64,000 nucleotides of DNA, taken from the NCBI RefSeq assembly GCF_009689585.1, contig NZ_AP018694.1, positions 3,053,001 through 3,117,000 of the forward strand, given 5' to 3'. Under the pieces are notes generated by a model. It ran no database searches. It was not told where the DNA came from and worked only from the letters and a program-made list of their open reading frames with translations. Below are positions 1-64,000 of the stretch, one piece after another. The first letter of the stretch is position 1. Every line of letters begins with the position of its first letter. Origin of the DNA: Aquipluma nitroreducens (GTDB lineage: Bacteria; Bacteroidota; Bacteroidia; Bacteroidales; Prolixibacteraceae). The position numbers and the translations under genes were made by a program.

Positions 1-2
1 CG

Positions 3-3000
3 GAGATAATTACCAAACGTACAGAACATGGCGACCGCTCATTTGCCCATAAAGCATGGCTGGAGCTCAATCCCAATGGCCGCAATCTGGAACTGGAAGG
101 ACTGGAATTCTTTTTGGAACATGAGTTCGATAAACTGAGCGAAAAGATGCAGTTGTTTGGAAAGGATCATCCGTATGCCTTGATGCCTTTTACGATTGAC
201 CTGAACGATATTATTGACGCTTTTAATGCGGTAGAACAAGATAAGGATACAGGAGCCGATACCTGGCAAAGCGATGATATTTTGGGCTGGTTGTACGAAA
301 GCTACAACAGCCTGAAAAAGAAAGAACACAAAGACAGCGGCAAAAAAACGGAGTTCGACAAAGTATCACTGCAATCACAGGTTTACACGCCCCGTTGGGT
401 AGTGAAGTTTTTGGTGGACAACTCATTGGGAAAGCTCTATTTGGAAATGTTCCCCAACTCGCAGATCAAAGAGAAATATGCCATTGCCAATGCACCGCAA
501 ACCCGTGTGCGCGAAAAGAAACCGCTGCACGAAATTAAACTGATCGACCCGGCACCCGGATCCGGAAACTTCCTGCTTTATGCTTTCGACCTGTTTTACG
601 ATTTGTACACCGACCAGATTGATAACTACGGCGCCGATTACGACGAAGAGGAAATTCCTGCCCTGATCATTGAAAACAACCTGTATGGCATTGATCTCGA
701 CGACCGCGCAGTACAGTTGGCTCAAATGGGTTTGTTTATTAAGGCCTTAACCAGACAGCGAGGTTTTAAAATGAGGCACGTGAATGTTGTTTCGTCTGAT
801 TTTTATTTACCCAAATATGCAGATATAAAACTCTTCTTTGAAGAAGGTGCCAACTTTGACCAGGCTCAAAAAGAGCTGATGGAGGAAGTGTGGACCGACC
901 TGCAACAAGCTTACCGCTTTGGTTCGTTAATAAAAGTAGGTGAACGTGTGAATGAACGATTAGAGAAACTGGAAAAGAAAAATCATAAAAATGAAACACT
1001 CAACATGTTTGAAACACAAAACATTGTTGATTTTCAAATCTTTCGAAACGAATTTTTCGCCAAACTAGAACAGGCAGTTGCTCGTTATGCCCAAAGTAAA
1101 AACAACAACTTCCTGAAAACCAAAGCAAACGATGCATTAACCTTCCTGAAGATATTAGCTAATAAATATGATGTTGCCGTAGCAAACCCGCCTTATACCG
1201 ATAGTGCTGACTTTGGCCCAGAGCTTAAATCGTTTATTGACACCAATTATAAAAGTCCATGGAAGTTCAATATAAATTTGTACTCAACTTTCATTAAACG
1301 CTGCTATGATTTAACGAGTAATGACGGCAAAATGGCTTTGATCCATCCTCACACCTTCATGTTTATTAAATCATTTGAAGATGTACGCCAATTTATGATT
1401 GAAAAAACCCATATCGATATGATGGTTGATTTGGGTTTAGATCGTGTAAACTTGTTTGGCCCAGGCATACTTTTGGATGCTACTTTTTATGTCCTTTCCA
1501 AGACTAGCTCTATTGAGAAAGGTGTTTATTTTAATCTGACGACTAATCTTCAAGAAAAATTTAAAAAGGAACAATTTCTAAAAGCACTAACTGATTTTAT
1601 TGTCAATGAACCTAACAATAGAGTTTATAAATTGGACCAAACCAAACTCGGAATAATCAAATCTAGTCCATTTATCTATTGGATTTCGGATGCATTTAGG
1701 GAGAAGTTTGGATATAATTCAATTGGAGAGATTGCAAATGTTGCTCAAGGTGCATCTACTGGGAAAAATGAAAGATTTGTAAGATTCTGGTGGGAAATTA
1801 AAAGAAATGAAATTTCATTGAATTATAATGAGGATAGAAAAAGATATATTTTTTATTCTAAAGGTGGAGTATCGAATAAATGGTATGGAAATATTTGGCT
1901 TGTTATAGATTGGAATAATGATGGAGATTTAATGCTAAACTATGGGAAATGTGCATTAAGGAATAAGCAGCATTATTTTAAAGAAGGAATAACTTGCTCT
2001 GGAAGATCATCATCAAAAGGAATGTCCTATAGGTACATGCCATCAAATCAAATTTTTGATGTTGGTGCAACTGGAATAATTCAAAAGGGTAATGAAAATA
2101 TTTATTGTTTTTTAGGCTTTTTAAATAGTAGTCTTTATAATTATATTATTAACTGTTTAAATCCTACTGTAAATACTTCTGAAGGTGACGTAAGTAGAGT
2201 ACCATATAAAAAGCCAAATCATATAATTGAAAAGAACATAGTAACTTTATCATCAACAAACATCGATATAAAGAAACACCATAATATATTTTCCCTAATC
2301 GAACCTAGCTATTCAAAATCTCCAATAACTTTTACTGGAACTCTCGATTTGCCCAAACGTATAAAGCGATATTTCGATTACGATAATCATTTACTTACAC
2401 AAGTTCTAATTAACGAATCCATTATCAACGAAAACATATTTGAAGTTTATGATCTAACCCATGAAGACCGGACTATGGTGGTTACTAAAGAAGGCGAAAG
2501 CATTGGTGCCTTAGCTGTAGAGTCAGAGGCAAAATCAGCCTATTTGGCAGAAGAGGAAGCCACCAAAGAATTTACATTGGATCACATCAGAACATTTATT
2601 GAAGAACTGCCGGAGAAATCCTTTTCAGCGGAAGAGAAAGAAGCCATTATTTCGGAGTTTCCCAACCTATATAAATCCAACAACGATTTGGAGGAGTTTT
2701 GCATTCGCCACCAAGTAAATCCCATCAATGTTTGGTATTGGTTCAAACAAAGCAAGGTTTTACCCGTTCATCGTGCTCACGATATCGCCATGGAATTTTT
2801 GGCCGATTTGCTTCGCGAAATATTGCTGGAAGATGATGATGGTATAGTACCGCTGGTGCGTAATTCCGGAGAAGAAGTATTGGTCAACCGCATTGAGAAG
2901 AAGTTTTACGAAAAAGGGTTTTCAACTGCCCAATACTCGCAATTCAGCTCACTTTTGGGTCGCGAAATAGATGAGTATATCAACCACCACTTTTTCGGAA

Positions 3001-3425
3001 ACTTCTCCGATCATCTCAACCTGTTTATGTACCTGCCCAAAACGCCGTTTATCTGGCACATTACTTCGGGCAAACATGGTGCTTTCGAGGCGTACATTAT
3101 CATCTACAAATGGAGCAAAGACAAGTTATTTTCCATCAAAAGTAAGTATGTAGAAAAAAGGGAAAGTGCATTGATCCGTGAAAAGCAGGATACTGCCAAT
3201 TCAAACACAGTATCGGCACAAGAAGCACAGGAGCGCATCCCCAAACAATTGGATGAGTTGCAGGAGTTCAAACAAAAAATTGACGAGCTGCTGGCCGGAG
3301 GCTACGATCCCAAGCTGGATGATGGAGTTGGCAAAAACATTGCCCCCTTACAAAAGCGCGGAATGATCACCTACGATGTACTCAACCCCGGTCAACTGGA
3401 AAAATATTTAAATGCTGATTGGTAA
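3..3425 (+). CDS. pglX: BREX adenine-specific DNA methyltransferase PglX (5'-partial)
   Basis: The frame is open from base 3, so the gene enters the window from the left; the first in-frame TTG at 114 is not its start. In BREX systems PglX methylates adenine in a short non-palindromic site, marking host DNA and taking part in phage exclusion. Motif I (DPAPGSGNF, nt 546-572) and catalytic motif IV (NPPY, nt 1185-1196) are both visible. A variable, strikingly AT-rich part follows (about 1490-2400), as expected for the target-recognition domain, then a conserved helical C-terminus. pglZ and brxL downstream on the same strand support the family call. The upstream BREX genes (brxA, brxB, brxC) would lie outside the window. 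The last codons are echoed by a degenerate copy at 4925-5027. Confidence 0.93.
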   Translation, partial: EIITKRTEHGDRSFAHKAWLELNPNGRNLELEGLEFFLEHEFDKLSEKMQLFGKDHPYALMPFTIDLNDIIDAFNAVEQDKDTGADTWQSDDILGWLYESYNSLKKKEHKDSGKKTEFDKVSLQSQVYTPRWVVKFLVDNSLGKLYLEMFPNSQIKEKYAIANAPQTRVREKKPLHEIKLIDPAPGSGNFLLYAFDLFYDLYTDQIDNYGADYDEEEIPALIIENNLYGIDLDDRAVQLAQMGLFIKALTRQRGFKMRHVNVVSSDFYLPKYADIKLFFEEGANFDQAQKELMEEVWTDLQQAYRFGSLIKVGERVNERLEKLEKKNHKNETLNMFETQNIVDFQIFRNEFFAKLEQAVARYAQSKNNNFLKTKANDALTFLKILANKYDVAVANPPYTDSADFGPELKSFIDTNYKSPWKFNINLYSTFIKRCYDLTSNDGKMALIHPHTFMFIKSFEDVRQFMIEKTHIDMMVDLGLDRVNLFGPGILLDATFYVLSKTSSIEKGVYFNLTTNLQEKFKKEQFLKALTDFIVNEPNNRVYKLDQTKLGIIKSSPFIYWISDAFREKFGYNSIGEIANVAQGASTGKNERFVRFWWEIKRNEISLNYNEDRKRYIFYSKGGVSNKWYGNIWLVIDWNNDGDLMLNYGKCALRNKQHYFKEGITCSGRSSSKGMSYRYMPSNQIFDVGATGIIQKGNENIYCFLGFLNSSLYNYIINCLNPTVNTSEGDVSRVPYKKPNHIIEKNIVTLSSTNIDIKKHHNIFSLIEPSYSKSPITFTGTLDLPKRIKRYFDYDNHLLTQVLINESIINENIFEVYDLTHEDRTMVVTKEGESIGALAVESEAKSAYLAEEEATKEFTLDHIRTFIEELPEKSFSAEEKEAIISEFPNLYKSNNDLEEFCIRHQVNPINVWYWFKQSKVLPVHRAHDIAMEFLADLLREILLEDDDGIVPLVRNSGEEVLVNRIEKKFYEKGFSTAQYSQFSSLLGREIDEYINHHFFGNFSDHLNLFMYLPKTPFIWHITSGKHGAFEAYIIIYKWSKDKLFSIKSKYVEKRESALIREKQDTANSNTVSAQEAQERIPKQLDELQEFKQKIDELLAGGYDPKLDDGVGKNIAPLQKRGMITYDVLNPGQLEKYLNADW

Positions 3426-3439
3426 AAACCTTTGAAATT

Positions 3440-4459
3440 ATGGCAAAAGATTTAACAAGCTCGGGCGTTGCCCGACAAAACATATTAAACAACACCTATG
3501 CTTTACAGGAAATCCAAAAAGCAGTTGGCATGGAGGGTGTTTTGTTTGAGAACGAATATCGGTTTACCAAAAAACAATTGGCTCAGTTTTTCGAAGTTTC
3601 GGAGCGCACCATTAACAATTGTTTGGCAAATAACGAAGCAGAACTGGCAAAAAACGGTTACGGAGTACTCTCAGGTAAGCGTCTGATAAACTTTAAGTTA
3701 GCTGTTGAGAATCAGTTTGATCCTGAAATGGATTTCATGATCAAAACTGTACGATTGGGAGTCTTCAATTTTCGTGCATTTTTGAATCTTTCAATGTTAC
3801 TTACCGATAGTGAGAAAGCTAAAGAAATGCGCAGTACCATTCTCGATATTGTGATTGACACCATCAACAAACGCACAGGAGGCGGAACCAAATACATCAA
3901 TCAGCGCGACGAAGATTTTGTCATTAACTTACTCAGCGGTGAGGATTACAGAAAAGAGTTTACCGATGCACTAAGAGATTACGTTGCAATGGGAAACTTC
4001 AAATACATCGTTTACACCAATAAAATTTATTCCAGTATCTTTAAAGAAAACGCCGATGAGTACCGCAAAATTTTAAAGCTTGATTCGTCCGAGAATGTTC
4101 GTCACACCATGTACAGCGAAGTACTGGATTTAATATCGAGCTACGAAACAGGTTTTGCCGATATACTTAGAGCCGAATCTCTACGGTTAAACCGGAAATT
4201 AACATCTATTGAGGTAGATACGGCATTTCACAAATTTGAACAACAAAAGCTTTGGGAGCCTTTTCGTGAAAAAGCCCGTCAAAAGATGGCAAGCCGCGAT
4301 TTGTGCTTCCGTGATGCATTACATCAAAACCTTGAAGAATACATTAGTTCTGTCCCCAAAGAAGATTTCGACCGATTTTTAGGTGAAAAAAGCAAAGATT
4401 TGGAGCAACGCCTCGAAGAATACAAAGAAGCATTGAAACGCTTAAAAGAAAGGGATTAG
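3440..4459 (+). CDS. RhuM-like DNA-binding protein, putative partner of the adjacent Fic/Doc protein
   Basis: A protein of about 339 aa. I chose ATG 3440 (MAKDLTSS) over the upstream TTG at 3419, which overlaps the pglX stop. Residues 42-62 form a helix-turn-helix-like stretch (TKKQLAQFFEVSERTINN), the middle is a helical RhuM-type region, and the C-terminus (KDLEQRLEEYKEALKRLKER) should form a coiled coil. RhuM-like proteins are often found beside Fic/Doc proteins or inside restriction and BREX islands. Here the gene is followed after one base by a Fic gene, so the two are almost certainly co-transcribed. Acting as antitoxin or regulator for Fic is inference from this pairing. The whole pair lies between pglX and a degenerate second pglX 3' end. 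Confidence 0.7.
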   Translation: MAKDLTSSGVARQNILNNTYALQEIQKAVGMEGVLFENEYRFTKKQLAQFFEVSERTINNCLANNEAELAKNGYGVLSGKRLINFKLAVENQFDPEMDFMIKTVRLGVFNFRAFLNLSMLLTDSEKAKEMRSTILDIVIDTINKRTGGGTKYINQRDEDFVINLLSGEDYRKEFTDALRDYVAMGNFKYIVYTNKIYSSIFKENADEYRKILKLDSSENVRHTMYSEVLDLISSYETGFADILRAESLRLNRKLTSIEVDTAFHKFEQQKLWEPFREKARQKMASRDLCFRDALHQNLEEYISSVPKEDFDRFLGEKSKDLEQRLEEYKEALKRLKERD

Positions 4460-4460
4460 C

Positions 4461-4913
4461 ATGATTTATCTCACAAAAGAACAAGCAGAGATAACGCACA
4501 AAGAAACCGTTCGGTTAAGTGGTGGAGGAAGCAGCGAAGTGCTGAATATTGGTTATCTGTATAGCGTTTTGGAGCATATCCAGAATGATGATTATTATCC
4601 AACTTTTGAGGAAAAGCTGACACACCTAATCTGGTCAATAAATAAAAATCATTCTTTTGCTGACGGGAATAAACGCTTGTCAATCACCCTGGCTGCGCAA
4701 TTTTTACTTTTTAATGGATACCTGTATTGTTTGGAAAGATTTCTGAGGGAGATGGAGAATATTAGTTATCACCTCGCTGCCAGTCGTATTGAAAAAGAGT
4801 TGTTGCAACGGTTTGTACATTCTTTTTTAGAAAACGAATTTGATTTCGATGAAGAATTAAAGTTGGATTATCTGATGGCTTGTGGTAACGGGCAAATAGG
4901 ATTTGATGAATAA
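4461..4913 (+). CDS. Fic/Doc-family protein (death-on-curing type)
   Basis: A protein of 150 aa, the usual size for Doc-like toxins. The Fic signature HSFADGNKR (residues 64-72) is intact, with the catalytic His, the acidic residue, the Gly-Asn anion hole and the Arg. Fic proteins transfer AMP from ATP to a hydroxyl of a protein; Doc proteins phosphorylate EF-Tu. The sequence cannot tell which applies. No obvious inhibitory (S/T)xxxE(G/N) helix is present, so control probably comes from the upstream RhuM-like protein, whose stop lies one base before this ATG. About 25 residues beyond the Fic core are unassigned. Confidence 0.8.
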   Translation: MIYLTKEQAEITHKETVRLSGGGSSEVLNIGYLYSVLEHIQNDDYYPTFEEKLTHLIWSINKNHSFADGNKRLSITLAAQFLLFNGYLYCLERFLREMENISYHLAASRIEKELLQRFVHSFLENEFDFDEELKLDYLMACGNGQIGFDE

Positions 4914-4924
4914 ATAAATAGGAG

Positions 4925-5027
4925 GATGGCGTAGTCAAAAATATCGCCCAAGCAAAAACGAGGCATGATCATCTAGGAGATACTCAACCCAGGTCAACTG
5001 GAAAAATATTTAAACGCAGATTGGTAA
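4925..5027 (+). pseudogene. Degenerate second copy of the pglX 3' end
   Basis: This stretch aligns with the last roughly 105 bases of pglX (about 3322-3425), including an almost unchanged run over CAACTGGAAAAATATTTAAA and the terminal GATTGGTAA. Small indels and an in-frame TAG break the frame. It lies directly after the Fic gene, so the RhuM/Fic pair is flanked on both sides by pglX 3'-end sequence. The simplest reading is that a pglX-rhuM-fic segment recombined in and the resident pglX survives only as this stub. Confidence 0.85.
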
Positions 5028-5067
5028 CGATAAGGCAGATAGCTGTAAACGGCTAAAAATTCATTAA

Positions 5068-5075
5068 TAGATTTG
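5068..5075 (+). promoter_or_regulatory. Possible Bacteroidota -7 promoter box
   Basis: TAGATTTG matches the phylum's TAnnTTTG -7 consensus and lies 25 bases before the kinase start, just after the pglX stub. No convincing -33 TTG is seen at the expected distance, so this is weak. Confidence 0.25.
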
Positions 5076-5099
5076 ACGGATTCTGAAATATTATAGCTT

Positions 5100-6407
5100 A
5101 TGAAATTCGAAGAATATAACGTAATAGATAAAATTGGAGAAGGTGGATTTGGAGAAGTTTTTGCTGTAGAAAAAGACGGTAATTGTTATGCTTTAAAGAC
5201 ATGTACAAAGACGGAGGAAGAATATCTAAAACGCTTCAAAAGGGAGATAAGATTAATGGAATCAGTCACCCACGAAAATGTGATAAATATATTAGATTCC
5301 AATACTGCACATACACCTCCGTATTTTGTAATGCCTTTGTGCCAAGGCTCTTTGCATAACAAGAACTACAATAAGGATGTAGAATCACTAATAACAGACA
5401 TACATCAAATTTGTAATGGGTTAGAGGCCTTGCATAATAATTCACAACGAATAATCCACAGAGATATTAAGCCTAACAATGTATTAGTCAATCATGGAGT
5501 ATTAAAGTTATCGGATTTAGGACTAGGTAAATTTGAAGACCGGGATTCTACTCCAATAACACCATCCGCTATTATGATGGGAACAGCGGGTTATGCCCCA
5601 CCAGAATTTTATCAAATTGGGGGGACTAAAAATGCGACAATATCCAGTGATATTTTCCAATTGGGTAAAACCATTTATAGTCTTTTTACTAATGAATATC
5701 CAGCTTATTTTGATAAAAATAAAGTTCCTAATGGACTTTTTTATATTGTTCGGAAATGTACAAATGAGAATCCTGATGACAGATATCAAAATATAGCTGA
5801 ATTACGCAATGCATTAATCAGGCATTTGGAAATATTGAAAGGTGAAAATAATCCATATATTTTCTTTGATAACTTAATAGCTGAATTACATAAAAAGGGT
5901 GCAAGCAAAGAAGATGTGTATAATTTATTCAATGTTTTATATGAGTTTAAGGAAGATCCGGATATATTTTATTCAAAGGCAAAGGCTATTCCCGTAAAAT
6001 ATTTTAGTCATCTTAATGATGGTGATTTACTAACTTTTGTAGATGTCTACAATGATATTGTAATTTACTTAAAAGACATTGGCAAATTGAGTTGGCCTGA
6101 TGCAGAAACAATCGCAGATCAAATGAAGAAAGTCTGTAATTCCACGAAAGATATAGAGATTAGAACAAAAGCTATGAGAATAACCTTATTCTTTGCTGCT
6201 TCATTTAATCGATACAATGCAATGGAAGTTTTTAATTCTATGCTCACTTCTGTCAAAACCGAAGAAGAAGCTATTAGTGTTGCATCTATGCTTAATGACC
6301 ATTTGAATGAATATGAGAATATTGTTTTACAACAAGACCGAGTTGATGGTCTACATCCACATATACAAGGAATAAGGAATAATATTATCAAAAGTAGCAA
6401 GAAGTAA
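5100..6407 (+). CDS. Ser/Thr protein kinase embedded in the BREX locus
   Basis: A 435-aa Hanks-type kinase with no transmembrane segment. The glycine loop IGEGGFGEVF (residues 12-21), ATP-binding Lys33 (ALK), catalytic HRDIKPNN (His120, Asp122), a DLG in place of DFG at Asp139 and APPE in the activation segment are all present, so it should be active. Residues from about 250 onward are a helical region I do not recognise. A kinase, PglW, is part of type-2 BREX, but that protein is far larger; this one looks like a separate accessory module. Its stop is followed after one base by the nuclease gene, suggesting a two-gene operon whose kinase may regulate the nuclease (inference). Base use is more AT-rich than in pglZ and brxL. 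Confidence 0.85.
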   Translation: MKFEEYNVIDKIGEGGFGEVFAVEKDGNCYALKTCTKTEEEYLKRFKREIRLMESVTHENVINILDSNTAHTPPYFVMPLCQGSLHNKNYNKDVESLITDIHQICNGLEALHNNSQRIIHRDIKPNNVLVNHGVLKLSDLGLGKFEDRDSTPITPSAIMMGTAGYAPPEFYQIGGTKNATISSDIFQLGKTIYSLFTNEYPAYFDKNKVPNGLFYIVRKCTNENPDDRYQNIAELRNALIRHLEILKGENNPYIFFDNLIAELHKKGASKEDVYNLFNVLYEFKEDPDIFYSKAKAIPVKYFSHLNDGDLLTFVDVYNDIVIYLKDIGKLSWPDAETIADQMKKVCNSTKDIEIRTKAMRITLFFAASFNRYNAMEVFNSMLTSVKTEEEAISVASMLNDHLNEYENIVLQQDRVDGLHPHIQGIRNNIIKSSKK

Positions 6408-6408
6408 A

Positions 6409-7269
6409 ATGGCAAACCTTACATTCAGCGAAAAGCAATTAATAGAATCTGTATTTGGAATGAGTTCCGGGCACGTCCTTGGTTTCACTAACAGGGATTT
6501 TGAAGAATTTATGAAGGATGTGGTGTCATACAGCTTATATGCGAAATATCCGGGATTGTCAAAAGCTAAAATGCTTCGTGAATTTATAAAAGATGAATCC
6601 GAAACTTATGTGGGTAAAACTATTGTTCTATTGATAAACTACATGAATGAAAATGGTTTAATGACAGATGACAAAAAAGAAAAAGCAGAAAAACTATATG
6701 AATTTGGGAAAAAGTTATTGGGAAAAAGCAATACTCAACACAACCCAAAACAACAAAATTCTGAACCTAAAAATAATCTGAAGGTCGATTATGATAGTTT
6801 AAATGCTTCTTTATTAGCTATAGAAAATATTTCCAGCCCTCAAGCTAGAGGTTATGCATTTGAAAAGTATCTTAATAGTTTATTTCATGCGTTCGGTTTA
6901 GACCCTCATGCATCATATCGAACAGATTATGACCAAATTGATGGTAGTTTTATTCTTGATGGAAATACAATTCTTATTGAAGCAAAATACAAAGCAAATG
7001 CGATCCCCAAAGATGATTTAATCTTGTTTTCCAACAAAATAGGATCTAAATCTCATTTCTCAAAAGGACTATTTATTACTTATTCTCGCGTTGACGAAAA
7101 AGCGATTGAATACTTTACAGATAGTAGTTCAAGATTAGTTGTTCTAACCGTTGAAGAACTATTCATAATGTGTCAAAATAATATTCCATTACAAAATGTG
7201 TTGCAAGATAAATATAGGTCATTGGATGAAAGAGGATTAATATTTAAACATATAATGAATTTATTGTAG
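6409..7269 (+). CDS. Mrr-like PD-(D/E)xK nuclease with AbiJ-NTD-like N-terminus
   Basis: A 286-aa protein. Residues 1-95 (including SSGHVLGFTNRDFEEF and SKAKMLREF) resemble the AbiJ-NTD-type domains that head many defence effectors. Residues about 145-250 form a restriction-endonuclease fold of the Mrr type: ARGYAFEKYLN, then Asp178 in QIDGSF and Glu191-x-Lys193 in LIEAKYK, which complete a PD-(D/E)xK active site. It should cut DNA, perhaps modified DNA as Mrr enzymes do. It begins one base after the kinase stop and sits before pglZ. Probable role: an effector paired with the kinase inside the BREX island (inference). Confidence 0.75.
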   Translation: MANLTFSEKQLIESVFGMSSGHVLGFTNRDFEEFMKDVVSYSLYAKYPGLSKAKMLREFIKDESETYVGKTIVLLINYMNENGLMTDDKKEKAEKLYEFGKKLLGKSNTQHNPKQQNSEPKNNLKVDYDSLNASLLAIENISSPQARGYAFEKYLNSLFHAFGLDPHASYRTDYDQIDGSFILDGNTILIEAKYKANAIPKDDLILFSNKIGSKSHFSKGLFITYSRVDEKAIEYFTDSSSRLVVLTVEELFIMCQNNIPLQNVLQDKYRSLDERGLIFKHIMNLL

Positions 7270-7388
7270 CTGATCAGTACTAAAAGTACAACACAAATTT
7301 GACTGTCAATAATCAATAAAAAATGGCAATCAAGAATTTGAAACAGAGTAAAACAAGATCGAGCAAATAAAAATTTAAAAACCAAAAA

Positions 7389-9605
7389 ATGATTGATACT
7401 TGGTTCATTCACGATATAAAAAAGATCCTCGACGAAAAACAAAAACTGGTTTTTGTTGATCCTTCGGGCGAAGCGGAATTTCTGCTAAACGTTATTCCTC
7501 CGGAAATTAAGGTTTTAAAAGCCAATAGCGAACTGGAAGAATTGGAACTTCGGTATAAAATCAGCAAAGAAAACATCGTGCAAAAGCTGACCATTTATAC
7601 CAATACACCCAAAGAAAACCTGACTTTTATCCGGGAGTATTGCGAAACAGATGGCTGTTTGGAGATCCGGCAAATTGATACTTACATCAAAGCAATGGTT
7701 CATACCAATCTCGGCTTGAACCTTCATCTCACCAAAGAAGAGTTGCTAACTGCGGCAAAAATCAGCATTGGCCGCGATCGTTCTTATTGGATGGAACTGG
7801 TTCATAAAGGAGCTTCGGAAATTTTCGATCTCAATCAGATGTTGTTGCCCTTCCTGAAAGACCCAAAGGAATTTATGTCGGAAATGGATATAGAGGTAAG
7901 CAAAATGTTTTCAGAGAAAGTTGCCAAATTTATTCAAGCGGATTACATACAACAACCGGCACAAACCTTAGCCAATCAGGTCGCACAATCCATCTTTCAA
8001 GGTCTTTTGATGAATAACCTTTCGTCAGGGTTAAAGGAAATATATACCCGTTGGGAGGATTCTTCCGAAAATACAGTCTCATTTAATACTTACATCGCCA
8101 ACTTTAAGTTAGAGGTTAAAGCACTTTGGAAAGTATCAGTCGATCATCCATTTGTTTCAGTTGATGAGCAGATGCTGGATGAAGTGATTGCCCATTCTGG
8201 AGATAAAGCATGGATCAGCGAGAAATTACCATGGATTACTGCACGAAGTAAGAATAAGGTGGCAAAAAGGCAAAACATCTGCTTCTGGTCCGAAATCATT
8301 CAGTTGCTTACCTTCGATAGTTCTGCAATTAATGCTTTGGATAATCTGGAATCGGTGGCTGCTTATTACGCCAATACTTTTTATAAAACCGACCGGGCAA
8401 TCCGGAAACTTTATACAAGCTTTCTGAACCAGCCAAAGAAACTTCGCCCCCTTCAGGAAATCTATGAAGAACACAACCGGATTTTACTCAATCAATGGTT
8501 CAAGCATTTCAGCAAATATAAAAGCAATCAGGCAGGTCTGCTTTTGAGGCTCATTAATAAGGCAACAGAAAAAACAGCATTCATTGTTGGCGATGCCATT
8601 ACTTATGAAATCGCTGTTTCTGTTTCAGAAAAGCTCAGTAAAGATTTTAACACCAGCAAAGAAATGCTCTTTACCGGGTTTCCTTCGGTTACCGAGCACA
8701 ATATGAGTTTGATTTACCAGAACAATGGTGTAATTGAACCAACACATAAAAAGCGGGAAGAATTCTTACAATCGCAGATCAGTCAACCCATTCAGTTTGT
8801 TTCACTCGAAGAACTGAATGAATCTGCTGCCAATTCAACTATTTTGGTGTGTTCATATAAGGACATGGATTCGTTGGGCGAAAAGCTTCAACAAAAAGCG
8901 TTAAAATTCATTGATGGAATTGAGGACACTTTAACTCAGAAAATCAGGCAAATTCAGCAATTGGGTTATCAGTCTGTTTATCTGGTTTCTGACCATGGTT
9001 TCGTATTAACCGGTTTGTTATCAGAATCTGATAAAATTGAGGTCAGCTTCACCGGTAATATTCAAAAAGGTGAACGATTCATTTTATCGGAATCACGTCA
9101 GGAAGAAACTGAAAATCTGATTGAATTTGAACAGGCTTACAACAACTACAAATACCTGTACTTTGCTCCATCGAACCGTCCTTTTAAAACGCCGGGCTTA
9201 TATGGTTTCAGTCATGGTGGTATCACACCCCAGGAACTGATTTGTCCGCTTTTTTGCTTTAAATCGAAAAACAGCACCATTGAAAAGCTTTCCATCTCCA
9301 TCACCAATAAGGAGGAATTGGCCAATCAAACAACCAGTTCATTTATTGTGAATATGGAAGCAAAGAAAGCAAGTTCATTGCTCGACTCTGCCCGGAAGTG
9401 CCAGTTGTTATTATTTGCCGACAACAAGCAGATAGCTAAAAGCGACATTCTAACCATTCAAAATGAGCAAAAAATTCAAAAAGAATATGAGTTCGAGCAA
9501 CATTTAAGGATTGATGTAATTTTAATCGATGCTGAAACAAAAGAACAGATTGATAAAGCGACAGTCGTTAAAAAACAGATACGTAATTTAGGTGGTCTCC
9601 TTTAA
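7389..9605 (+). CDS. pglZ: BREX phosphatase-domain protein PglZ
   Basis: A 738-aa protein with the PglZ domain, an alkaline-phosphatase-superfamily fold found in every BREX type. The metal-binding VSDHGF motif (Asp535, His536) is visible in the C-terminal half. The N-terminal 300 residues are helical, as in BREX-1 PglZ. Length is somewhat below the roughly 800-850 aa I expect for type 1. It is followed after 13 bases by brxL on the same strand, the standard type-1 order pglX-pglZ-brxL, here interrupted by four accessory genes. The 119-bp spacer upstream suggests it may have its own promoter. Confidence 0.9.
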   Translation: MIDTWFIHDIKKILDEKQKLVFVDPSGEAEFLLNVIPPEIKVLKANSELEELELRYKISKENIVQKLTIYTNTPKENLTFIREYCETDGCLEIRQIDTYIKAMVHTNLGLNLHLTKEELLTAAKISIGRDRSYWMELVHKGASEIFDLNQMLLPFLKDPKEFMSEMDIEVSKMFSEKVAKFIQADYIQQPAQTLANQVAQSIFQGLLMNNLSSGLKEIYTRWEDSSENTVSFNTYIANFKLEVKALWKVSVDHPFVSVDEQMLDEVIAHSGDKAWISEKLPWITARSKNKVAKRQNICFWSEIIQLLTFDSSAINALDNLESVAAYYANTFYKTDRAIRKLYTSFLNQPKKLRPLQEIYEEHNRILLNQWFKHFSKYKSNQAGLLLRLINKATEKTAFIVGDAITYEIAVSVSEKLSKDFNTSKEMLFTGFPSVTEHNMSLIYQNNGVIEPTHKKREEFLQSQISQPIQFVSLEELNESAANSTILVCSYKDMDSLGEKLQQKALKFIDGIEDTLTQKIRQIQQLGYQSVYLVSDHGFVLTGLLSESDKIEVSFTGNIQKGERFILSESRQEETENLIEFEQAYNNYKYLYFAPSNRPFKTPGLYGFSHGGITPQELICPLFCFKSKNSTIEKLSISITNKEELANQTTSSFIVNMEAKKASSLLDSARKCQLLLFADNKQIAKSDILTIQNEQKIQKEYEFEQHLRIDVILIDAETKEQIDKATVVKKQIRNLGGLL

Positions 9606-9618
9606 AATATAACTGACA

Positions 9619-11670
9619 ATGATAACATTAGATAATCTTGATCAAAAGCTGCTTGACTATTTCAGAGGCTATGTAGTAAAAAAAGACCTGGTTCGTTCCG
9701 TTAAAGTGGGAGCTAATGTTCCGGTTTTCGTATTGGAATACCTGATTGCCAACTCTTGTTCCACCAATGATGAAGAAAAGATCAGGAAGGGGATTGAGAA
9801 CGTGAAAAACGTTCTTTCGCAGCACTATGTAAATCCTGAAGAAAGTGCTTTGATCCACTCCAAAATCAGAGAAAACGGCAGCTATAAAATTATTGATAAA
9901 ATTACGGTCCGCCTCGATTCCAAGAAAGATATCTATTGGGCTCACTTGCTGAACAGTAACATCAAAGATGCGAACATCAGCGATGCGCTGGTCAATGAGC
10001 ATGATAAAATGATGCTCGGTGGTATTTGGGCCATTATTGATGTGGCGTATGACCCAACCATTAAAATGGGGTCGAACATTTACCCGTTTGTAGTGAAAGA
10101 GATCAACCCGATTCAGTTATCATCATTCGATAACAGCAAAGTGATCAACAACCGGAAGAATTTCACAAAAGAAGAATGGACCGATGTTTTACTCCGAAGT
10201 GCTGGGTATGAACCAAATTCGGAAGGATTTACTGACCGGATAAAGATGCTTTTGATTTCCAGGCTGATTCCATTGGTAGAATCAAATTTCAATTTTGTTG
10301 AAATAGGTCCCCGGTCAACAGGTAAGTCATTCGTTTTTAAAGAACTTACACCTTATGCCGTTTTAATTTCCGGAGGTCAGGGTACAGTAGCGAAACTCTT
10401 TGTAAACGGATCTACCGGAAAGGTCGGCTCAGTTGGACAGTGGGATGCAATATGTTTCGACGAAGCAACCGATAAAATATTCAAAGACCGGGATGCTATT
10501 CCGTTGATGAAAGATTACATGGAATCCGGATCATTCTCACGTGCTGGTGCAGGTGGTGAAATTACCGGCAGCGCCTCACTTATTTACAATGGGAATATCA
10601 ATCAACCAGTTGAAACAGTACTGCAAACTTCCCACCTTTTCAGCCCATTATCTGACGAAGTAAATTCGGATACAGCTTTTCTCGACCGTATTCACTTTTA
10701 TTTGCCCGGTTGGGAAATGTTGAAATTTTCACCGCATCATTTCACTTCCAACTTTGGATTCAGTACCGATTTCTTTTCTGAAAATCTGAAATCATACCGA
10801 AAACAAAACTACACCGATGCTATAGATCAATACTTTTCGCTTGGAGCTCACTTAAAACAACGTGACACAAAGCCAGTAAAGAAAACCGTTTCAGGCTTAA
10901 TTAAGCTCATGCATCCTGATGGGATTTTCACGAAGGAAGATGTGCGCGAATACTTGGAATTGGCTCTTGAAATGCGCCGCAGGGTAAAAGAGCAACTCAA
11001 ACGCATCGGTGGAATGGAATTCTGGGATACCAATTTTTCATACATCGATAAGGAAAATCAGGAAGAGAAGTTTGTTGCACTGCCTGAAGAAAAGGGTAAC
11101 AATCTGATTGAAAGTACACCATTGGCTCCCGGAGTATGTTATACCTGTACCGTAGATGGCGATAGTATGGCGCTGGTCCGTATTGAAGTTGTTTCGACAA
11201 TGGGAAGTGGCAAATTGAACATTACAGGCACTTCCAATATGCAGGTCAAGGAAAATATCAAGAACACCTATCAGTACATTAAAGCCAACGAAAAGTCAAT
11301 CCTAAGCGAACAGCACTCTCTGAAGAATTTTGATCTGTCCATACAAATTACAAATATGCTGGGTGCAAGTATATCATCAGGTATTGGATCAGCTGTCTAT
11401 CTGGCAATCCTGTCTGCTCTTTATAAAAAGAACCTAAAAGCAGGGTTGGCTGTTTTGGGAAATATTTCGGTAGGTGGTGCCATTGAACGAGCCATCAATT
11501 TTGCTGATAAAATTACTATGCTCTCAGAAAATGGTGCAAAAACCGTAATTGTTCCGATGGACAATTTACAGGAACTATCAAATGTTCCTCCAACAGTTTT
11601 GGGAAACACAGATGTCCCATTTTATGCGAATAATAAGATGTTGATGCAGAAAGCGATATTGAGTGAATAG
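9619..11670 (+). CDS. brxL: BREX Lon-like AAA+ protein BrxL
   Basis: A 683-aa protein with a central AAA+ ATPase and a C-terminal Lon-like domain. Walker A is GPRSTGKS (residues 230-237) and Walker B is AICFDE (Asp281, Glu282). In the Lon-like domain the Ser of the dyad is in place (GIGSAV, Ser591). The position of the catalytic Lys in Lon (GGLKEK) reads GGAIER, with Ile622 where Lys is expected, so classical Ser-Lys proteolysis is doubtful. BrxL is the final gene of type-1 BREX and acts with PglX and PglZ in blocking phage replication. The gene ends the BREX operon; the DNA after it is repeat sequence. Confidence 0.92.
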   Translation: MITLDNLDQKLLDYFRGYVVKKDLVRSVKVGANVPVFVLEYLIANSCSTNDEEKIRKGIENVKNVLSQHYVNPEESALIHSKIRENGSYKIIDKITVRLDSKKDIYWAHLLNSNIKDANISDALVNEHDKMMLGGIWAIIDVAYDPTIKMGSNIYPFVVKEINPIQLSSFDNSKVINNRKNFTKEEWTDVLLRSAGYEPNSEGFTDRIKMLLISRLIPLVESNFNFVEIGPRSTGKSFVFKELTPYAVLISGGQGTVAKLFVNGSTGKVGSVGQWDAICFDEATDKIFKDRDAIPLMKDYMESGSFSRAGAGGEITGSASLIYNGNINQPVETVLQTSHLFSPLSDEVNSDTAFLDRIHFYLPGWEMLKFSPHHFTSNFGFSTDFFSENLKSYRKQNYTDAIDQYFSLGAHLKQRDTKPVKKTVSGLIKLMHPDGIFTKEDVREYLELALEMRRRVKEQLKRIGGMEFWDTNFSYIDKENQEEKFVALPEEKGNNLIESTPLAPGVCYTCTVDGDSMALVRIEVVSTMGSGKLNITGTSNMQVKENIKNTYQYIKANEKSILSEQHSLKNFDLSIQITNMLGASISSGIGSAVYLAILSALYKKNLKAGLAVLGNISVGGAIERAINFADKITMLSENGAKTVIVPMDNLQELSNVPPTVLGNTDVPFYANNKMLMQKAILSE

Positions 11671-11713
11671 GAAAAACTGACGAAGCTAAGTTGAATGACT
11701 TATTTCTTTAAAA

Positions 11714-11729
11714 TTGTCAACATTGACGA
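11714..11729 (+). repeat. 16-bp palindrome, copy 1
   Basis: TTGTCAACATTGACGA: two 7-base arms around CA with one mismatch, followed by AATTTGAA. One of five same-orientation copies in the window. Confidence 0.8.
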
Positions 11730-11938
11730 AATTTGAAACAGAATACTATACCGCTGATGTAACAATTATATACATACTTCAGGTAAAAGGCACGAAAATC
11801 AACCGAAATCAGTGCTTTTTGATCTGATATTTTGACTTTAACCGAAAATGTGGACACAAAACCCTATTTTTCTAATATTTAATTGAACCCATTCCTCGTA
11901 TTGGATCGAAAGGAAAAGCTTGTCGAAACCACTTCATC

Positions 11939-11984
11939 AACTCAGGTTAAATATCAATATTGATTGCCTGAGTTAGGCGCTTTT
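11939..11984 (+). terminator. Terminator-like hairpin after brxL (in repeat copy 1)
   Basis: Arms AACTCAGG and CCTGAGTT enclose an inner ATCAATATTGAT palindrome and are followed by a T-rich run. It recurs in repeat copy 2. It could end the BREX transcript, although it lies about 270 bp past brxL. Confidence 0.5.
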
Positions 11985-12087
11985 TCTTTCTCCCAAGGTT
12001 CCAAGAGATAAAATATCGTTAACACAAAGGTAAAGCAAGTTTATGAATGCCTACATTACTAAGAAGAATATTGGACACACCCTCATT

Positions 12088-12333
12088 TCAATTTTTTGTT
12101 ATTTTGAAAGGCTTTCCTAATCTTACTTTTTCGGCTTTCCATACATGCTCATGTACAGATTTAAGCCATGAATCCTTTTCTACCGTAACAGGATATATTG
12201 GAATATTGTATAAATCACCAAAAGCGTTTATATCATCAGTTATATAAAGACGTGCTTCGTGTCTTTCTTTATTTTTGGTTCTGAATTCATAACGATCATA
12301 TAAAATATTGTCTTCAACTAGCTCATAATCAGT
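12088..12333 (-). pseudogene. Open tail in frame with the LRR gene, beyond its TAA
   Basis: Reading on after the TAA of the LRR gene (12334-12336), the same frame stays open for 82 codons to a TGA at 12088. The translation looks protein-like (starts TDYELVEDNILYDRYEFRTK) and contains no Met that could start a separate gene. The stop is therefore probably a nonsense mutation that trimmed a C-terminal domain of about 80 residues. Confidence 0.6.
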
Positions 12334-13986
12334 TTACATCGTAAAAACATCATGCTCATCTGGGACAAGAAACCACTTTTTGTTATAATCGAATTCAGGA
12401 TTTAACTCTACTTTTGCCTGGTTATTTTGAGTAGAACTACTTTTTTGATTCAAATAGTTCTTCAGCTCTTGCTGTAGTTTATTTTCTTTTTCAAATTTTG
12501 TAATCTGATTATCTGTCACCGAAAGAACTGTTTCATCAGGCAAAACTAAATGCTTTAACTTTGAAAGTTCAAATAAGGGTGAAAGATCATAAATGCTAGT
12601 ATTCCCCAAGTTTAGAATTTCCAATGATTTCATCTTCTTCAGTGGGCTGATGTCCGTTACGTTGCTAAAGCTTATATCCAAGCTTTTCAGCATTAATTTT
12701 GAAAGCGGCTTTAGACTGCTAAAATGATTTTCTTCACCAATTATTAAAGTTTCAAGCTGGCAGAGATCCTCGATACAAGAAAGAAATTCCAAGTCAGATT
12801 TGCGACAACTAAGATGTTTAAGACCAACAAAATCTTTTATTCGACCAAAATGAAACATGGACATTCCATCTATATTTAAATTCTTGACTTTTTTTCTAAG
12901 TGGAATTGGATAAATATCTAAGAAGTCAGTATTAAAATATTTTGGCTCAATAATTCTAAAATCTTGTAAATTCTTCAGGTAGAATACGGGTGATAAATCA
13001 GCAATTAAATCATCCTTAACATGTAATTGTTTCAGTCTCAATAATTGTTCAAGACCTTTATCTGTAGATTCGATATAATCCAGCACATGTTCAGGTGTTT
13101 TATTTTTTAAGCTTTTTACATTGTTCATTAGGTTTCTGACAAACTCATCCTTCCACCTCGCTGAAAGATTGTTCCACCATGTACGATTTTCGTTTATATT
13201 ATCCTCTAATGCAGAAATTTTATTTAGGAATAATTCTCTTTTTGCTGGTGCCAAGAAATTTTCTTTAACAAATTTATTCAGGTCTGTGGCATTATTCGTG
13301 ATTAATGGAAATCGACATGCAAAACATGCGTGATATAAACTACAACTGCTAAGCTCCAATTCTTTCAAAATCAATTCCTCATAATAATCCTGATGATTGT
13401 TCAGGAAATCGTCTCGCTTGATATAATCAAAGAATTTAATTTTCTGAGTAGGTGAATTAAACACATCGTCATCGATTTCGGGGTTTACATCCATCATGGT
13501 ATGTATCCGTTTCCCTAAATCCTCAATATGAGAATAAGTACCTACCTTGCTTGGAATTTCAAAGTCAAATTTTTCCCATTTCAAATATATTGTATTACTG
13601 GTTTTTCCATCCATGTATTCTCCAATTCCACAGAGATTGTTCCTCAAATGCAAAGCCATCAGGGAGAAGGTTAATCTCGGATATTTAATAGATAGATATT
13701 TAACATTTATGATTCTGTCAATGGTATTAAAGAAATATTTAAGATGATGCTCAGACTTTTCAAGTAAGATGCTAAAAGTTCCCCTTTGCCTACCACCATG
13801 AATTAGCTTAACAAAAGCTGATTTATCAACGGAATGTTTTTTTTCTTTGGGTCCATAAACTGGCAAAGGCAGCAAACATTGTAAACAAAACACTTCATTG
13901 TCATTTTTATAAGCCGTTTTTTCAAAACGTTCAAGTTCTGCTTTATTCCCAGTGATGATAATTAGATTGTAGGCTATATCGTTCAT
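12334..13986 (-). CDS. Leucine-rich-repeat protein with Api92/DUF1281-like N-terminus
   Basis: A 550-aa protein without signal peptide, so probably cytoplasmic. Residues 1-150 resemble the YubB/Api92 ferredoxin-like domain of plasmid and phage proteins (IIITGNKAELERF, then LLPLP). Residues about 330-500 carry irregular leucine-rich repeats (LSKLMLKSLDISFSNVTDIS; LKKMKSLEILNLGNTSIYDL), which usually bind proteins. The function is unknown. It sits alone on the minus strand inside the direct-repeat-bounded accessory region. Its stop may be secondary, because the frame continues to 12088. The gene is AT-rich relative to the BREX core. Confidence 0.7.
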   Translation of the reverse strand: MNDIAYNLIIITGNKAELERFEKTAYKNDNEVFCLQCLLPLPVYGPKEKKHSVDKSAFVKLIHGGRQRGTFSILLEKSEHHLKYFFNTIDRIINVKYLSIKYPRLTFSLMALHLRNNLCGIGEYMDGKTSNTIYLKWEKFDFEIPSKVGTYSHIEDLGKRIHTMMDVNPEIDDDVFNSPTQKIKFFDYIKRDDFLNNHQDYYEELILKELELSSCSLYHACFACRFPLITNNATDLNKFVKENFLAPAKRELFLNKISALEDNINENRTWWNNLSARWKDEFVRNLMNNVKSLKNKTPEHVLDYIESTDKGLEQLLRLKQLHVKDDLIADLSPVFYLKNLQDFRIIEPKYFNTDFLDIYPIPLRKKVKNLNIDGMSMFHFGRIKDFVGLKHLSCRKSDLEFLSCIEDLCQLETLIIGEENHFSSLKPLSKLMLKSLDISFSNVTDISPLKKMKSLEILNLGNTSIYDLSPLFELSKLKHLVLPDETVLSVTDNQITKFEKENKLQQELKNYLNQKSSSTQNNQAKVELNPEFDYNKKWFLVPDEHDVFTM

Positions 13987-14164
13987 ATTTATAATTTGGT
14001 TATAATCCTAAATTGAGGAATAGCATCAGATTTTAATTAATAGCCCAAGATAAAAATAATCTCTACAGGTTTGATCCATAACAAAAATTATATGTGGAAC
14101 ATTGAGTGAATGTTTCAGGGTTAGTTCAACGGCTCACAAAACAATATAACGGGATAATATTTTA

Positions 14165-14452
14165 TTAACCGTTATCCCATTTAGTACCTCTCCAATCGTT
14201 TATATAACCTTTGGTTTTGCAAATTGGGCAGACCCAATATATTTCATCTGTGTCATGCGTAATAAATGCCACAACCAAGCCCTCACAGCCCTTTTCAATA
14301 CATCTGACAGTTGGTTCAGCATCGTAATCACCTGTTGATGCATCATCGATTAGCAGAGCAAGAAAATTCGCAAGTTCCCTTGCATCCTTTGGTATATCTT
14401 TGGGGATGTTTCCTTGTTCATCAAGAAAATGTTGAAAATTGGTTATATACAT
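14165..14452 (-). CDS. Small protein of unknown function with a possible zinc-binding Cys set
   Basis: A 95-aa protein that I do not assign to a named family. It has CIEKGC and, near the C-terminus, CPIC followed by GYINDWRGTKW. The four cysteines in two pairs suggest a zinc ribbon. No membrane segment is present. It lies between the LRR gene and a palindrome copy at 14535, on the same strand as its neighbours but well separated, so it may be an independent unit. Confidence 0.6.
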   Translation of the reverse strand: MYITNFQHFLDEQGNIPKDIPKDARELANFLALLIDDASTGDYDAEPTVRCIEKGCEGLVVAFITHDTDEIYWVCPICKTKGYINDWRGTKWDNG

Positions 14453-14534
14453 CTATTGAATATTTGATATGGAAATTTAGTTAGAAGTACGAAAATCCGA
14501 AATATTTTAGAAAACAACTCATCTTCCTCTATAT

Positions 14535-14550
14535 TTGTCAATACTGACAA
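14535..14550 (+). repeat. 16-bp palindrome, copy 2
   Basis: TTGTCAATACTGACAA followed by AATTTGAA. It lies between two minus-strand genes; unlike copies 1 and 3 it lacks the long surrounding repeat. Confidence 0.7.
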
Positions 14551-14581
14551 AATTTGAAATGGAATGGTGGTGTCCCCATAT

Positions 14582-15004
14582 TTAAAAATTGAAAAAATGA
14601 GGTCTAAGAACTACTCGTTTCCCAGCATCATTAATAATGGCAACCCGCTCGTTAAAAGATTCACTTGTCAATCTGTATTTTTTCCCAACAGTAAGATATT
14701 TTGAATTTGTCCCACCGATATATTCTATATAGTCGTTCTTCTTTAATTTGAGCAATCTTTCAGCTTTAGCATTATTCTCCTGGGTTTCATACAAGTCAAT
14801 AATTTCTTTAGTTAGGCGAATTTGCTCTTCGGCTTCTTTAATTTGTTTGATTGCCTGTTCGTATTGATGTCGATTAATCATAAACCAAAAATAAAATATT
14901 GAGATTAAATTTCCAGCAAGATTTAGAATTAAAAATTGCATTGAAAAAAAACAGTCAGGCTCAATTTCAGCAACTCGTAAAATTGTCAGTTCAACATTAC
15001 ACAT
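14582..15004 (-). CDS. Small membrane-anchored coiled-coil protein, unknown function
   Basis: The 140-aa frame has one hydrophobic segment (FLILNLAGNLISIFYFWFMI, about residues 24-43), a helical coiled-coil-prone stretch (YEQAIKQIKEAEEQIRLTKE) and a compact C-terminal part (YIEYIGGTNSKYLTVGKKYR) that resembles a small beta domain. A start at Met22 (about 14941) would give a tidier membrane protein with the anchor at the N-terminus. I do not recognise the family and infer no function. Confidence 0.5.
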   Translation of the reverse strand: MCNVELTILRVAEIEPDCFFSMQFLILNLAGNLISIFYFWFMINRHQYEQAIKQIKEAEEQIRLTKEIIDLYETQENNAKAERLLKLKKNDYIEYIGGTNSKYLTVGKKYRLTSESFNERVAIINDAGKRVVLRPHFFNF

Positions 15005-15144
15005 CCGTTTAAATTCGATTCAACGACAACACTAACAAGTAATCCGTTTATTTTTAAACGAAAGTCTCCAATTGAACCGATTAAGATTTTGTGGTCAAAT
15101 TGACCAAGTTTATGTTGAATTTTTAGAGCATTGACAAACACTTT

Positions 15145-17724
15145 TTAATAATTCTTTCTTACAAAACTTCCACCAATATTTTCCCAATATAAGTTTTGAA
15201 CAATTTCGAATGGCGACATAGCAAGATCATCAGGTACGAGATCATAATCACCATCATTATCTATATCATAAAGACGGATATTGTAAAAATTTGGAAAATC
15301 TCCCGATTGAAAATTGTTCCTTGGATGAACGTGAGAAAAGCCAGTAATCTTTGATTCGGTCACATCCTTAAATTTCCCATTTCCTAAATTCTCATATAAC
15401 TGGATATAAAAACCTCCATAATCAGGCGTAACTGTTGTTATTACATCATAATCACCATCAGCATCGAAATCAAAAAAGGAAAATCCTAAAACAATATTCG
15501 GAACAGAAACGTCTATTATTGAAGTATTTGGTAAATCAGAAAAATTGTTTTTGAAATCAAATGTTCCTTTGGAATTACCCCAATAAATTCGGCAATTTCC
15601 TATCTCATAATCCTGTGTTGAGTAAATTTTGCCTATATCATAACCACTAATAATATCCAAGTAGCCATCATTGTTTAAATCGAATAATTCAGTTGTAGTC
15701 GTTGTATATTGCCGATATTGCTTCAATATTTCTTCTAACCCAGAAAAAGTTGAATAATTGTTCGTTAGTGTGAAGTTTCCTTTTCCATCATTTATATATA
15801 ATAAGGGCTGAGGAACTCCATTTATCATACTGGTTGCCCAAACTAAAATGTCAACATCACCATCACTATCAATATCACCTGATGCGAAATCATGAATAGC
15901 CATTGGTTCCCCAATCTCTTTCACATTATATGTGCCATTGGAATTAAAATAAATGATTTTTAAAGGAGATTCTGGATTACGTGAACCATCTGCATATTGT
16001 TCATGACCATCCCAACTTGCTTGAATAATCTCATTATATCCATCATTATTAACATCATTAATTTCAAAGGTTGGAGACCATTTGGTTGTACAATCATAAT
16101 TAGTGATTATGGGAATTTCGCCTAAAACATTTTTAACTATACCATATTTTCCAAAATTCTTTGCTATCTGACCTTCTGAATTGAGAACTAAAAAATAGAA
16201 ATAATCAAGTATCCCATCATTTTCAATATCAATATAAGTTGAATTGTTACCCCACATTGAATAGCTCCCGATAATTGAAGTTTCTCCTTTATTGTTTGTT
16301 CCATTCACCAATATACTGTATTTATTAGCCTCATTTACATCATAAAATCCAGGGAAAAAATAACCCCTTTTAATTTGTCCTATCGTGCTATTCGGATATG
16401 TATTAATAGGAGCCCTTGAAACGAATTTCGTAGAGGGCTTTTTGGGAACGTCTTTTATGCACCTCACAGAGCAACCTGTCTGTTTTGAGCGTGAGACCCT
16501 AAATATGTTAGGAGAATTAAATCCTAGTTCTTTGCCATAGGCCCATAGGTCAGAATTATCTAATTCTGATGACCACCAATAACAAAAACAACCAAGAATT
16601 GAAAAATCTCCTAAAAAAGAATTTTGTTTATCGACTAATCTTATTCCGCTGGGAAGGGCAGTAAAACCAACTTCATTTGTAGCACCTGAATTTGGAGCTG
16701 CCCAATATTTTGTGCTTGTCTCCTTCAATTTAGCTCCACCAATAGTTTCACCCCCAATAAATGCTGTCAACTTTGACCATTCATAATTAGTTGGGATGTG
16801 CCACCCGTCTGGCGTTAACTTATTTGTGCTAAATGCAAACCAGTTGTACAATGCTCCATAAGTTTTTTTATTAATTATATCGTTATTGTACCAACAATAG
16901 GCTCCAGTTGAAAGATTCATCCAATTAGTATTATCCGTTACATTTGGTATTAGTGTTCCATCATTATACTTAGTGGTTTTGAGGTTTTCAGCCATCCATA
17001 GTTGGTTCCCAATTTGAACAACAGGATAATTATTCCCATCTGCATCTGTACATTCAACAAATTCATATGAAATAGTTTTGTTTTGAGTCGGAACATCCAT
17101 CACAATTGTACTGTATTTCCCCGAAGTGCCTTTAAATTTCAATCGGTCGCCTGTGTTATACTGCCATGATTGTTCCGAATTTGCACTTTTTAATATGGTA
17201 ATACTTTGTTCTACTCCACTGAATCCGTTATAGGTAATTGTTGTTTTGGAGGTAGATTTCCCATTACAAATAACCTTTTTAGAAAAACTTTGATCTTCTA
17301 GCAATACTTGAACAGTATAAACCCCATTACTTAATCCTTCCACTTTAAATGATTGAAAACCATTTTGAACTCTTTGCTGTATCCGATTAATTTCTCGTCC
17401 AGTAATATCAACTAAAACAATTATTGCTAAGCCAGATTTCTGTGTTTCGAATTGAATCGTCAAGTCACCAGAAGAAGGATTGGGATAAACAATCAACGGG
17501 TAATCCATATACTCCAATAAAGGTGTGTTTGCTGTAACAGTTTCCATCAAATGAATATTCTTTGACCCGGAAAGTGTAATGCTCTTCCCTTGTGTTAAAT
17601 TTTCAACGGTAACTGTTTCGACAGAAGTACTTGATCCTGTTCCTGAAAAATTAATCAGGTAATCCTGTGCATTTACTGAAAATCCTGAAAAGAAAAGGAA
17701 AATGATTAGGGTGAATGTTTTCAT
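15145..17724 (-). CDS. Secreted FISUMP and FG-GAP repeat protein with an internal T9SS-like domain
   Basis: An 859-aa protein. Residues 1-20 are a signal peptide (cleavage near NAQ). Residues about 58-150 resemble the type-A sorting domain of the type IX secretion system (YPNPSSGDLTIQFE, SNGVYTVQV). A FISUMP domain follows (about 225-425; VVQIGNQLWMAENLKTTKYN, GWHIPTNYEWSKL). The C-terminal half carries at least six calcium-binding FG-GAP/VCBS loops (DIENDGILD, DVNNDGYNE, DIDSDGDVD, DLNNDGYLD, DFDADGDYD, DIDNDGDYD), suggesting a beta-propeller. It is probably a surface or secreted binding protein. The odd point is that the sorting-type domain is near the N-terminus, whereas T9SS cargo carries it at the extreme C-terminus. 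Confidence 0.75.
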   Translation of the reverse strand: MKTFTLIIFLFFSGFSVNAQDYLINFSGTGSSTSVETVTVENLTQGKSITLSGSKNIHLMETVTANTPLLEYMDYPLIVYPNPSSGDLTIQFETQKSGLAIIVLVDITGREINRIQQRVQNGFQSFKVEGLSNGVYTVQVLLEDQSFSKKVICNGKSTSKTTITYNGFSGVEQSITILKSANSEQSWQYNTGDRLKFKGTSGKYSTIVMDVPTQNKTISYEFVECTDADGNNYPVVQIGNQLWMAENLKTTKYNDGTLIPNVTDNTNWMNLSTGAYCWYNNDIINKKTYGALYNWFAFSTNKLTPDGWHIPTNYEWSKLTAFIGGETIGGAKLKETSTKYWAAPNSGATNEVGFTALPSGIRLVDKQNSFLGDFSILGCFCYWWSSELDNSDLWAYGKELGFNSPNIFRVSRSKQTGCSVRCIKDVPKKPSTKFVSRAPINTYPNSTIGQIKRGYFFPGFYDVNEANKYSILVNGTNNKGETSIIGSYSMWGNNSTYIDIENDGILDYFYFLVLNSEGQIAKNFGKYGIVKNVLGEIPIITNYDCTTKWSPTFEINDVNNDGYNEIIQASWDGHEQYADGSRNPESPLKIIYFNSNGTYNVKEIGEPMAIHDFASGDIDSDGDVDILVWATSMINGVPQPLLYINDGKGNFTLTNNYSTFSGLEEILKQYRQYTTTTTELFDLNNDGYLDIISGYDIGKIYSTQDYEIGNCRIYWGNSKGTFDFKNNFSDLPNTSIIDVSVPNIVLGFSFFDFDADGDYDVITTVTPDYGGFYIQLYENLGNGKFKDVTESKITGFSHVHPRNNFQSGDFPNFYNIRLYDIDNDGDYDLVPDDLAMSPFEIVQNLYWENIGGSFVRKNY

Positions 17725-18110
17725 ATGTTTGGTTCTAACCGAATCAGGTTTGGGTGCTTAAATTTACGATAGATTTATTGTGAAGCAATAGCTACTGTAA
17801 TTTAAGATAATCAGATATTGATGTCAATTTGTGGACATAAGTCTTGACAAGGTATTAATAAAGCCAAACAAAATATTTACATTTTAACGGGTTGATGAAG
17901 AATAGGTGAACTTTATATGGGTGGAAAATGAAACCTCGGTCTCCTGTTTTTTATTATTCAAAGTAATATGTTCTTCAGTTTTTTTTCAGACCACCCCGAA
18001 GATTAACGGAAACCGTCTCAATATTAGTTGTTTTATCTTTCATCATAAATTATTTTCATCAAATGTGAAAATAATTTGGTCTTTTTTAATATTCATTCCT
18101 ATATAGATCA
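17725..18110. other. Intergenic stretch without a supported gene
   Basis: About 385 bp between divergent genes; AT-rich. A 66-codon plus-strand frame at 17906 is rich in Phe, Ile and Ser and looks non-coding. I see no RNA gene or clear promoter. Confidence 0.5.
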
Positions 18111-18155
18111 ATGCAAGCTGCAAAGCGAGCGTTTATAAAAAATAAAATAGAAAAC

Positions 18156-18377
18156 ATGAAAAAAATTAAAACAAATTTTAAAGAAGCGAAAGGTTTTAAA
18201 CTTGTATTATTATTCCCAAAAACTCTAGTTGCTGGAACAACTGCTTTTACTTTATGTGACGAAGTTGAAGCACCACAATTGGAAAAATTATTAACCTATT
18301 TATTTGTTGAGTTTATGGTTTATGATCAGGAATTTGACGGTGAAAAATTTAAATTGTATCGTTATGAAAAATGGTGA
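18156..18377 (+). CDS. Small protein, unknown function
   Basis: A protein of about 73 aa from ATG 18156 (MKKIKTNFKEAKGFKL); an earlier ATG at 18111 would add 15 residues. The composition looks protein-like (LFPKTLVAGTTAFTLCDEVE, then FVEFMVYDQEFDGEKFKLYR) and the end overlaps the start of the next small frame. I do not recognise it. Confidence 0.4.
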   Translation: MKKIKTNFKEAKGFKLVLLFPKTLVAGTTAFTLCDEVEAPQLEKLLTYLFVEFMVYDQEFDGEKFKLYRYEKW

Positions 18378-18550
18378 TATTAAAAAAAACTGGCATTAAT
18401 ATAAAATTGAAGCCGGAACACCTTGTCAAAAATATGATGGAACAAATGATGAAAGACAAAGAAAGTTCTATCATAGAAACGGATTTACATCTTTATCGGT
18501 TTTGTGTCCACGTTTTCAAAGTAATTGTTTGTGGTTTTGGTGGGTTTTAA
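18371..18550 (+). CDS. Very small gene overlapping the previous stop, probably 3'-truncated
   Basis: A 59-codon frame whose ATG overlaps the TGA of the preceding gene, a typical sign of coupled translation. It begins MVILKKTGINIKLKPEHLVK. Its last 18 or so codons run into the GGTTTTGTGTCCACG stretch at about 18498, the inverted copy of a repeat sequence near 19107, so the natural C-terminus is probably lost. No function inferred. Confidence 0.35.
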   Translation: MVILKKTGINIKLKPEHLVKNMMEQMMKDKESSIIETDLHLYRFCVHVFKVIVCGFGGF

Positions 18551-18570
18551 GAGATCCTTCTCCTGGATAA

Positions 18571-18794
18571 AACATTGCTTCATTTCGGCAAAGATAATAT
18601 CAGGGAACCCACCGGAATTGCTTAGGTTTTAATAGATACAAACTAATGCATCATCTTCAAAAAGTCTGGATCAATTTATTGTGACTGTTTATGAAATTGA
18701 AAAGGAAACTGGGATTGACTTCTTTTCGGGCTTGGATGACAAGTTGGAAAATCAATTGAAAGGGAATATCAATACAGCAATTTGGAATCAATAG
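18571..18794 (+). pseudogene. Remnant of a DNA/RNA non-specific endonuclease gene
   Basis: The last 47 codons (18651-18794) read VTVYEIEKETGIDFFSGLDD and then LENQLKGNI, matching the typical C-terminus of the NUC1-type secreted nuclease family. The preceding part is in another frame (NIREPTGIA) with stops. Only the 3' end survives and it is frameshifted. Confidence 0.55.
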
Positions 18795-18970
18795 ATATTT
18801 CAAAAAAAAGCTCAAAAATTGATTGCTAATTTAACACAATGTAAGTTCTAGGGTTCAGTAAAAGTGTGTTATAAAAGGATTAACCGGAATGTTATTTCAT
18901 TGTATTTTATTACACGAATTTGGTACTTTTTATGATTTAGAAATTGGCTATTTAATACCCAGCGCAACTT

Positions 18971-19354
18971 TTTTAAAATTGTCAATGTTGACAAAATTTG
19001 AAGCAGAATACTTTACCGCTGATGCAACGATTATATACATACTTCAGGTAAAAGGCACGAAAATCACCCGAAATCAGTGCTTTTTGATCTGATTTTTTGA
19101 CTTTAACCGAAAATGTGGACACAAAACCCTTATTGGTGATTTTGGATCTACATTTTTCTGATATTTAAATGAACTTATTCCTCGTATTGGATCGAAAGGA
19201 AGCTGGTCGAAACTGTCGAAACCACCCCAGCAACTCAGGTTAAATATCAATATTGATTGTCTGAGTTAGGCACTTTTTCTTTGTCCCAAGGTTCCAAAAG
19301 ATAAAATATCATTAACTCAAAGGTAAAGCAAGTTTATGGATGCCTACATTACTA
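18971..19354 (+). repeat. Long direct repeat, copy 2
   Basis: Same-orientation counterpart of 11703-12061, with about 20 extra bases after ACAAAACCCTTA. It contains palindrome copy 3 and the terminator-like hairpin (19232-19267). It ends at CCTACATTACTA, and unrelated DNA leading to an IS1380 fragment begins immediately after. Confidence 0.9.
18979..18994 (+). repeat. 16-bp palindrome, copy 3
   Basis: TTGTCAATGTTGACAA, followed by AATTTGAAGCAGAATAC. About 90 bp upstream of it (from about 18892) is also similar to the DNA upstream of copy 4 (from about 52984). Confidence 0.8.
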
Positions 19355-19368
19355 GCTGTGACGTGACA

Positions 19369-19764
19369 CTAGTGTCTACTAAAAATTAAAGCTAAGTTGA
19401 AAGCCGACATCATTACATATTTCAGGTACTTCGTTGACCGGTCTTTCGAACAGTTCCCTGATAGGTGTTCTGTCAATGAGAGAGCCTCGCAAGATGCGGA
19501 GTACATCGAATATACTTCAACCCTTTTGACATGAGAAAGTTCCAAACGTAAGTGTTCAGTAATGTCTTCGGCACATTCGCCACCGCAAAGAACCATCAAT
19601 AGGTACGAGCGGATCAGGTCGCTGTATGAATATTCGGCTTTTATCCCTCGCCCGCCAAGGGGTTTGTCAATGGTTTCATAAACCGAGGCATTCCTGACAA
19701 TATGATCAGCGAAATTAATTCCGCCAAAAGATTTGATATTTCCTGTAGAATATGTAATTTTCAT
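19369..19764 (-). pseudogene. Truncated IS1380-family transposase fragment
   Basis: The first 85 or so codons (KSFGGINFADHIV, AEYSYSDLIRSYLLMVLCGG, ECAEDITEHL) match the N-terminus of IS1380-type transposases. The rest is scrambled: the DDE core is missing and the frame ends in a short tail (KYVMMSAFNLALIFSRH). It is not the same element as the IS1380 copy at 49856. It lies between the direct repeat and the polysaccharide locus. Confidence 0.75.
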
Positions 19765-19959
19765 TCGCTACGATGTTTTTCACCTAAATAAGTGAAAAAT
19801 CATCAATCGGGCAAGCTTTGTAATGCTTGATTTTACAGGGCTTACCGATTTTTATCGAATTTATTTTGTGGAGTTAAGGAGATACTGATTCTTCTTTAAT
19901 TGCAAATGAACTCGTTTATTTTTTGTTCTCAAAAATGAAAAACAAAAACCTTTATAACC

Positions 19960-22707
19960 ATGACCATCAAACCAATTTATATTCTGTTATTTTTTGCAAA
20001 TTTCATTTGTTTTAATTCCTACGGGAAAATAGGACCAACTAAACTTACGTGTGAATATCTTCAAGATCCACCTGTGGTTGATGTGTTAAAACCGCGGCTG
20101 GCATGGATAAACATTGCCAAAAATAGAGAACGCGGTCAAATGCAGTCCGCCTGGCAAATTCGGGTGGCTACTTCCGAAAAGAAGCTTAAAAACCCTGATT
20201 TATGGGATAGTCAAAAGGTTCCCGGCGACCAGTGCGATCGGGTTGAATATGCCGGAAAACAACTTACATCAAGAATGGATTGCTGGTGGCAGGTTCGTGT
20301 TTGGAATAAAGAGGGGAACGTTTCCGAGTGGAGCAAACCGGCATACTGGCGGATGGGTTTGTTGAGTCCATCGGATTGGAAAGCCAAATGGATAGGGGCA
20401 CCCTGGCAAGGAGAGGAGGCGCTACCCAAACCGATGAATCCGGGGGTCACTCTTCCGGAACAACTGCCGCCACCGGCACCAATGTTCCGGAAAGAATTCA
20501 GGATTGAAAAGCGAGTGGCAAAAGCAGTGGCATTTGTTACAGGACTTGGATATTTTGAGTTTTACCTGAACGGACATAAAGTGGGAAAAGATGTTTTGGT
20601 ACCGAATCAAACCAACTACGGGAAACGTCCGGGCTTAAGTAATGAAGGTATTCCGCTGGAGGATAATTTCAGGGAATACCGGGTGATGTACCTAGCTTAC
20701 GATATAAAAAATCAATTAAAAAAAGGATCAAATGCACTGGGCAGCATTCTCGGAAATGGGTTTTTCAATCCGGCGAAATACTGGACGGCTGCCTACGGAA
20801 CCCCACGTTTTTTGGCGCAGATATATATTACCTATACCGATGGAACTGAAGATGTAATTGTAAGCGATGAAAGCTGGAAAGCTTCTGAAAGTCCTATCCT
20901 GATGGACATGGTCTATTACGGCGAGCACTATGATGCCCGCAAAGAGCAGCCCGGATGGGATCAGCCTGATTTTGATGATTCGACATGGAAGTCCGTTGTG
21001 CTCAGGAAAGCTCCTGAAGGAAAATTAGTGGCTCAAACAGCCCGTCCTGACAGGGTGATGGAACGATTGGCTCCGGTTAAGATTGAGAAACTTTCCAATG
21101 GAAATTATCATGTGGATTTTGGCGTCGAAGTTTCCGGCTGGGTGCGCCTGAACAATGTAAAAGGTCCAGCCGGGCACAAAATTGAAATTAAATACCTAAG
21201 CAATACCTTTTCAGGCGACAATTCATATGTTTTCAGCGGAAAAGGTGCTGAATCTTATGCTGCACGCTTTAACTGGTTTGTTTTTAGCGGTGTCGAAATC
21301 AGTAACTGGCCGGGTGAACTTCAGGCAGGACAGATCACGGCAGAAATAGTTCACACAGCGATTGATGTGTCGGCAACTTTTGAGACATCGAATCCGCTTT
21401 TTAACAACATCAATAAAATCTGGAGGAGAAGCCAGACCGATAATATGCATGGTGGAATAGCCAGCGATTGTCCACATCGGGAGCGTTCAGCCTATACCGG
21501 CGATGGTGAGGTTGCTTGTGTTATGGTGATGCATAATTTTGATGCCCGGAATTTCTACCATAAATGGATACAGGACATTTTGGGGGCGCAGGAGTTAAAA
21601 ACCGGATATGTTCCGAATGGAGCGCCCTGGCAGCCGGGATGCGGAGGTGGTGTAGCCTGGGGGGCAGCCATCTGTATCATGCCCTGGGAATTTTACTTAC
21701 ATTACGGAGCCAAAGATATGCTTGAAGATAATTATGAAGGCATGAAAGGATACATTCGATACATGCAAACCTGGGTCGATAAAGACGGAATTATGTTTTC
21801 GCAGAGGGTTGGGAAAAACGGAAAGGTACTCAAATGGTTTAATCTTGGTGAATGGGTAACTCCGGGAGATTTACCGCCGGATGAAATGGTCCATACTTTT
21901 TATTTCTGGCGATGTGCAGATTTAACTGCCAAAGCTGCCAAAGCCTTGAATAAGACTGATGACGCCCGGCAATATGCTGAACTGGCTGAGCGGACGAAGG
22001 AGGCCTTTCACAAAAGATTTTATGATAAAGTAAATGGAACCTACGGAAAATCGGGCGGAAATATTTTTGCACTGAAAATGGGTGTTCCTGAAAATCAATA
22101 CAACAAAGTGGTCAATGCTTTGAAAGCTGATATTAAAGCAAATGACGGGCATCTGGATACCGGAATCTTTGGTACCCAATTCTTTTTTGAGGTTTTATCT
22201 GAAAATGGCTTAAATGACCTGGCTTATGAAGCCATGAATAAAAAGGATGAACCTGGGTATGGTCATTGGATTGAACTCGGATCGACTACCACACGCGAAC
22301 AATGGAATGACGGTGGTTCGCACAATCACCCGATGTTTGGAGGCGGATTGGTTTGGTTTTGCCGGGAACTTGCCGGGATGAATACCGATGAGGATGAACC
22401 GGGATACAGGCACATCATTTTTAAACCTCAGCCAGTAAACGATCTTTCATTTGTAAAATATTTCACTCAGACGACTTATGGCGAAGCAGGCATCTACTGG
22501 GAAAATGAAAATGAACAGTTCTCGATGGATGTGACGGTTCCTGTTGGCAGCCATGCTACGATTTATGTTCCGGTCAGAAAAGAAAAACGAATTACAGAAA
22601 ATGGAAATCAAATTACTTCGACGGGTGATGTCCGTTTTTTAAGGGACGAAGGTGGCTACCAGGTTTTTGATGTGAAAAGCGGACATTATCATTTTATTTC
22701 GGAATAA
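19960..22707 (+). CDS. Alpha-L-rhamnosidase, glycoside hydrolase family 78
   Basis: A 915-aa secreted enzyme with an N-terminal signal peptide (hydrophobic core ILLFFANFICF). Residues about 25-130 form a fibronectin-like domain (CWWQVRVWNKEGNVSEWS) followed by the Bac_rhamnosid beta-sandwich region. The (alpha/alpha)6 catalytic domain includes SDCPHRERSAYTGDGE (about residues 501-516), which holds the candidate general acid, and ELGSTTTREQWNDGGSHNHP (about 771-790). GH78 enzymes invert and release terminal alpha-L-rhamnose from pectin side chains and rhamnosides. A hydrolase of the GH140-like group follows 27 bp downstream on the same strand and is probably co-transcribed. A broken relative lies at 24484. 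Confidence 0.92.
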   Translation: MTIKPIYILLFFANFICFNSYGKIGPTKLTCEYLQDPPVVDVLKPRLAWINIAKNRERGQMQSAWQIRVATSEKKLKNPDLWDSQKVPGDQCDRVEYAGKQLTSRMDCWWQVRVWNKEGNVSEWSKPAYWRMGLLSPSDWKAKWIGAPWQGEEALPKPMNPGVTLPEQLPPPAPMFRKEFRIEKRVAKAVAFVTGLGYFEFYLNGHKVGKDVLVPNQTNYGKRPGLSNEGIPLEDNFREYRVMYLAYDIKNQLKKGSNALGSILGNGFFNPAKYWTAAYGTPRFLAQIYITYTDGTEDVIVSDESWKASESPILMDMVYYGEHYDARKEQPGWDQPDFDDSTWKSVVLRKAPEGKLVAQTARPDRVMERLAPVKIEKLSNGNYHVDFGVEVSGWVRLNNVKGPAGHKIEIKYLSNTFSGDNSYVFSGKGAESYAARFNWFVFSGVEISNWPGELQAGQITAEIVHTAIDVSATFETSNPLFNNINKIWRRSQTDNMHGGIASDCPHRERSAYTGDGEVACVMVMHNFDARNFYHKWIQDILGAQELKTGYVPNGAPWQPGCGGGVAWGAAICIMPWEFYLHYGAKDMLEDNYEGMKGYIRYMQTWVDKDGIMFSQRVGKNGKVLKWFNLGEWVTPGDLPPDEMVHTFYFWRCADLTAKAAKALNKTDDARQYAELAERTKEAFHKRFYDKVNGTYGKSGGNIFALKMGVPENQYNKVVNALKADIKANDGHLDTGIFGTQFFFEVLSENGLNDLAYEAMNKKDEPGYGHWIELGSTTTREQWNDGGSHNHPMFGGGLVWFCRELAGMNTDEDEPGYRHIIFKPQPVNDLSFVKYFTQTTYGEAGIYWENENEQFSMDVTVPVGSHATIYVPVRKEKRITENGNQITSTGDVRFLRDEGGYQVFDVKSGHYHFISE

Positions 22708-22734
22708 AGAAATTTTATAATTAAACCAACCGAT

Positions 22735-24417
22735 ATGAAAATCCATACTGCTTCGAAAATATTTCTTCTGATAACCATCCTTTCATTTCTTGTTTTCAAA
22801 TCAAATGCTGAAACCATCCACCATGGGGAGGTTTATAAAATCATTTTCAAATCAGCTAAAACGTATTCCAATCCTTATAAAGATATACCTTCAAGTTCAG
22901 GAGGTGATCTGTTAAAAGTCACCTTTGAAGGCTATAAAGGAGAGGCTTTAAATAAGGAGATTACGATAGTAGGTTTTTGGAATGGCGGATCGGAATGGTG
23001 CGTAAATTTTGCACCGCCTTATGCCGGTGAATGGAAGTATATCTCTTTTTCACCAGAAAAAAGCATGAATGGAAAGAAGGGAAACCTGGAAGTTGTTACC
23101 TGGACCAAAGATGAACAAAACGCCAATCCAACAAGGCATGGTTTTGTCAGGGTTAATAAGACAGGAGAACAAGCCGGACATTTTTTTGAATATTCCGACG
23201 GACAGCCGTTTCTCTGGATCGGCGACACCTGGTGGAACTGGACAGACAGCCGTATTCACCTGGAAACATTCAAGCAAATGGTTGACAACCGTTCAGAAAA
23301 AGGTTTTAACATCGGTCAGCTATTTGTCCCCGGAAACGGATGGGGCAGGGAAAGTTCCTTGTTGGATGAAACTTATACCAAACTGGATACGGAACATGCA
23401 AAAAAGGTTGAGGAAATGATAAGGTATGCCAATTTGAAAGGAATCACGGTTTGGATTCATGGCTGGTGGAGCCGACCTGATCTGAACAAAACGGTTGGAG
23501 CGGAAAAAATGCAGCGCTGGTGGCGCTACCTGGTTCACAGGTTTGGAGCATACAATGTGATCTGGGTTCTTGCCGGTGAATATAACATGAACAATTATGG
23601 TGGAATGGGACTTAATTTCTGGAAAGATTTGGGCAAACTGATCAAAAAGGAAGATCCGTATGAGCGTATTGTCAGTGTTCACAATACTCCGCCATTCTGG
23701 AGTGGTGGTGCTGCAGCTCCCCAATGGGCCACCGGAAAGGTTTTACATCAGGAGGCGTGGCTCGATTACAATCAAAGTCAGGTTGGGCATGGAAAATATG
23801 CTAATGAGATGATTCCGCAGGTGGTTTCAGAAGAATATCATCTGAACCCATCGAAGCCAATTGTTGTAACAGAATGCTGGTACGAATTTACTGAAGGCAA
23901 TCCGACGGCGATGGATATCCGGTTTGCTGCCTGGTCGGCTATACTTTCGGGTGCCGCCGGTCACACTTACGGAGGAGGGCATGTCTGGCTGGCAAGTGTC
24001 CCTGAAGCTCCGGGAGGAGCAGGTGCTTGGCCTTATGAAAAAGGATTTGCCCGCACAACCTATGATTATGAAGGAGCTGAATCCATGAAACATCTGGCCG
24101 AATTTTTTAAAAAAGTAAAATGGTGGAACATGGCTCCTCACCCTGAACTGGTGCAGGAATATCCGCAGCCATTTTGTCTGGCAAAACCAGGAGAGGAGTA
24201 TGTGCTGTATTTGAGGTATGCCGGAACAGTAAAAGTCAGAATGGATGGTTCTGCAGCCTCAGGATATTATAAATATTATTGGTTCAATCCTGCATCGGGG
24301 CAGATTTATGATTCAAAAACTATTCAGGGTAATAGCGTTTTACAATTTGAGTGCCCCGAATCATATCCTGCAGTCCCTGAATACAAAGATTGGGTGCTAT
24401 ATATAGGCAGGAAATAA
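22735..24417 (+). CDS. Secreted DUF4038/DUF5060 glycoside hydrolase (GH140-like)
   Basis: A 560-aa protein with a signal peptide. Residues about 30-125 are a DUF5060-type beta domain, residues about 140-460 a TIM barrel of the DUF4038 group (WIGDTWWNWTDSR, GWWSRPD), and the C-terminus a small beta domain. Likely catalytic acids are the Glu of VLAGEYN (about residue 279) and of VVTECW (about 377), spaced as in clan GH-A. GH140 members of this group cleave apiose linkages in rhamnogalacturonan II, but other specificities exist, so the substrate is uncertain. Position right after a GH78 gene fits pectin degradation. Confidence 0.82.
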   Translation: MKIHTASKIFLLITILSFLVFKSNAETIHHGEVYKIIFKSAKTYSNPYKDIPSSSGGDLLKVTFEGYKGEALNKEITIVGFWNGGSEWCVNFAPPYAGEWKYISFSPEKSMNGKKGNLEVVTWTKDEQNANPTRHGFVRVNKTGEQAGHFFEYSDGQPFLWIGDTWWNWTDSRIHLETFKQMVDNRSEKGFNIGQLFVPGNGWGRESSLLDETYTKLDTEHAKKVEEMIRYANLKGITVWIHGWWSRPDLNKTVGAEKMQRWWRYLVHRFGAYNVIWVLAGEYNMNNYGGMGLNFWKDLGKLIKKEDPYERIVSVHNTPPFWSGGAAAPQWATGKVLHQEAWLDYNQSQVGHGKYANEMIPQVVSEEYHLNPSKPIVVTECWYEFTEGNPTAMDIRFAAWSAILSGAAGHTYGGGHVWLASVPEAPGGAGAWPYEKGFARTTYDYEGAESMKHLAEFFKKVKWWNMAPHPELVQEYPQPFCLAKPGEEYVLYLRYAGTVKVRMDGSAASGYYKYYWFNPASGQIYDSKTIQGNSVLQFECPESYPAVPEYKDWVLYIGRK

Positions 24418-24483
24418 TTGACGATGAAAGCGGGAAAATTTATTTGAAGAAAGAATGATCGACCAACTATAAACCAGCAAATC

Positions 24484-25019
24484 ATGGATATTAAAAATCT
24501 TTTCATTTTTCTTTTTTGATTTTGGCCAGAATTTCGAAATTGTCAATTTAAAAACTGATCATCAATCTACTCCGTTAGGTTTCGACGATCCTGTTCCGGA
24601 GTTTAGCTGGGTTTTAAAATCGGACGAACGGGGAATGGAACAAACAGCTTATGAAATTCGGGTCACCGACAATCCGGAAAAATTGGATGCTGGAAAATAC
24701 TTGCAATCAGGGAAAATCTCCGGTAACCAAACTTTTGGAATTCAGTATTCAGGAAAACCTTTGAAGTCGTTTACCCGGTATTTTTGGAAAGTTCGTGTTT
24801 GGGACCAAAACGATAAAGTTTCGGAATGGAGCGCTTCTTCCTAGTTCGAAACCAGCATGATAAAAACATCGGACTGGAAGGCTAAATGGATTTCAGATCC
24901 TTGGTCATTGCCTGATCAGGATTAAGACTTTTATAAGGAAACGCCCAATCCGATACTCCGAAAAGAAATTAAGCTAAAGAAAGAATTGAAATCTGCACGA
25001 CTTTATATAGCCGGACTAA
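24484..25019 (+). pseudogene. Broken N-terminal part of a second GH78 rhamnosidase gene
   Basis: From 24530 the frame reads like the first 150 residues of the GH78 gene upstream: GFDDPVPEFSW, RYFWKVRVWDQNDKVSEWS, then after a TAG, TSDWKAKWISDPW and, after a TAA, NPILRKEIKLKKELKSARLY. The signal-peptide part is frameshifted and the reading stops where the inverted-repeat element at 25020 begins. The rest of the gene is absent. Confidence 0.85.
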
Positions 25020-25169
25020 GAGCCTGTCGGACTTAGCTTTTTAACGTCCTTAGCTTTTCATATCTGAAATGCACTTGTTCGATATCAGTTAAATATTCAA
25101 TTCTCAGTGGCCTAACTGCCAATTATATTAACTATTTTCGCTTTCTGGATTAAAGTCCGACAGACTCCT
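25020..25169. mobile_element. Small inverted-repeat element (MITE-like)
   Basis: About 150 bp ending in near-perfect inverted repeats: AGCCTGTCGGACTTA at the left (25021-25035) and TAAAGTCCGACAGACT at the right (25151-25166). It contains no gene, so it must be mobilised in trans if at all. It cuts the GH78 pseudogene. A clean target duplication is not visible. Confidence 0.6.
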
Positions 25170-25592
25170 AGGTCTCGGCAGAAATTTAGATCAGACATAG
25201 AGAGCTGAAATGTCAGATAAAATCTCAACTAAATTACTTTGGCGTAAAAATCGGGATAGAACTGGATTCCCTCTATTGGAGTAAAAAATTTATGAATTGA
25301 TTACTTGAAGACCATTTTAAATAAGACACCGGAACACTCATTTTACATTCAATTATGGAAGAGCTGGAATATATTGAAACCAGAAGAAAAAAATAGAAAA
25401 GGCAATTTAAAATTTATCCATAACAAAACATAAGCAAACAGTTGATGTACTGCAATTGTAGATATAAAATGCTTCAAAACGAATGACCAGTTTTACATCG
25501 TTTTTGTGGGTTCATTGACTAATCTTTTTGAAAAGAATTTGCAATAAATCAATTTGATTAGTTATTTTATCAGTTTAAAAGTTTAAAATAGT
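25170..25592. other. Intergenic stretch with decayed sequence
   Basis: About 420 bp of AT-rich DNA. One frame near 25330-25400 (LILHSIMEELEYIETRRKK) looks like a coding remnant but is too short and broken to assign. No RNA gene seen. Confidence 0.4.
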
Positions 25593-26501
25593 ATGGGTGT
25601 TTTTTTGAAAGAAAAGCGTTGGCTGGTATATGCTATTCTAGCTGCTGCTAGTTGGGGAATTTGGGGAATTTTAACAAAGTTTATTTCCGGTGACATCAAT
25701 CCTTTTGCAACCCATTTTATGTTTACTGTGGGTGCGTTGTTTACTTTACCTTTGGTACTTCGGAACTGCAAAATAAAGGAAGCGAATGTCAAAGGCATTT
25801 CCCTCGGAATTGGTGCGAGCATTCTTGCAGTAATAGGAAATGTGTCTATTTACCAGTCTTTTAATATGGGAGGACAGGCTGCTGTGATAATTCCTTTAAC
25901 TAATCTTTACCCATTAATTACCATTGTAATAGCACTTCTGATTTTTAAGGAAAAGTTAAACTGGATAAATGGATTGGGTATTTTTATTGTTATTCCTGCT
26001 ATACTATTGTTATCTGGCCAATCCAGCTTTTTTGATGGTTCTGATGTATTCTATAAAAATATTGAATTTCAGGTCTGGCTGATATTTGCAATTCTTACAC
26101 TTTTTTTATTTGGAATCTTCAGCGCTTTGCAAAAAGTAATTTCCAATTATCTTTCTACCGGGTGGGCTTATTTAAGTTTTGTTGTTTCTTCTGTTTTGGT
26201 TTCGGTTTGTTTTTTCGCTTTTGGCCTGATCGATTTTAATTTTTCAGAAAAAACATTTTGGCTTGGATCATCAGCTGGGTTCCTTGATGGACTGGGAGTC
26301 TTATCCATTTACTGGGCCTATCAGGTCAAAGGCAAAGCCTCTAAGGTCAGTTCAATTGCTGCAGCCTTGCAGCAAGTATTTACCGTCATTTTGGCTATTG
26401 TTTTCCTAGACGAGATGCTTAGTTTAGATGCATCTATTGGTATTTTTCTTGCAATTCTGGGAGCCTATCTACTTTCGTTTGAGACGACAAAGACGAGTTA
26501 A
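25593..26501 (+). CDS. EamA-family (DMT) inner-membrane transporter
   Basis: A 302-aa protein with about ten hydrophobic helices in two homologous halves, the standard EamA layout (start WLVYAILAAASWGIWGILTK; second half AFGLIDFNF onward). Members export or import small metabolites, including sugars and amino acids; the substrate cannot be told here. It lies between the GH78/GH140-like pair and a convergent membrane regulator-like gene. A second EamA gene is found at 44848. Confidence 0.85.
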   Translation: MGVFLKEKRWLVYAILAAASWGIWGILTKFISGDINPFATHFMFTVGALFTLPLVLRNCKIKEANVKGISLGIGASILAVIGNVSIYQSFNMGGQAAVIIPLTNLYPLITIVIALLIFKEKLNWINGLGIFIVIPAILLLSGQSSFFDGSDVFYKNIEFQVWLIFAILTLFLFGIFSALQKVISNYLSTGWAYLSFVVSSVLVSVCFFAFGLIDFNFSEKTFWLGSSAGFLDGLGVLSIYWAYQVKGKASKVSSIAAALQQVFTVILAIVFLDEMLSLDASIGIFLAILGAYLLSFETTKTS

Positions 26502-26514
26502 ATTCAGGATAGTT

Positions 26515-27804
26515 TTATTTTTCAAAATTATCTTCATATTTCAGGTCACCATTCGAATTGAACAATCTGACATAATCAAATGCACCGGAACCTTTTGTTA
26601 CAAAACGGATTCCTTTAATCGATCCGAGCGGTTTTTTATACAAGCATGAAAAAATAGTATCCTGCCCATTAATAAACCTAGCCTTGTTTTCATTCAATTG
26701 AATCTTAATAATATTCCATGAAGCCATATCTGAACTTAAATTTGTTAGGTCATTGTATTTACCATTCAGGAGCACATCTCCAACCGTAACTTCCGACCAT
26801 CTATGACATCCCCTTTGAACAAACATGACAGAAACCAGACCATTCTCTCCGATAATTCTGAATTCAACATCGTAGCAACTAATGCCCCCATTTTCCGGAG
26901 AATTCTTATATTTTACTTCCATTTCACTGTTATCGGCTGAAAGTCCGAAGTCTTTATATAGCATATTTTCAAGGTAATACACTGTATTTGATTTAAATCC
27001 CTGCTTGGTAAGGTCGGCAGGCGAGAGATACAAGAGGCTGTCATTATTTTGATCCATTACTTTATTTTCCAGTGGAAGTACAAATTTTCGCTGTGCAAAA
27101 TTATCATTGTTAAAATAGTAACTGGTCCATCCATCTGATAGTACATGCACCTTAATAGATGAATATATTTTGCCATCTATCCACAAACGAATAGTGTAAA
27201 ATCCAGGCGTTTCAAAACAATGATTAATCAAATGTCTGCTTTTATCTAGTTTTTCTATCAAAGTAGAATCTTCAGCCTCATGTTCGTCAAAATCAATGTA
27301 AATTTCCTGATTTTTAATTTTCGAAATGTCATAATTTATGGAAACGGTATAAGGTACAGTGCCTGATAAGTTATCGGCATAAAATACTGTAGACTCGTCA
27401 ATGGAATGAAAATGTACAGTTAAAATAATAATAATAAATAATACTGCTACTCCTCCCAAAATGAGTATTCTTTTGTATGAACTGTTTATATTCCATTTAT
27501 CTGAATGCCTGAAGTAGAATCCTGTTTTATTATTTTTTGTTTGCACAAATGACAGCCAATCTTTATATCCTAAAAACATTGCCAACGCATCTTTGGTGGC
27601 CGACTGCGGAGTATATATGTTTTTATATTTAACTTTCCCAAATAGCCTTTTAAGAGTTTGTGCACTGATGGAGATGTTTGTGTCTTCAAGTATCAGTTGG
27701 CTTAAATTCCTATATTCATTATCAGTCCACAATGAGATGCTTTCCCAATTGAGCTTTTTCTCAATTTCCTTAATAATTTCTTTTATAAAATAAACATCAT
27801 TCAT
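26515..27804 (-). CDS. Single-span membrane protein with cytoplasmic N-terminus, possible sensor
   Basis: A 429-aa protein. Residues 1-95 are a soluble helical domain (ISISAQTLKRLFGKVKY, TKDALAMFLGYKDWLSFV) of a kind seen in Bacteroidota proteins, possibly a helix-turn-helix-like or signalling module. One membrane segment follows at about 112-131 (ILILGGVAVLFIIIILTV). The rest would be periplasmic: a PKD-like beta domain (VFYADNLSGTVPYTVSINYD) and a further beta-rich region. It is convergent with the transporter and divergent from the paralogue pair at 28048, sharing a 243-bp spacer with it. A role in sensing glycans for this locus is a guess. Confidence 0.6.
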   Translation of the reverse strand: MNDVYFIKEIIKEIEKKLNWESISLWTDNEYRNLSQLILEDTNISISAQTLKRLFGKVKYKNIYTPQSATKDALAMFLGYKDWLSFVQTKNNKTGFYFRHSDKWNINSSYKRILILGGVAVLFIIIILTVHFHSIDESTVFYADNLSGTVPYTVSINYDISKIKNQEIYIDFDEHEAEDSTLIEKLDKSRHLINHCFETPGFYTIRLWIDGKIYSSIKVHVLSDGWTSYYFNNDNFAQRKFVLPLENKVMDQNNDSLLYLSPADLTKQGFKSNTVYYLENMLYKDFGLSADNSEMEVKYKNSPENGGISCYDVEFRIIGENGLVSVMFVQRGCHRWSEVTVGDVLLNGKYNDLTNLSSDMASWNIIKIQLNENKARFINGQDTIFSCLYKKPLGSIKGIRFVTKGSGAFDYVRLFNSNGDLKYEDNFEK

Positions 27805-28047
27805 ACTACTGGGCTATATGATGAGAGATTCTTCATTCAGTTAATAACTAAAACCCTATTGTTCAGTTGCTTAAACGAATGTATAGGTTTTGTACAAACT
27901 TTGAATACAATTGATTTGTAAATTGAAAACAAAACTGGTGTAAATTGTCAAGAAAAACAAACGGAAATTGAATTTCAAAATTCTATTTTTTAGGATTGAA
28001 ACTGCGAAACTTGAATTGTTGAGTAACGAATAATTTACTAGGAAACA

Positions 28048-29676
28048 ATGCGATATATAAATATTATTTTCATTTTGATGTGGGCCGGATTATTTCAGAC
28101 TAACCAGAGTTTAGGCCAAAATGGTGTGAAGGACACAATTATTTTTTGTACACATAAAGTTGTTCTTGATAATCAGAATAAATTAATTCCATGGTTCACC
28201 CCGGTGGAAAATGCCTATGATCATTTTCTTCGCTTGAGATGGGATTTTATCAAGAACAAAGTACCAAATTCACCTGGTCCTCATCCAAGGTCGAAATATC
28301 CGCAATATTATTTTTATTGCGGTTTCAAAAATAATAATGTATTAGAGTATGATACATGGATGAACGATGTAGCTGAAAAAATGCCCAATTGGTTTGAAAA
28401 TGCGCGTCTATATTATGCTTATACTGGTGATCCCAGTGTAATGACAATTGTAAAAAATATGATGGAATATTATATCACTCACGGTACAAGTCCTGCTAAT
28501 TTTGTCTGGCCAAATTTCCCATACACTACCACAAATGCGGGAGACACGATCTTTCAAGGCTTTACAACTGCATCCCGGTTTAAGTTGCATGAAATACAAG
28601 TTGACCATGCAGGAGAGATGGGATTGGCTTATTACAGAATGTACCTTTATAGCGGTGAAAAGAAATACCTGAATGCCGCACTTCATGTAGCAAATGTTCT
28701 TGCCGCAAATGCAAGAATTGGTACTGCTGATAAATCGGTTTGGCCTTATCGTGTAATAATGGATTCAGGAAAGATTACTGCAGAATACGGTGCCAATTGG
28801 ACTGGTTGTTATATGTTGATGGATAATTTGGTTAGAGACAATTTGGGTAATGTGGCTTTTTATAAGGAAGCTCTTATCAAAGCAAGAAATTTCATCTTGC
28901 AATTTCCTATGAAAACCGGTTATTGGACAGATGGTCATACTGATACCGATGTTAACAGCAATACCTATAAAAGTAATTTGAGTGCCAGCAATACTACACT
29001 GTGCATGTTTGATTACGCTGAATTGAATCCAAACTGGAAGGAAGATATTCCAAAATTAATCAAATGGACTGAAGACTATTTTGTTTCCAGGTCAGCTCAA
29101 GGTGAACCTTCTACGATGTGGGGAGCCAATATTGTAGGGGAACAAGACTCCTTTATGTATAAAATGGATTATCAAACGGCACGGTATGCTGCAGTTTGTG
29201 CCCGATGGTACGCGGTTTCAGGAGATGAATCCTACAAAGAAAAAGCATATCGCTCTCTTAATTGGGTGACCTATTGCAACGATTCCACCGGCAAGGCTTT
29301 CGAAAGCCCTGTCAGCAAAGGAATTTCAACCTGGTGGTCTGATTGTTACGGTGAATGTCCCCGAATGTTTTACCAGGCTTTTGCCGGTGTTCCGGAATTT
29401 GCGCCACCGCACGAAAACCACATTCTTTATTCTGAAGGGATACTTAAAAATATTAGTTATGATAAGGGTATGGTGTCGTATGTTGCAACCTCAGCCAATG
29501 GTATAGAATACCTGAGGCTGGCATTTAAGCCAAAAATGGTAAAATTAAATGGAAAAGAAATTTGGAATGACAATTCGTTGGACTCAGATACATATAAGGT
29601 TAAGAACCTGGACGGTGGTGGCTATTCTGTTATTATAAAGAGACTTAAAAAAGGAGAAGTTATCATTGTTGAATGA
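28048..29676 (+). CDS. Secreted protein of unknown function, probable alpha/alpha-barrel enzyme (paralogue A)
   Basis: A 542-aa protein with a signal peptide (cleavage after SLGQ). Regularly spaced helix-like repeats (WFENARLYYAYTGDPSVM, GLAYYRMYLYSGEKKYLNAA, YAAVCARWYAVSGDESYKE) suggest an (alpha/alpha) toroid as in polysaccharide lyases, epimerases and several hydrolase families. The C-terminal 100 residues form a small beta domain. I cannot name the family. It is the first of a tandem pair; the central part is nearly identical in DNA to the next gene while the ends are much more divergent. Probably acts on the glycan targeted by the nearby SusC/D system. Confidence 0.65.
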   Translation: MRYINIIFILMWAGLFQTNQSLGQNGVKDTIIFCTHKVVLDNQNKLIPWFTPVENAYDHFLRLRWDFIKNKVPNSPGPHPRSKYPQYYFYCGFKNNNVLEYDTWMNDVAEKMPNWFENARLYYAYTGDPSVMTIVKNMMEYYITHGTSPANFVWPNFPYTTTNAGDTIFQGFTTASRFKLHEIQVDHAGEMGLAYYRMYLYSGEKKYLNAALHVANVLAANARIGTADKSVWPYRVIMDSGKITAEYGANWTGCYMLMDNLVRDNLGNVAFYKEALIKARNFILQFPMKTGYWTDGHTDTDVNSNTYKSNLSASNTTLCMFDYAELNPNWKEDIPKLIKWTEDYFVSRSAQGEPSTMWGANIVGEQDSFMYKMDYQTARYAAVCARWYAVSGDESYKEKAYRSLNWVTYCNDSTGKAFESPVSKGISTWWSDCYGECPRMFYQAFAGVPEFAPPHENHILYSEGILKNISYDKGMVSYVATSANGIEYLRLAFKPKMVKLNGKEIWNDNSLDSDTYKVKNLDGGGYSVIIKRLKKGEVIIVE

Positions 29677-29806
29677 GATTCTCTTGTACCAATATTATAA
29701 TACACTCTACACCAGAAGATAAATATGGAAGGAAATTTTGGTAATGAGTAGATTGAATTTTCAATATGAGATATTTTAAAGTAGAAACACAATTAAAAGT
29801 AAAACG

Positions 29807-31480
29807 ATGTTAAATTTAAGATCAGACATAAAAAAGATTGGTTTATTTATCACTGGTATTTTTATTACTACCTGTCTGTTTGCACAAACAACTTCAAACA
29901 GGAATTCGGCAACGCCCGACACCATTGCCTACCACAAAGTTGTTTTGGACTATCAGTCGAAACTTATCTCCTGGATAACGCCACAATCCAAAGCTTACGA
30001 CCAGTTCCTGCATCAACGTTGGAATTTTATTAAAACAAAAGTGCCAAATTCTCCGGGTCCTGCACCCAGATCAAATTATCCGCAATATTATTTCTATGCC
30101 TCTTTTGTGATAAAAGATGGGAAAATGGAAATTAAGGATTGGATGAATGATGTTGCGGAAAAACTTCCCAACTGGTTTGAAAGTGCCAGACTTTATTATG
30201 CTTATACCGGTGATTTAAGTGTAATGAAAATAGTGAAGGATCTTATGGATTACTCCCTGGAACATGGCACAAGCCCAGCAACATTTGCATGGCCAAATTT
30301 TCCATATACAACAACCAATCCTGGGGACACGGAATTTTTGGGATTCACTAGGCAGGGGCATTTGGCTCTTCACGAGGTCCAGGTTGACCATGCAGGAGAT
30401 ATGGGATTGGCTTATTACAGAATGTACCTTTATAGCGGTGAAAAGAAATACCTGAATGCCGCACTTCATGTAGCAAATGTTCTTGCCGCAAATGCAAGAA
30501 TTGGTACTGCTGATAAATCGGTTTGGCCTTATCGTGTAATAATGGATTCAGGAAAGATTACTGCAGAATACGGTGCCAATTGGGCTGGTTGTTATATGTT
30601 GATGGATAATCTGGTTAGAGACAATTTGGGTAATGTGGCTTTTTATAAGGAAGCTCTTATCAAAGCAAGAAATTTCATCTTGCAATTTCCTATGGAAACC
30701 GGTTATTGGACAGATGGTCATACTGATACCGATGTTAACAGCAATACCTATAAAAGTAATATGAGTGCCAGCAATACTACACTGTGTATGTTTGATTACG
30801 CTGAATTGGATCCAAACTGGAAGGTAGATATTCCAAAATTAATCAAATGGACCGAAGATAATTTTGTGTTTCGCTGCGCACCCGGAGAGCCAGCAACGCA
30901 ATGGGGAGCTAATATTGTAGGCGAACAGGATGGGTATTTGCCTAAAATGGATTATCAGACTGCCCGTTATGGGGCAGAATGTGCCCGTTGGTATGCCGTT
31001 TCAGGGGATAAAACGTATAAAGAAAAAGCTTATCGTTCGTTAAATTGGGTAACTTATTGCAATACTGAGGAGGGGCTGGCAAATGAAAGTCCGGTTAGTT
31101 CAATTGATACCTGGTGGTCTGATTGCTATGGTGAATGTCCAAGGATGTTTTATCAAGCTTTTGCCGCAATACCTGAATGGGCGCCGCAGGGAGAAAACCA
31201 TATTCTTTATTCAGAAGGGATATTGAAGAATGTAGCCTATCAATCAAAAGAAGTTCAATATACTCCTACTAACAATATTGGAACCGAATTTTTACGACTT
31301 GATTTTAAGCCAGCTAAAATAACTATAGAAGGTACTGCGATTTCTGAAAACAGAGATGTTCATAACGACACCTATAAACTTAAGGATCTTGGGAATGGGG
31401 ATTATTCCTTAATTGTCAATCATAAGCATTCTGGTAGAATTGTAATTTCAGAAAATAAGAAAGAACCATTGAATAAATAA
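29807..31480 (+). CDS. Secreted protein of unknown function, probable alpha/alpha-barrel enzyme (paralogue B)
   Basis: A 557-aa protein with a signal peptide ending near LFAQ. It is the tandem paralogue of the previous gene with the same layout: helical repeats (WFESARLYYAYTGDLSVMKI, GAECARWYAVSGDKTYKEKA), a conserved STWWSDCYGECPRMFYQAFA-like block (here DTWWSDCYGECPRMFYQAFA) and a C-terminal beta domain. The stretch 30390-30830 matches 28609-29049 almost base for base. The conserved Trp, Asp, Tyr and Cys residues around the DCYGECPRMF block are candidates for a binding or catalytic site, but this is only inference. Confidence 0.65.
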   Translation: MLNLRSDIKKIGLFITGIFITTCLFAQTTSNRNSATPDTIAYHKVVLDYQSKLISWITPQSKAYDQFLHQRWNFIKTKVPNSPGPAPRSNYPQYYFYASFVIKDGKMEIKDWMNDVAEKLPNWFESARLYYAYTGDLSVMKIVKDLMDYSLEHGTSPATFAWPNFPYTTTNPGDTEFLGFTRQGHLALHEVQVDHAGDMGLAYYRMYLYSGEKKYLNAALHVANVLAANARIGTADKSVWPYRVIMDSGKITAEYGANWAGCYMLMDNLVRDNLGNVAFYKEALIKARNFILQFPMETGYWTDGHTDTDVNSNTYKSNMSASNTTLCMFDYAELDPNWKVDIPKLIKWTEDNFVFRCAPGEPATQWGANIVGEQDGYLPKMDYQTARYGAECARWYAVSGDKTYKEKAYRSLNWVTYCNTEEGLANESPVSSIDTWWSDCYGECPRMFYQAFAAIPEWAPQGENHILYSEGILKNVAYQSKEVQYTPTNNIGTEFLRLDFKPAKITIEGTAISENRDVHNDTYKLKDLGNGDYSLIVNHKHSGRIVISENKKEPLNK

Positions 31481-31506
31481 TCAATTAATAAAAAGGAGTA
31501 ATAAAA

Positions 31507-31620
31507 AACAACCTGGATGAGGTATTGGCAGAGATTGCCGAAACCACCCCGTTCATTTACAAATATGAAAATGATAAAATAGTTATAAACCCTAAATCAT
31601 TAGCCTATGGAAAGATTTAA
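31507..31620 (+). pseudogene. Fragment of a FecR anti-sigma C-terminus or STN domain
   Basis: A 37-codon open stretch without a start reads LDEVLAEIAETTPFIYKYEN and then DKIVI, the typical ending of DUF4974 at the FecR C-terminus, or of the STN domain of SusC-like proteins. It lies just upstream of a SusC gene that has no STN domain. Many SusC genes follow an ECF sigma/FecR pair, so this may be all that is left of one. Confidence 0.6.
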
Positions 31621-31638
31621 AAGATTACAAAAGCAAAA

Positions 31639-31692
31639 AGCTTGCAGATGTTTGCTCCAACAACAAGCTTGCAGATGTTTGCTCCAACAACA
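31639..31692 (+). repeat. 27-bp unit in perfect tandem duplication
   Basis: Two identical units beginning AGCTTGCAGATG and ending CAACAACA, followed by a partial third (AGCTTA). They lie about 65 bp before the susC start, in its leader region. Confidence 0.9.
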
Positions 31693-31755
31693 AGCTTAAA
31701 AGTTAAACAAACAACACCTAACAGTGACATTTACTAATTCAAACATTTTAAATTT

Positions 31756-34700
31756 ATGAAAAAAAGTAACAATGGTGCCTTTTTATTCCATCGATGGGAA
31801 TTTTATGCACATGTTTTTAAAATTATGAAAATAACAATATTCCTTTTCCTGATCGCAATCGGCAGCGTTATAGCTAATTCTTCGTATTCGCAGAATACGA
31901 TGTCCAATCTACAGCCTGAAAGAAGGGTAATTACGGGTAAGGTTACCGATTCTTCCGGAGCCCTGATACCCGGTGTAACCGTACTGGTAAAAGGTACAAC
32001 TATTGGGACAATTACTGATGAGAATGGTAATTATTCGATTTCTAACATTACTGAAAATGCATCATTGAAATTTTCGTTTGTGGGAATGAAGACACAGGAA
32101 ATAGCTATTGGATCCAGAACAACTATTAATGTGGTATTAGCTGAAGAAACAGTTGGAATTGATGAGGTTGTGGCTGTTGGTTATGGTGTACAAAAGAAAG
32201 TGAACCTTACTGGGGCTTTATCTACTGTTACATCTAAGGAACTGGAAGGCAAGTCAATTACTAACATATCCTCTGCTTTGCAAGGAACAATGGTGGGTGT
32301 AACGGCTATAGTGAACAATGGACAACCGGGCAGAGACCAAGCGACCATACGCGTTCGTGGTATTGGCACGTTAGGAAATAGTGATGCTATGATTATAGTG
32401 GATGGAATTGTAGGATTTATGAATGATATAAACCCCGCTGATATTGAATCGATAACAGTATTGAAAGATGCAGCTTCGGCTGCTATTTACGGTTCGCGGG
32501 CTGCAAATGGTGTAATATTGATCACTACAAAAAAAGGTAAAAAAGGGGAGATTACGGCTCATTACAATCTGGATTTTGGACAGCAAAAAATGACCGCTGT
32601 TCCTGATGTTCTTAATTCATGGGAGTCGTCAACACTTTACAATGAAGCACTCGTAAACGAAGGTAAATTACCCAAATACAGTGCTGCAGAAATTCAAAAA
32701 TTTAAAGATGGTTCAGATCCTGAAAATTATCCTAATACAGACTGGTACAAATTATTTTGGACGGGTAATGGAATTCAGCAAAACCATTCTTTTGATATAA
32801 GCGGGGGAAACGAAAAGACCCAAAGTTATCTATCTGTGGGTTATCTTAATCAAAATGGGCTCGTTAAACAGTCAAGTAATGACCGCTATACAACACACTT
32901 TAAGATTGATACTCAATTGAGACCCCATATAAAACTAAGCAGCAAAATTGCTTATTCGCAGCAACTATTCCATGAACCTGTTAGTAATATTCATAGTCTG
33001 GATTTCGGGTTTTTACTCTTGTCACTTAACCAGACAGCCCGAGTCGTACCAAATAAAATAAATGGCTATAATGGGTACAGTGACGAAGGTAACCCTGTTG
33101 CTGTGCTTAATGGTGGTTCTAACAATTTTAACAAAACAAACCAGCTATCAGCTATTTTTCAAGCTGACGTAGAAATATTAAAAGATTTGCATTTTATACC
33201 AATGCTTGGCTACACTTCTACTATTTTACAATCAAAAACCAGAATTAATGACCTTCAATACTATGATGTTTATACTGGTGTACCAAGCATATGGCAAGGA
33301 CCTAACAAAGTAGCCAGCAGCAGTAGTTTTTCCAACAATTTGACATTGCAGGCATTGCTGCAATACAATAAAACATTTGGCGAGCATGATTTGAATTTTC
33401 TGGGTGGATATTCACAGGAACATAACAAATATGATTACTTGTTTGGCAGCAGATACGGATATCTGAATAATGCTTTGTCCGAGTTGGATGCTGGGCCAGT
33501 TACAGGCCAGCAGAATAGCGGAAATTCATCTGAATATGCTTTGCAATCGATCTTCGGAAGGATCAATTACTCCTTTAGAAAAAAATATTTATTGGAAGGA
33601 AATGTCAGGGATGACGGATCATCGCGTTTTGCCCCGTCAAACCGTTGGGCCATATTCCCTTCAGCATCTGTGGGTTGGCGTATTTCAGAAGAACCATTTT
33701 TTGAACCGGTGAAAAAAATAGTTACAGATTTGAAATTTAGGGGGTCTTGGGGTATGCTCGGGAACCAGAATATTGGGACCTATCCTTATCAGGCAACGAT
33801 TGCTTCAGGCCAGAATTATACATTTGGAGGCCAGACAGTAGATGGTATCTCTCCCATAAATGGAGTCAATGCAAATATTAAATGGGAAAGCACTGAAACA
33901 ACGGATATTGGTTTTGATGCCGTCTTATTGAAAGGAAAGGCAAGCTTTACAGCCGATTATTTTATACGCAATACCTCTGATATTCTATTGCCATTACCTG
34001 TAATGAGCGCTTTTGGTTTAAACGTCCCGGTAATCAATGCAGGTAGTGTGCAGAATAAAGGGCTTGAATTGTTGGCGGGATATCATTTGAGAAAACGCGA
34101 TTTTACCTTTGATGTGAATGCAAATGTCTCTATTATAAAGAATGAGATAACAAGTTTAGCAGGTACTGGTCCGTTTCCGAATGGCTCTACCATTCAGTCC
34201 GTAGGTTTACCTATTAATTCATTATATGGTTTGGTGGCCGATGGACTTTTCCAAAATCAGGCAGAAATTGATAGCCATGCAGATCAGTCATCAATGGGAG
34301 GGCCGGTTGCTCCTGGTGATATCAAATATAAAGATTTGAATAATGATAAAGTTATTGATAGTAAGGACAGACAATTTCTGGGTTCTTATTTCCCTAAAAC
34401 TACCTATGGCATCAATATTAGTGCCAGTTATAAAGGATTTGATGCTGTTTTGTTCCTGCAGGGCGTAGGAGGGGTAAAATCATTTGTGTCCGGTCGAATA
34501 TTGGGTTCGCTTTATGACAAGAATGGGGCTCCAACCAGTATTTGGTGGGACCGCTGGACTCCTACAAATCCTAACGCATCTTTTCCGCGTGTTTGGAATT
34601 CATATTCTCAAAATGATCCAAGTGCTGTTCCTTCTTCCTTCTGGGTACGTGATGCGAGTTATATAAGACTTAAAAATGTGCAGATTGGTTATACGTTGCC

Positions 34701-34878
34701 TGTCAAATTGTTGGCCAGAACAGGTGTCAAAAATGCAAGAATATTTTGGACAGGTAAGGATATTCTCACAATTACGAAGTTTTATAAATGGGTAGATCCT
34801 GAAGCTCCTATTGGTGGAAACAGTGCTACTTATCCGATGGTAATGGTTAATTCCTTGGGTATAAATTTAACATTCTAA
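31756..34878 (+). CDS. susC: SusC/RagA-family TonB-linked outer-membrane transporter
   Basis: A 1,040-aa protein. A long N-terminal segment with signal peptide (ITIFLFLIAIGSVIANSSYS) precedes a carboxypeptidase-regulatory-like domain (about residues 58-140; ITGKVTDSSGALIPGVTVLV), a TonB-dependent plug (about 150-270; RVRGIGTLGNSDAMIIVDGI, DAASAAIYGSRAANGVILIT) and the beta-barrel, ending in an aromatic residue (GINLTF). No STN domain is present, so it should not work directly with a FecR-type anti-sigma factor. SusC transporters import oligosaccharides with TonB energy, and the SusD-like lipoprotein gene begins 26 bp downstream. Cargo is probably the product of the surrounding hydrolases. Confidence 0.95.
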   Translation: MKKSNNGAFLFHRWEFYAHVFKIMKITIFLFLIAIGSVIANSSYSQNTMSNLQPERRVITGKVTDSSGALIPGVTVLVKGTTIGTITDENGNYSISNITENASLKFSFVGMKTQEIAIGSRTTINVVLAEETVGIDEVVAVGYGVQKKVNLTGALSTVTSKELEGKSITNISSALQGTMVGVTAIVNNGQPGRDQATIRVRGIGTLGNSDAMIIVDGIVGFMNDINPADIESITVLKDAASAAIYGSRAANGVILITTKKGKKGEITAHYNLDFGQQKMTAVPDVLNSWESSTLYNEALVNEGKLPKYSAAEIQKFKDGSDPENYPNTDWYKLFWTGNGIQQNHSFDISGGNEKTQSYLSVGYLNQNGLVKQSSNDRYTTHFKIDTQLRPHIKLSSKIAYSQQLFHEPVSNIHSLDFGFLLLSLNQTARVVPNKINGYNGYSDEGNPVAVLNGGSNNFNKTNQLSAIFQADVEILKDLHFIPMLGYTSTILQSKTRINDLQYYDVYTGVPSIWQGPNKVASSSSFSNNLTLQALLQYNKTFGEHDLNFLGGYSQEHNKYDYLFGSRYGYLNNALSELDAGPVTGQQNSGNSSEYALQSIFGRINYSFRKKYLLEGNVRDDGSSRFAPSNRWAIFPSASVGWRISEEPFFEPVKKIVTDLKFRGSWGMLGNQNIGTYPYQATIASGQNYTFGGQTVDGISPINGVNANIKWESTETTDIGFDAVLLKGKASFTADYFIRNTSDILLPLPVMSAFGLNVPVINAGSVQNKGLELLAGYHLRKRDFTFDVNANVSIIKNEITSLAGTGPFPNGSTIQSVGLPINSLYGLVADGLFQNQAEIDSHADQSSMGGPVAPGDIKYKDLNNDKVIDSKDRQFLGSYFPKTTYGINISASYKGFDAVLFLQGVGGVKSFVSGRILGSLYDKNGAPTSIWWDRWTPTNPNASFPRVWNSYSQNDPSAVPSSFWVRDASYIRLKNVQIGYTLPVKLLARTGVKNARIFWTGKDILTITKFYKWVDPEAPIGGNSATYPMVMVNSLGINLTF

Positions 34879-34904
34879 TTATTGCACCTTAATTAAATAT
34901 AACT

Positions 34905-36482
34905 ATGAAAAATACATTAATCATAATATTTGGGCTACTGACGGTCATGGCCTGCTCGTGCAAAGACTATTTAGATCTTCAACCACTTACCCAGTACAGT
35001 GAGACAACCTTGTGGACAGGGGTAAACGATGCCACCGCCGCGTGTAATTCTTGTTATTCTCAATTTGAAGATGGCCAATGGGTTGTATATATGGCTGTGG
35101 CAAGCGATGATGCACATGATGCTTATCCCTGGGAGGGATGGCAGGAGTTTGGCAACATGCAACTACTTACTCCTAATAGCTGGAGGACTAAATTTGATTT
35201 TAGAACTATTACCCGATGTAACTGGTTCTTAGAAAATATTGATAAAGCTCCCATTGATGAAGCACTTTCTGCAAGGATGAAAGGTGAAGTTAGGTTTATC
35301 AGGGCTTATCAATATTTTGAAAGGTGTCAGTTATACGGTGATTTTCCGTTGGTAACTAAAATGCTTACTACAGAAGAAGCTAATGCTGTTACAATGACCC
35401 CAAAGGCTGAAATAGTAAAATTTATACTAACTGAATTAGAAGCGATTATTACTGACCTGCCAACATCCTATGAGGGAAGCGATAAAGGTCGTATTACACA
35501 GGGAGCTGCCTGGGCCCTAAAAGCAAGAGTTGAGCTTTTTAATGGAAAATATGCCGAAAGTGCTGTTTCTAGTAATAAAGTAATGAAACTGGGTGTTTAT
35601 TCACTATTCCCAAATTATCAGGATCTTTTCCGTATTGCAAATGAATATAATTCGGAAATAGTGCTGGATCTCGGATATTTGGAAAGTGACCCAAACCGGA
35701 CCATAGGATTGATGGTTCTGGCTCCGGAATCGACACCGGGAGGAGGATGGAGTTCCGTGAATATTACCCAATCCCTTGTCGATGCTTATGAAATGACCAA
35801 TGGTAAAACGATTGATGATCCAAGCTCCGGTTATGATATTGATCATCCTTTTTTGAACCGTGATCCCCGTTTGCTTCAGACAATCATAGTGCCTGGTTCT
35901 GAGTATGCCGGAATAATTTTTAATCCGATGGATCCGAACTCTCTGGACTACTGGCCTACTTACAATTATACCGGATATGTTGGTCGAAAATATATACATT
36001 ATAAATCTGAATTAGGAGATCTCTATCGTGCCGGCTTGAATATACCTCTTATACGGTATGCTGAAGTGTTGCTGACCTATGCTGAATCAAAAATAGAATT
36101 AAACCAGATAGATAAATCCGTATATGATGCCATCAGCCAGGTACGTTTACGTGCCGGATTACCTGCAGTTGACCAGACTAAATATACTACGCAGGTACAA
36201 ATGCGTGAATTGGTCCGGAGGGAAAGAAGGGTGGAACTGGCTCTGGAAGGACTACGCTGGTATGATATCCAACGATGGAAAATAGGTGAACAAGTAATGA
36301 ATGGTCCCATATATGGCCTTCGTTTTAGCGATATAGATGCTGCTGGGAAAGTGACCTATACTTCAACTGAACATGCTAAAATTGAAGATCGGGTATTCAA
36401 TCCTGCAAAAAATTACCTTTGGCCAATACCTCAAAGTCAACTTGACATCGGCAAAAACCTTAAACAGAATCCGGGATATTAG
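34905..36482 (+). CDS. susD: SusD/RagB-family glycan-binding outer-membrane lipoprotein
   Basis: A 525-aa lipoprotein: signal peptide with Cys about residue 17-19 (LTVMACSCKDYLDLQP), an N-terminal SusD-like region (about 25-210, with helical TPR-like repeats such as GEVRFIRAYQYFERCQLYGD) and the RagB/SusD C-terminal domain (RRERRVELALEGLRWYDIQR). It caps the SusC transporter and binds glycans at the surface. Close spacing to susC means one transcript. A 30-bp piece of its coding sequence (36214-36243) is nearly repeated downstream at 36893. Confidence 0.95.
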   Translation: MKNTLIIIFGLLTVMACSCKDYLDLQPLTQYSETTLWTGVNDATAACNSCYSQFEDGQWVVYMAVASDDAHDAYPWEGWQEFGNMQLLTPNSWRTKFDFRTITRCNWFLENIDKAPIDEALSARMKGEVRFIRAYQYFERCQLYGDFPLVTKMLTTEEANAVTMTPKAEIVKFILTELEAIITDLPTSYEGSDKGRITQGAAWALKARVELFNGKYAESAVSSNKVMKLGVYSLFPNYQDLFRIANEYNSEIVLDLGYLESDPNRTIGLMVLAPESTPGGGWSSVNITQSLVDAYEMTNGKTIDDPSSGYDIDHPFLNRDPRLLQTIIVPGSEYAGIIFNPMDPNSLDYWPTYNYTGYVGRKYIHYKSELGDLYRAGLNIPLIRYAEVLLTYAESKIELNQIDKSVYDAISQVRLRAGLPAVDQTKYTTQVQMRELVRRERRVELALEGLRWYDIQRWKIGEQVMNGPIYGLRFSDIDAAGKVTYTSTEHAKIEDRVFNPAKNYLWPIPQSQLDIGKNLKQNPGY

Positions 36483-36680
36483 ACTTATCTATTCTCATGG
36501 AAAGGTAGTTTAGCTTTTAATGATCAATGTTTCGGATGTAAATTAATATCATTCTTACCATTAAGTTCTGTTTTCAGAGTAAGATTGTTTAATGGTAATT
36601 TGAAGATAGATTTGACAAAAGCGGTGTATGATTCAATCATACACTGCTTTATATTGCTACTGAACTAAATGAAAAGTTAA

Positions 36681-36924
36681 AATGAAAATCAATCTATATT
36701 TTTTTTGTAGCAACATTTATATTCATAAATACAACTTATGGTCAAAATACAACGGTCGATGGCACTAAATATTAATCCAAAATAGCATTTTCTGGTCCGA
36801 TGCTGTCCACGCAATACACATCGGTCCTGAGACAAATGCAACAGTAATTGATAAAGTGAATTTTGAAAAGAATGAGGTTTTAGAGCTTAATTGTCCGGAA
36901 GGAAAGAAGGGTGGAACTGGCTAA
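36681..36924 (+). pseudogene. Decayed secreted-protein gene between susD and the GH30-like genes
   Basis: Two overlapping frames look coding: NTTVDGTKY near 36740, close to the N-terminus of the GH30-like protein downstream (NLTVDGAKKYQ), and DAVHAIHIGPETNATVIDKV followed by NFEKNEVLELNCPEGKKGG up to a TAA at 36922-36924. They are joined by frameshifts and stops. The last 30 bases copy a piece of susD. Confidence 0.5.
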
Positions 36925-37051
36925 GTACATTCATTCAACCACAATATATTTTTTAAACCGGAAGAATGTTGAGCGGAGATTAAAGCCGTGAGTGAATCAA
37001 TAGAGCACCGCTTTTATTCCAAATAACTAAGTTAACATAATAATTATTTTT

Positions 37052-38452
37052 ATGAAAAATATTCTATTTCTAACAATTACGACAATAGTTCTATTTGTGT
37101 ATACAGCGTCTGCACAAAACTTAACAGTCGATGGTGCTAAAAAATACCAGACTATTCATGGACTAGGAGTAAATATAAATCCTCAGTCGTGGAACGTAAA
37201 CCCTAACGCGGTCAAGACGGTGATCGACAGCCTTATCACAGGGTTGGGATGCACTAGCTTCCGGCTAATGTATGATGATTGCGACTGGGAAGCCAGGAAT
37301 GACAACAACGATCCCAATTCATACAATTGGGCCTACTATGATTCCGTATATAGCGCTCCACGATTTACCTGCGTTTGGAATACGGCACAATATTTAAACA
37401 GCAGAGGGATCACCGACATTACTCTTAGCCCCGATGGTGCAGCTCCCGGTTGGATGGGTGGAACAAAACTTAAACCTGGAGTTGAGGTGGAATACGCCGA
37501 AATGATGGCGTCGATGGTGTATTATGGACAGAAGCGTCGCACTCCTGCTATCCATTTCAGCATGTTGTCACCAATCAATGAAACGACTTGCGGTGGGGGA
37601 GAGGCGCCTGTTATGACCACAAATCAGCTTGGCACCATTTTTAGCAGCATTGCAACACATCTTATTCATGACGGTATCACAAATGTCACGCTTGTTGGAC
37701 CTGACGATTGTGATGGCTGGCCGGCAAGTGTCCACGCCATTATAACAAACAAGATCACCATGTCAAAACTCAAATTCCTTGGTGGTCACCAATATGGAAA
37801 TAGTACTTCAACAAGCAAGGGTTTGGTAGACTCAGTTAAAAATTCTGCTTACAAAGACAGAGGAGTGATCATGACCGAAGCAAACGAAGTCTGTAACGGC
37901 TTTAAATGCGATGGAGGATCATACAACCCCGATTATGGATTCAACAATTATGCAGGCCCGGCCTATAAATATATTCTCCAGCATCTGAATGTTGGCGTTA
38001 ATGGAATTCAGTTATGGGAAGGCTACGATAGCCGTTATCATCATCCTAACCGGTATTTGACCTGGAGTTTTTGGGGAATATTTGCAGTAAATGACACCCT
38101 CAAACCTGATGTTTATACTATTCGTCCGCACTATTATGTATTTAAACAATTATATAATTTTGTCAAACCAGGGTTCCAAAGGATAGATATTTCTACAAGT
38201 AGGCCAAATCTGACAGTTTCGGCATTCCGAAATCCAAAAAATGGAGAGATAATTATTACAGGCAAAAACGACAGCGACGACCCTCAAACTATTGACGGCA
38301 TCTTAAAAAATCTGGCATCGATATCAACTTTAAAATATTATTATACCGACGCTTCACATAACTTTTCACGTGGAGCTGATGTGGAAGTTAACGATCAATC
38401 TTTTTCGAAGTTAATTCCTGCTTTCGGCGTTTTTACGTTGGTGGGTAAATAA
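37052..38452 (+). CDS. Secreted GH30-like glycoside hydrolase
   Basis: A 466-aa protein with a signal peptide (cleavage after TASAQ). A (beta/alpha)8 barrel of clan GH-A is followed by a C-terminal beta-sandwich, the GH30 layout. The acid/base Glu is in SPINETT (about residue 176) and the nucleophile Glu in IMTEANE (about 275), and a Trp-rich loop (CVWNTAQYLNSRG) is present. GH30 enzymes act on xylans, beta-1,6-glucans, beta-1,6-galactans and others. The sequence is divergent, so the substrate is not assigned. It is the first of two consecutive genes with related catalytic domains. Confidence 0.75.
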   Translation: MKNILFLTITTIVLFVYTASAQNLTVDGAKKYQTIHGLGVNINPQSWNVNPNAVKTVIDSLITGLGCTSFRLMYDDCDWEARNDNNDPNSYNWAYYDSVYSAPRFTCVWNTAQYLNSRGITDITLSPDGAAPGWMGGTKLKPGVEVEYAEMMASMVYYGQKRRTPAIHFSMLSPINETTCGGGEAPVMTTNQLGTIFSSIATHLIHDGITNVTLVGPDDCDGWPASVHAIITNKITMSKLKFLGGHQYGNSTSTSKGLVDSVKNSAYKDRGVIMTEANEVCNGFKCDGGSYNPDYGFNNYAGPAYKYILQHLNVGVNGIQLWEGYDSRYHHPNRYLTWSFWGIFAVNDTLKPDVYTIRPHYYVFKQLYNFVKPGFQRIDISTSRPNLTVSAFRNPKNGEIIITGKNDSDDPQTIDGILKNLASISTLKYYYTDASHNFSRGADVEVNDQSFSKLIPAFGVFTLVGK

Positions 38453-38559
38453 ATTAGGTATAAAATGAGGTTCTTTAATTCCAAATTCAGCATATGGTAA
38501 GTCATATTCAGAAAGGATTGACTTAAAAAATAGAAAAACTATCTAAACACAATAAAATT

Positions 38560-41307
38560 ATGAAAAAAATTTCGCTATTTCTGATAATTCAATTATTATT
38601 TTTTCAACACTCTAATTCTCAAAATATTTCAGGCAATACCCCGGTACAACTGCAAATCGATGGAGCAAAAAAGTACCAGCAAATGGATGGGTTTGGTGTA
38701 AATATCAATACTGCGTGGTGGTATAACGGTGATTACGAGGACGCCAGGGTGGTGCAGCCGGCGATTGACATGCTCGTTGATTCTCTTGGCGCCACCATCT
38801 TCCGGGCTGTAATTGAAGAGATAGACTGGGAAGCAGTCAACGATGATAAAGACCCCAACAACTTCAACTGGAATTATTACAATAAAGTCTTTTCAAACAC
38901 AAAATTTCAAGGAGTATGGAATACTTTGCGCTACCTTAATCGGAAAGGGATCACAGACGGATTGATTATAAGCTTGATGGGTGGCGCGCCGGCTGCAGCA
39001 CCTCTTGATCCAAAGGACAAGAAAAAAAGTTGGATGGGTGGCACCGATTACACCATTGACCCTGCGATGGAAGACGAATTTGTCGAGTCGATTGCTGCGA
39101 TGCTCTATTATGCACGGCACACGGCTAAAGCTCAATTCACACTGGTATCGCCAATGAATGAAACTGATGTGATATCTGGAAGCAAAAGTGCCGAGCATCC
39201 CGATGGAATTGTTGAAGGTCCGAATATGCCTGACGCTGTCCAATTTATCCGTGTAATTAAAAAACTTGCTAAAAAGCTTGATGCCATAGGTATGAGCGAC
39301 ATCCGTTTCGTAGCCCCAGACGCCGCAGGTGATCATTTATTTGCTTCGTGTCTGGACGAAATGGTTAAGGATTCCTATCTTATGAGCAAACTTGTATGCT
39401 GGGGAGTACATAATTACAGCAACGATGCAGATAATTATCAAAAAATAGTGAGCAGGCCCGCAAATTTAAACAAATCTTATTGGGTAACCGAAATAGCCGG
39501 AATTGATAACTTGTTTGGCCAGATAGATGATAATCCTACTGCATTCCTTTTTTGGGACGGCTTTGATTGTGTTTACCAACACGCCAGACGAAACGGCTAT
39601 GGCAGTATACCACCTAATGATTGGGTCTTTTGGATAAAAGAACAGGGTAAACCGTTAATAGCATACAATCCTGAAGATAAAAATTGGGTGCCACGTAAGC
39701 AATTCTATGAATATGCCCAACTATTCAAGTTCCTTAAGCCCGGTGCTAGCAGAATTGCCACATCAATCATAAAAGACACTCCGGCAATATATGCCTTTGT
39801 GAATCCTAACATGCAATTGGTGATTGTAGGTCGAAATAGTACTAATGTTCCTATTACAGTTAATGGAAAGCTTTTGAATCTTCCAAAAGTGAATTCATTG
39901 GAAATGTTTTTTACCGATAGTCTTAAAAATTTGTGCAGAACAAGTGATATTACAATTGCTGACAATTCATTTTCAGTTACTATTCCTGCCAACTCGGTAT
40001 TTACTTTAGCAGAAAAAGTAACCAGTACTACAACAAGCAAAACGAAACGATACAAACCCGAACCATTAGATTGGTATGCAGGCGATATGCATGTACACCG
40101 CGATTGTGGAGGCCCGGTTGAAGGAATACTCCCGGAAAGCAAGTTTATTGAAATGATGGCAGTGAACGATTTGGCAGTAATTTCGGTATTAGCCGACAAT
40201 GGCGATGCTGAAGTAAAACCAAGTGAAGTTGACCTTCTGAAGGTAAATGGAAAAGACTATCATTTGTCAATTCCGGGTAGAACTATTCATTATGATGCAG
40301 AATGGCATTTTGACCCAGCCGGTACTACATTTGAACACAAAGCCCTTGGTGGCCATGTCGTATTGCTTGGATTAACTGAGGCTCATCAAATTTGGGACGA
40401 ATCACCATACGAAATTTTGGAATATGGAAGGGCACAAGGAGGTATTGTGGGTTTTTGCCATACCGAATATTTAAACGATGCCGTTCAAAACGATTTGAAC
40501 TGTTGCATCCCAATTGAATATCCTGTTGAGGCTGCCTTAGGTACCTGCGATTTTTTCTCTGAAGATGTATATGGTTCTATTTCTCAAAATAATGGTAACT
40601 ATAATGCCGATGCTACTATCAATGCTTACTACAAAATGCTTAATTGCGGCATTCGCTTAGGTCTATGCGCCGGTACTGATTTTCCTTGTAATGCAAACGA
40701 ACCTTTTGGAACATTATTAACCTATGTGCAGGTTGATGGCGATTTTACTTACCGTAAATGGATTGAAGGAATCAGAGACGGGAAAACGGTTGTGGCCAGA
40801 AACGGTCATGAGGAGTTTATTGATTTGAAAGTGAATAAAACATATCAACCTGGTGATGACATTCAATTTAAAAAGAAAGGGAAAGTTGCTGCTACAATAA
40901 AATGGACATCAATAAAACCACTAACAGGGAGGTTGGAATTGGTTTACAACGGAAAAGTAATTGCCTCGAAAAAAGCGACTGCAACTCCTGATTTACCTAT
41001 CGATTTGGAGGCCGGTTTGGAGGTTGAAGAAAGTGGATGGTTGTGTGCCCGCCGTATGGATGAAAACGGACACCAAACCCACACAGCACCGATTTATTTA
41101 ACAGTAAATAATGCCCCTGTTAGGGCAAGTGTCGACGATGCCATGTTTTTTGTAGGATGGATTGATAATCTAATCGAAAAAACCTCACCCGGCAATGATT
41201 GGAATAAATATTTTTCGCATGATTTAGATGTTGTGCAGGGCAGGTATAAGAATGCAAAAAGTATTTATTTGAAAATTGCGGAAGAAGCAAAGGCACAAAA
41301 TAACTAG
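38560..41307 (+). CDS. Two-domain secreted enzyme: GH30-like hydrolase fused to a CehA/McbA (PHP-type) metallohydrolase
   Basis: A 915-aa protein with a signal peptide. Residues about 25-485 are a GH30-like hydrolase related to the preceding gene: acid/base Glu in SPMNETD (about 200) and nucleophile Glu in WVTEIAG (about 310). After a Thr/Ser/Lys linker (TSTTTSKTKRYKPEP), residues about 505-800 form a PHP-like metallohydrolase of the CehA/McbA group (GDMHVHRDCGG, FCHTEYLND, CAGTDF), with His and Asp residues suitable for a metal centre. The two activities may remove a decoration and cut a backbone, but the PHP-type domain's chemistry here is unknown. Not split: one continuous frame with no stop. 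Confidence 0.75.
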   Translation: MKKISLFLIIQLLFFQHSNSQNISGNTPVQLQIDGAKKYQQMDGFGVNINTAWWYNGDYEDARVVQPAIDMLVDSLGATIFRAVIEEIDWEAVNDDKDPNNFNWNYYNKVFSNTKFQGVWNTLRYLNRKGITDGLIISLMGGAPAAAPLDPKDKKKSWMGGTDYTIDPAMEDEFVESIAAMLYYARHTAKAQFTLVSPMNETDVISGSKSAEHPDGIVEGPNMPDAVQFIRVIKKLAKKLDAIGMSDIRFVAPDAAGDHLFASCLDEMVKDSYLMSKLVCWGVHNYSNDADNYQKIVSRPANLNKSYWVTEIAGIDNLFGQIDDNPTAFLFWDGFDCVYQHARRNGYGSIPPNDWVFWIKEQGKPLIAYNPEDKNWVPRKQFYEYAQLFKFLKPGASRIATSIIKDTPAIYAFVNPNMQLVIVGRNSTNVPITVNGKLLNLPKVNSLEMFFTDSLKNLCRTSDITIADNSFSVTIPANSVFTLAEKVTSTTTSKTKRYKPEPLDWYAGDMHVHRDCGGPVEGILPESKFIEMMAVNDLAVISVLADNGDAEVKPSEVDLLKVNGKDYHLSIPGRTIHYDAEWHFDPAGTTFEHKALGGHVVLLGLTEAHQIWDESPYEILEYGRAQGGIVGFCHTEYLNDAVQNDLNCCIPIEYPVEAALGTCDFFSEDVYGSISQNNGNYNADATINAYYKMLNCGIRLGLCAGTDFPCNANEPFGTLLTYVQVDGDFTYRKWIEGIRDGKTVVARNGHEEFIDLKVNKTYQPGDDIQFKKKGKVAATIKWTSIKPLTGRLELVYNGKVIASKKATATPDLPIDLEAGLEVEESGWLCARRMDENGHQTHTAPIYLTVNNAPVRASVDDAMFFVGWIDNLIEKTSPGNDWNKYFSHDLDVVQGRYKNAKSIYLKIAEEAKAQNN

Positions 41308-41365
41308 TAGCTAAGATTCGCTCTTGGATTTTATGGAAAAATTTAAAAATATTATAAAAACATTT

Positions 41366-43219
41366 ATGAAAAATAACATTATAATTTCTGTGTTGATAGC
41401 AATTACCCTTTCCTGTTCTGAATCCAGAATTACTTCAACCACTTCGTCTTTCCCAATTCTTGTTTTAACTTCTGATAATGGTTCTGATGAATATACCGGA
41501 GAAATCCTTAGGGCAGAAGGATTTAATGAATTCAGGACAGATAAACTTTCGGATGCGAAGGTGACATTGGATTATTTAAGCGGGTTTTACATAGTGATTC
41601 TAACTGAAATGCCTTTAACTGAGCAGCATGTTGAAATGCTTGATACTTATGTCAAAAAAGGAGGTAATTTGTTAGCATTTCGACCCGATAAAAGAATATC
41701 CAATATATTTGGAATGACCGATATGGGTGCTTCTGTAAGTGAAGGATATATTGCAATCGATTTAAATTCTGCGCTTGGCAAAGGAATTACCAATGAATCC
41801 ATACAGTTTCATGGAACAGCCGATAAATATGAACTGAGCGGCGCAAAGACAATTGCTGATTTATTCATTGACGCTCATACAAAATCAGGATCACCTGCTG
41901 TTGTTACCAACAACTATGGCAAGGGACATGCAATAGCCTTTACCTATAATTTGCCAAAGAATATAATTTTTACCCGTCAGGGCAACCCGGAATATGCAGG
42001 TATAGAGAAAGACGGAATTGTTGGACTCCGTGGAATGGATTTATTCACTGATGGCTGGATTGATACAAGTAAAAATACCCTTAATCAGGCAGATGAACAT
42101 ATGCACCTTTTATCCAAATGTCTTGATTATTTGAGTGTAGATTCCAGACCTTTACCTCGTTTCTGGTATTTCCCGGATACATTAAAATGCCTTGCGGTAT
42201 TGGACAATGATGGGGAAGATAATACAGAAGCTGACTTTGAGCCACAATTTGAAGATGTTGATTCGATGGGTGCGAAGATGACGATCTATATTTATGCTCT
42301 TGACAAAGTTTCCAAAGCCTGGGTTGATAAATGGGTGGCTAAAGGTCATGAAATTGCAGCGCATCCCAATGATACCGAAGAAGCCGAAAATCCCACATGG
42401 AATCGTATGGACAGCATTTTAGGCGACATAAAGGGGCAAATCGCCTCAAAATATGGGTTAACAATACGTACTAACGTGAATCATTGGTTTGTATGGTGTG
42501 GAAGAAATGCAGATGGTAGTCAGAATTTTGCAGCCGAAGCAATACTTGAAGCAAAGCATGGAATCGAAATGGATGCAAACTATGCATTTTATGATATAAA
42601 ATCTAATCAGCCAGAGCATTACCTTGGCTCACTGGGAACAAACCAGGGGAACTATATTGGCAGTGGACTTGTTATGAAATATGCCGATGCTGAAGGTAAA
42701 ATAGTTAACGTTTACCAACGTTATACTGCCGTTTACGATCAGCAATACAACGAGAGTAAAGACCCTGAAGGTTTTTTTAACAGTTTTAAAGGATTAATGG
42801 ACAGGAGCTTGAATAATGATATTTATTCCATCATCAGCATAAAGTCTCACAACAACGAGTATTATTTTTCCAAAAAACCTTTAATGAAGATGCTAGCTTA
42901 TGCTAACGAAAAAGGTATTCCGGTTTGGACCGCGCTAAATCTTCTCAATTTTCTTAAAATGAAAGATGAAGCATCTTTCTCCAATCTGGTTTGGTCTGAT
43001 AATCATTTGTCATTTTCCTTAAATTCATCGTTAAAACACAGCAATGGTTTAACTTTTATTGTTCCGGCAATGAGTGGCGGTTTGAATGTAAAAACGATTA
43101 CCACGGATGGTGTGGAGACTCCAATCATTCTTAAATCGGTAAAAGGTAGCGAATATGCGTTTGTAACTGTGACAGGAGGTTCAAACTTTGAAATTGATGT
43201 GAAATACGGGGGATTATAA
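41366..43219 (+). CDS. Lipoprotein with glutamine-amidotransferase-like and polysaccharide-deacetylase-like domains
   Basis: The frame opens earlier (TTG 41324, ATG 41333), but ATG 41366 gives a perfect lipoprotein signal (IISVLIAITLSC), so I prefer it; length is about 617 aa. Residues about 25-220 look like a ThuA/class-I amidotransferase-like fold (FPILVLTSDNG, GKGHAIAFTYNLP), without an obvious catalytic triad. Residues about 250-540 resemble the NodB-type deacetylase barrel: LDNDGED and GHEIAAHPND supply an Asp and a His for metal binding. It may deacetylate or otherwise trim a glycan in the periplasm or at the surface. It follows the fusion gene and probably shares its transcript. Confidence 0.65.
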   Translation: MKNNIIISVLIAITLSCSESRITSTTSSFPILVLTSDNGSDEYTGEILRAEGFNEFRTDKLSDAKVTLDYLSGFYIVILTEMPLTEQHVEMLDTYVKKGGNLLAFRPDKRISNIFGMTDMGASVSEGYIAIDLNSALGKGITNESIQFHGTADKYELSGAKTIADLFIDAHTKSGSPAVVTNNYGKGHAIAFTYNLPKNIIFTRQGNPEYAGIEKDGIVGLRGMDLFTDGWIDTSKNTLNQADEHMHLLSKCLDYLSVDSRPLPRFWYFPDTLKCLAVLDNDGEDNTEADFEPQFEDVDSMGAKMTIYIYALDKVSKAWVDKWVAKGHEIAAHPNDTEEAENPTWNRMDSILGDIKGQIASKYGLTIRTNVNHWFVWCGRNADGSQNFAAEAILEAKHGIEMDANYAFYDIKSNQPEHYLGSLGTNQGNYIGSGLVMKYADAEGKIVNVYQRYTAVYDQQYNESKDPEGFFNSFKGLMDRSLNNDIYSIISIKSHNNEYYFSKKPLMKMLAYANEKGIPVWTALNLLNFLKMKDEASFSNLVWSDNHLSFSLNSSLKHSNGLTFIVPAMSGGLNVKTITTDGVETPIILKSVKGSEYAFVTVTGGSNFEIDVKYGGL

Positions 43220-43367
43220 ATTTAGCTAGTTTCTTCGATTTTCTCCTAATGTATTTATTTGTCACCATTTGTACAGGATTTTTATAGATTTTGAGAAGCC
43301 TATGACTACATCTGTTCCAATGAATTTTGATTCATTTGCTCAAGTAAAATAATTAATAAAAAATTGT

Positions 43368-44047
43368 ATGTCAACATTTAATAACGATGCCGAATTGTTC
43401 TATTTTATAAAAGAAAACTTATATGTGGCTGCGGTCTGCGATATTCTGGACGAGCTAGGTTTCCGAAATCAGGCCATGCACCAGCGTCTGCGCCCACTGC
43501 TTCCCGATGCTGAAAATTGTGGATTCATTGGTCGAGCCCGTACATTTCGATGGATGGAAACAGACTATATCGAGGAAGAAAACCCTTATGGACTGGAGAT
43601 TGAAGCCATGGATTCGTTGAAAACCGGTGATGTAGCCGTCCATTCAACCGATTATGGTGGCACCAATGCACCCTGGGGGAACTGATGAGTACCATCGCTA
43701 AGCGAAATGGAGTTGTCGGTTGTGTTTGTGATAGCCAGATTCGCGATTGTGTAAAAATTATGAAGATGGAATTCCCTGTTTATTATACAGGCATCAGACC
43801 ATTGGATTCAAAAGGAAGAGCGATTGTAAAGGCTTATGACGTGCCGGTAAAGTGTGGTGAAGTGTTGGTAAATACCGGCGACATTGTTTTTGCCGATTTC
43901 GATGGAATTGTAGTCGTTCCTCAATCGATAGAAAGTGAAGTATTTCAAAAAGCCAAAGAAAAAGTTAACAAAGAAAATTTATCACGCAATGAATTGCTAA
44001 GTGGTAAATCGCTACGCGAAGTGTACGACAAATATCAGGCATTGTAA
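43368..44047 (+). pseudogene. RraA-family protein gene with a one-base frameshift
   Basis: Two frames (43368-43685 and 43685-44047) encode the N- and C-terminal halves of one RraA-like protein of about 226 aa. The junction is at a run of five G (near 43675): the first frame ends TNAPWGN-stop, whereas one more G would give NAPWGEL followed by MSTIAKRNG. RraA relatives include oxaloacetate decarboxylase/4-hydroxy-4-methyl-2-oxoglutarate aldolase enzymes; the G/D-rich signature spans GVVGCVCDSQIRDC. A sequencing or assembly error at the G-run is as likely as true inactivation. It heads the catabolic operon. Confidence 0.8.
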
Positions 44048-44060
44048 AAAAAAACATACC

Positions 44061-44831
44061 ATGAGATTAGAAGATAAAGTTGCTGTAATAACAGGCTCAG
44101 GTTCCGGAATTGGAAGGTATTGTGCCTTCGAGTTTGCTAAAAACGGCGCCAAAGTGGTTGTGGCCGATCTAAATGAAAAAGGTGCAGCTGAAACCGAGAA
44201 ACAAATTCAGGCAAATGGTGGAATTGCCGTTACTTTCAAAGTTGATGTTTCAAAACCGGAATCTGTTCAGAAATTGGCCAATTTCACGCTTAAAACGTTC
44301 GGTAGGATCGACGTTTTGGTGAACAATGCTGCCATCCAGATTAACAAAACGGTGGAGGATATGACTTTTGAAGAGTGGAATCTTCAAATGACAATAAACG
44401 TGGGTGGCGTGTTTTTATGCTCAAAACAATTTCTGCCACACCTTCGCAAAACAAAAGGGAACATCGTAAACATGTCGTCGGTAAACAGCTTTTTTGTTGA
44501 GCCCATGTGTGCCGGTTATTGTGCCACTAAATCAGCCATTGTTGGTTTAACCAAAGCCATGGCCATCGATCATGGTCACGAAGGTGTGCGGGTTAACTGC
44601 ATACTTCCCGGATATATTGATGCGGGTTTGGCTGAAGGATACTTCCTGGCACAGCCTGACCCTGCCCAAGCCAGGATAGATGCAGGGAAGCTTCATGCTC
44701 TCTGGCGTATTGGCAAACCAGAAGAAGTAGGTCGCGCCGCTGTGTTTTTGGCCAGCGATGACGCATCGTTTGTTACCGGTTCTTCAATGGTTGTTGATGG
44801 CGGATTTGGTTCCGGACTTCCTCCTAAATAG
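44061..44831 (+). CDS. Short-chain dehydrogenase/reductase
   Basis: A protein of about 256 aa. ATG 44061 (MRLEDKVAVITGSGSGIG) is chosen because the usual SDR N-terminus begins there; the upstream GTG at 44001 adds residues overlapping the previous gene. Present are TGSGSGIG for NAD(P) binding (residues about 11-18), NNAA (about 88-91), the catalytic Ser in NMSSVNS and YCATK with Tyr and Lys. SDRs in such operons oxidise sugars or sugar acids. It is packed between the RraA-like gene and an EamA transporter. Confidence 0.9.
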   Translation: MRLEDKVAVITGSGSGIGRYCAFEFAKNGAKVVVADLNEKGAAETEKQIQANGGIAVTFKVDVSKPESVQKLANFTLKTFGRIDVLVNNAAIQINKTVEDMTFEEWNLQMTINVGGVFLCSKQFLPHLRKTKGNIVNMSSVNSFFVEPMCAGYCATKSAIVGLTKAMAIDHGHEGVRVNCILPGYIDAGLAEGYFLAQPDPAQARIDAGKLHALWRIGKPEEVGRAAVFLASDDASFVTGSSMVVDGGFGSGLPPK

Positions 44832-44847
44832 TTAAAGAAAAACAGAT

Positions 44848-45810
44848 ATGAGTATAGCAAAATCGCAAAAAGGGTTTGATTGGTTTCTGGTCGTAATTGT
44901 AAATTTTTTATGGGCCACGCAGGTTCCTGTTATCCGGTTTATTGGCGACAGTCTTGGTCCGGTGTCAGTTGCGTTTATTCCAACGGTTTTAAGCACAATT
45001 TTGCTTATTCCGTTTTTGTGGATAGTAAATAAAAAGCAGAACAGAACTTTTCGTTGGCGTTGGAAGGATGTCAAATACTTCATTTTTCCGGGTTTTATTG
45101 GAATATTCATGATGCAGTTCGCATTTACCTTTGGGTCACAACATACATTGGCCGCAAATGCAGGTATAATTACATTAACCATTCCGGTTATAGTTGCCAT
45201 TTTTTCTTCGTTTATGCTGAAAGAAAAACTGAATGTTGTTCGGATAATCAGCTTTGTACTGGCCATAGGAGGGGTACTTCTAACCTCAATGTCTGATGTT
45301 TCGGGAGCTAATTTTAAAGAAGGTGAATTTACAATGGGCAACCTTGTTTTCCTTTTTGCCTGTTTCTGCTGTGGTTACTACAATACTTACATGAAAAAAC
45401 TTATTGATCGGGGATATACTGAATTTGAGATACTGGTTTATTGCTCTTTGGCAGGAAGTATTTTCAGTCTTCCGTTATTGATCTGGGTTGAACCATTCCA
45501 TTTTGATACATTCCTTCAGGCAGGGAGCAAAGCAATATGGGGAATACTCGAATTAACCATTTTCGTATATGCGGTTTCGTGGTTGTTATTCTTGTATGTA
45601 TTAAAAAGAATGGACGTTACTCAAGCGATTTTGGGCAATTATTTAATGCCATTTTTTATCGCTCTATTAGGTATCTTTTTATTGAATGAAAGCATTACAC
45701 CATTGATGATTGTTGGTGGAGCTATTATTCTGATAAGTACACTTTTAGTAACGGTTTATGAAAATAAATTGCTGGGATTATTAAAAAGAGAAAAGGTCAA
45801 AATAATATAA
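44848..45810 (+). CDS. EamA-family (DMT) inner-membrane transporter
   Basis: A 320-aa protein with about ten transmembrane helices in two EamA halves (start FDWFLVVIVNFLWATQVPVI; end MIVGGAIILISTLLVTVYEN). It lies in the tight operon of sugar-catabolism genes, so uptake or efflux of the monomer handled by the SDR and the enolase-family enzyme is plausible. The substrate is not determinable from sequence. Confidence 0.88.
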   Translation: MSIAKSQKGFDWFLVVIVNFLWATQVPVIRFIGDSLGPVSVAFIPTVLSTILLIPFLWIVNKKQNRTFRWRWKDVKYFIFPGFIGIFMMQFAFTFGSQHTLAANAGIITLTIPVIVAIFSSFMLKEKLNVVRIISFVLAIGGVLLTSMSDVSGANFKEGEFTMGNLVFLFACFCCGYYNTYMKKLIDRGYTEFEILVYCSLAGSIFSLPLLIWVEPFHFDTFLQAGSKAIWGILELTIFVYAVSWLLFLYVLKRMDVTQAILGNYLMPFFIALLGIFLLNESITPLMIVGGAIILISTLLVTVYENKLLGLLKREKVKII

Positions 45811-45820
45811 ATTCAAAAAG

Positions 45821-46939
45821 ATGAAAATTACGAACGTTAAAGCCATCATGTTGAAGTTGCCGAAAATATCTTCGGCAGCCGATGGCACACAGGATGATTT
45901 ATTAATTGTGGTTGAAACCGACGAAGGGATTGTTGGTTACGGAGAGGTGGATACTGCGCCTTATGTGGGTAAAGCTATCGTTGATGCGTATATGTCGCAT
46001 GGCACATGCTACGGTTTGCGCGAGGTGGTTGTTGGGATGGATCCTTTCGATTACGAGCAAATTTGGAACGACATGTGGGATAAAACCTACTATTATGGTC
46101 GTTTTGGTCCTGTTATGCACGTTATGAGTGGCATCGACATGGCTATCTGGGACATTATGGGAAAAGCCACAGGTAAGCCTGTTCATAAATTACTTGGTGG
46201 AAGCTACACAACAAAAGTGCGTCCTTATGCCAGTGCATTGATGCCAGATGATCACGACGGAGTAAAGGCTTTGGTTGAAAAACATCGTGCAGAAGGTTTT
46301 ACTGCGATTAAATTAGGCTGGGGACCACTGGGCTACGAAGTGAACTTTGATGTGGAGTTGGTGAAAACAGCCCGTAAAGCTGCCGGAGACGAAATGGAGA
46401 TCATGATCGACATAGGAAAACGTTACCGTTTACGCGAAGCAATGTATGCAGCCAAAGCCATGGAACAGCAAAATATTTATTGGTTGGAAGAACCGCTTCC
46501 TGCTGAAGATTTGGAAGGCTACCGTCGTCTTACCGAGCAGTCGCCTGTTCGTATAGCAACCGGAGAAGAAGAAAGTGGACGAAGAGCATTTAAACGCTTA
46601 ATCGAAGAAACCGGCATCGATGTGGTTCAGCCTGATATGTCGCGTTGCGGTGGTTTAACCGAAGCTAAAAAAATTGCACAAATAGCTGCCGATGCGAATA
46701 TTCTGTGTATTCCTCATGCCTTTAAGTCTGGTGTTTTAGTTGCAGCGTCAATACATTTAATAGCTTCAATTCAACATGCACCATTCCTCGAGTTTTCGGT
46801 AACAGAATCGGGTATCCGCAAAGAAATTTTGGCCAATCCTTTTATACAAAAAGATGGATTTGTTGACGTTCCAACAGCTCCGGGTTTGGGTATTGAAATC
46901 AATCCTGATGTAATTAAAAAATACGGTATTACATACTAA
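45821..46939 (+). CDS. Enolase-superfamily enzyme, mandelate racemase/muconate lactonizing type
   Basis: A 372-aa protein with an N-terminal capping domain and a modified (beta/alpha)7 barrel. Key residues are visible: Lys of AIKLGWG (about 166), metal-binding acids at MIDIGKR, WLEEPLP and ATGEEESG, and the His of IPHAFKSG. Such enzymes dehydrate acid sugars or isomerise lactones; close relatives with the KLGWGP motif include sugar-acid dehydratases. With the SDR and the RraA-like aldolase gene it suggests the route sugar, lactone or acid, keto-deoxy acid, cleavage (inference). Confidence 0.88.
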   Translation: MKITNVKAIMLKLPKISSAADGTQDDLLIVVETDEGIVGYGEVDTAPYVGKAIVDAYMSHGTCYGLREVVVGMDPFDYEQIWNDMWDKTYYYGRFGPVMHVMSGIDMAIWDIMGKATGKPVHKLLGGSYTTKVRPYASALMPDDHDGVKALVEKHRAEGFTAIKLGWGPLGYEVNFDVELVKTARKAAGDEMEIMIDIGKRYRLREAMYAAKAMEQQNIYWLEEPLPAEDLEGYRRLTEQSPVRIATGEEESGRRAFKRLIEETGIDVVQPDMSRCGGLTEAKKIAQIAADANILCIPHAFKSGVLVAASIHLIASIQHAPFLEFSVTESGIRKEILANPFIQKDGFVDVPTAPGLGIEINPDVIKKYGITY

Positions 46940-46949
46940 AAGATCAATC

Positions 46950-48095
46950 ATGGCGGTAAATCAATCAACTCGCATTGAACGATTGAAGCTTATACAGAAA
47001 GCATCATTTATTGATGCTTTCTTGTTTACTTCTTCGTCAACAATAACTTGTTTAAGTGGTCATTTTTTCAATTTCGAAATAGGCCCAAACCCTTTCCAGC
47101 TAATTCCTGCGGCATTGTTGATGGCTCAGGGACACCCGTCAAGCCTTGTTTTGGCCGATAATGAAGCGTACGAACCTTGTGGGATTGGGGCAGGTATCAG
47201 CATAAAAAAATACGCAAGCTATCAGTATAAAAATCCTCTTGATTATACCGCGAAGTTTGTGCTTAAATTACAGGAAGCACTAAAGGAGCTTGATTTATCG
47301 CAAGCACGTATCGGTATTGAACAGGACTCACTACCTTATGTGGCTTCTCAAGCTATATTAGCAGTATATCCCAATGTTGTTTTTGTTGATGTAAGTGAAG
47401 AAGTTGTCTGTTTAAAAGCCGTAAAAGACGCCGATGAAATTGACCAAATCAGAAAAGCCACAGTTTTGTGCGATATTGGTCAAGCAGCCGTTTTGAAACA
47501 TGCGAAGGTTGGTATGACTGAATTGGAGCTTTTTAGTTTGATTCGTACCGAAATGGAAGCAACGGTAGGCACACGCGTTCCTATTATGCTCGATCTGGTT
47601 AGTGGAGCCAGAACGGAAGAAGGTGGAGGAGTTCCATCCAATAACATTATTAAAGAAGGCGATTTGGTATTAAGCGATCTTACGCCCTGCCTGAATGGCT
47701 ACTGGGGCGATACCTGTAATACGATTATTGTTGGAAAGCCGAGTGCAGAACAGAGTAAACATTTTCAGTTAATTGAAAGCGCACTTCAGGCTGCCATCGA
47801 TTTTATTAAACCCGGTGTAAAAGCCAACGAAGTAGATCAATTGTTGCGTAAAATGCTTTCATCTGTTGGTGAATACGGTCATCACAGTGGGCATGGTGTG
47901 GGTACTAAGAACCACGAAGAACCACGAATTGTACCATACAATGAAATGGTAATAAAAGAGAACATGGTAATTGCGTTAGAACCCGCTATTTATTCCAATG
48001 GATACGGTATTCGCTTAGAACATTTAATTTTAGTGACCCAAACTGGTTGCGAAACCATTTCAAAATTTAAACATTGCTTCGAACAAAAATCATAA
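46950..48095 (+). CDS. M24-family metallopeptidase (Xaa-Pro aminopeptidase type)
   Basis: A 381-aa protein with a creatinase-like N-terminal domain and the pita-bread catalytic domain. Metal ligands can be placed: Asp in LSDLTP and WGDTCNT, His in HSGHGVG, Glu in KNHEEPRIV and in ALEPAIYS. It starts 10 bp after the enolase-family gene, in one operon with sugar-catabolism genes, which is unusual for a general peptidase. Some M24-fold proteins act on non-peptide substrates such as creatine, so a peptidase role is not certain. Confidence 0.85.
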   Translation: MAVNQSTRIERLKLIQKASFIDAFLFTSSSTITCLSGHFFNFEIGPNPFQLIPAALLMAQGHPSSLVLADNEAYEPCGIGAGISIKKYASYQYKNPLDYTAKFVLKLQEALKELDLSQARIGIEQDSLPYVASQAILAVYPNVVFVDVSEEVVCLKAVKDADEIDQIRKATVLCDIGQAAVLKHAKVGMTELELFSLIRTEMEATVGTRVPIMLDLVSGARTEEGGGVPSNNIIKEGDLVLSDLTPCLNGYWGDTCNTIIVGKPSAEQSKHFQLIESALQAAIDFIKPGVKANEVDQLLRKMLSSVGEYGHHSGHGVGTKNHEEPRIVPYNEMVIKENMVIALEPAIYSNGYGIRLEHLILVTQTGCETISKFKHCFEQKS

Positions 48096-48115
48096 GCATA
48101 TAATTCCTCGTCTTT

Positions 48116-49120
48116 ATGAAAAGATTACTTCTTGTTATCATGATGTTGAGCTTTGGTAATTTTACCAAAGTTGGCGCTCAAGGCAGTCTTGCTATAGGAA
48201 ATAATAAATTGACCTTTCAGGAACATGTTATTTTTAAAGGCTGGAAGAATTGCGTTAAGTTGAGTAACGGAAGTGTTGAATTGATTGTTACAACCGATGT
48301 TGGTCCGAGAATTATCAGGTTTGGTTTTGTTGACGGCCCAAATATATTTTATGTTTCCCCGACCGATAAAGGTAAAACAGGTGGCACTGACTGGCATTTG
48401 TACGGAGGACACCGTTTTTGGCATTCACCGGAAGTAGCGCCGCGAACTTATTCGCCAGATAATAGTCCGGTAAACTACACTTGGGATGGCACAACGCTAA
48501 AATTAATACAGGATGTAGAACCGCTTACATCAATTGTAAAAGAGATTGAAATTACCTTAAAGGCGGATAAAGATGAAGTAAAAGTAATGCATCGCATGAT
48601 AAATAAAAGTTGCTGGAATGTAGAGCTTGCGCCATGGTCGATTTCGGCCTGTGCTGCAGGTGGTCGGGCAATTGTGCCACAGGAGCCTTACATCGATCCG
48701 GCTGATTATCTTTTGCCTATTCGCCCGATTGTTCTGTGGGCATACACTAAAATGACTGATCCACGTTACACCTGGGGCGACAAATATATTCAGGCAAAAC
48801 AAGATTCACTTATCAAAAGCGAAACGAAAATCGGAGTGTTGAATAAACAAAAATGGGTCGCTTTTTATCTGAATAAAACCTTATTTGTAAAGACATTCGG
48901 ATACGACCCTAATGCATTATACCCTGATTACGGATGCAATAACGAGATTTATATCAATGGTGATTTTCTGGAAGTTGAATCGCTTGGTCCGCTTTCCAAA
49001 ATACTTCCACAAGGTATAATTGAGCATACTGAATATTGGTCTTTGCATAAAGTCCTTCTTCAGGAAGAAGACGATTCAATCGAAAAGAATGTATTGCCTC
49101 TTGTAAAGTGGAATAAATAA
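48116..49120 (+). CDS. Secreted DUF4380-like protein (aldose-epimerase-like fold)
   Basis: A 334-aa protein with a signal peptide (cleavage near VGAQG). The beta-sandwich-type sequence (VELIVTTDVGPRIIRFGF, YGGHRFWHSPE, VLWAYTKMTDPRYTWGDKYI) fits the DUF4380 group, related to galactose-mutarotase folds. Function is unknown; carbohydrate binding or mutarotation is likely. It is the last gene of the operon and is the only secreted product in it. Confidence 0.7.
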   Translation: MKRLLLVIMMLSFGNFTKVGAQGSLAIGNNKLTFQEHVIFKGWKNCVKLSNGSVELIVTTDVGPRIIRFGFVDGPNIFYVSPTDKGKTGGTDWHLYGGHRFWHSPEVAPRTYSPDNSPVNYTWDGTTLKLIQDVEPLTSIVKEIEITLKADKDEVKVMHRMINKSCWNVELAPWSISACAAGGRAIVPQEPYIDPADYLLPIRPIVLWAYTKMTDPRYTWGDKYIQAKQDSLIKSETKIGVLNKQKWVAFYLNKTLFVKTFGYDPNALYPDYGCNNEIYINGDFLEVESLGPLSKILPQGIIEHTEYWSLHKVLLQEEDDSIEKNVLPLVKWNK

Positions 49121-49334
49121 ACTAAAATTTTAGTTTAAAATTACACAAAGGTTGAACAATGTAGAAGATAATAAAGAGTTAATGAGGCCAATAACAACTA
49201 AAAAAGTTGCCTTTTAAAAAGATGGTTATAGGCAACTCTTATTTTGGCATTATGAAAATTAAAATCTTTCTCATTTCTATTTTTTGCATATTTGTTCTTC
49301 GGTGTTTTTACAGAAAACAACAAATAATAAATAG
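49121..49334. other. Intergenic stretch before a hairpin element
   Basis: AT-rich and without a gene. A short frame near 49252 starts like a signal peptide (MKIKIFLISIFCIFVLR) and then stops, so it is probably chance or a relic. Confidence 0.4.
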
Positions 49335-49398
49335 GACTTCATGTGGCACGTAGTGCCTAGCATGAAGTCTGGGTTGCACTACATCCCAGGCGACTACC
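49335..49398 (+). repeat. Strong imperfect palindrome, REP- or IS200-end-like
   Basis: GACTTCATG (49335-49343) pairs perfectly with CATGAAGTC (49361-49369), and inside it GGCAC pairs with GTGCC around GTA. Immediately after, GGG and CCC flank TTGCACTACAT, followed by GGCGACTACC. Such nested hairpins followed by a short conserved tail resemble REP sequences or ends of IS200/IS605 elements. No transposase of that type lies nearby. Confidence 0.5.
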
Positions 49399-49639
49399 TA
49401 ATTTTTTCTATGTATTTATTAAGGGTTTTTGGTTTATCCGGATTGGCTGAGTTCGCCATTATTGGTTGGAATGAGTAGATTATTTCTTGAGTTCCCAACT
49501 ACCAAGCAGGGTAAATGCTCCAACAGGCATTTGATTTTTATGATTTTACGCCCATTTACCAGATATTGGGCAATACAATTCTATTCCTGCGTTTATATAG
49601 GTTACTAATGTCTGAAAAATCAAATAGTTAACTGGACTG

Positions 49640-49812
49640 TTTTGTAAAGCACATTACCCGGTGAGCGAATCCTGGGCAGCAGTTCAACGAAGTCTGTATA
49701 CAAGATCGAGATTCCAGATTACACTGATATTGAAATATCTCCTATCCCATATGTCAAACCTTTAAGTTCCAGAAAGCTGGCAAAATACATTGGTGTCAGT
49801 CTTAAAGTATAA
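49640..49812 (+). pseudogene. 3' remnant of an unidentified gene
   Basis: An open frame from about 49655 to the TAA at 49810-49812 translates to a plausible protein end: GERILGSSSTKSVYKIEIPD, then YTDIEISPIPYVKPL and KLAKYIGVSLKV. It has no start, and the frame is closed upstream. The IS1380-family element begins 44 bp later. Confidence 0.4.
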
Positions 49813-49909
49813 ATGACACGGACGAAAGAAACTACATGGAAACGCTTTTGGATAATCCCAAATTACGCGATAGGAATTTCTAATGCGTAGCATTAGGTAT
49901 ATTTGAAGT

Positions 49910-51020
49910 ATGGAATTCGATATAAGCTATACCAATCAAGCGATTACGCCTTGGGGCGGAATGGCGTTTTTGCGCCAAATGTTGGACAAAATAGGGTTCA
50001 AATCGCAAGTTGAAAACTGCATTGATTTGCCGAAACCGGGATCAAACAGGGGTTATTCGCCAGTATCTATCATTGAATCATTTTTAGTGAGTATTTGGTG
50101 CGGGGCAAACCGGTTTATGCACACTGAAGTTACTCGCCATGATGAAGCATTAAAGAAAATCTTTGGTTGGAAACAATCTCCGGCGCAGGACGTTTACAAA
50201 CGATATTTTGCCAAATTCACACAAGCGACCAACCAACGGGTAAGCGACCATTTTTATTCCTGGATATTCAATTCGGTACAGTTTGATAATTATACCCTTG
50301 ATTGTGATTCATCGGTATTGACCCGCTACGGGGAACAGCAAGGAGCCAAACGTGGTTACAACCCGCACAAACCGGGCAGGGCATCTCACAATCCCATTAT
50401 TGCCTTTGTTTCGGATGTTAAGCTGGTGGCAAACCTCTGGCTTAGAAGTGGCAATACCGGATCTGCCGAGGAGTTTATCCCTTTCTTAGAAGATACCTTT
50501 ACCAAGTTGCAAGGCAAAAACATTAGTCTGTTACGCCTTGACAGTGGATTCTTCGGGAAAGATGTGTTTAATTATCTGGAAGAAAAAGAGAAGCCAATCA
50601 ATTATATAGTTGCCGCACGTTTCTATGAACCAATCCAACGTATTATTGCAGGAAATCAGGTTTGGACAATACTGGATGAAGGCATCGTAATCAGCGAATT
50701 GCAATATAAAGGGCAGTTGTAGGACAAACCGCGCAGAATGGTCGTGGTCAGGCAAAAGATAGAAAAACGACCCAAAGCAGCAGGAAAAATGCTGAAGCTT
50801 TTTCAGGATGAGGATTATTACCGACAGTACCGATATTCAGCCTATATTACCAACCTGACAATGTCTGCTTCCGATGTTTGGCGGCTTTACCGTGGACGTG
50901 GCGATGCTGAAAACCGGATCAAAGAACTCAAATACGACTTTGGTTTTGATAGCTTTAACATGCAATCGTTTTTCGGAACCGAAGCGGCTTTAATTTTTGC
51001 CATGCTTGCCTATAACCTAA
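49910..51020 (+). pseudogene. IS1380-family transposase, 5' part, with internal TAG
   Basis: Frames 49910-50722 and 50738 onward are in the same register and are separated by one TAG codon (50720-50722) before DKPRRMVVVRQ; a TGG codon would restore the protein. DDE-transposase blocks are visible: YTLDCDSSVLTRYG, LLRLDSGFFGKDVF, and RGDAENRIKELKYDFGFDSF with the catalytic Glu. The true reading is cut at AYNL (51019), exactly where the CTAA duplication starts; the codons after this belong to the inserted DNA. Confidence 0.85.
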
Positions 51021-52608
51021 CCTGGACGAGCCAGAACCAAACAGGAAAAACGCGTAACTTTACTGAATGGAACTATTAACAGAAACATACAAAAGAGAGA
51101 TATCCTGCGTACTTTTATGTTTCGACAGGTTAATTCTCAGTGGCACAATGCCAGAAATATCATACAGTCAGGGGATGACAAAGTATATGTACGAAAAAGG
51201 GATCAAAATATTTGACTATCCCAGATTTGCCGAGCCATTTAAGGAAACCATCCGGGCAAATGCTGAACGTATAGCCAAAGAGAACGGTGCTGAAATAGAG
51301 TTCATCCGTAAAGCTGGTGTCAGAAAAGAATCAATCATTTCAGAAAAGATAGAAAAGCGGGGCAATCATCCCGGCATTGTCCATATCATCTCGGCCATGG
51401 AGGCATGCACTACATATAAACCCTGGCACAACAAAACCACGGGGAAAACATTTTTAAAACCGGATACCAGCAAATGTTTGCATTACTATTTCTATTTCAT
51501 TGACGAGCAGGTTGGTCTGGGCTATGTTCGCGTGCCTACCTGGTGCCCATTTCGTTTGCAGGTTTACGTGAACGGCCACAATTTGCTGGCTTCGGAAATG
51601 GGAAAGGCTGGAATTAAATATACCATGATGGACAATGCTTTTGACAGTCTGGAAGATGTAGGTAAAGCGCAAGAACTTTCGGACAATATCAGTATTGAAA
51701 AACTTCACCGCAAGTTAGATGAGTTTGCATGGCAGTTCTGTCCGGTATATAAAGACCTTAACCTCAGATATCATTGGAGTGTGATGCAAGTTGAATATGC
51801 CACCGACATTGTGTTTAAAAAACAGGAAAGTTTACAGAGAATATACAGTGAACTTGTGGCAACGGCCATACACACGGTTAAACCTGAAAACATCGCCACT
51901 TTTTTGGGACACAAACTTGACCCCCGATATGAAGGAGAAGTTGGCAACAATTACAATGTACGCATCAAAGGCAGCCGAATAAAACATACCATGGGATCGG
52001 TGTCCATAAAAATGTACGACAAGTTCAGTAAAATATTGCGAATAGAAACAACATCAAACGATATCAGTTTTTTCAAACACTTCCGGGAGGTAGTACACCG
52101 CGACGGGACAACGTCACACGAAATGGCTCCACTGAAAAAAAACATCTACAGCCTTTCCTTTCTGACAGACAACCTGAAAGCTTCAAATAGAAGATATTTG
52201 GAATTTATCTCGGCTTTCGACAACAAAGAAGTTGGCAGAAAAGGCTTGAGGATGTCACTTCATCAAAAAGTGAAAACAATCGGAACTACAAAGGGTTTAA
52301 CTTTTTCAGTATCGAGGATTTACTGGTTTTAACAGCCATCGTTCGTGGTGAGTTTAATATCAATGGGTTTAGAAACAAAAACATGCAAAAGCTACTTGGC
52401 TTCAATGGTGGAAAAATAAGCAGGTTGATTAAACGATTGAGGGTACACGGACTAATAAAAAAGGCTGCCGATTCATACAAATATTACCTCACCAAAATCG
52501 GAAAAGAAACCATCATCATGGCCCAGAAAATCAAAGAGCTGGTGCTGGTTCCAGCATATTGCTATTGAATATTATGCCAAAAAATACATCAATTTAAAAG
52601 ATAAGGTA
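51021..52608 (+). mobile_element. 1,588-bp insertion with one unrecognised gene, flanked by CTAA duplications
   Basis: CTAA occurs at 51017-51020 and again at 52609-52612. Removing one copy together with 51021-52608 restores the IS1380 transposase frame exactly (AYNL-MALFRQF). The left end is CCTGGACGAGCC and the right end AAAAGATAAGGTA; there are no terminal inverted repeats that I can see. The single gene inside is not a recognised transposase. This is direct evidence that the segment moved as a unit. Confidence 0.8.
51067..52568 (+). pseudogene. Unrecognised conserved-looking protein with C-terminal winged helix, frameshifted
   Basis: The first frame (51067-52332, 421 codons) gives a long well-structured protein: CFDRLILSGTMPEISYSQGM, IFDYPRFAEPFKETIRANAE, CLHYYFYFIDEQVGLGYVRV, ENIATFLGHKLDPRYEGEVG, IKMYDKFSKILRIETTSNDI. 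Near 52295 the sense frame shifts; the continuation reads DLLVLTAIVRGEFNINGFRN and ends with a MarR-like winged helix (GGKISRLIKRLRVHGLIKKA) at the TGA 52566-52568. The intact protein would be about 500 aa. I recall similar proteins being annotated as hypothetical in diverse bacteria, but I cannot name a family or an enzymatic motif (no clear DDE, HUH or Ser/Tyr recombinase signature). Confidence 0.65.
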
Positions 52609-52611
52609 CTA

Positions 52612-52827
52612 ATGGCCTTGTTTAGGCAGTTCCTGCTCAATTCGAAAGTTCAGCACACCCTATCAACATTGAGGTACAAGACTTTTGCAATTGGTGCCTA
52701 TTTCCAGAAAATCAACAACGAATACACCCTAAAGTTGAGCCTGAACATGAAACGAAGGGAATGGTTTGCCGGGTTGTGGAACCATTCAAATCAGGTCAAC
52801 CTGCCTTTTAATTTTTCTAATGCGTAA
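52612..52827 (+). pseudogene. IS1380-family transposase, 3' part
   Basis: MALFRQFLLNSKVQHTLSTL, then RYKTFAIGAYFQKINNEYTL and LKLSLNMKRREWFAGLW, the standard C-terminus of IS1380 transposases. It is in register with the 5' part once the insertion and one CTAA are removed. Confidence 0.9.
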
Positions 52828-52834
52828 TTTGGGA

Positions 52835-53074
52835 TAAATGGATAAGGGTCGCGCGAGTCTCCAAGGTTTATCTTTAAACTTGTTTTAGATGTTTCAATTC
52901 ACATATTTCCTGAGAAGCCGGTAACAAGTTTATATTATGACACAATATGGGAAAAGTATTTAACCCAAGTGATTTATTGGAGTGATCCTTCGGTGTAGTT
53001 TATTCCACCAAGTTTGTGCTTTTTGTGATTTAGAGATTGGCTATTCAAAACTGTCTAACACATCTTCCTTAAAA
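52835..53074. other. Intergenic stretch upstream of the attachment repeat
   Basis: No gene. The part from about 52984 resembles the DNA at 18892-18978 (GATTTAGAGATTGGCTATTC here, GATTTAGAAATTGGCTATTT there), so homology between these loci extends about 90 bp left of the palindrome. Confidence 0.5.
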
Positions 53075-53090
53075 TTGTCAACATTGACAA
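53075..53090 (+). repeat. 16-bp palindrome, copy 4
   Basis: TTGTCAACATTGACAA, a perfect 7-2-7 inverted repeat, followed by AATTTAAAGGAACATAC. Start of the left attachment repeat. Confidence 0.85.
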
Positions 53091-53211
53091 AATTTAAAGG
53101 AACATACTGGAGTGCCCTTTTTGTGCTCAAAAATGCTATAAAATGCTATATTTTGCGCACTCATATATTTTTAAATCACTAATAATCAATATGATATAAA
53201 TATGTCTTTCT

Positions 53212-53255
53212 CCCTGGCAGTCAAAAGGTCATCGGTTCGATTCCGATATTCTCCA
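53212..53255 (+). tRNA. 3' half of a tRNA gene (fragment, att core), left copy
   Basis: ATCGG-TTCGATT-CCGAT forms a T-arm, followed by ATTCTCC as the 3' acceptor strand and A as discriminator. The stretch before it can be read as an anticodon loop, CTGGCAG, with anticodon GGC, but this is uncertain. The matching 5' acceptor (GGAGAAT) and D-arm are absent, so it is a fragment such as integration into a tRNA gene leaves behind. Confidence 0.7.
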
Positions 53256-53267
53256 CTTTGAAAATCA

Positions 53268-53298
53268 AGACTTTACAGCAATGTAAGGTCTTTTTTAT
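53268..53298 (+). terminator. Rho-independent terminator after the tRNA fragment
   Basis: AGACTTTACA pairs with TGTAAGGTCT (one G-T) around GCAA-type loop and is followed by a run of T. A matching hairpin follows the right copy (63583-63612). Confidence 0.75.
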
Positions 53299-53302
53299 TT
53301 TC

Positions 53303-53336
53303 TGGAGTGCCCATCTGGAGTGCCCTTCGAGTGCCC
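53303..53336 (+). repeat. Cluster of GAGTGCCC direct repeats (possible integrase arm sites)
   Basis: TGGAGTGCCC at 53303 and 53316 and GAGTGCCC at 53329; a further TGGAGTGCCC is at 53108, and others lie in the right copy. Short direct repeats beside an att core are typical arm-binding sites of tyrosine integrases; this is inference. Confidence 0.5.
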
Positions 53337-53474
53337 TTTCAGATTTTTTGAGTGTAATTCTTAATGATTTCATGTATTGTTTGTAAGCATTCGGTAAACT
53401 CCGTTATATTTTCTTAGAAAACCAGCAACCCACTTTCAGAGGTTCTCTAAAATGTTCGGAGAACTTTGAGAGGC

Positions 53475-55157
53475 TTAGGAGATGGAACTGTTACAAATCT
53501 GGTTTTGAAGTTTGAAGTTGTGTGGAAGTAATTCGGCCAGATCCTTGCTGTAATCGTTATCGTAATTGTGGATGTTATTCAGAAAGTATACCAGCCACTC
53601 GCGGAAGTTTACTTCGCTTGCCTTGCAACAGCCCAGCATGGAATACATGATTGCTGCATTTTCGGCTGCATCGTGGTTTCCACAGAACAACCAATTCTTC
53701 CGGCCTAGGGCAATTGGACGGATAGCATTTTCTCCGAGATTGTTGTCAATTTTCAACCGACCATCCAAATGGTATCGGGTCAACTTGTGGTAAATGTTAT
53801 AGGTGTAGCGGATAGCCTTTCCGATACGCCCTTTGGGCAAAACTTTGGGGTATTCATTTAGCAGCCATTTTTCGAAGGCTACCATAATAGGATAAGCCAA
53901 GCGGGAACGAAGATCGGCGCGCTCGTCATAAGAGAGTTGCTGCTGATCGGCTTGCCTCTCCACCTGATAGAGCAGTCCTATTTGCTCCAGCGCATAAGAA
54001 GCCCTGACTTTGTCCTCTGCCAAAGCCTCTTCAAATTTACGCCGGGCATGAGCCCAGCACCCAATGGGCAGAACGCCCTTTTTGTTTTCGTAAATATCGT
54101 AAACGGCATAACCATCGGTCTGGATTACGCCTTGAAAATCCTTAAACAATTGCAGTGCGACCTTTTGTGCCCGGGAACCGTGGTCGTAATGAAAAAAGAC
54201 CAGGTTGTCCATAACCGCACGGATCATCCAGATGTATCCTTTTATCGTGGTGTGCTTTTCGTTATTTATAATCGGGATCGTTGTTTCATCGCTCTGTATA
54301 TAATCCGAAGCCAGCACCAGCTCCTTTAACCGGTAATAAGTAGGCCTGATCAGGTCGGCTACATCCTGAAACCAGCCGTTAATGGTTGCAGGTGCAATGG
54401 ATATACCCTGTTGTTTGAACATCTGGATCTGACGATAGAAAGGAAGATGGTTCACATATTTGTCGATGATAATATCAGCCAAAACACTTGCCCCGGCATA
54501 GCTTTTTGCTATGGGAAGTACGGGCATGGGAGCTGTAATGATTTGCTTTTCCACATCCTGGCTTTTATCTTTCAACGCATATTTGTGGCGGATGATCCGG
54601 CGCACATACCATCTGGCAGATTCGCGTTCCAGAACTTCTGTAATTTCCGGAGCCAGTTCTATCCAATTCTCGAGTTCAATGTGCTGTGGATAAATGTGGG
54701 TTTCTTCTCTCGGTAGACTTTCGGGCAGCGGTTTGCGTACCGGATGGTTTTTCTCCTTTACCTCTATAACACGGATGGTCTTGTACTTTTCGATCTCCTC
54801 TTTGGCACTGGTTGCAAGTTCCTTTTCTTCCGGAAGCAGGTCAAGTCCCTCAAAATCGAGCTTTCGTTGCAGGGGATCCTCATTGATATACCGTTCACTG
54901 GATTTGCCCCAGATCCTTCGCTGGAGCATCTCTATCTGTTGTTTCAGCTTGTTAATTGTTTCATCCAGTTGGCTGATTGCCCGATCTTTTTCGGTAATCA
55001 GCTGGTCTTTTCCGACAATTTGTTTTTGGTAAGTGGATCTTTCTGAATCGAAGTTTTCAAAGTTGGAAAGTTGACTTTTAAGCCTGGAAGTTTCCCTAAA
55101 AAGCCGGTCACGTTCTTCCAGAATTTGCTGTAAAAAACCCTCTTCTTCAACTGTCAT
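53475..55157 (-). CDS. tnpC: IS66 transposase TnpC
   Basis: A 560-aa transposase. Residues 1-95 include a leucine-zipper-like coiled coil (QLDETINKLKQQIEMLQRRI), then a zinc-binding/HTH part and the DDE domain: SDETTIPI (first Asp), QTDGYAVYD (second Asp), and GENAIRPIALGRKNWLFCG (Glu). Full length and uninterrupted. It is the catalytic subunit, transcribed last after tnpA and tnpB. Confidence 0.95.
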   Translation of the reverse strand: MTVEEEGFLQQILEERDRLFRETSRLKSQLSNFENFDSERSTYQKQIVGKDQLITEKDRAISQLDETINKLKQQIEMLQRRIWGKSSERYINEDPLQRKLDFEGLDLLPEEKELATSAKEEIEKYKTIRVIEVKEKNHPVRKPLPESLPREETHIYPQHIELENWIELAPEITEVLERESARWYVRRIIRHKYALKDKSQDVEKQIITAPMPVLPIAKSYAGASVLADIIIDKYVNHLPFYRQIQMFKQQGISIAPATINGWFQDVADLIRPTYYRLKELVLASDYIQSDETTIPIINNEKHTTIKGYIWMIRAVMDNLVFFHYDHGSRAQKVALQLFKDFQGVIQTDGYAVYDIYENKKGVLPIGCWAHARRKFEEALAEDKVRASYALEQIGLLYQVERQADQQQLSYDERADLRSRLAYPIMVAFEKWLLNEYPKVLPKGRIGKAIRYTYNIYHKLTRYHLDGRLKIDNNLGENAIRPIALGRKNWLFCGNHDAAENAAIMYSMLGCCKASEVNFREWLVYFLNNIHNYDNDYSKDLAELLPHNFKLQNQICNSSIS

Positions 55158-55228
55158 TTTTACTTGCTTTTGATGGCTTGAAGATACTAAATATCAACCG
55201 TATAGACAAGTTAAAAACCAAGTAAAAT

Positions 55229-55588
55229 CTACTGTTTCGAAGGTTTTTCCCATCTTTTTTTATTCATTTTTCCATCCGGTGAGGTACCCTGTACCATCAG
55301 CATCAACTCCTGCCAGCTGGCTTGAAACGTATTGGTACTTTCATCAAAAACCGGTAGTTTAAAACTGCCCGATTCCAGTTTCATGTGATAGATCACCAAA
55401 CCACCGCATTCCAAGTGCAGGATTTTCATGCTGGTACACGGGCGGTTGATAAAGATATAAACATCCCCGTCCTGCACGTTGCGCCCCATCTGGTTGGTCA
55501 CCATTCCGCTCAGGGTGTAAAAACTCCGGCGCATATCCGTTGGGTACGAATACAGGTAATACCGCATTGACGAAGTGAGGCTGAACAT
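55229..55588 (-). CDS. tnpB: IS66 accessory protein TnpB
   Basis: 119 aa with the family signature (YLYSYPTDMRRSFYTLSGMV, GDVYIFINRPCTSMKILHLE). Required for IS66 transposition in studied cases, exact role unknown. Its start lies one base after the end of tnpA. Confidence 0.92.
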   Translation of the reverse strand: MFSLTSSMRYYLYSYPTDMRRSFYTLSGMVTNQMGRNVQDGDVYIFINRPCTSMKILHLECGGLVIYHMKLESGSFKLPVFDESTNTFQASWQELMLMVQGTSPDGKMNKKRWEKPSKQ

Positions 55589-55589
55589 C

Positions 55590-55955
55590 CTACCGGCGCG
55601 TTAAAACCAACAGCGACCGTAATATCTGTGGGTCGGGCAAACCGTTCAGCTTTAAACACACCCCATTCGGATAGCTAATCTCACAGGAGATGGTTTGGGG
55701 TCTGGCTCCCGATGTTGAAAAGGTTGTCGATTGTACCTGCACCGGGGCTGGAACCCGCGACGACTGGGCTTGCCCACCATTCTCAAAAACCACCGGGATA
55801 AATCCACTTTTAGGTGGCAATAGTCCTTTTAGCTTGTGTTGCCAATAATAGAACTTAGCCTCATTCATTTGTTGATTGGCGCAATAATCCCGAATGGTCA
55901 GGCCCGATGCCAGAAACTCGTCATAGATGGCCCGGAATTTTTTCTCATTATACAT
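55590..55955 (-). CDS. tnpA: IS66 accessory protein TnpA
   Basis: About 121 aa from ATG 55955 (MYNEKKFRAIYDEFL); an upstream TTG at 55982 would add nine residues and is less likely. Helix-turn-helix-like N-terminus (GLTIRDYCANQQMNEAKFYY), as in IS66 orf1 proteins. Probably regulates or targets transposition. Confidence 0.85.
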   Translation of the reverse strand: MYNEKKFRAIYDEFLASGLTIRDYCANQQMNEAKFYYWQHKLKGLLPPKSGFIPVVFENGGQAQSSRVPAPVQVQSTTFSTSGARPQTISCEISYPNGVCLKLNGLPDPQILRSLLVLTRR

Positions 55956-56137
55956 GTCGTTTGTCTTTGAAGTAAAAAGCAAACTTATAGACTGACATGC
56001 AAAATTAGTTGACGCACTTCAGCGAATGCTTACTATTGTTTAATGGCACTCGTAATTCCCAAATAATTGTTTATAAGTTATTCCAGTCGATTTAAAGCTT
56101 CAATGCACCCAAATTTTCGATCTGGATCAATTTGAGA

Positions 56138-57451
56138 TTACATATCATCCATAGATAAGCCCTGAAATTCAAATGTATATCCTTTCAACTGACTTTGTAT
56201 ATTCTTTCCTTTTTCCTCCAATAAAGGAATGCTGATATTTTCTTTCTTGCGTTTGACTTCTGCAACTAAAACGGTCTTTTCAAAATCATTAATTGCGATA
56301 ATGTCAATTTCATTTTGATTCCCTTTCTCCCAATAGGTTCCAATGGCTGAGTATAGATGTTGAGTCGCAAACTTCTCTGTAAAATATCTTTCCAATATCT
56401 TCCCTGTGTATGTCGGATAATCCCGTTCTACAAGGGTTCTGAGGTATTCAAAATTTCCAATCTCAACCGCACTTTGATATTTGTAGATAAAGCGAAACCA
56501 GAAATTGAGAAAATTGTCCACAATGGCATATTTTATATTTCGTCCCCCAGGCTTGGAAAACATAGGACGTACCTTTTTGATCAAATTGAAATCAATCTCC
56601 ATTCTTTCCAAATATCCGCCCACGCTAACTTCCAGAATAGATTCAATTTCTGAACGGGACGTTTTTGATGATGCGATCAATGATAGTATTGAAAAATAAG
56701 TGGCATAATCCTTCCCAAATTCTTCAATCAATACATTTCTTCCTTCATCAATAAAAAGGGAGTTTTCTCTGAATATTTCATCCAGTATCTTTGACAATGT
56801 AAAAGCCTTCTTGTTGACTAATAATTCCACATATTTTGCGACTCCACCAGTAAATGTATAAAATGCCAATAAATCTTCAGCTTTAAACTTTGAGTAGTTA
56901 TCCGCAAGTATTTCTTTAAGGGTATTTACATTGAATGGTTTTAGGTAAATTCTTTCGGTCGCTCTGGCAAAGAGAGGTTCTTTGGAATTTTCAAAGATAT
57001 TCTTCATCAAAGAATAAATTGATCCACAAAAGATCAGATTTATTTTACTCTTGTCTTTATAACTATCCCAGATATTCTGCATCTCGCTGTAAACAGAAGG
57101 ATTAACAGAATAAAATTCCTGAAATTCATCTATTATAAGCGTGAAATTTCTGGTTTCAGATAATTCCATCAGGTATTGGAATAAATCTTTAAAGTGGGCA
57201 ATCAAGCCATAAGTTTTCACCTGCAGTTTACGTTCAATTTCTTCTTTGAATTCTTCACAAATAAGAATTTCATTTTTTTTGGTAACAAATAGATACAGGG
57301 CAGTCTCTTCATTTTCAAAGGCTTTCTTTAACAGACTAGTCTTACCGATACGACGACGACCGACAACGACAGTCATTTGAGCGTCTGTTGCTGATCGCTC
57401 TTTGATTGAACTCAAAAGTCCCAACTCTTTCTCTCTGTTATAGAATTTCAT
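56138..57451 (-). CDS. Archaeal-type AAA ATPase with DUF234 nuclease-like C-terminus
   Basis: A 437-aa protein. Walker A VVGRRRIGKTSL (residues about 29-40), Walker B LIIDEFQEF (about 105) and a sensor-like CGS (about 140) form the ATPase; the C-terminal third is the DUF234 region, with EIDIIAI and VLVAEVKRK giving a PD-(D/E)xK-like pattern. Such ATPases are common in archaea and Bacteroidota and often sit in mobile or variable regions; their role is not established. It is cargo of the integrated element, AT-rich, next to the integrase gene on the same strand. Confidence 0.85.
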   Translation of the reverse strand: MKFYNREKELGLLSSIKERSATDAQMTVVVGRRRIGKTSLLKKAFENEETALYLFVTKKNEILICEEFKEEIERKLQVKTYGLIAHFKDLFQYLMELSETRNFTLIIDEFQEFYSVNPSVYSEMQNIWDSYKDKSKINLIFCGSIYSLMKNIFENSKEPLFARATERIYLKPFNVNTLKEILADNYSKFKAEDLLAFYTFTGGVAKYVELLVNKKAFTLSKILDEIFRENSLFIDEGRNVLIEEFGKDYATYFSILSLIASSKTSRSEIESILEVSVGGYLERMEIDFNLIKKVRPMFSKPGGRNIKYAIVDNFLNFWFRFIYKYQSAVEIGNFEYLRTLVERDYPTYTGKILERYFTEKFATQHLYSAIGTYWEKGNQNEIDIIAINDFEKTVLVAEVKRKKENISIPLLEEKGKNIQSQLKGYTFEFQGLSMDDM

Positions 57452-57529
57452 AAAGCTTATTTGTTATTTATTGCAATACGCATTACTGTAATGACTATTG
57501 CGTTAATGCAAATATACAATATTTTGGCA

Positions 57530-58870
57530 TTAGTTATCACCAGCAAATTGTTCTTCAAATCTTTCCATTTTCATTAATTCAGAATCAATACCTTGCTTAG
57601 GAAATACCCTGAAACCTTGCTTTACCATTTCTTTAGCAATTTGTTTGCGATCAATGTAATGTTTAGATGTAGTTTGGTAATTGCTATGCTGCATTGAAAT
57701 CCTACCATTTACGAAAAGGTCTTCCTGGGTAATGTAGGTTTTTCGAAAATGCTTCAATTGTCTGGTATAATCTCTTTTCAGTCTTTTAAAAAAGAATGTA
57801 AAGCTTTTGCTGGCGAAATCTTCAAGGTATTTGCGGTTGTTCAAAATATCAGGTTCAAATATGTAGTCAGTTGAACCGACATTGTTTTCCAGACCTAATT
57901 CATACAGAAGCTCTGATAACTCTTCACCAACAGGAACAAAAGCAAATTGGAAATCCTTTTCATCAAAGTTGTTTTGCTGTCTGTTGATCTTGATGTTAGG
58001 ACTTTGGATAAAAACAGGTTTTCCACCTTCAAAATGAATCATATTCCAACGCATCGCAAAAAGCTCAGCATTGCGCCTGCCGGTATAAGCTTTTAATCTG
58101 ATCAAATTTTTTATCCACGGCTTATACATATTGCGCTGGGTTTTCCCAATCTTTTCACAAGAATCTGTATCATTTATTACCTCAAGCAAATCGTAAAAAT
58201 CTTTTGCTGAAATACTTTCATCCGTTCCCTTTTCAGATTTAAGCTTAACCTTCTTCCACACATTCTTAATAGGATAATCTTCTTTTTCAATCAGGTAGTT
58301 ATAGAACGTTCTTAATGCTTTGATTTTCGCATTGTAGGTATAGTTGCTATAATCTTTACTTTCTAAAAATTCGCAGTACTTTCCTACAACTGAATCGGTA
58401 ATTGACTTTAGTTCTATAGCCCTGACATTGAACACATTATTTTTTAGGAACTTGACAAAATCTTGTAAAAAAGTTGTTGTTGTATTGATATGCGATTTGG
58501 CAAGATACTTTTTCAAATGATGGGGAACTTTCTCATCATTCATGTAATCAATGTATTTTGACATCAGTTCAACCAGCAAATTAGTCTTTACTGGTTTTGC
58601 TTTAGTCAACGACTTACGCAGCGGGCTTTTGACTTGCTTTTTAAAATCAGCAAATTCCAGCAATGCATCCTCAAAATTTCTTGCATTAAGAATTTTTGTT
58701 TTGCGGTCATATCCTGAGTTTGGAATCCGAATAACAGCTTTATAAGCTTGGCTTTCTAATGGATGAGTGCAGCCATTCGCTGATTTTGAATTTCCGTTGA
58801 CATCGCTTCTGCATTTCCGGCAAAACACAAAAAGCCCATTTATTTTTTGATATGGCAGGTTCTTTCTCAT
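57530..58870 (-). CDS. Tyrosine site-specific integrase
   Basis: A 446-aa integrase. The N-terminus has two Cys pairs (CRKCRSD, GCTHP) that may bind zinc, then a SAM-like core-binding domain (about 100-215) and the catalytic domain: Arg in AYTGRRNAEL, KHFRKTYI (KxxR in place of HxxR), His in MQHSNYQT and the nucleophile Tyr in TTSKHYIDRK. Likely drives integration at the tRNA 3' end found at both borders of the element. Its ATG overlaps the stop of the small gene upstream, so both form an operon. Confidence 0.9.
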   Translation of the reverse strand: MRKNLPYQKINGLFVFCRKCRSDVNGNSKSANGCTHPLESQAYKAVIRIPNSGYDRKTKILNARNFEDALLEFADFKKQVKSPLRKSLTKAKPVKTNLLVELMSKYIDYMNDEKVPHHLKKYLAKSHINTTTTFLQDFVKFLKNNVFNVRAIELKSITDSVVGKYCEFLESKDYSNYTYNAKIKALRTFYNYLIEKEDYPIKNVWKKVKLKSEKGTDESISAKDFYDLLEVINDTDSCEKIGKTQRNMYKPWIKNLIRLKAYTGRRNAELFAMRWNMIHFEGGKPVFIQSPNIKINRQQNNFDEKDFQFAFVPVGEELSELLYELGLENNVGSTDYIFEPDILNNRKYLEDFASKSFTFFFKRLKRDYTRQLKHFRKTYITQEDLFVNGRISMQHSNYQTTSKHYIDRKQIAKEMVKQGFRVFPKQGIDSELMKMERFEEQFAGDN

Positions 58871-59012
58871 TTAAGCGCAATTCTTTAAAAAATTCTGAGC
58901 TTCCTGGCTAGTTGGTTGGTAAGTAATCTTTGACTTCGCTGAACTATCTGACGATTCAAGCAAATGCAGGTTGTTTTCTTTGCAAAGTGTATAAACTTTT
59001 AACCAATCGTCT
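58871..59012 (-). pseudogene. 3' half of a small integrase-linked gene, cut by IS21
   Basis: Encodes DDWLKVYTLCKENNLHLLES to NFLKNCA and overlaps the integrase start by its stop codon. Joined across the IS21 element to 61650-61844 it restores one frame (ERYKIRYG-DDWLKVYTL), giving a protein of about 130 aa. It may be an excisionase-like or regulatory protein, but I recognise no motif. Confidence 0.75.
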
Positions 59013-59156
59013 CCATATCTGTAAATTCCGGTCAAACTGACCACCCTGTGCCGATTCAAATTGACCATGTGTTGCCGATTTAAATTGACCACATAAAAGA
59101 GCCCTCTGAAAACTACCTTTTTTTCATGCCGTAATTCATATTCAAAATTGTAAAAA

Positions 59157-59894
59157 TTATTCCTTGTTGATACTTTTTTTCTTTCTCATTGATTCTCCGT
59201 GTAATTCGATGCGGTGAGCTTGATGAATCAGCCTGTCCAATACTGCATCAGCAATGGTTTTTTCTCCAATAATATCATACCATCCCTGAACCGGTATTTG
59301 TGAAGTAACGATAATGGAACCCTTATTGTGTCGGTCTTCAATGATTTCCAATAGCGTTATCCTGTTTTGACTATCGAGTGCCTGGAGTCCAAAATCATCG
59401 AGTATAATAACATCCTGCCTTTCGATTTTCGCTAGCTCCTTCAAGTATGAGCCATCGGCTTTTGCCATTTTTAACCTGGAAAACAACTTCGATGTATTGA
59501 AGTAATTTACCCGGTAGCCCTGGATACATGCCTGATAACCCAGTGCCGTTGCCAAATAACTTTTACCCACGCCGGTACTTCCTGTGATTAAAACGTTCTC
59601 GTTCTTCTCTACGAACTCACACTCTCCAAGTCGTAAAATAAGGTTGCGTTCCAGGTTTCGTGATTGATCGAAAGTGATGCTTTCGATGTTTGATTTGTAA
59701 TGGAACTTGGCATTTCTAATTAGTCTCTCTATTTTTCGGTTGTGACGTTCGTCCCATTCTGCATCAATAATCATGGACACAAACTGATCGATGGTGTAAT
59801 GGTCTGTTTTCCCGGTTTCGACTGCAGTTTTAAATGCACCATGCATTCCGGAAAGCTTCATTTGTCTCATTTTTGTCAACGTTGATTCATTCAT
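59157..59894 (-). CDS. istB: IS21 helper ATPase IstB
   Basis: A 245-aa DnaC/IstB-type ATPase: Walker A GSTGVGKSYLA (about residues 107-117), Walker B VIILDDFG (about 170). It remodels target DNA and helps the IstA transposase. Full length, 18 bp downstream of istA. Confidence 0.95.
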   Translation of the reverse strand: MNESTLTKMRQMKLSGMHGAFKTAVETGKTDHYTIDQFVSMIIDAEWDERHNRKIERLIRNAKFHYKSNIESITFDQSRNLERNLILRLGECEFVEKNENVLITGSTGVGKSYLATALGYQACIQGYRVNYFNTSKLFSRLKMAKADGSYLKELAKIERQDVIILDDFGLQALDSQNRITLLEIIEDRHNKGSIIVTSQIPVQGWYDIIGEKTIADAVLDRLIHQAHRIELHGESMRKKKSINKE

Positions 59895-59912
59895 AATGAT
59901 TTGATTTTAAAT

Positions 59913-61460
59913 TTATTTGTAATAGTTCTTCCCTCGTATGTTGTTGTGTTCGGGCAATTCCGGATCTTCTGTTGTCTCATCCTTAATCATATCCAGGTTG
60001 TTTTCAAGGATGTTTTGTATGGCTTTAAAACTGTAGGTTCCAAAGTCAAGAGCACGTTTGCAGGCATTGATAAGTCTTTGTTTGCCAACCTTTTTCTCAA
60101 ACGAAAGTATCCCCATGCAACTTTTAAACGCCTGCTCAGGATGGTTTCGGCTTTCAATGATCTTAAAGATATATTCCCCGGCAACCGGGTCAATACTGTT
60201 TGCCCAATTGATAAACCGGGGGGCAGTCCAATCGGTTACAAATTGATGGGTGCTCGCTAAATGTTCGGGTGTGGTTGTGTAGCTGTAAAGTGCGTAGTCC
60301 CGGGGATGGGTAGCCAACCGATTGTATTTAAAGTAAATCTCGACCGTTGTTCTGGTGTACATCACCTTCACCTTTTTGCGGATGTATTGGTACGGCACGC
60401 TATAAAAATGTTTGTCGCAACTAAGCTGCACATGACCATTTTGCATGACCGTTGCCTGTGCCTGATACTTGATCTCAAAGCGTTGGATGGGCAGTGGCGA
60501 CAGTTTGCCCTTCTCGATGTCATTGTATAGCTCAAAACGTGTGTATGGACGACCGGTGAGCTTTTTGTTGTTGTGTGCATCCAACAGGTCGCCGATGCGA
60601 TCGTTCAGTTCCGCAAGGGAGAAAAACGTTTCGTCCTTCAGTGCAGCATAAATCCTGCGGTATAGTATTTTAACAGCACCTTCAACTAACGATTTGTCCC
60701 GTGGTTTATAAGCTCTGGCTGGTAGAATAGTGGTTTCGTAATGTTCTGCCAGATCTGCCAGTGTTTCGTTGATGGTGGGCTCAAAACGGCTGCTTTTTAT
60801 CACCGCTGACTTTAGATTGTCCGGAACAATTGCTGCCGGAACGCCTTCAAAAAAACGCATGGCATTTTCTACCGATACAACAAAATCTTCCTTCTTTTGG
60901 CTGGCCGTGGCTTCGGCATAGGTATATTGGCTTGCCCCTAAAACAGCAACAAAAAATTCTACTTCACTTACCTCTCCTGTATCTTTTTCAACCACAGATA
61001 GCTTTTTGCCTGCATAATCAACAAACATCTTGTCGCCTGCCTTGTGGTTCATGTGCATCACCGGATTTACCTTCTGGCTCCACAGTTTGTAATGCTCCCG
61101 GAACTGGGAGCTTTGATAACCCCCGGGGTATTTTTTAATGTACTCTTCCCACATACACTGGCCCGTGACGCCAACCCGTTTGAGCTCCCGTTCCATATGA
61201 GGGAAAAACTCATATAGCTTTTGTAATCGCGGGCTAATAGACTCTTCAGGAGGGTGTGAAAACAACGTTTCCAACTCAAGGTCAGTCTTTTGATTGATCT
61301 CTTCAATGGTCAACCCCTGAACTTCAAAAAGGGAAATATACTTCTTTACTGTATTCCTTGATAAGGATAAATATTGGCTTATAAACAGCTTGCTTTTCCC
61401 GCTGCAATGCAACTTAATCGCTTTTCTAATCTTACTCATGTCCGTTAATTTATTTGCCAT
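59913..61460 (-). CDS. istA: IS21 transposase IstA
   Basis: A 515-aa transposase with an N-terminal helix-turn-helix (SQYLSLSRNTVKKYI) and a DDE core: MFVDYAGK, VPDNLKSAV and KDKSLVEGAVK provide Asp, Asp and Glu. Full length with no stops, so probably active. Confidence 0.95.
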   Translation of the reverse strand: MANKLTDMSKIRKAIKLHCSGKSKLFISQYLSLSRNTVKKYISLFEVQGLTIEEINQKTDLELETLFSHPPEESISPRLQKLYEFFPHMERELKRVGVTGQCMWEEYIKKYPGGYQSSQFREHYKLWSQKVNPVMHMNHKAGDKMFVDYAGKKLSVVEKDTGEVSEVEFFVAVLGASQYTYAEATASQKKEDFVVSVENAMRFFEGVPAAIVPDNLKSAVIKSSRFEPTINETLADLAEHYETTILPARAYKPRDKSLVEGAVKILYRRIYAALKDETFFSLAELNDRIGDLLDAHNNKKLTGRPYTRFELYNDIEKGKLSPLPIQRFEIKYQAQATVMQNGHVQLSCDKHFYSVPYQYIRKKVKVMYTRTTVEIYFKYNRLATHPRDYALYSYTTTPEHLASTHQFVTDWTAPRFINWANSIDPVAGEYIFKIIESRNHPEQAFKSCMGILSFEKKVGKQRLINACKRALDFGTYSFKAIQNILENNLDMIKDETTEDPELPEHNNIRGKNYYK

Positions 61461-61649
61461 AATCCGCTCTTTTTTTGAACGAAAGTATGGGTAACGACAT
61501 GAAAAAAAGTAGCTGATTTTAGGTGGTCAGTTTGCTCCGGAAACAGTGGTCAATTTGCTCCGGAATCTGGTGGTCAGTTTGCCCCGGAAATGGTGGTCAA
61601 TTTAAACTGGAATCAGGTGGTCAATTTCACCGTTTTTTCCACCATATCT

Positions 61650-61844
61650 TATTTTGTACCGTTCAATAATGGGTCGATTGTAAGCGAACTCAAACTCAGA
61701 GCGAATGATGAATTTCCCGGATATATCTAAAAAAACATTAACATCATTTTCTTCACACCACCTGACGGCACTGCGGATGTCTTTCTTGTTGATCTTTGGA
61801 AGAAGATCATGTAAATAAATTCTATCGAGTCCATTGTTTTCCAA
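61650..61844 (-). pseudogene. 5' half of the small integrase-linked gene, cut by IS21
   Basis: Encodes LDRIYLHDLLPKINKKDIRS and then RWCEENDVNVFLDISGKFII up to ERYKIRYG, where the IS21 target duplication begins. There is no ATG: the frame opens from 61890 or so and could use TTG 61844. A helical DNA-binding start region is conceivable. Continues at 59012. Confidence 0.7.
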
Positions 61845-61887
61845 ATTGTCAGATTTAGGGTTTTTAAATTTTCGGCTTACGAATAGC

Positions 61888-62454
61888 TTATTCCAGGGTT
61901 AGATATACGTTGTCGATGGTCTCCTGGCGGATTCCCAGGTATCTGCGTGTAATTGCGATATTGGAGTGATTAAAAATGTCTGATAGCAACACAAGCGCAT
62001 TTTCGCTTTCATTCATGTTCTCATACACCTTTCGGGCAAATGCTTTTCTCAGAGAGTGAGATGAAATCTGTAACCGTTTCGTGTTGAATAGAGATTTCAG
62101 AATCACATTAATTGATTGAGTTCGGTATGTTGTCCCTTTCTGCGAGATGAAAATGTATTTTTCGTCAACATTGACATTTTTAAAACTCAAGGTTGCCAAC
62201 ATAGTTTCATAAGAACTCTTTACCACCTTATTCAAACTAATCTCCCGGGCTTTCTTAGTTTTCTTCTCTTTGAGAAAAAGCTTATTACCGGATAGATCCA
62301 GATGCTTCAGTTTCAGAATATCAGAAACACGAAGTCCGCAGTTAATACTTAAAATGATATAAAATCCGATTACACACATTTTTTTGTCGTTTAATAGTTT
62401 CAGACCTTTGTTCAAGACTACATCATACTCTAGATAATCACTTGTTTTATTCAT
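61888..62454 (-). CDS. Compact tyrosine recombinase (catalytic domain only)
   Basis: A 188-aa protein consisting of little more than the catalytic domain: Arg in CGLRVSDIL, Lys in LKEKKTKK, HSLRKAFA (HxxR), His in FNHSNIAITRRYLGI and the Tyr within the same block. It lacks the core-binding domain of the 446-aa integrase nearby. Such short recombinases exist in Bacteroidota, for example near invertible DNA. It may act as an accessory recombinase or be an N-terminally reduced relic; the ATG and length are consistent with a functional gene. A perfect 11-bp inverted repeat lies just upstream. Confidence 0.8.
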   Translation of the reverse strand: MNKTSDYLEYDVVLNKGLKLLNDKKMCVIGFYIILSINCGLRVSDILKLKHLDLSGNKLFLKEKKTKKAREISLNKVVKSSYETMLATLSFKNVNVDEKYIFISQKGTTYRTQSINVILKSLFNTKRLQISSHSLRKAFARKVYENMNESENALVLLSDIFNHSNIAITRRYLGIRQETIDNVYLTLE

Positions 62455-62464
62455 AGGAAGAAAT

Positions 62465-62518
62465 TTAAGATCAGGGGCTAACGTAAGGAATTTATCTTCA
62501 TTAACATCCTGATCTTAA
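62465..62518. repeat. 11-bp perfect inverted repeat upstream of the compact recombinase
   Basis: TTAAGATCAGG (62465-62475) and CCTGATCTTAA (62508-62518), 32 bp apart, within 65 bp of the recombinase start. Could be an operator, a recombination site or a leader hairpin. Confidence 0.6.
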
Positions 62519-62871
62519 GGATAATAACCCTTATTTCTTCAGTGAATTTTTAAATAAACAAGGAAGTGCTTGATTATGAGCAGGGAAGAGAAAATATCTA
62601 CAATATTGTACTTATTGAATATTGTTTAAAATGAAAAAAAACTGTATTTGGACTTACACTTTCAATTGAAAGGTTCTGATTCAATCGGACACCTATTTTT
62701 TCTCTCATACTCTTCCATTGCTTTTTGCCTTGGGATTGAACCAAAAATATTTACTCAATGTGTAATTCAATATTAGAACCCGTAAAATGAAAGTTGCCAG
62801 ATTAAGTATGAATTCTTCCATTTTATGGTTGTAACCCAATTAAATACTCCATAGAGTTTGTCGAGCTATAA
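62519..62871. other. Intergenic stretch without a supported gene
   Basis: About 350 bp of AT-rich DNA between the recombinase and the methyltransferase fragment. I see no coding frame or RNA gene. Confidence 0.5.
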
Positions 62872-62906
62872 AAAAGTGGCGAAGTAAAATTACCTCACCA
62901 CTTTTC
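62872..62906 (-). terminator. Hairpin after the methyltransferase fragment
   Basis: AAAAGTGG and CCACTTTT arms with further partial pairing (CGAAG, CTCA) around TAAAATTAC, with A- and T-runs on both sides; could terminate transcripts from either strand. Confidence 0.6.
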
Positions 62907-62925
62907 TTATGTCGCAATAATATAA

Positions 62926-63402
62926 CTAAGCAACCAATTTGGAATCTTCATCCGATTCTTTTGACAAGTAAGGTTTTAGCCTGACCTCAGAACCCATAAT
63001 ATATTCTGGTTTTATCTCATAACCTACTGCCTTCCTTTTTGCTAAGATTGCAGCTTCTAAACTTGTACCAGTTCCGTTATATATGTCAAGAACCGTATCA
63101 TTTTCTTTGGACGTAGTCAAAATTGCAATAAGCGGAACAGTCAAAGGAAATCCAGAAGTGTGCGTCAAATTAAACCCTGCATCCTTACAAGCTTTTCTCA
63201 AGGATTCCATATTATTCCCATTTGTTCTAAGAATATTTTCTCGGAAATCCATAGAGGAAATGATATTTTTAATTTTGCCCCCAGTGCCAAATGAAATTCT
63301 GTTATCGGAATCAGTTACATTTTCCAACCAAGAAACATCGTAATAGTAATTTGAATTTTTGACAAAGTGAAAGATATACTCATGATATATTGTCAACATC
63401 GA
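62926..63402 (-). pseudogene. 3' fragment of a DNA methyltransferase gene
   Basis: The C-terminal part reads like a beta-class N4/N6 methyltransferase: LTVPLIAILTTS, the SAM-binding IYNGTGTSLEAAILAKRKAV (about residues 108-127) and GYEIKPEYI. In this class the catalytic (D/S)PP(Y/W) motif comes before the SAM motif; it is not present here. The frame is cut on its 5' side exactly at the palindrome of the right attachment repeat (63390-63405), and the apparent start lies in the repeat. So the catalytic half was lost at the recombination junction. Confidence 0.7.
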
Positions 63403-63405
63403 CAA
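63390..63405 (+). repeat. 16-bp palindrome, copy 5
   Basis: TTGTCAACATCGACAA, one mismatch from a perfect 7-2-7 palindrome, followed by AATTTAACGAAGAATAC. Start of the right attachment repeat. Confidence 0.8.
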
Positions 63406-63526
63406 AATTTAACGAAGAATACTGGAGTGCCCTTTTAGTGCTTAAGAATGCTTTTAAATGCTATACTTTGCGTTTTCGTGATTTTATATCACTCACATAA
63501 TCAATAAAATAAAAATATGCCTTTAT

Positions 63527-63570
63527 CCCTGGCAGTCAAAAGGTCATCGGTTCGATTCCGATATTCTCCA
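63527..63570 (+). tRNA. 3' half of a tRNA gene (fragment, att core), right copy
   Basis: Same 44 bases as the left copy (T-arm ATCGG-TTCGATT-CCGAT, acceptor strand ATTCTCC), again without the 5' half, so not a functional tRNA gene. Confidence 0.7.
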
Positions 63571-63582
63571 CTTTGAAAATCA

Positions 63583-63612
63583 AGACTTTACAGCGATGTG
63601 AGGTCTTTTTTG
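63583..63612 (+). terminator. Terminator after the right tRNA fragment
   Basis: AGACTTTACA and TGTGAGGTCT arms followed by a T-run, matching the left copy. Confidence 0.65.
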
Positions 63613-63690
63613 TTTTCTGGAGTGCCCATCTGGAGTGCCCTTCTGATTTTTTGAGTGTATTTCTATTTGATTTTGTATACTGTTTAATTG

Positions 63691-64000
63691 GTTTATTTTT
63701 AATTTTTCTCTTCTTAAATCTGACAACTCATTTCTTTTTCTTGGACATTTAGAATCTATATCGGCGCCACCTTTTTTATTGCACAAATTAGAACTTACAC
63801 TATTGTCAGGTTGAGTTTGTCATTTGTAATAAACCAAATAAATAAATGGCTCTTTTATTTCAATACAATCACCATTTTCATTTGTTTTCTTCATAATTCA
63901 TAATTTTTACAATATTTGGAGAATTTCGTAAATGTAAGGACAAATAAAGGTGTTTAATCTAGGTTTTGTAGAAGAATAACTGAAGGTCACGATAACAATA
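63691..64000. other. Window end without a supported gene
   Basis: About 310 bp of AT-rich DNA. A 24-codon minus-strand frame (MKKTNENGDCIEIKEPFIYL) near 63820-63895 is the only coding-like item and is too short to call. Confidence 0.4.

Follow-up and report, generated by a model that had tools for sequence, protein, structure and literature searches.

An IS1380 transposase gene in the chromosome of Aquipluma nitroreducens is interrupted by a segment of DNA that carries a single gene of its own, and this locus raises the question of what the segment is and what moved it there. The window analysed here, a stretch of 64,000 nucleotides, comes from a genome (G000) that consists of a single contig of 5.71 Mb. 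The known transposases of bacteria are DDE, HUH and DEDD enzymes and the tyrosine and serine recombinases. We consider it probable that what interrupts the gene is an autonomous insertion sequence, here in a decayed copy, which depends for its movement on a Rep_trans-like tyrosine transposase and probably travels as single-stranded DNA, and that it represents an apparently unrecognised family of small mobile elements of several bacterial phyla.

The segment entered the IS1380 gene precisely

The interrupted gene matches the IS1380 family model NF033539 with a score that falls short of the curated cut-off owing to the split, and the host element is bounded by 22-nt inverted repeats (49855-49876 and 52814-52835, by repeat search; Table 1). 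Immediately after a CCTA, whose CTA is a Leu codon of the IS1380 gene in an alignment with IS1380 relatives, the window reads ACCTGGACGAGCCAG...GATAAGGTACTA. Joining the flanks with a single CTA gave 170 open codons over the junction, against 73-118 at offsets of -2, -1, +1 and +2. In three IS1380 relatives (L101, L102 and L103, the last with stops elsewhere; a further one, L100, is too decayed to tell), the residues AYNL are followed directly by M-S/A-L/I-FR, as in the rejoined window, which indicates that the host gave exactly one CTA. That the segment was inserted as a unit, as the earlier note had proposed, is borne out both by the restored frame and by these relatives, which read straight through the insertion point. 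The edges proposed there, 51021-52608 with a 4-bp CTAA, describe the unit given in Table 1 once a single CTA is assigned to the element. The idea that CTAA was a 4-bp target duplication had to be abandoned: only CTA recurs at both edges, as a fixed target and right-end sequence, and CTAA appeared twice because the left A is the element's own and the right A is the preferred flanking base. A recurrent 4-bp duplication, which had been expected at the edges of other copies, was not found there either.

Table 1. Features of the insertion and its host element (window coordinates).
Feature	Position	Strand	Basis or remark
Host IS1380 element	49855..52835	+	inverted repeats, NCBIfam/Pfam matches and frame continuity
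IS1380 transposase pieces	49910-50722, 50738-51019, 52612-52827	+	NF033539, Pfam DDE_Tnp_1_4
Target CCTA, kept in left flank	51016..51019	+	element starts directly 3' of CCTA
Inserted element, ACCTGG to GGTACTA	51020..52611	+	1592 bp
Left-end hairpin CTGG-ACGAG-CCAG	51022..51034	+	covariation
AACCAAA then xAGG	51035..51045	+	AGG complementary to target CCT; candidate guide
Main open part of gene	51067..52332	+	421 codons; core with Rep_trans-like motifs; frameshift near C-terminus
C-terminal gene part in another frame, winged helix	52191..52568	+	ArsR/MarR-type helix matches of relatives; fold matches
Right end TATTATGCCAAAAAATA...GATAAGGTACTA, terminal ACTA	52570..52611	+	conserved in 15 aligned right ends

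A second insertion into a coding gene was found in a Cryomorphaceae MAG (L011), where a one-CTA join gave a 1042-codon frame with 218 codons before the site and 824 after it; the longer side has weak alpha/beta-hydrolase matches. Frame agreement alone has a chance of about 1/3 per site, and the IS1380 alignment is the stronger evidence of the two, pointing to exactness at the level of residues. At both sites where the outcome was readable, the IS1380 gene and L011, exactly one CTA was gained. The other 17 joined sites, many of them seemingly intergenic, yielded no convincingly restored gene, and the right ends of L030, L108, L135 and L138 in this joining test were guesses. No clean orthologous empty site was found; genome G900 has the locus without the element, its intergenic DNA being diverged. 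A second IS1380 copy in the same genome (starting at 462506) was rejected as an empty site, as it diverges before the insertion point.

Other features of the region were recorded alongside. The host IS1380 has an internal stop at window 50720-50722 that is absent from the second copy (G000:C1:462506-463515), which is 90-95% similar to it. Beside the IS1380 are ORFs (53475-55982 and 59157-61460) resembling what we take to be IS66 and IS21 gene sets, and together with the IS1380 they would form a cluster of mobile elements. By eye, a stretch at about 53205-53258 looks like the 3' part of a tRNA, and ARAGORN reported no gene in 52900-53500; some 4 kb away, an ORF at 57530-58870 resembles a tyrosine recombinase. 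The tRNA-like stretch and the recombinase-like ORF are possibly the attachment-site remnant of an integrated element.

Related elements have copies at unrelated sites and in several phyla

The window copy is the only one found in its own genome. In a finished genome, G302, we found four 1661-bp copies that differ by 0-19 mismatches and lie in four different flanks. Each of the four (L041-L044) has ATA at both edges and sits within a AATTCATA-type repeat; the repeats at these loci are of AATTCATA/ACTTCATA type and are seemingly landing sites. In two MAGs, G395 and G396, the gene ends at contig ends, as is expected of a repeated element: the former has three left ends and two right ends in addition to a complete copy, the latter two left ends and three right ends in addition to the copy in L004. 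At two positions (L007:3299 and L010:5548) the right-end ACTA runs directly into CGTTTTTTC..., the left end of an element from another, distant subfamily, whose gene in L010 is about 22% identical; this arrangement suggests nested or tandem insertion with the right-end CTA as target.

In the Bacteroidota sample, which includes the element's own genome, a search with the window protein was positive in 6 of 395 genomes, one with a 25-member profile in 6 of 385, and the phylum sample of an Acidobacteriaceae MAG gave 27 of 297 genomes. Among 72,556 plasmid records, three queries found 11, 10 and 12, with Rhodococcus, Mycobacterium, Mycolicibacterium, Paraburkholderia and Caballeronia as hosts. A like edge plan is seen in relatives from MAGs of Bacteroidota, Ignavibacteriales and Acidobacteriota and from Burkholderiales plasmids, those of Actinomycetota being more distant. 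A phage origin was rejected: there were 0 matches in 50,697 phage records, and one search of viral contigs gave a single partial relative, L048, where three others gave no relative at all. The proteins of L004 (a Bacteroidales MAG) and L005 (an Ignavibacteriales MAG) are 99.8% identical, which is due to recent transfer or a binning error.

The Paraburkholderia (L144) and Caballeronia (L139) plasmid elements, whose mutual comparison places the edges with an uncertainty of one base, have CTA at both edges, a hairpin GAGGC-TCC-GCCTC directly after the left CTA, and the right end AAGGAATCTA. Left ends in Rhodococcus come after TACTA, and their right edge is not pinned. A Mycobacterium riyadhense plasmid (L137 and L140) carries two tandem relatives and one more near other transposases; all are annotated as hypothetical proteins, with left ends apparently after CTA. 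The homologue on a Paraburkholderia phytofirmans plasmid (L040) bears the annotation 'ArsR family transcriptional regulator', for which its winged helix is the probable reason. All annotated plasmid members examined were named either hypothetical proteins or ArsR regulator, which shows that annotation of insertion sequences misses such elements.

A CTA target and fixed edges define the element

A scan of the genome contigs yielded 24 related loci, all in MAGs and mostly in Bacteroidota, with the others in Ignavibacteriales, Balneolaceae and Acidobacteriaceae MAGs. A right end of the form ...TACTA lay downstream of the gene in 17 of them, a left end was present in 15, and both in 11. Loci missing an end are truncated, on short contigs or diverged; the 7 without the ...TACTA right end are truncated or diverged there, and in L012 the left end is present and no right end could be recognised.

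Left junctions were collected by one rule, a hairpin with at least 3 of 4 pairs followed by ACC, with no target sequence required. The 41 distinct junctions obtained, not all of them independent (four of the CATA cases are the four copies of G302), read CCTA in 32 cases, CATA in 5, and CTTA, CCCA, CACA and CTGT in one each, the CTGT junction (L138, minus strand) being an apparent chance match. CCTA occurs in the window at 0.0018 per position. At the other edge, 27 right ends were listed with a pattern that demands TACTA, at least 2 of them chance matches (L111 and L163); 21 have A as the base 3' of the CTA, 3 have C and 3 have T. Variant targets are matched by the right end in G302 (ATA/ATA) and in L135 (ACA/ACA), the latter a single copy with its right edge set by eye; in L013 the left edge reads TTA and the right edge CTA. 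Delimited copies measure 1590-1854 bp, with space for one such gene. Insertion takes place 3' of CTA or a close variant, in an orientation fixed relative to the left hairpin.

Taken together, recurrent edges in unrelated flanks are not due to chance, and mobility and the edges are well supported. A mobile unit with an uncharacterised transposition enzyme, the central proposal of the earlier note, is upheld by the fixed edges, the unrelated flanks, the near-identical copies at 4 loci of one finished genome and the lack of a match to any known transposase family. The context of the homologues examined agrees with it: their flanks are unrelated, and the edges hardly vary. The other option raised there, a passenger moved in trans, appears unlikely, as gene and edges travel together in several phyla.

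The left end forms a hairpin beside a candidate guide

As had been noted from the window alone, the element is without terminal inverted repeats: none of at least 14 nt was found at its ends, and the longest inverted-sense match between its first and last 60 bases is at most 4 nt. The left end has a short hairpin instead. In 17 distinct 13-nt left-end hairpins from several subfamilies, 97.1% of the cells are paired and 14 are changed on both sides; with L010, L119 and L134 (minus strand) added, the 20 distinct hairpins have 96.3% paired and 17 changed on both sides, figures to be read with the caveat that one collecting rule demanded 3 of 4 pairs and an earlier pattern fixed only the 3' arm. 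The compensatory changes are C-G/G-C at pair 1 and C-G, U-A, A-U and G-C at pair 2. The score was not reached by a single one of 500 shuffles, and sliding the pairing destroys the signal. Hairpins of other lengths (L113, L114, L115, L137 and the distant type L010/L090) were left out of this alignment, for which all hairpins must be equally long.

The hairpin is followed by a conserved AACCAAA and then, as a rule, by xAGG. Of the 41 left ends, 35 carry the complement of the first three target bases in the 10 nt that follow AACC; setting aside the evident chance match leaves 34 of 40. The chance expectation is about 10% per triplet, and the left ends are not independent, most sharing ancestry. 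Two variant lineages covary with their targets, L013 with CTTA and TAAG and G302 with CATA and ATG. The six left ends without the complement are three with CCTA, two of L119 (CATA and CCCA) and L135 (CACA). We regard guide pairing as a possible lead, not a result.

No comparable structure was found at the right end: RNAalifold gave no pairs in 15 right ends, and the helix named there did no better than shuffles. Several right ends fold singly, of which only L013 folds better than all its shuffles. A structured RNA or intron-like element was rejected, there being no Rfam match at E 1 in 50900-52750.

The protein has a core with Rep_trans-like motifs and a winged helix

According to the earlier note, the sole gene is frameshifted, encodes a winged helix at its C-terminus and shows no signature of a known transposase or recombinase; our analysis agrees on each point. 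The window copy is probably dead because its gene is frameshifted. Among Pfam, NCBIfam, PHROGs, PADLOC-DB and PDB sequences, the core matched no family of known function and the better matches were to C-terminal winged helices; no transposase, DDE, HUH or recombinase match appeared in Pfam, NCBIfam or the other libraries searched. Weak matches of the core were to DUF6037 (E 0.01-0.06) and, for one member only (L032), to phrog_9887 of unknown function (E 5.6e-4). Across 25 diverse members 13 positions are invariant, including E243, Y317, K319, R325 and E327 (25/25 each); K315 is K in 24 and R in 1, D20 is present in 24 of the 24 members with a residue there, and D247 in 18 of 25.

AlphaFold2 modelled the whole protein poorly (pLDDT 67); for the core alone, with 17 rows, the model was good (pLDDT 86.1, pTM 0.84). 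With short strands omitted, the order of the core is strand, helices, four strands and helix, then strand, helices and four strands, then two strands and helix. In a Foldseek search of the core against the PDB nothing fell below E 0.001 and TM-scores were low; the TATA-binding protein (TBP) structure 1mp9 ranked 5 (E 0.027), below glycyl-tRNA synthetase and other low-probability matches, and no HUH enzyme was recognised among the 50 PDB fold matches listed. The poorer whole-protein model gave 5 matches below 0.001 among viral predicted structures, again with low TM-scores, the top one being A0A2N9QVX7 (E 2.6e-4), an entry listed there without a name.

The sheet of the Rep_trans enzymes is described as TBP-like with two five-strand modules (PMC4797284). 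The nucleophile Y191 lies there on strand 10 with conserved R189 and K193, R212 and E214 lie on strand 11, R140, D142, A144 and D146 on strand 6, and D46, D142 and E214 hold the metal. In our model, K315-x-Y317-x-K319 lies on strand 312-319 and R325-x-E327 on the next strand (323-330); Q241-x-E243-x-A/S245-x-D247 is part of strand 236-250, which follows the first module, and D20 belongs to the first strand of all. Counting long strands, by eye and in the model only, these motifs match the positions of D46, RxD142, R189-x-Y191-x-K193 and R212-x-E214. A rolling-circle review gives the Rep_trans motifs as N' D, I RxD, II T/SxY/ExG, III YxKxxE and IV W/LxRxE (PMC5714925). The element protein has N' in D20, the YxK of III and the RxE of IV; motif I reads QxE in place of RxD, and neither motif II nor the E of III could be recognised.

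At the level of profiles, the Rep_trans family PF02486 was not among the 21 Pfam families matched by the 25 members (E 0.1), and hhalign of the element profile A5 with a weak Rep_trans member (L151) gave a probability of 0.10 on a scale of 100. The 480-aa protein L151 (G000:C1:1828655-1829104, minus strand) matches Rep_trans weakly, at a score that does not reach the Pfam cut-off, and no other Rep_trans match came from 296 sampled genomes of the phylum; no relatives of it were found in viral contigs, and it is perhaps an inovirus- or plasmid-like initiator. We infer from the modelled strand order and the placing of these motifs that the enzyme may be kin to Rep_trans.

A proposed transposition mechanism and its alternatives

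From these features we infer a scheme for catalysis, the single-stranded circle, strand choice and the role of the winged helix. The transposase, of about 500 aa, would consist of a TBP-like, Rep_trans-type tyrosine nuclease core (about residues 1-385) and the C-terminal winged helix, and would bind the left-end hairpin on one strand. Y317, with a metal held by D20, E243 and E327, would cut at the left end, directly 3' of its bordering CTA, and a second cut would fall 3' of the CTA that terminates the right end. A swap of the two 5'-phosphotyrosine ends would then reseal the donor with one CTA, and the same exchange would release a single-stranded circle with the junction CTA|, which would be cut in turn and joined to a new target, probably single-stranded too, at a point 3' of (C)CTA(A). 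The single-stranded nature of the intermediates is suggested by the hairpin and the type of enzyme. A positive GC skew is taken to mark the leading strand; the orientation of the G302 copies against sampled GC skew is 2:2, with no sign of strand preference, and the GC skew of G000 was too noisy for a reading of strand bias.

A related route, IS91-like copy-out by a rolling circle, would have the same Rep_trans-like enzyme nick the right end, cut the displaced strand at the left end and paste it at CTA. Rep_trans enzymes do start rolling-circle replication (PMC4797284), and IS91 is likewise described as lacking inverted repeats and duplications (PMC5714925); the same CTA signal stands at both edges, however, and is precise in the delimited copies, and we judge this route unlikely.

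Rather improbable as well is a DDE-type element that duplicates a preferred 3-bp CTA in double-strand cut-and-paste, for which IS5/PIF-Harbinger elements, with their duplicated 3-bp target, offer the comparison. A net gain of one copy, with CTA next to the element on either side, is what a 3-bp duplication would leave, and the ATA/ATA of G302 and ACA/ACA of L135 resemble duplications too. Such an element is nonetheless hard to reconcile with the lack of terminal inverted repeats, with a left hairpin that is not mirrored at the right end, and with L013, whose left TTA differs from its right CTA; moreover, the gene is without a DDE match in Pfam or NCBIfam and has an invariant Tyr together with invariant acidic residues on predicted strands.

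That the gene is non-mobile or regulatory, or a passenger of another element, as its C-terminal winged helix and the product name 'ArsR family transcriptional regulator' in Paraburkholderia might suggest, is scarcely credible given the conserved edges, the CTA-specific insertion, the four copies in one genome and a gene that moves with its own ends.

The preferred reading thus remains an autonomous insertion sequence with a Rep_trans-like tyrosine transposase. Whether it also stands for a separate transposase class, a TBP-fold, non-HUH tyrosine enzyme moving a single-stranded insertion sequence whose target is chosen partly by base pairing, we regard as a tentative and rather doubtful proposition; if true, target choice could change with the element segment beside the left hairpin. 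Among the matches listed in a literature search that covered neither preprints nor most subscription papers, no title or abstract opening dealt with such elements or with a Rep_trans transposase. An insertion-sequence superfamily with an enzyme beside the Rep_trans initiators would, if true, add a further origin of transposition and would link plasmid replication to mobile elements outside the HUH fold. With fixed CTA edges, a compact size of 1.6-1.9 kb and a proposed catalytic tyrosine, the element is directly testable.

Comparison with known systems

The IS200/IS605 family is not known to have inverted repeats or random target duplication, and our element shares with it a fixed short target, 3' of which it inserts, and the lack of a random duplication. 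IS608, a member of the family along with ISDra2, inserts 3' of a fixed short sequence in the left flank, TTAC, and passes through a circular junction (PMC5934647); it also resembles our element in a hairpin near the end and in possible base pairing between element and target. The two differ in that our element has no HUH Y1 TnpA and no TnpB, and an enzyme of about 500 aa. Unlike in IS608, only 2 nt separate its hairpin from the left edge. Its candidate guide lies 3' of the hairpin, whereas that of IS608 lies 5', and both cleavage sites end in CTA, compared with TTAC and TCAA in IS608.

IS91/ISCR elements have in common with ours a transposase of rolling-circle-initiator type and the absence of inverted repeats and duplication, as described for IS91 (PMC5714925). 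The IS91 enzyme belongs to the HUH group and has two catalytic tyrosines, whereas our gene has no such family match. That review refers to HUH enzymes as transposases, Rep_trans being listed there for plasmids and phages.

Rep_trans initiators and relaxases (PF02486; pT181 Rep and the Tn916 relaxase) share with the element enzyme a strand order in the model compatible with the TBP-like two-module sheet, KxYxK and RxE, a QxE and a D placed on the matching strands, and the absence of HUH. The element enzyme differs in giving no Pfam or hhalign match, in the Glu for Asp of motif I, in its unrecognised motif II and E of motif III, and in being encoded by a stand-alone unit the size of an insertion sequence. 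A further parallel is Rep-Arvir (DUF7845), whose initiator is shown to be a distant Rep_trans relative with a MarR-like winged helix and whose matches include A0A2N9QVX7, named there a viral TBP (PMC13107129). Both proteins would combine a TBP-fold catalytic part with a MarR-like winged helix, and they have this viral fold match in common; PF25227 (DUF7845) was not among the 21 Pfam families matched by our 25 members. By that account Rep-Arvir drives the replication of viruses and plasmids, whereas the elements described here are insertion sequences in chromosomes and plasmids.
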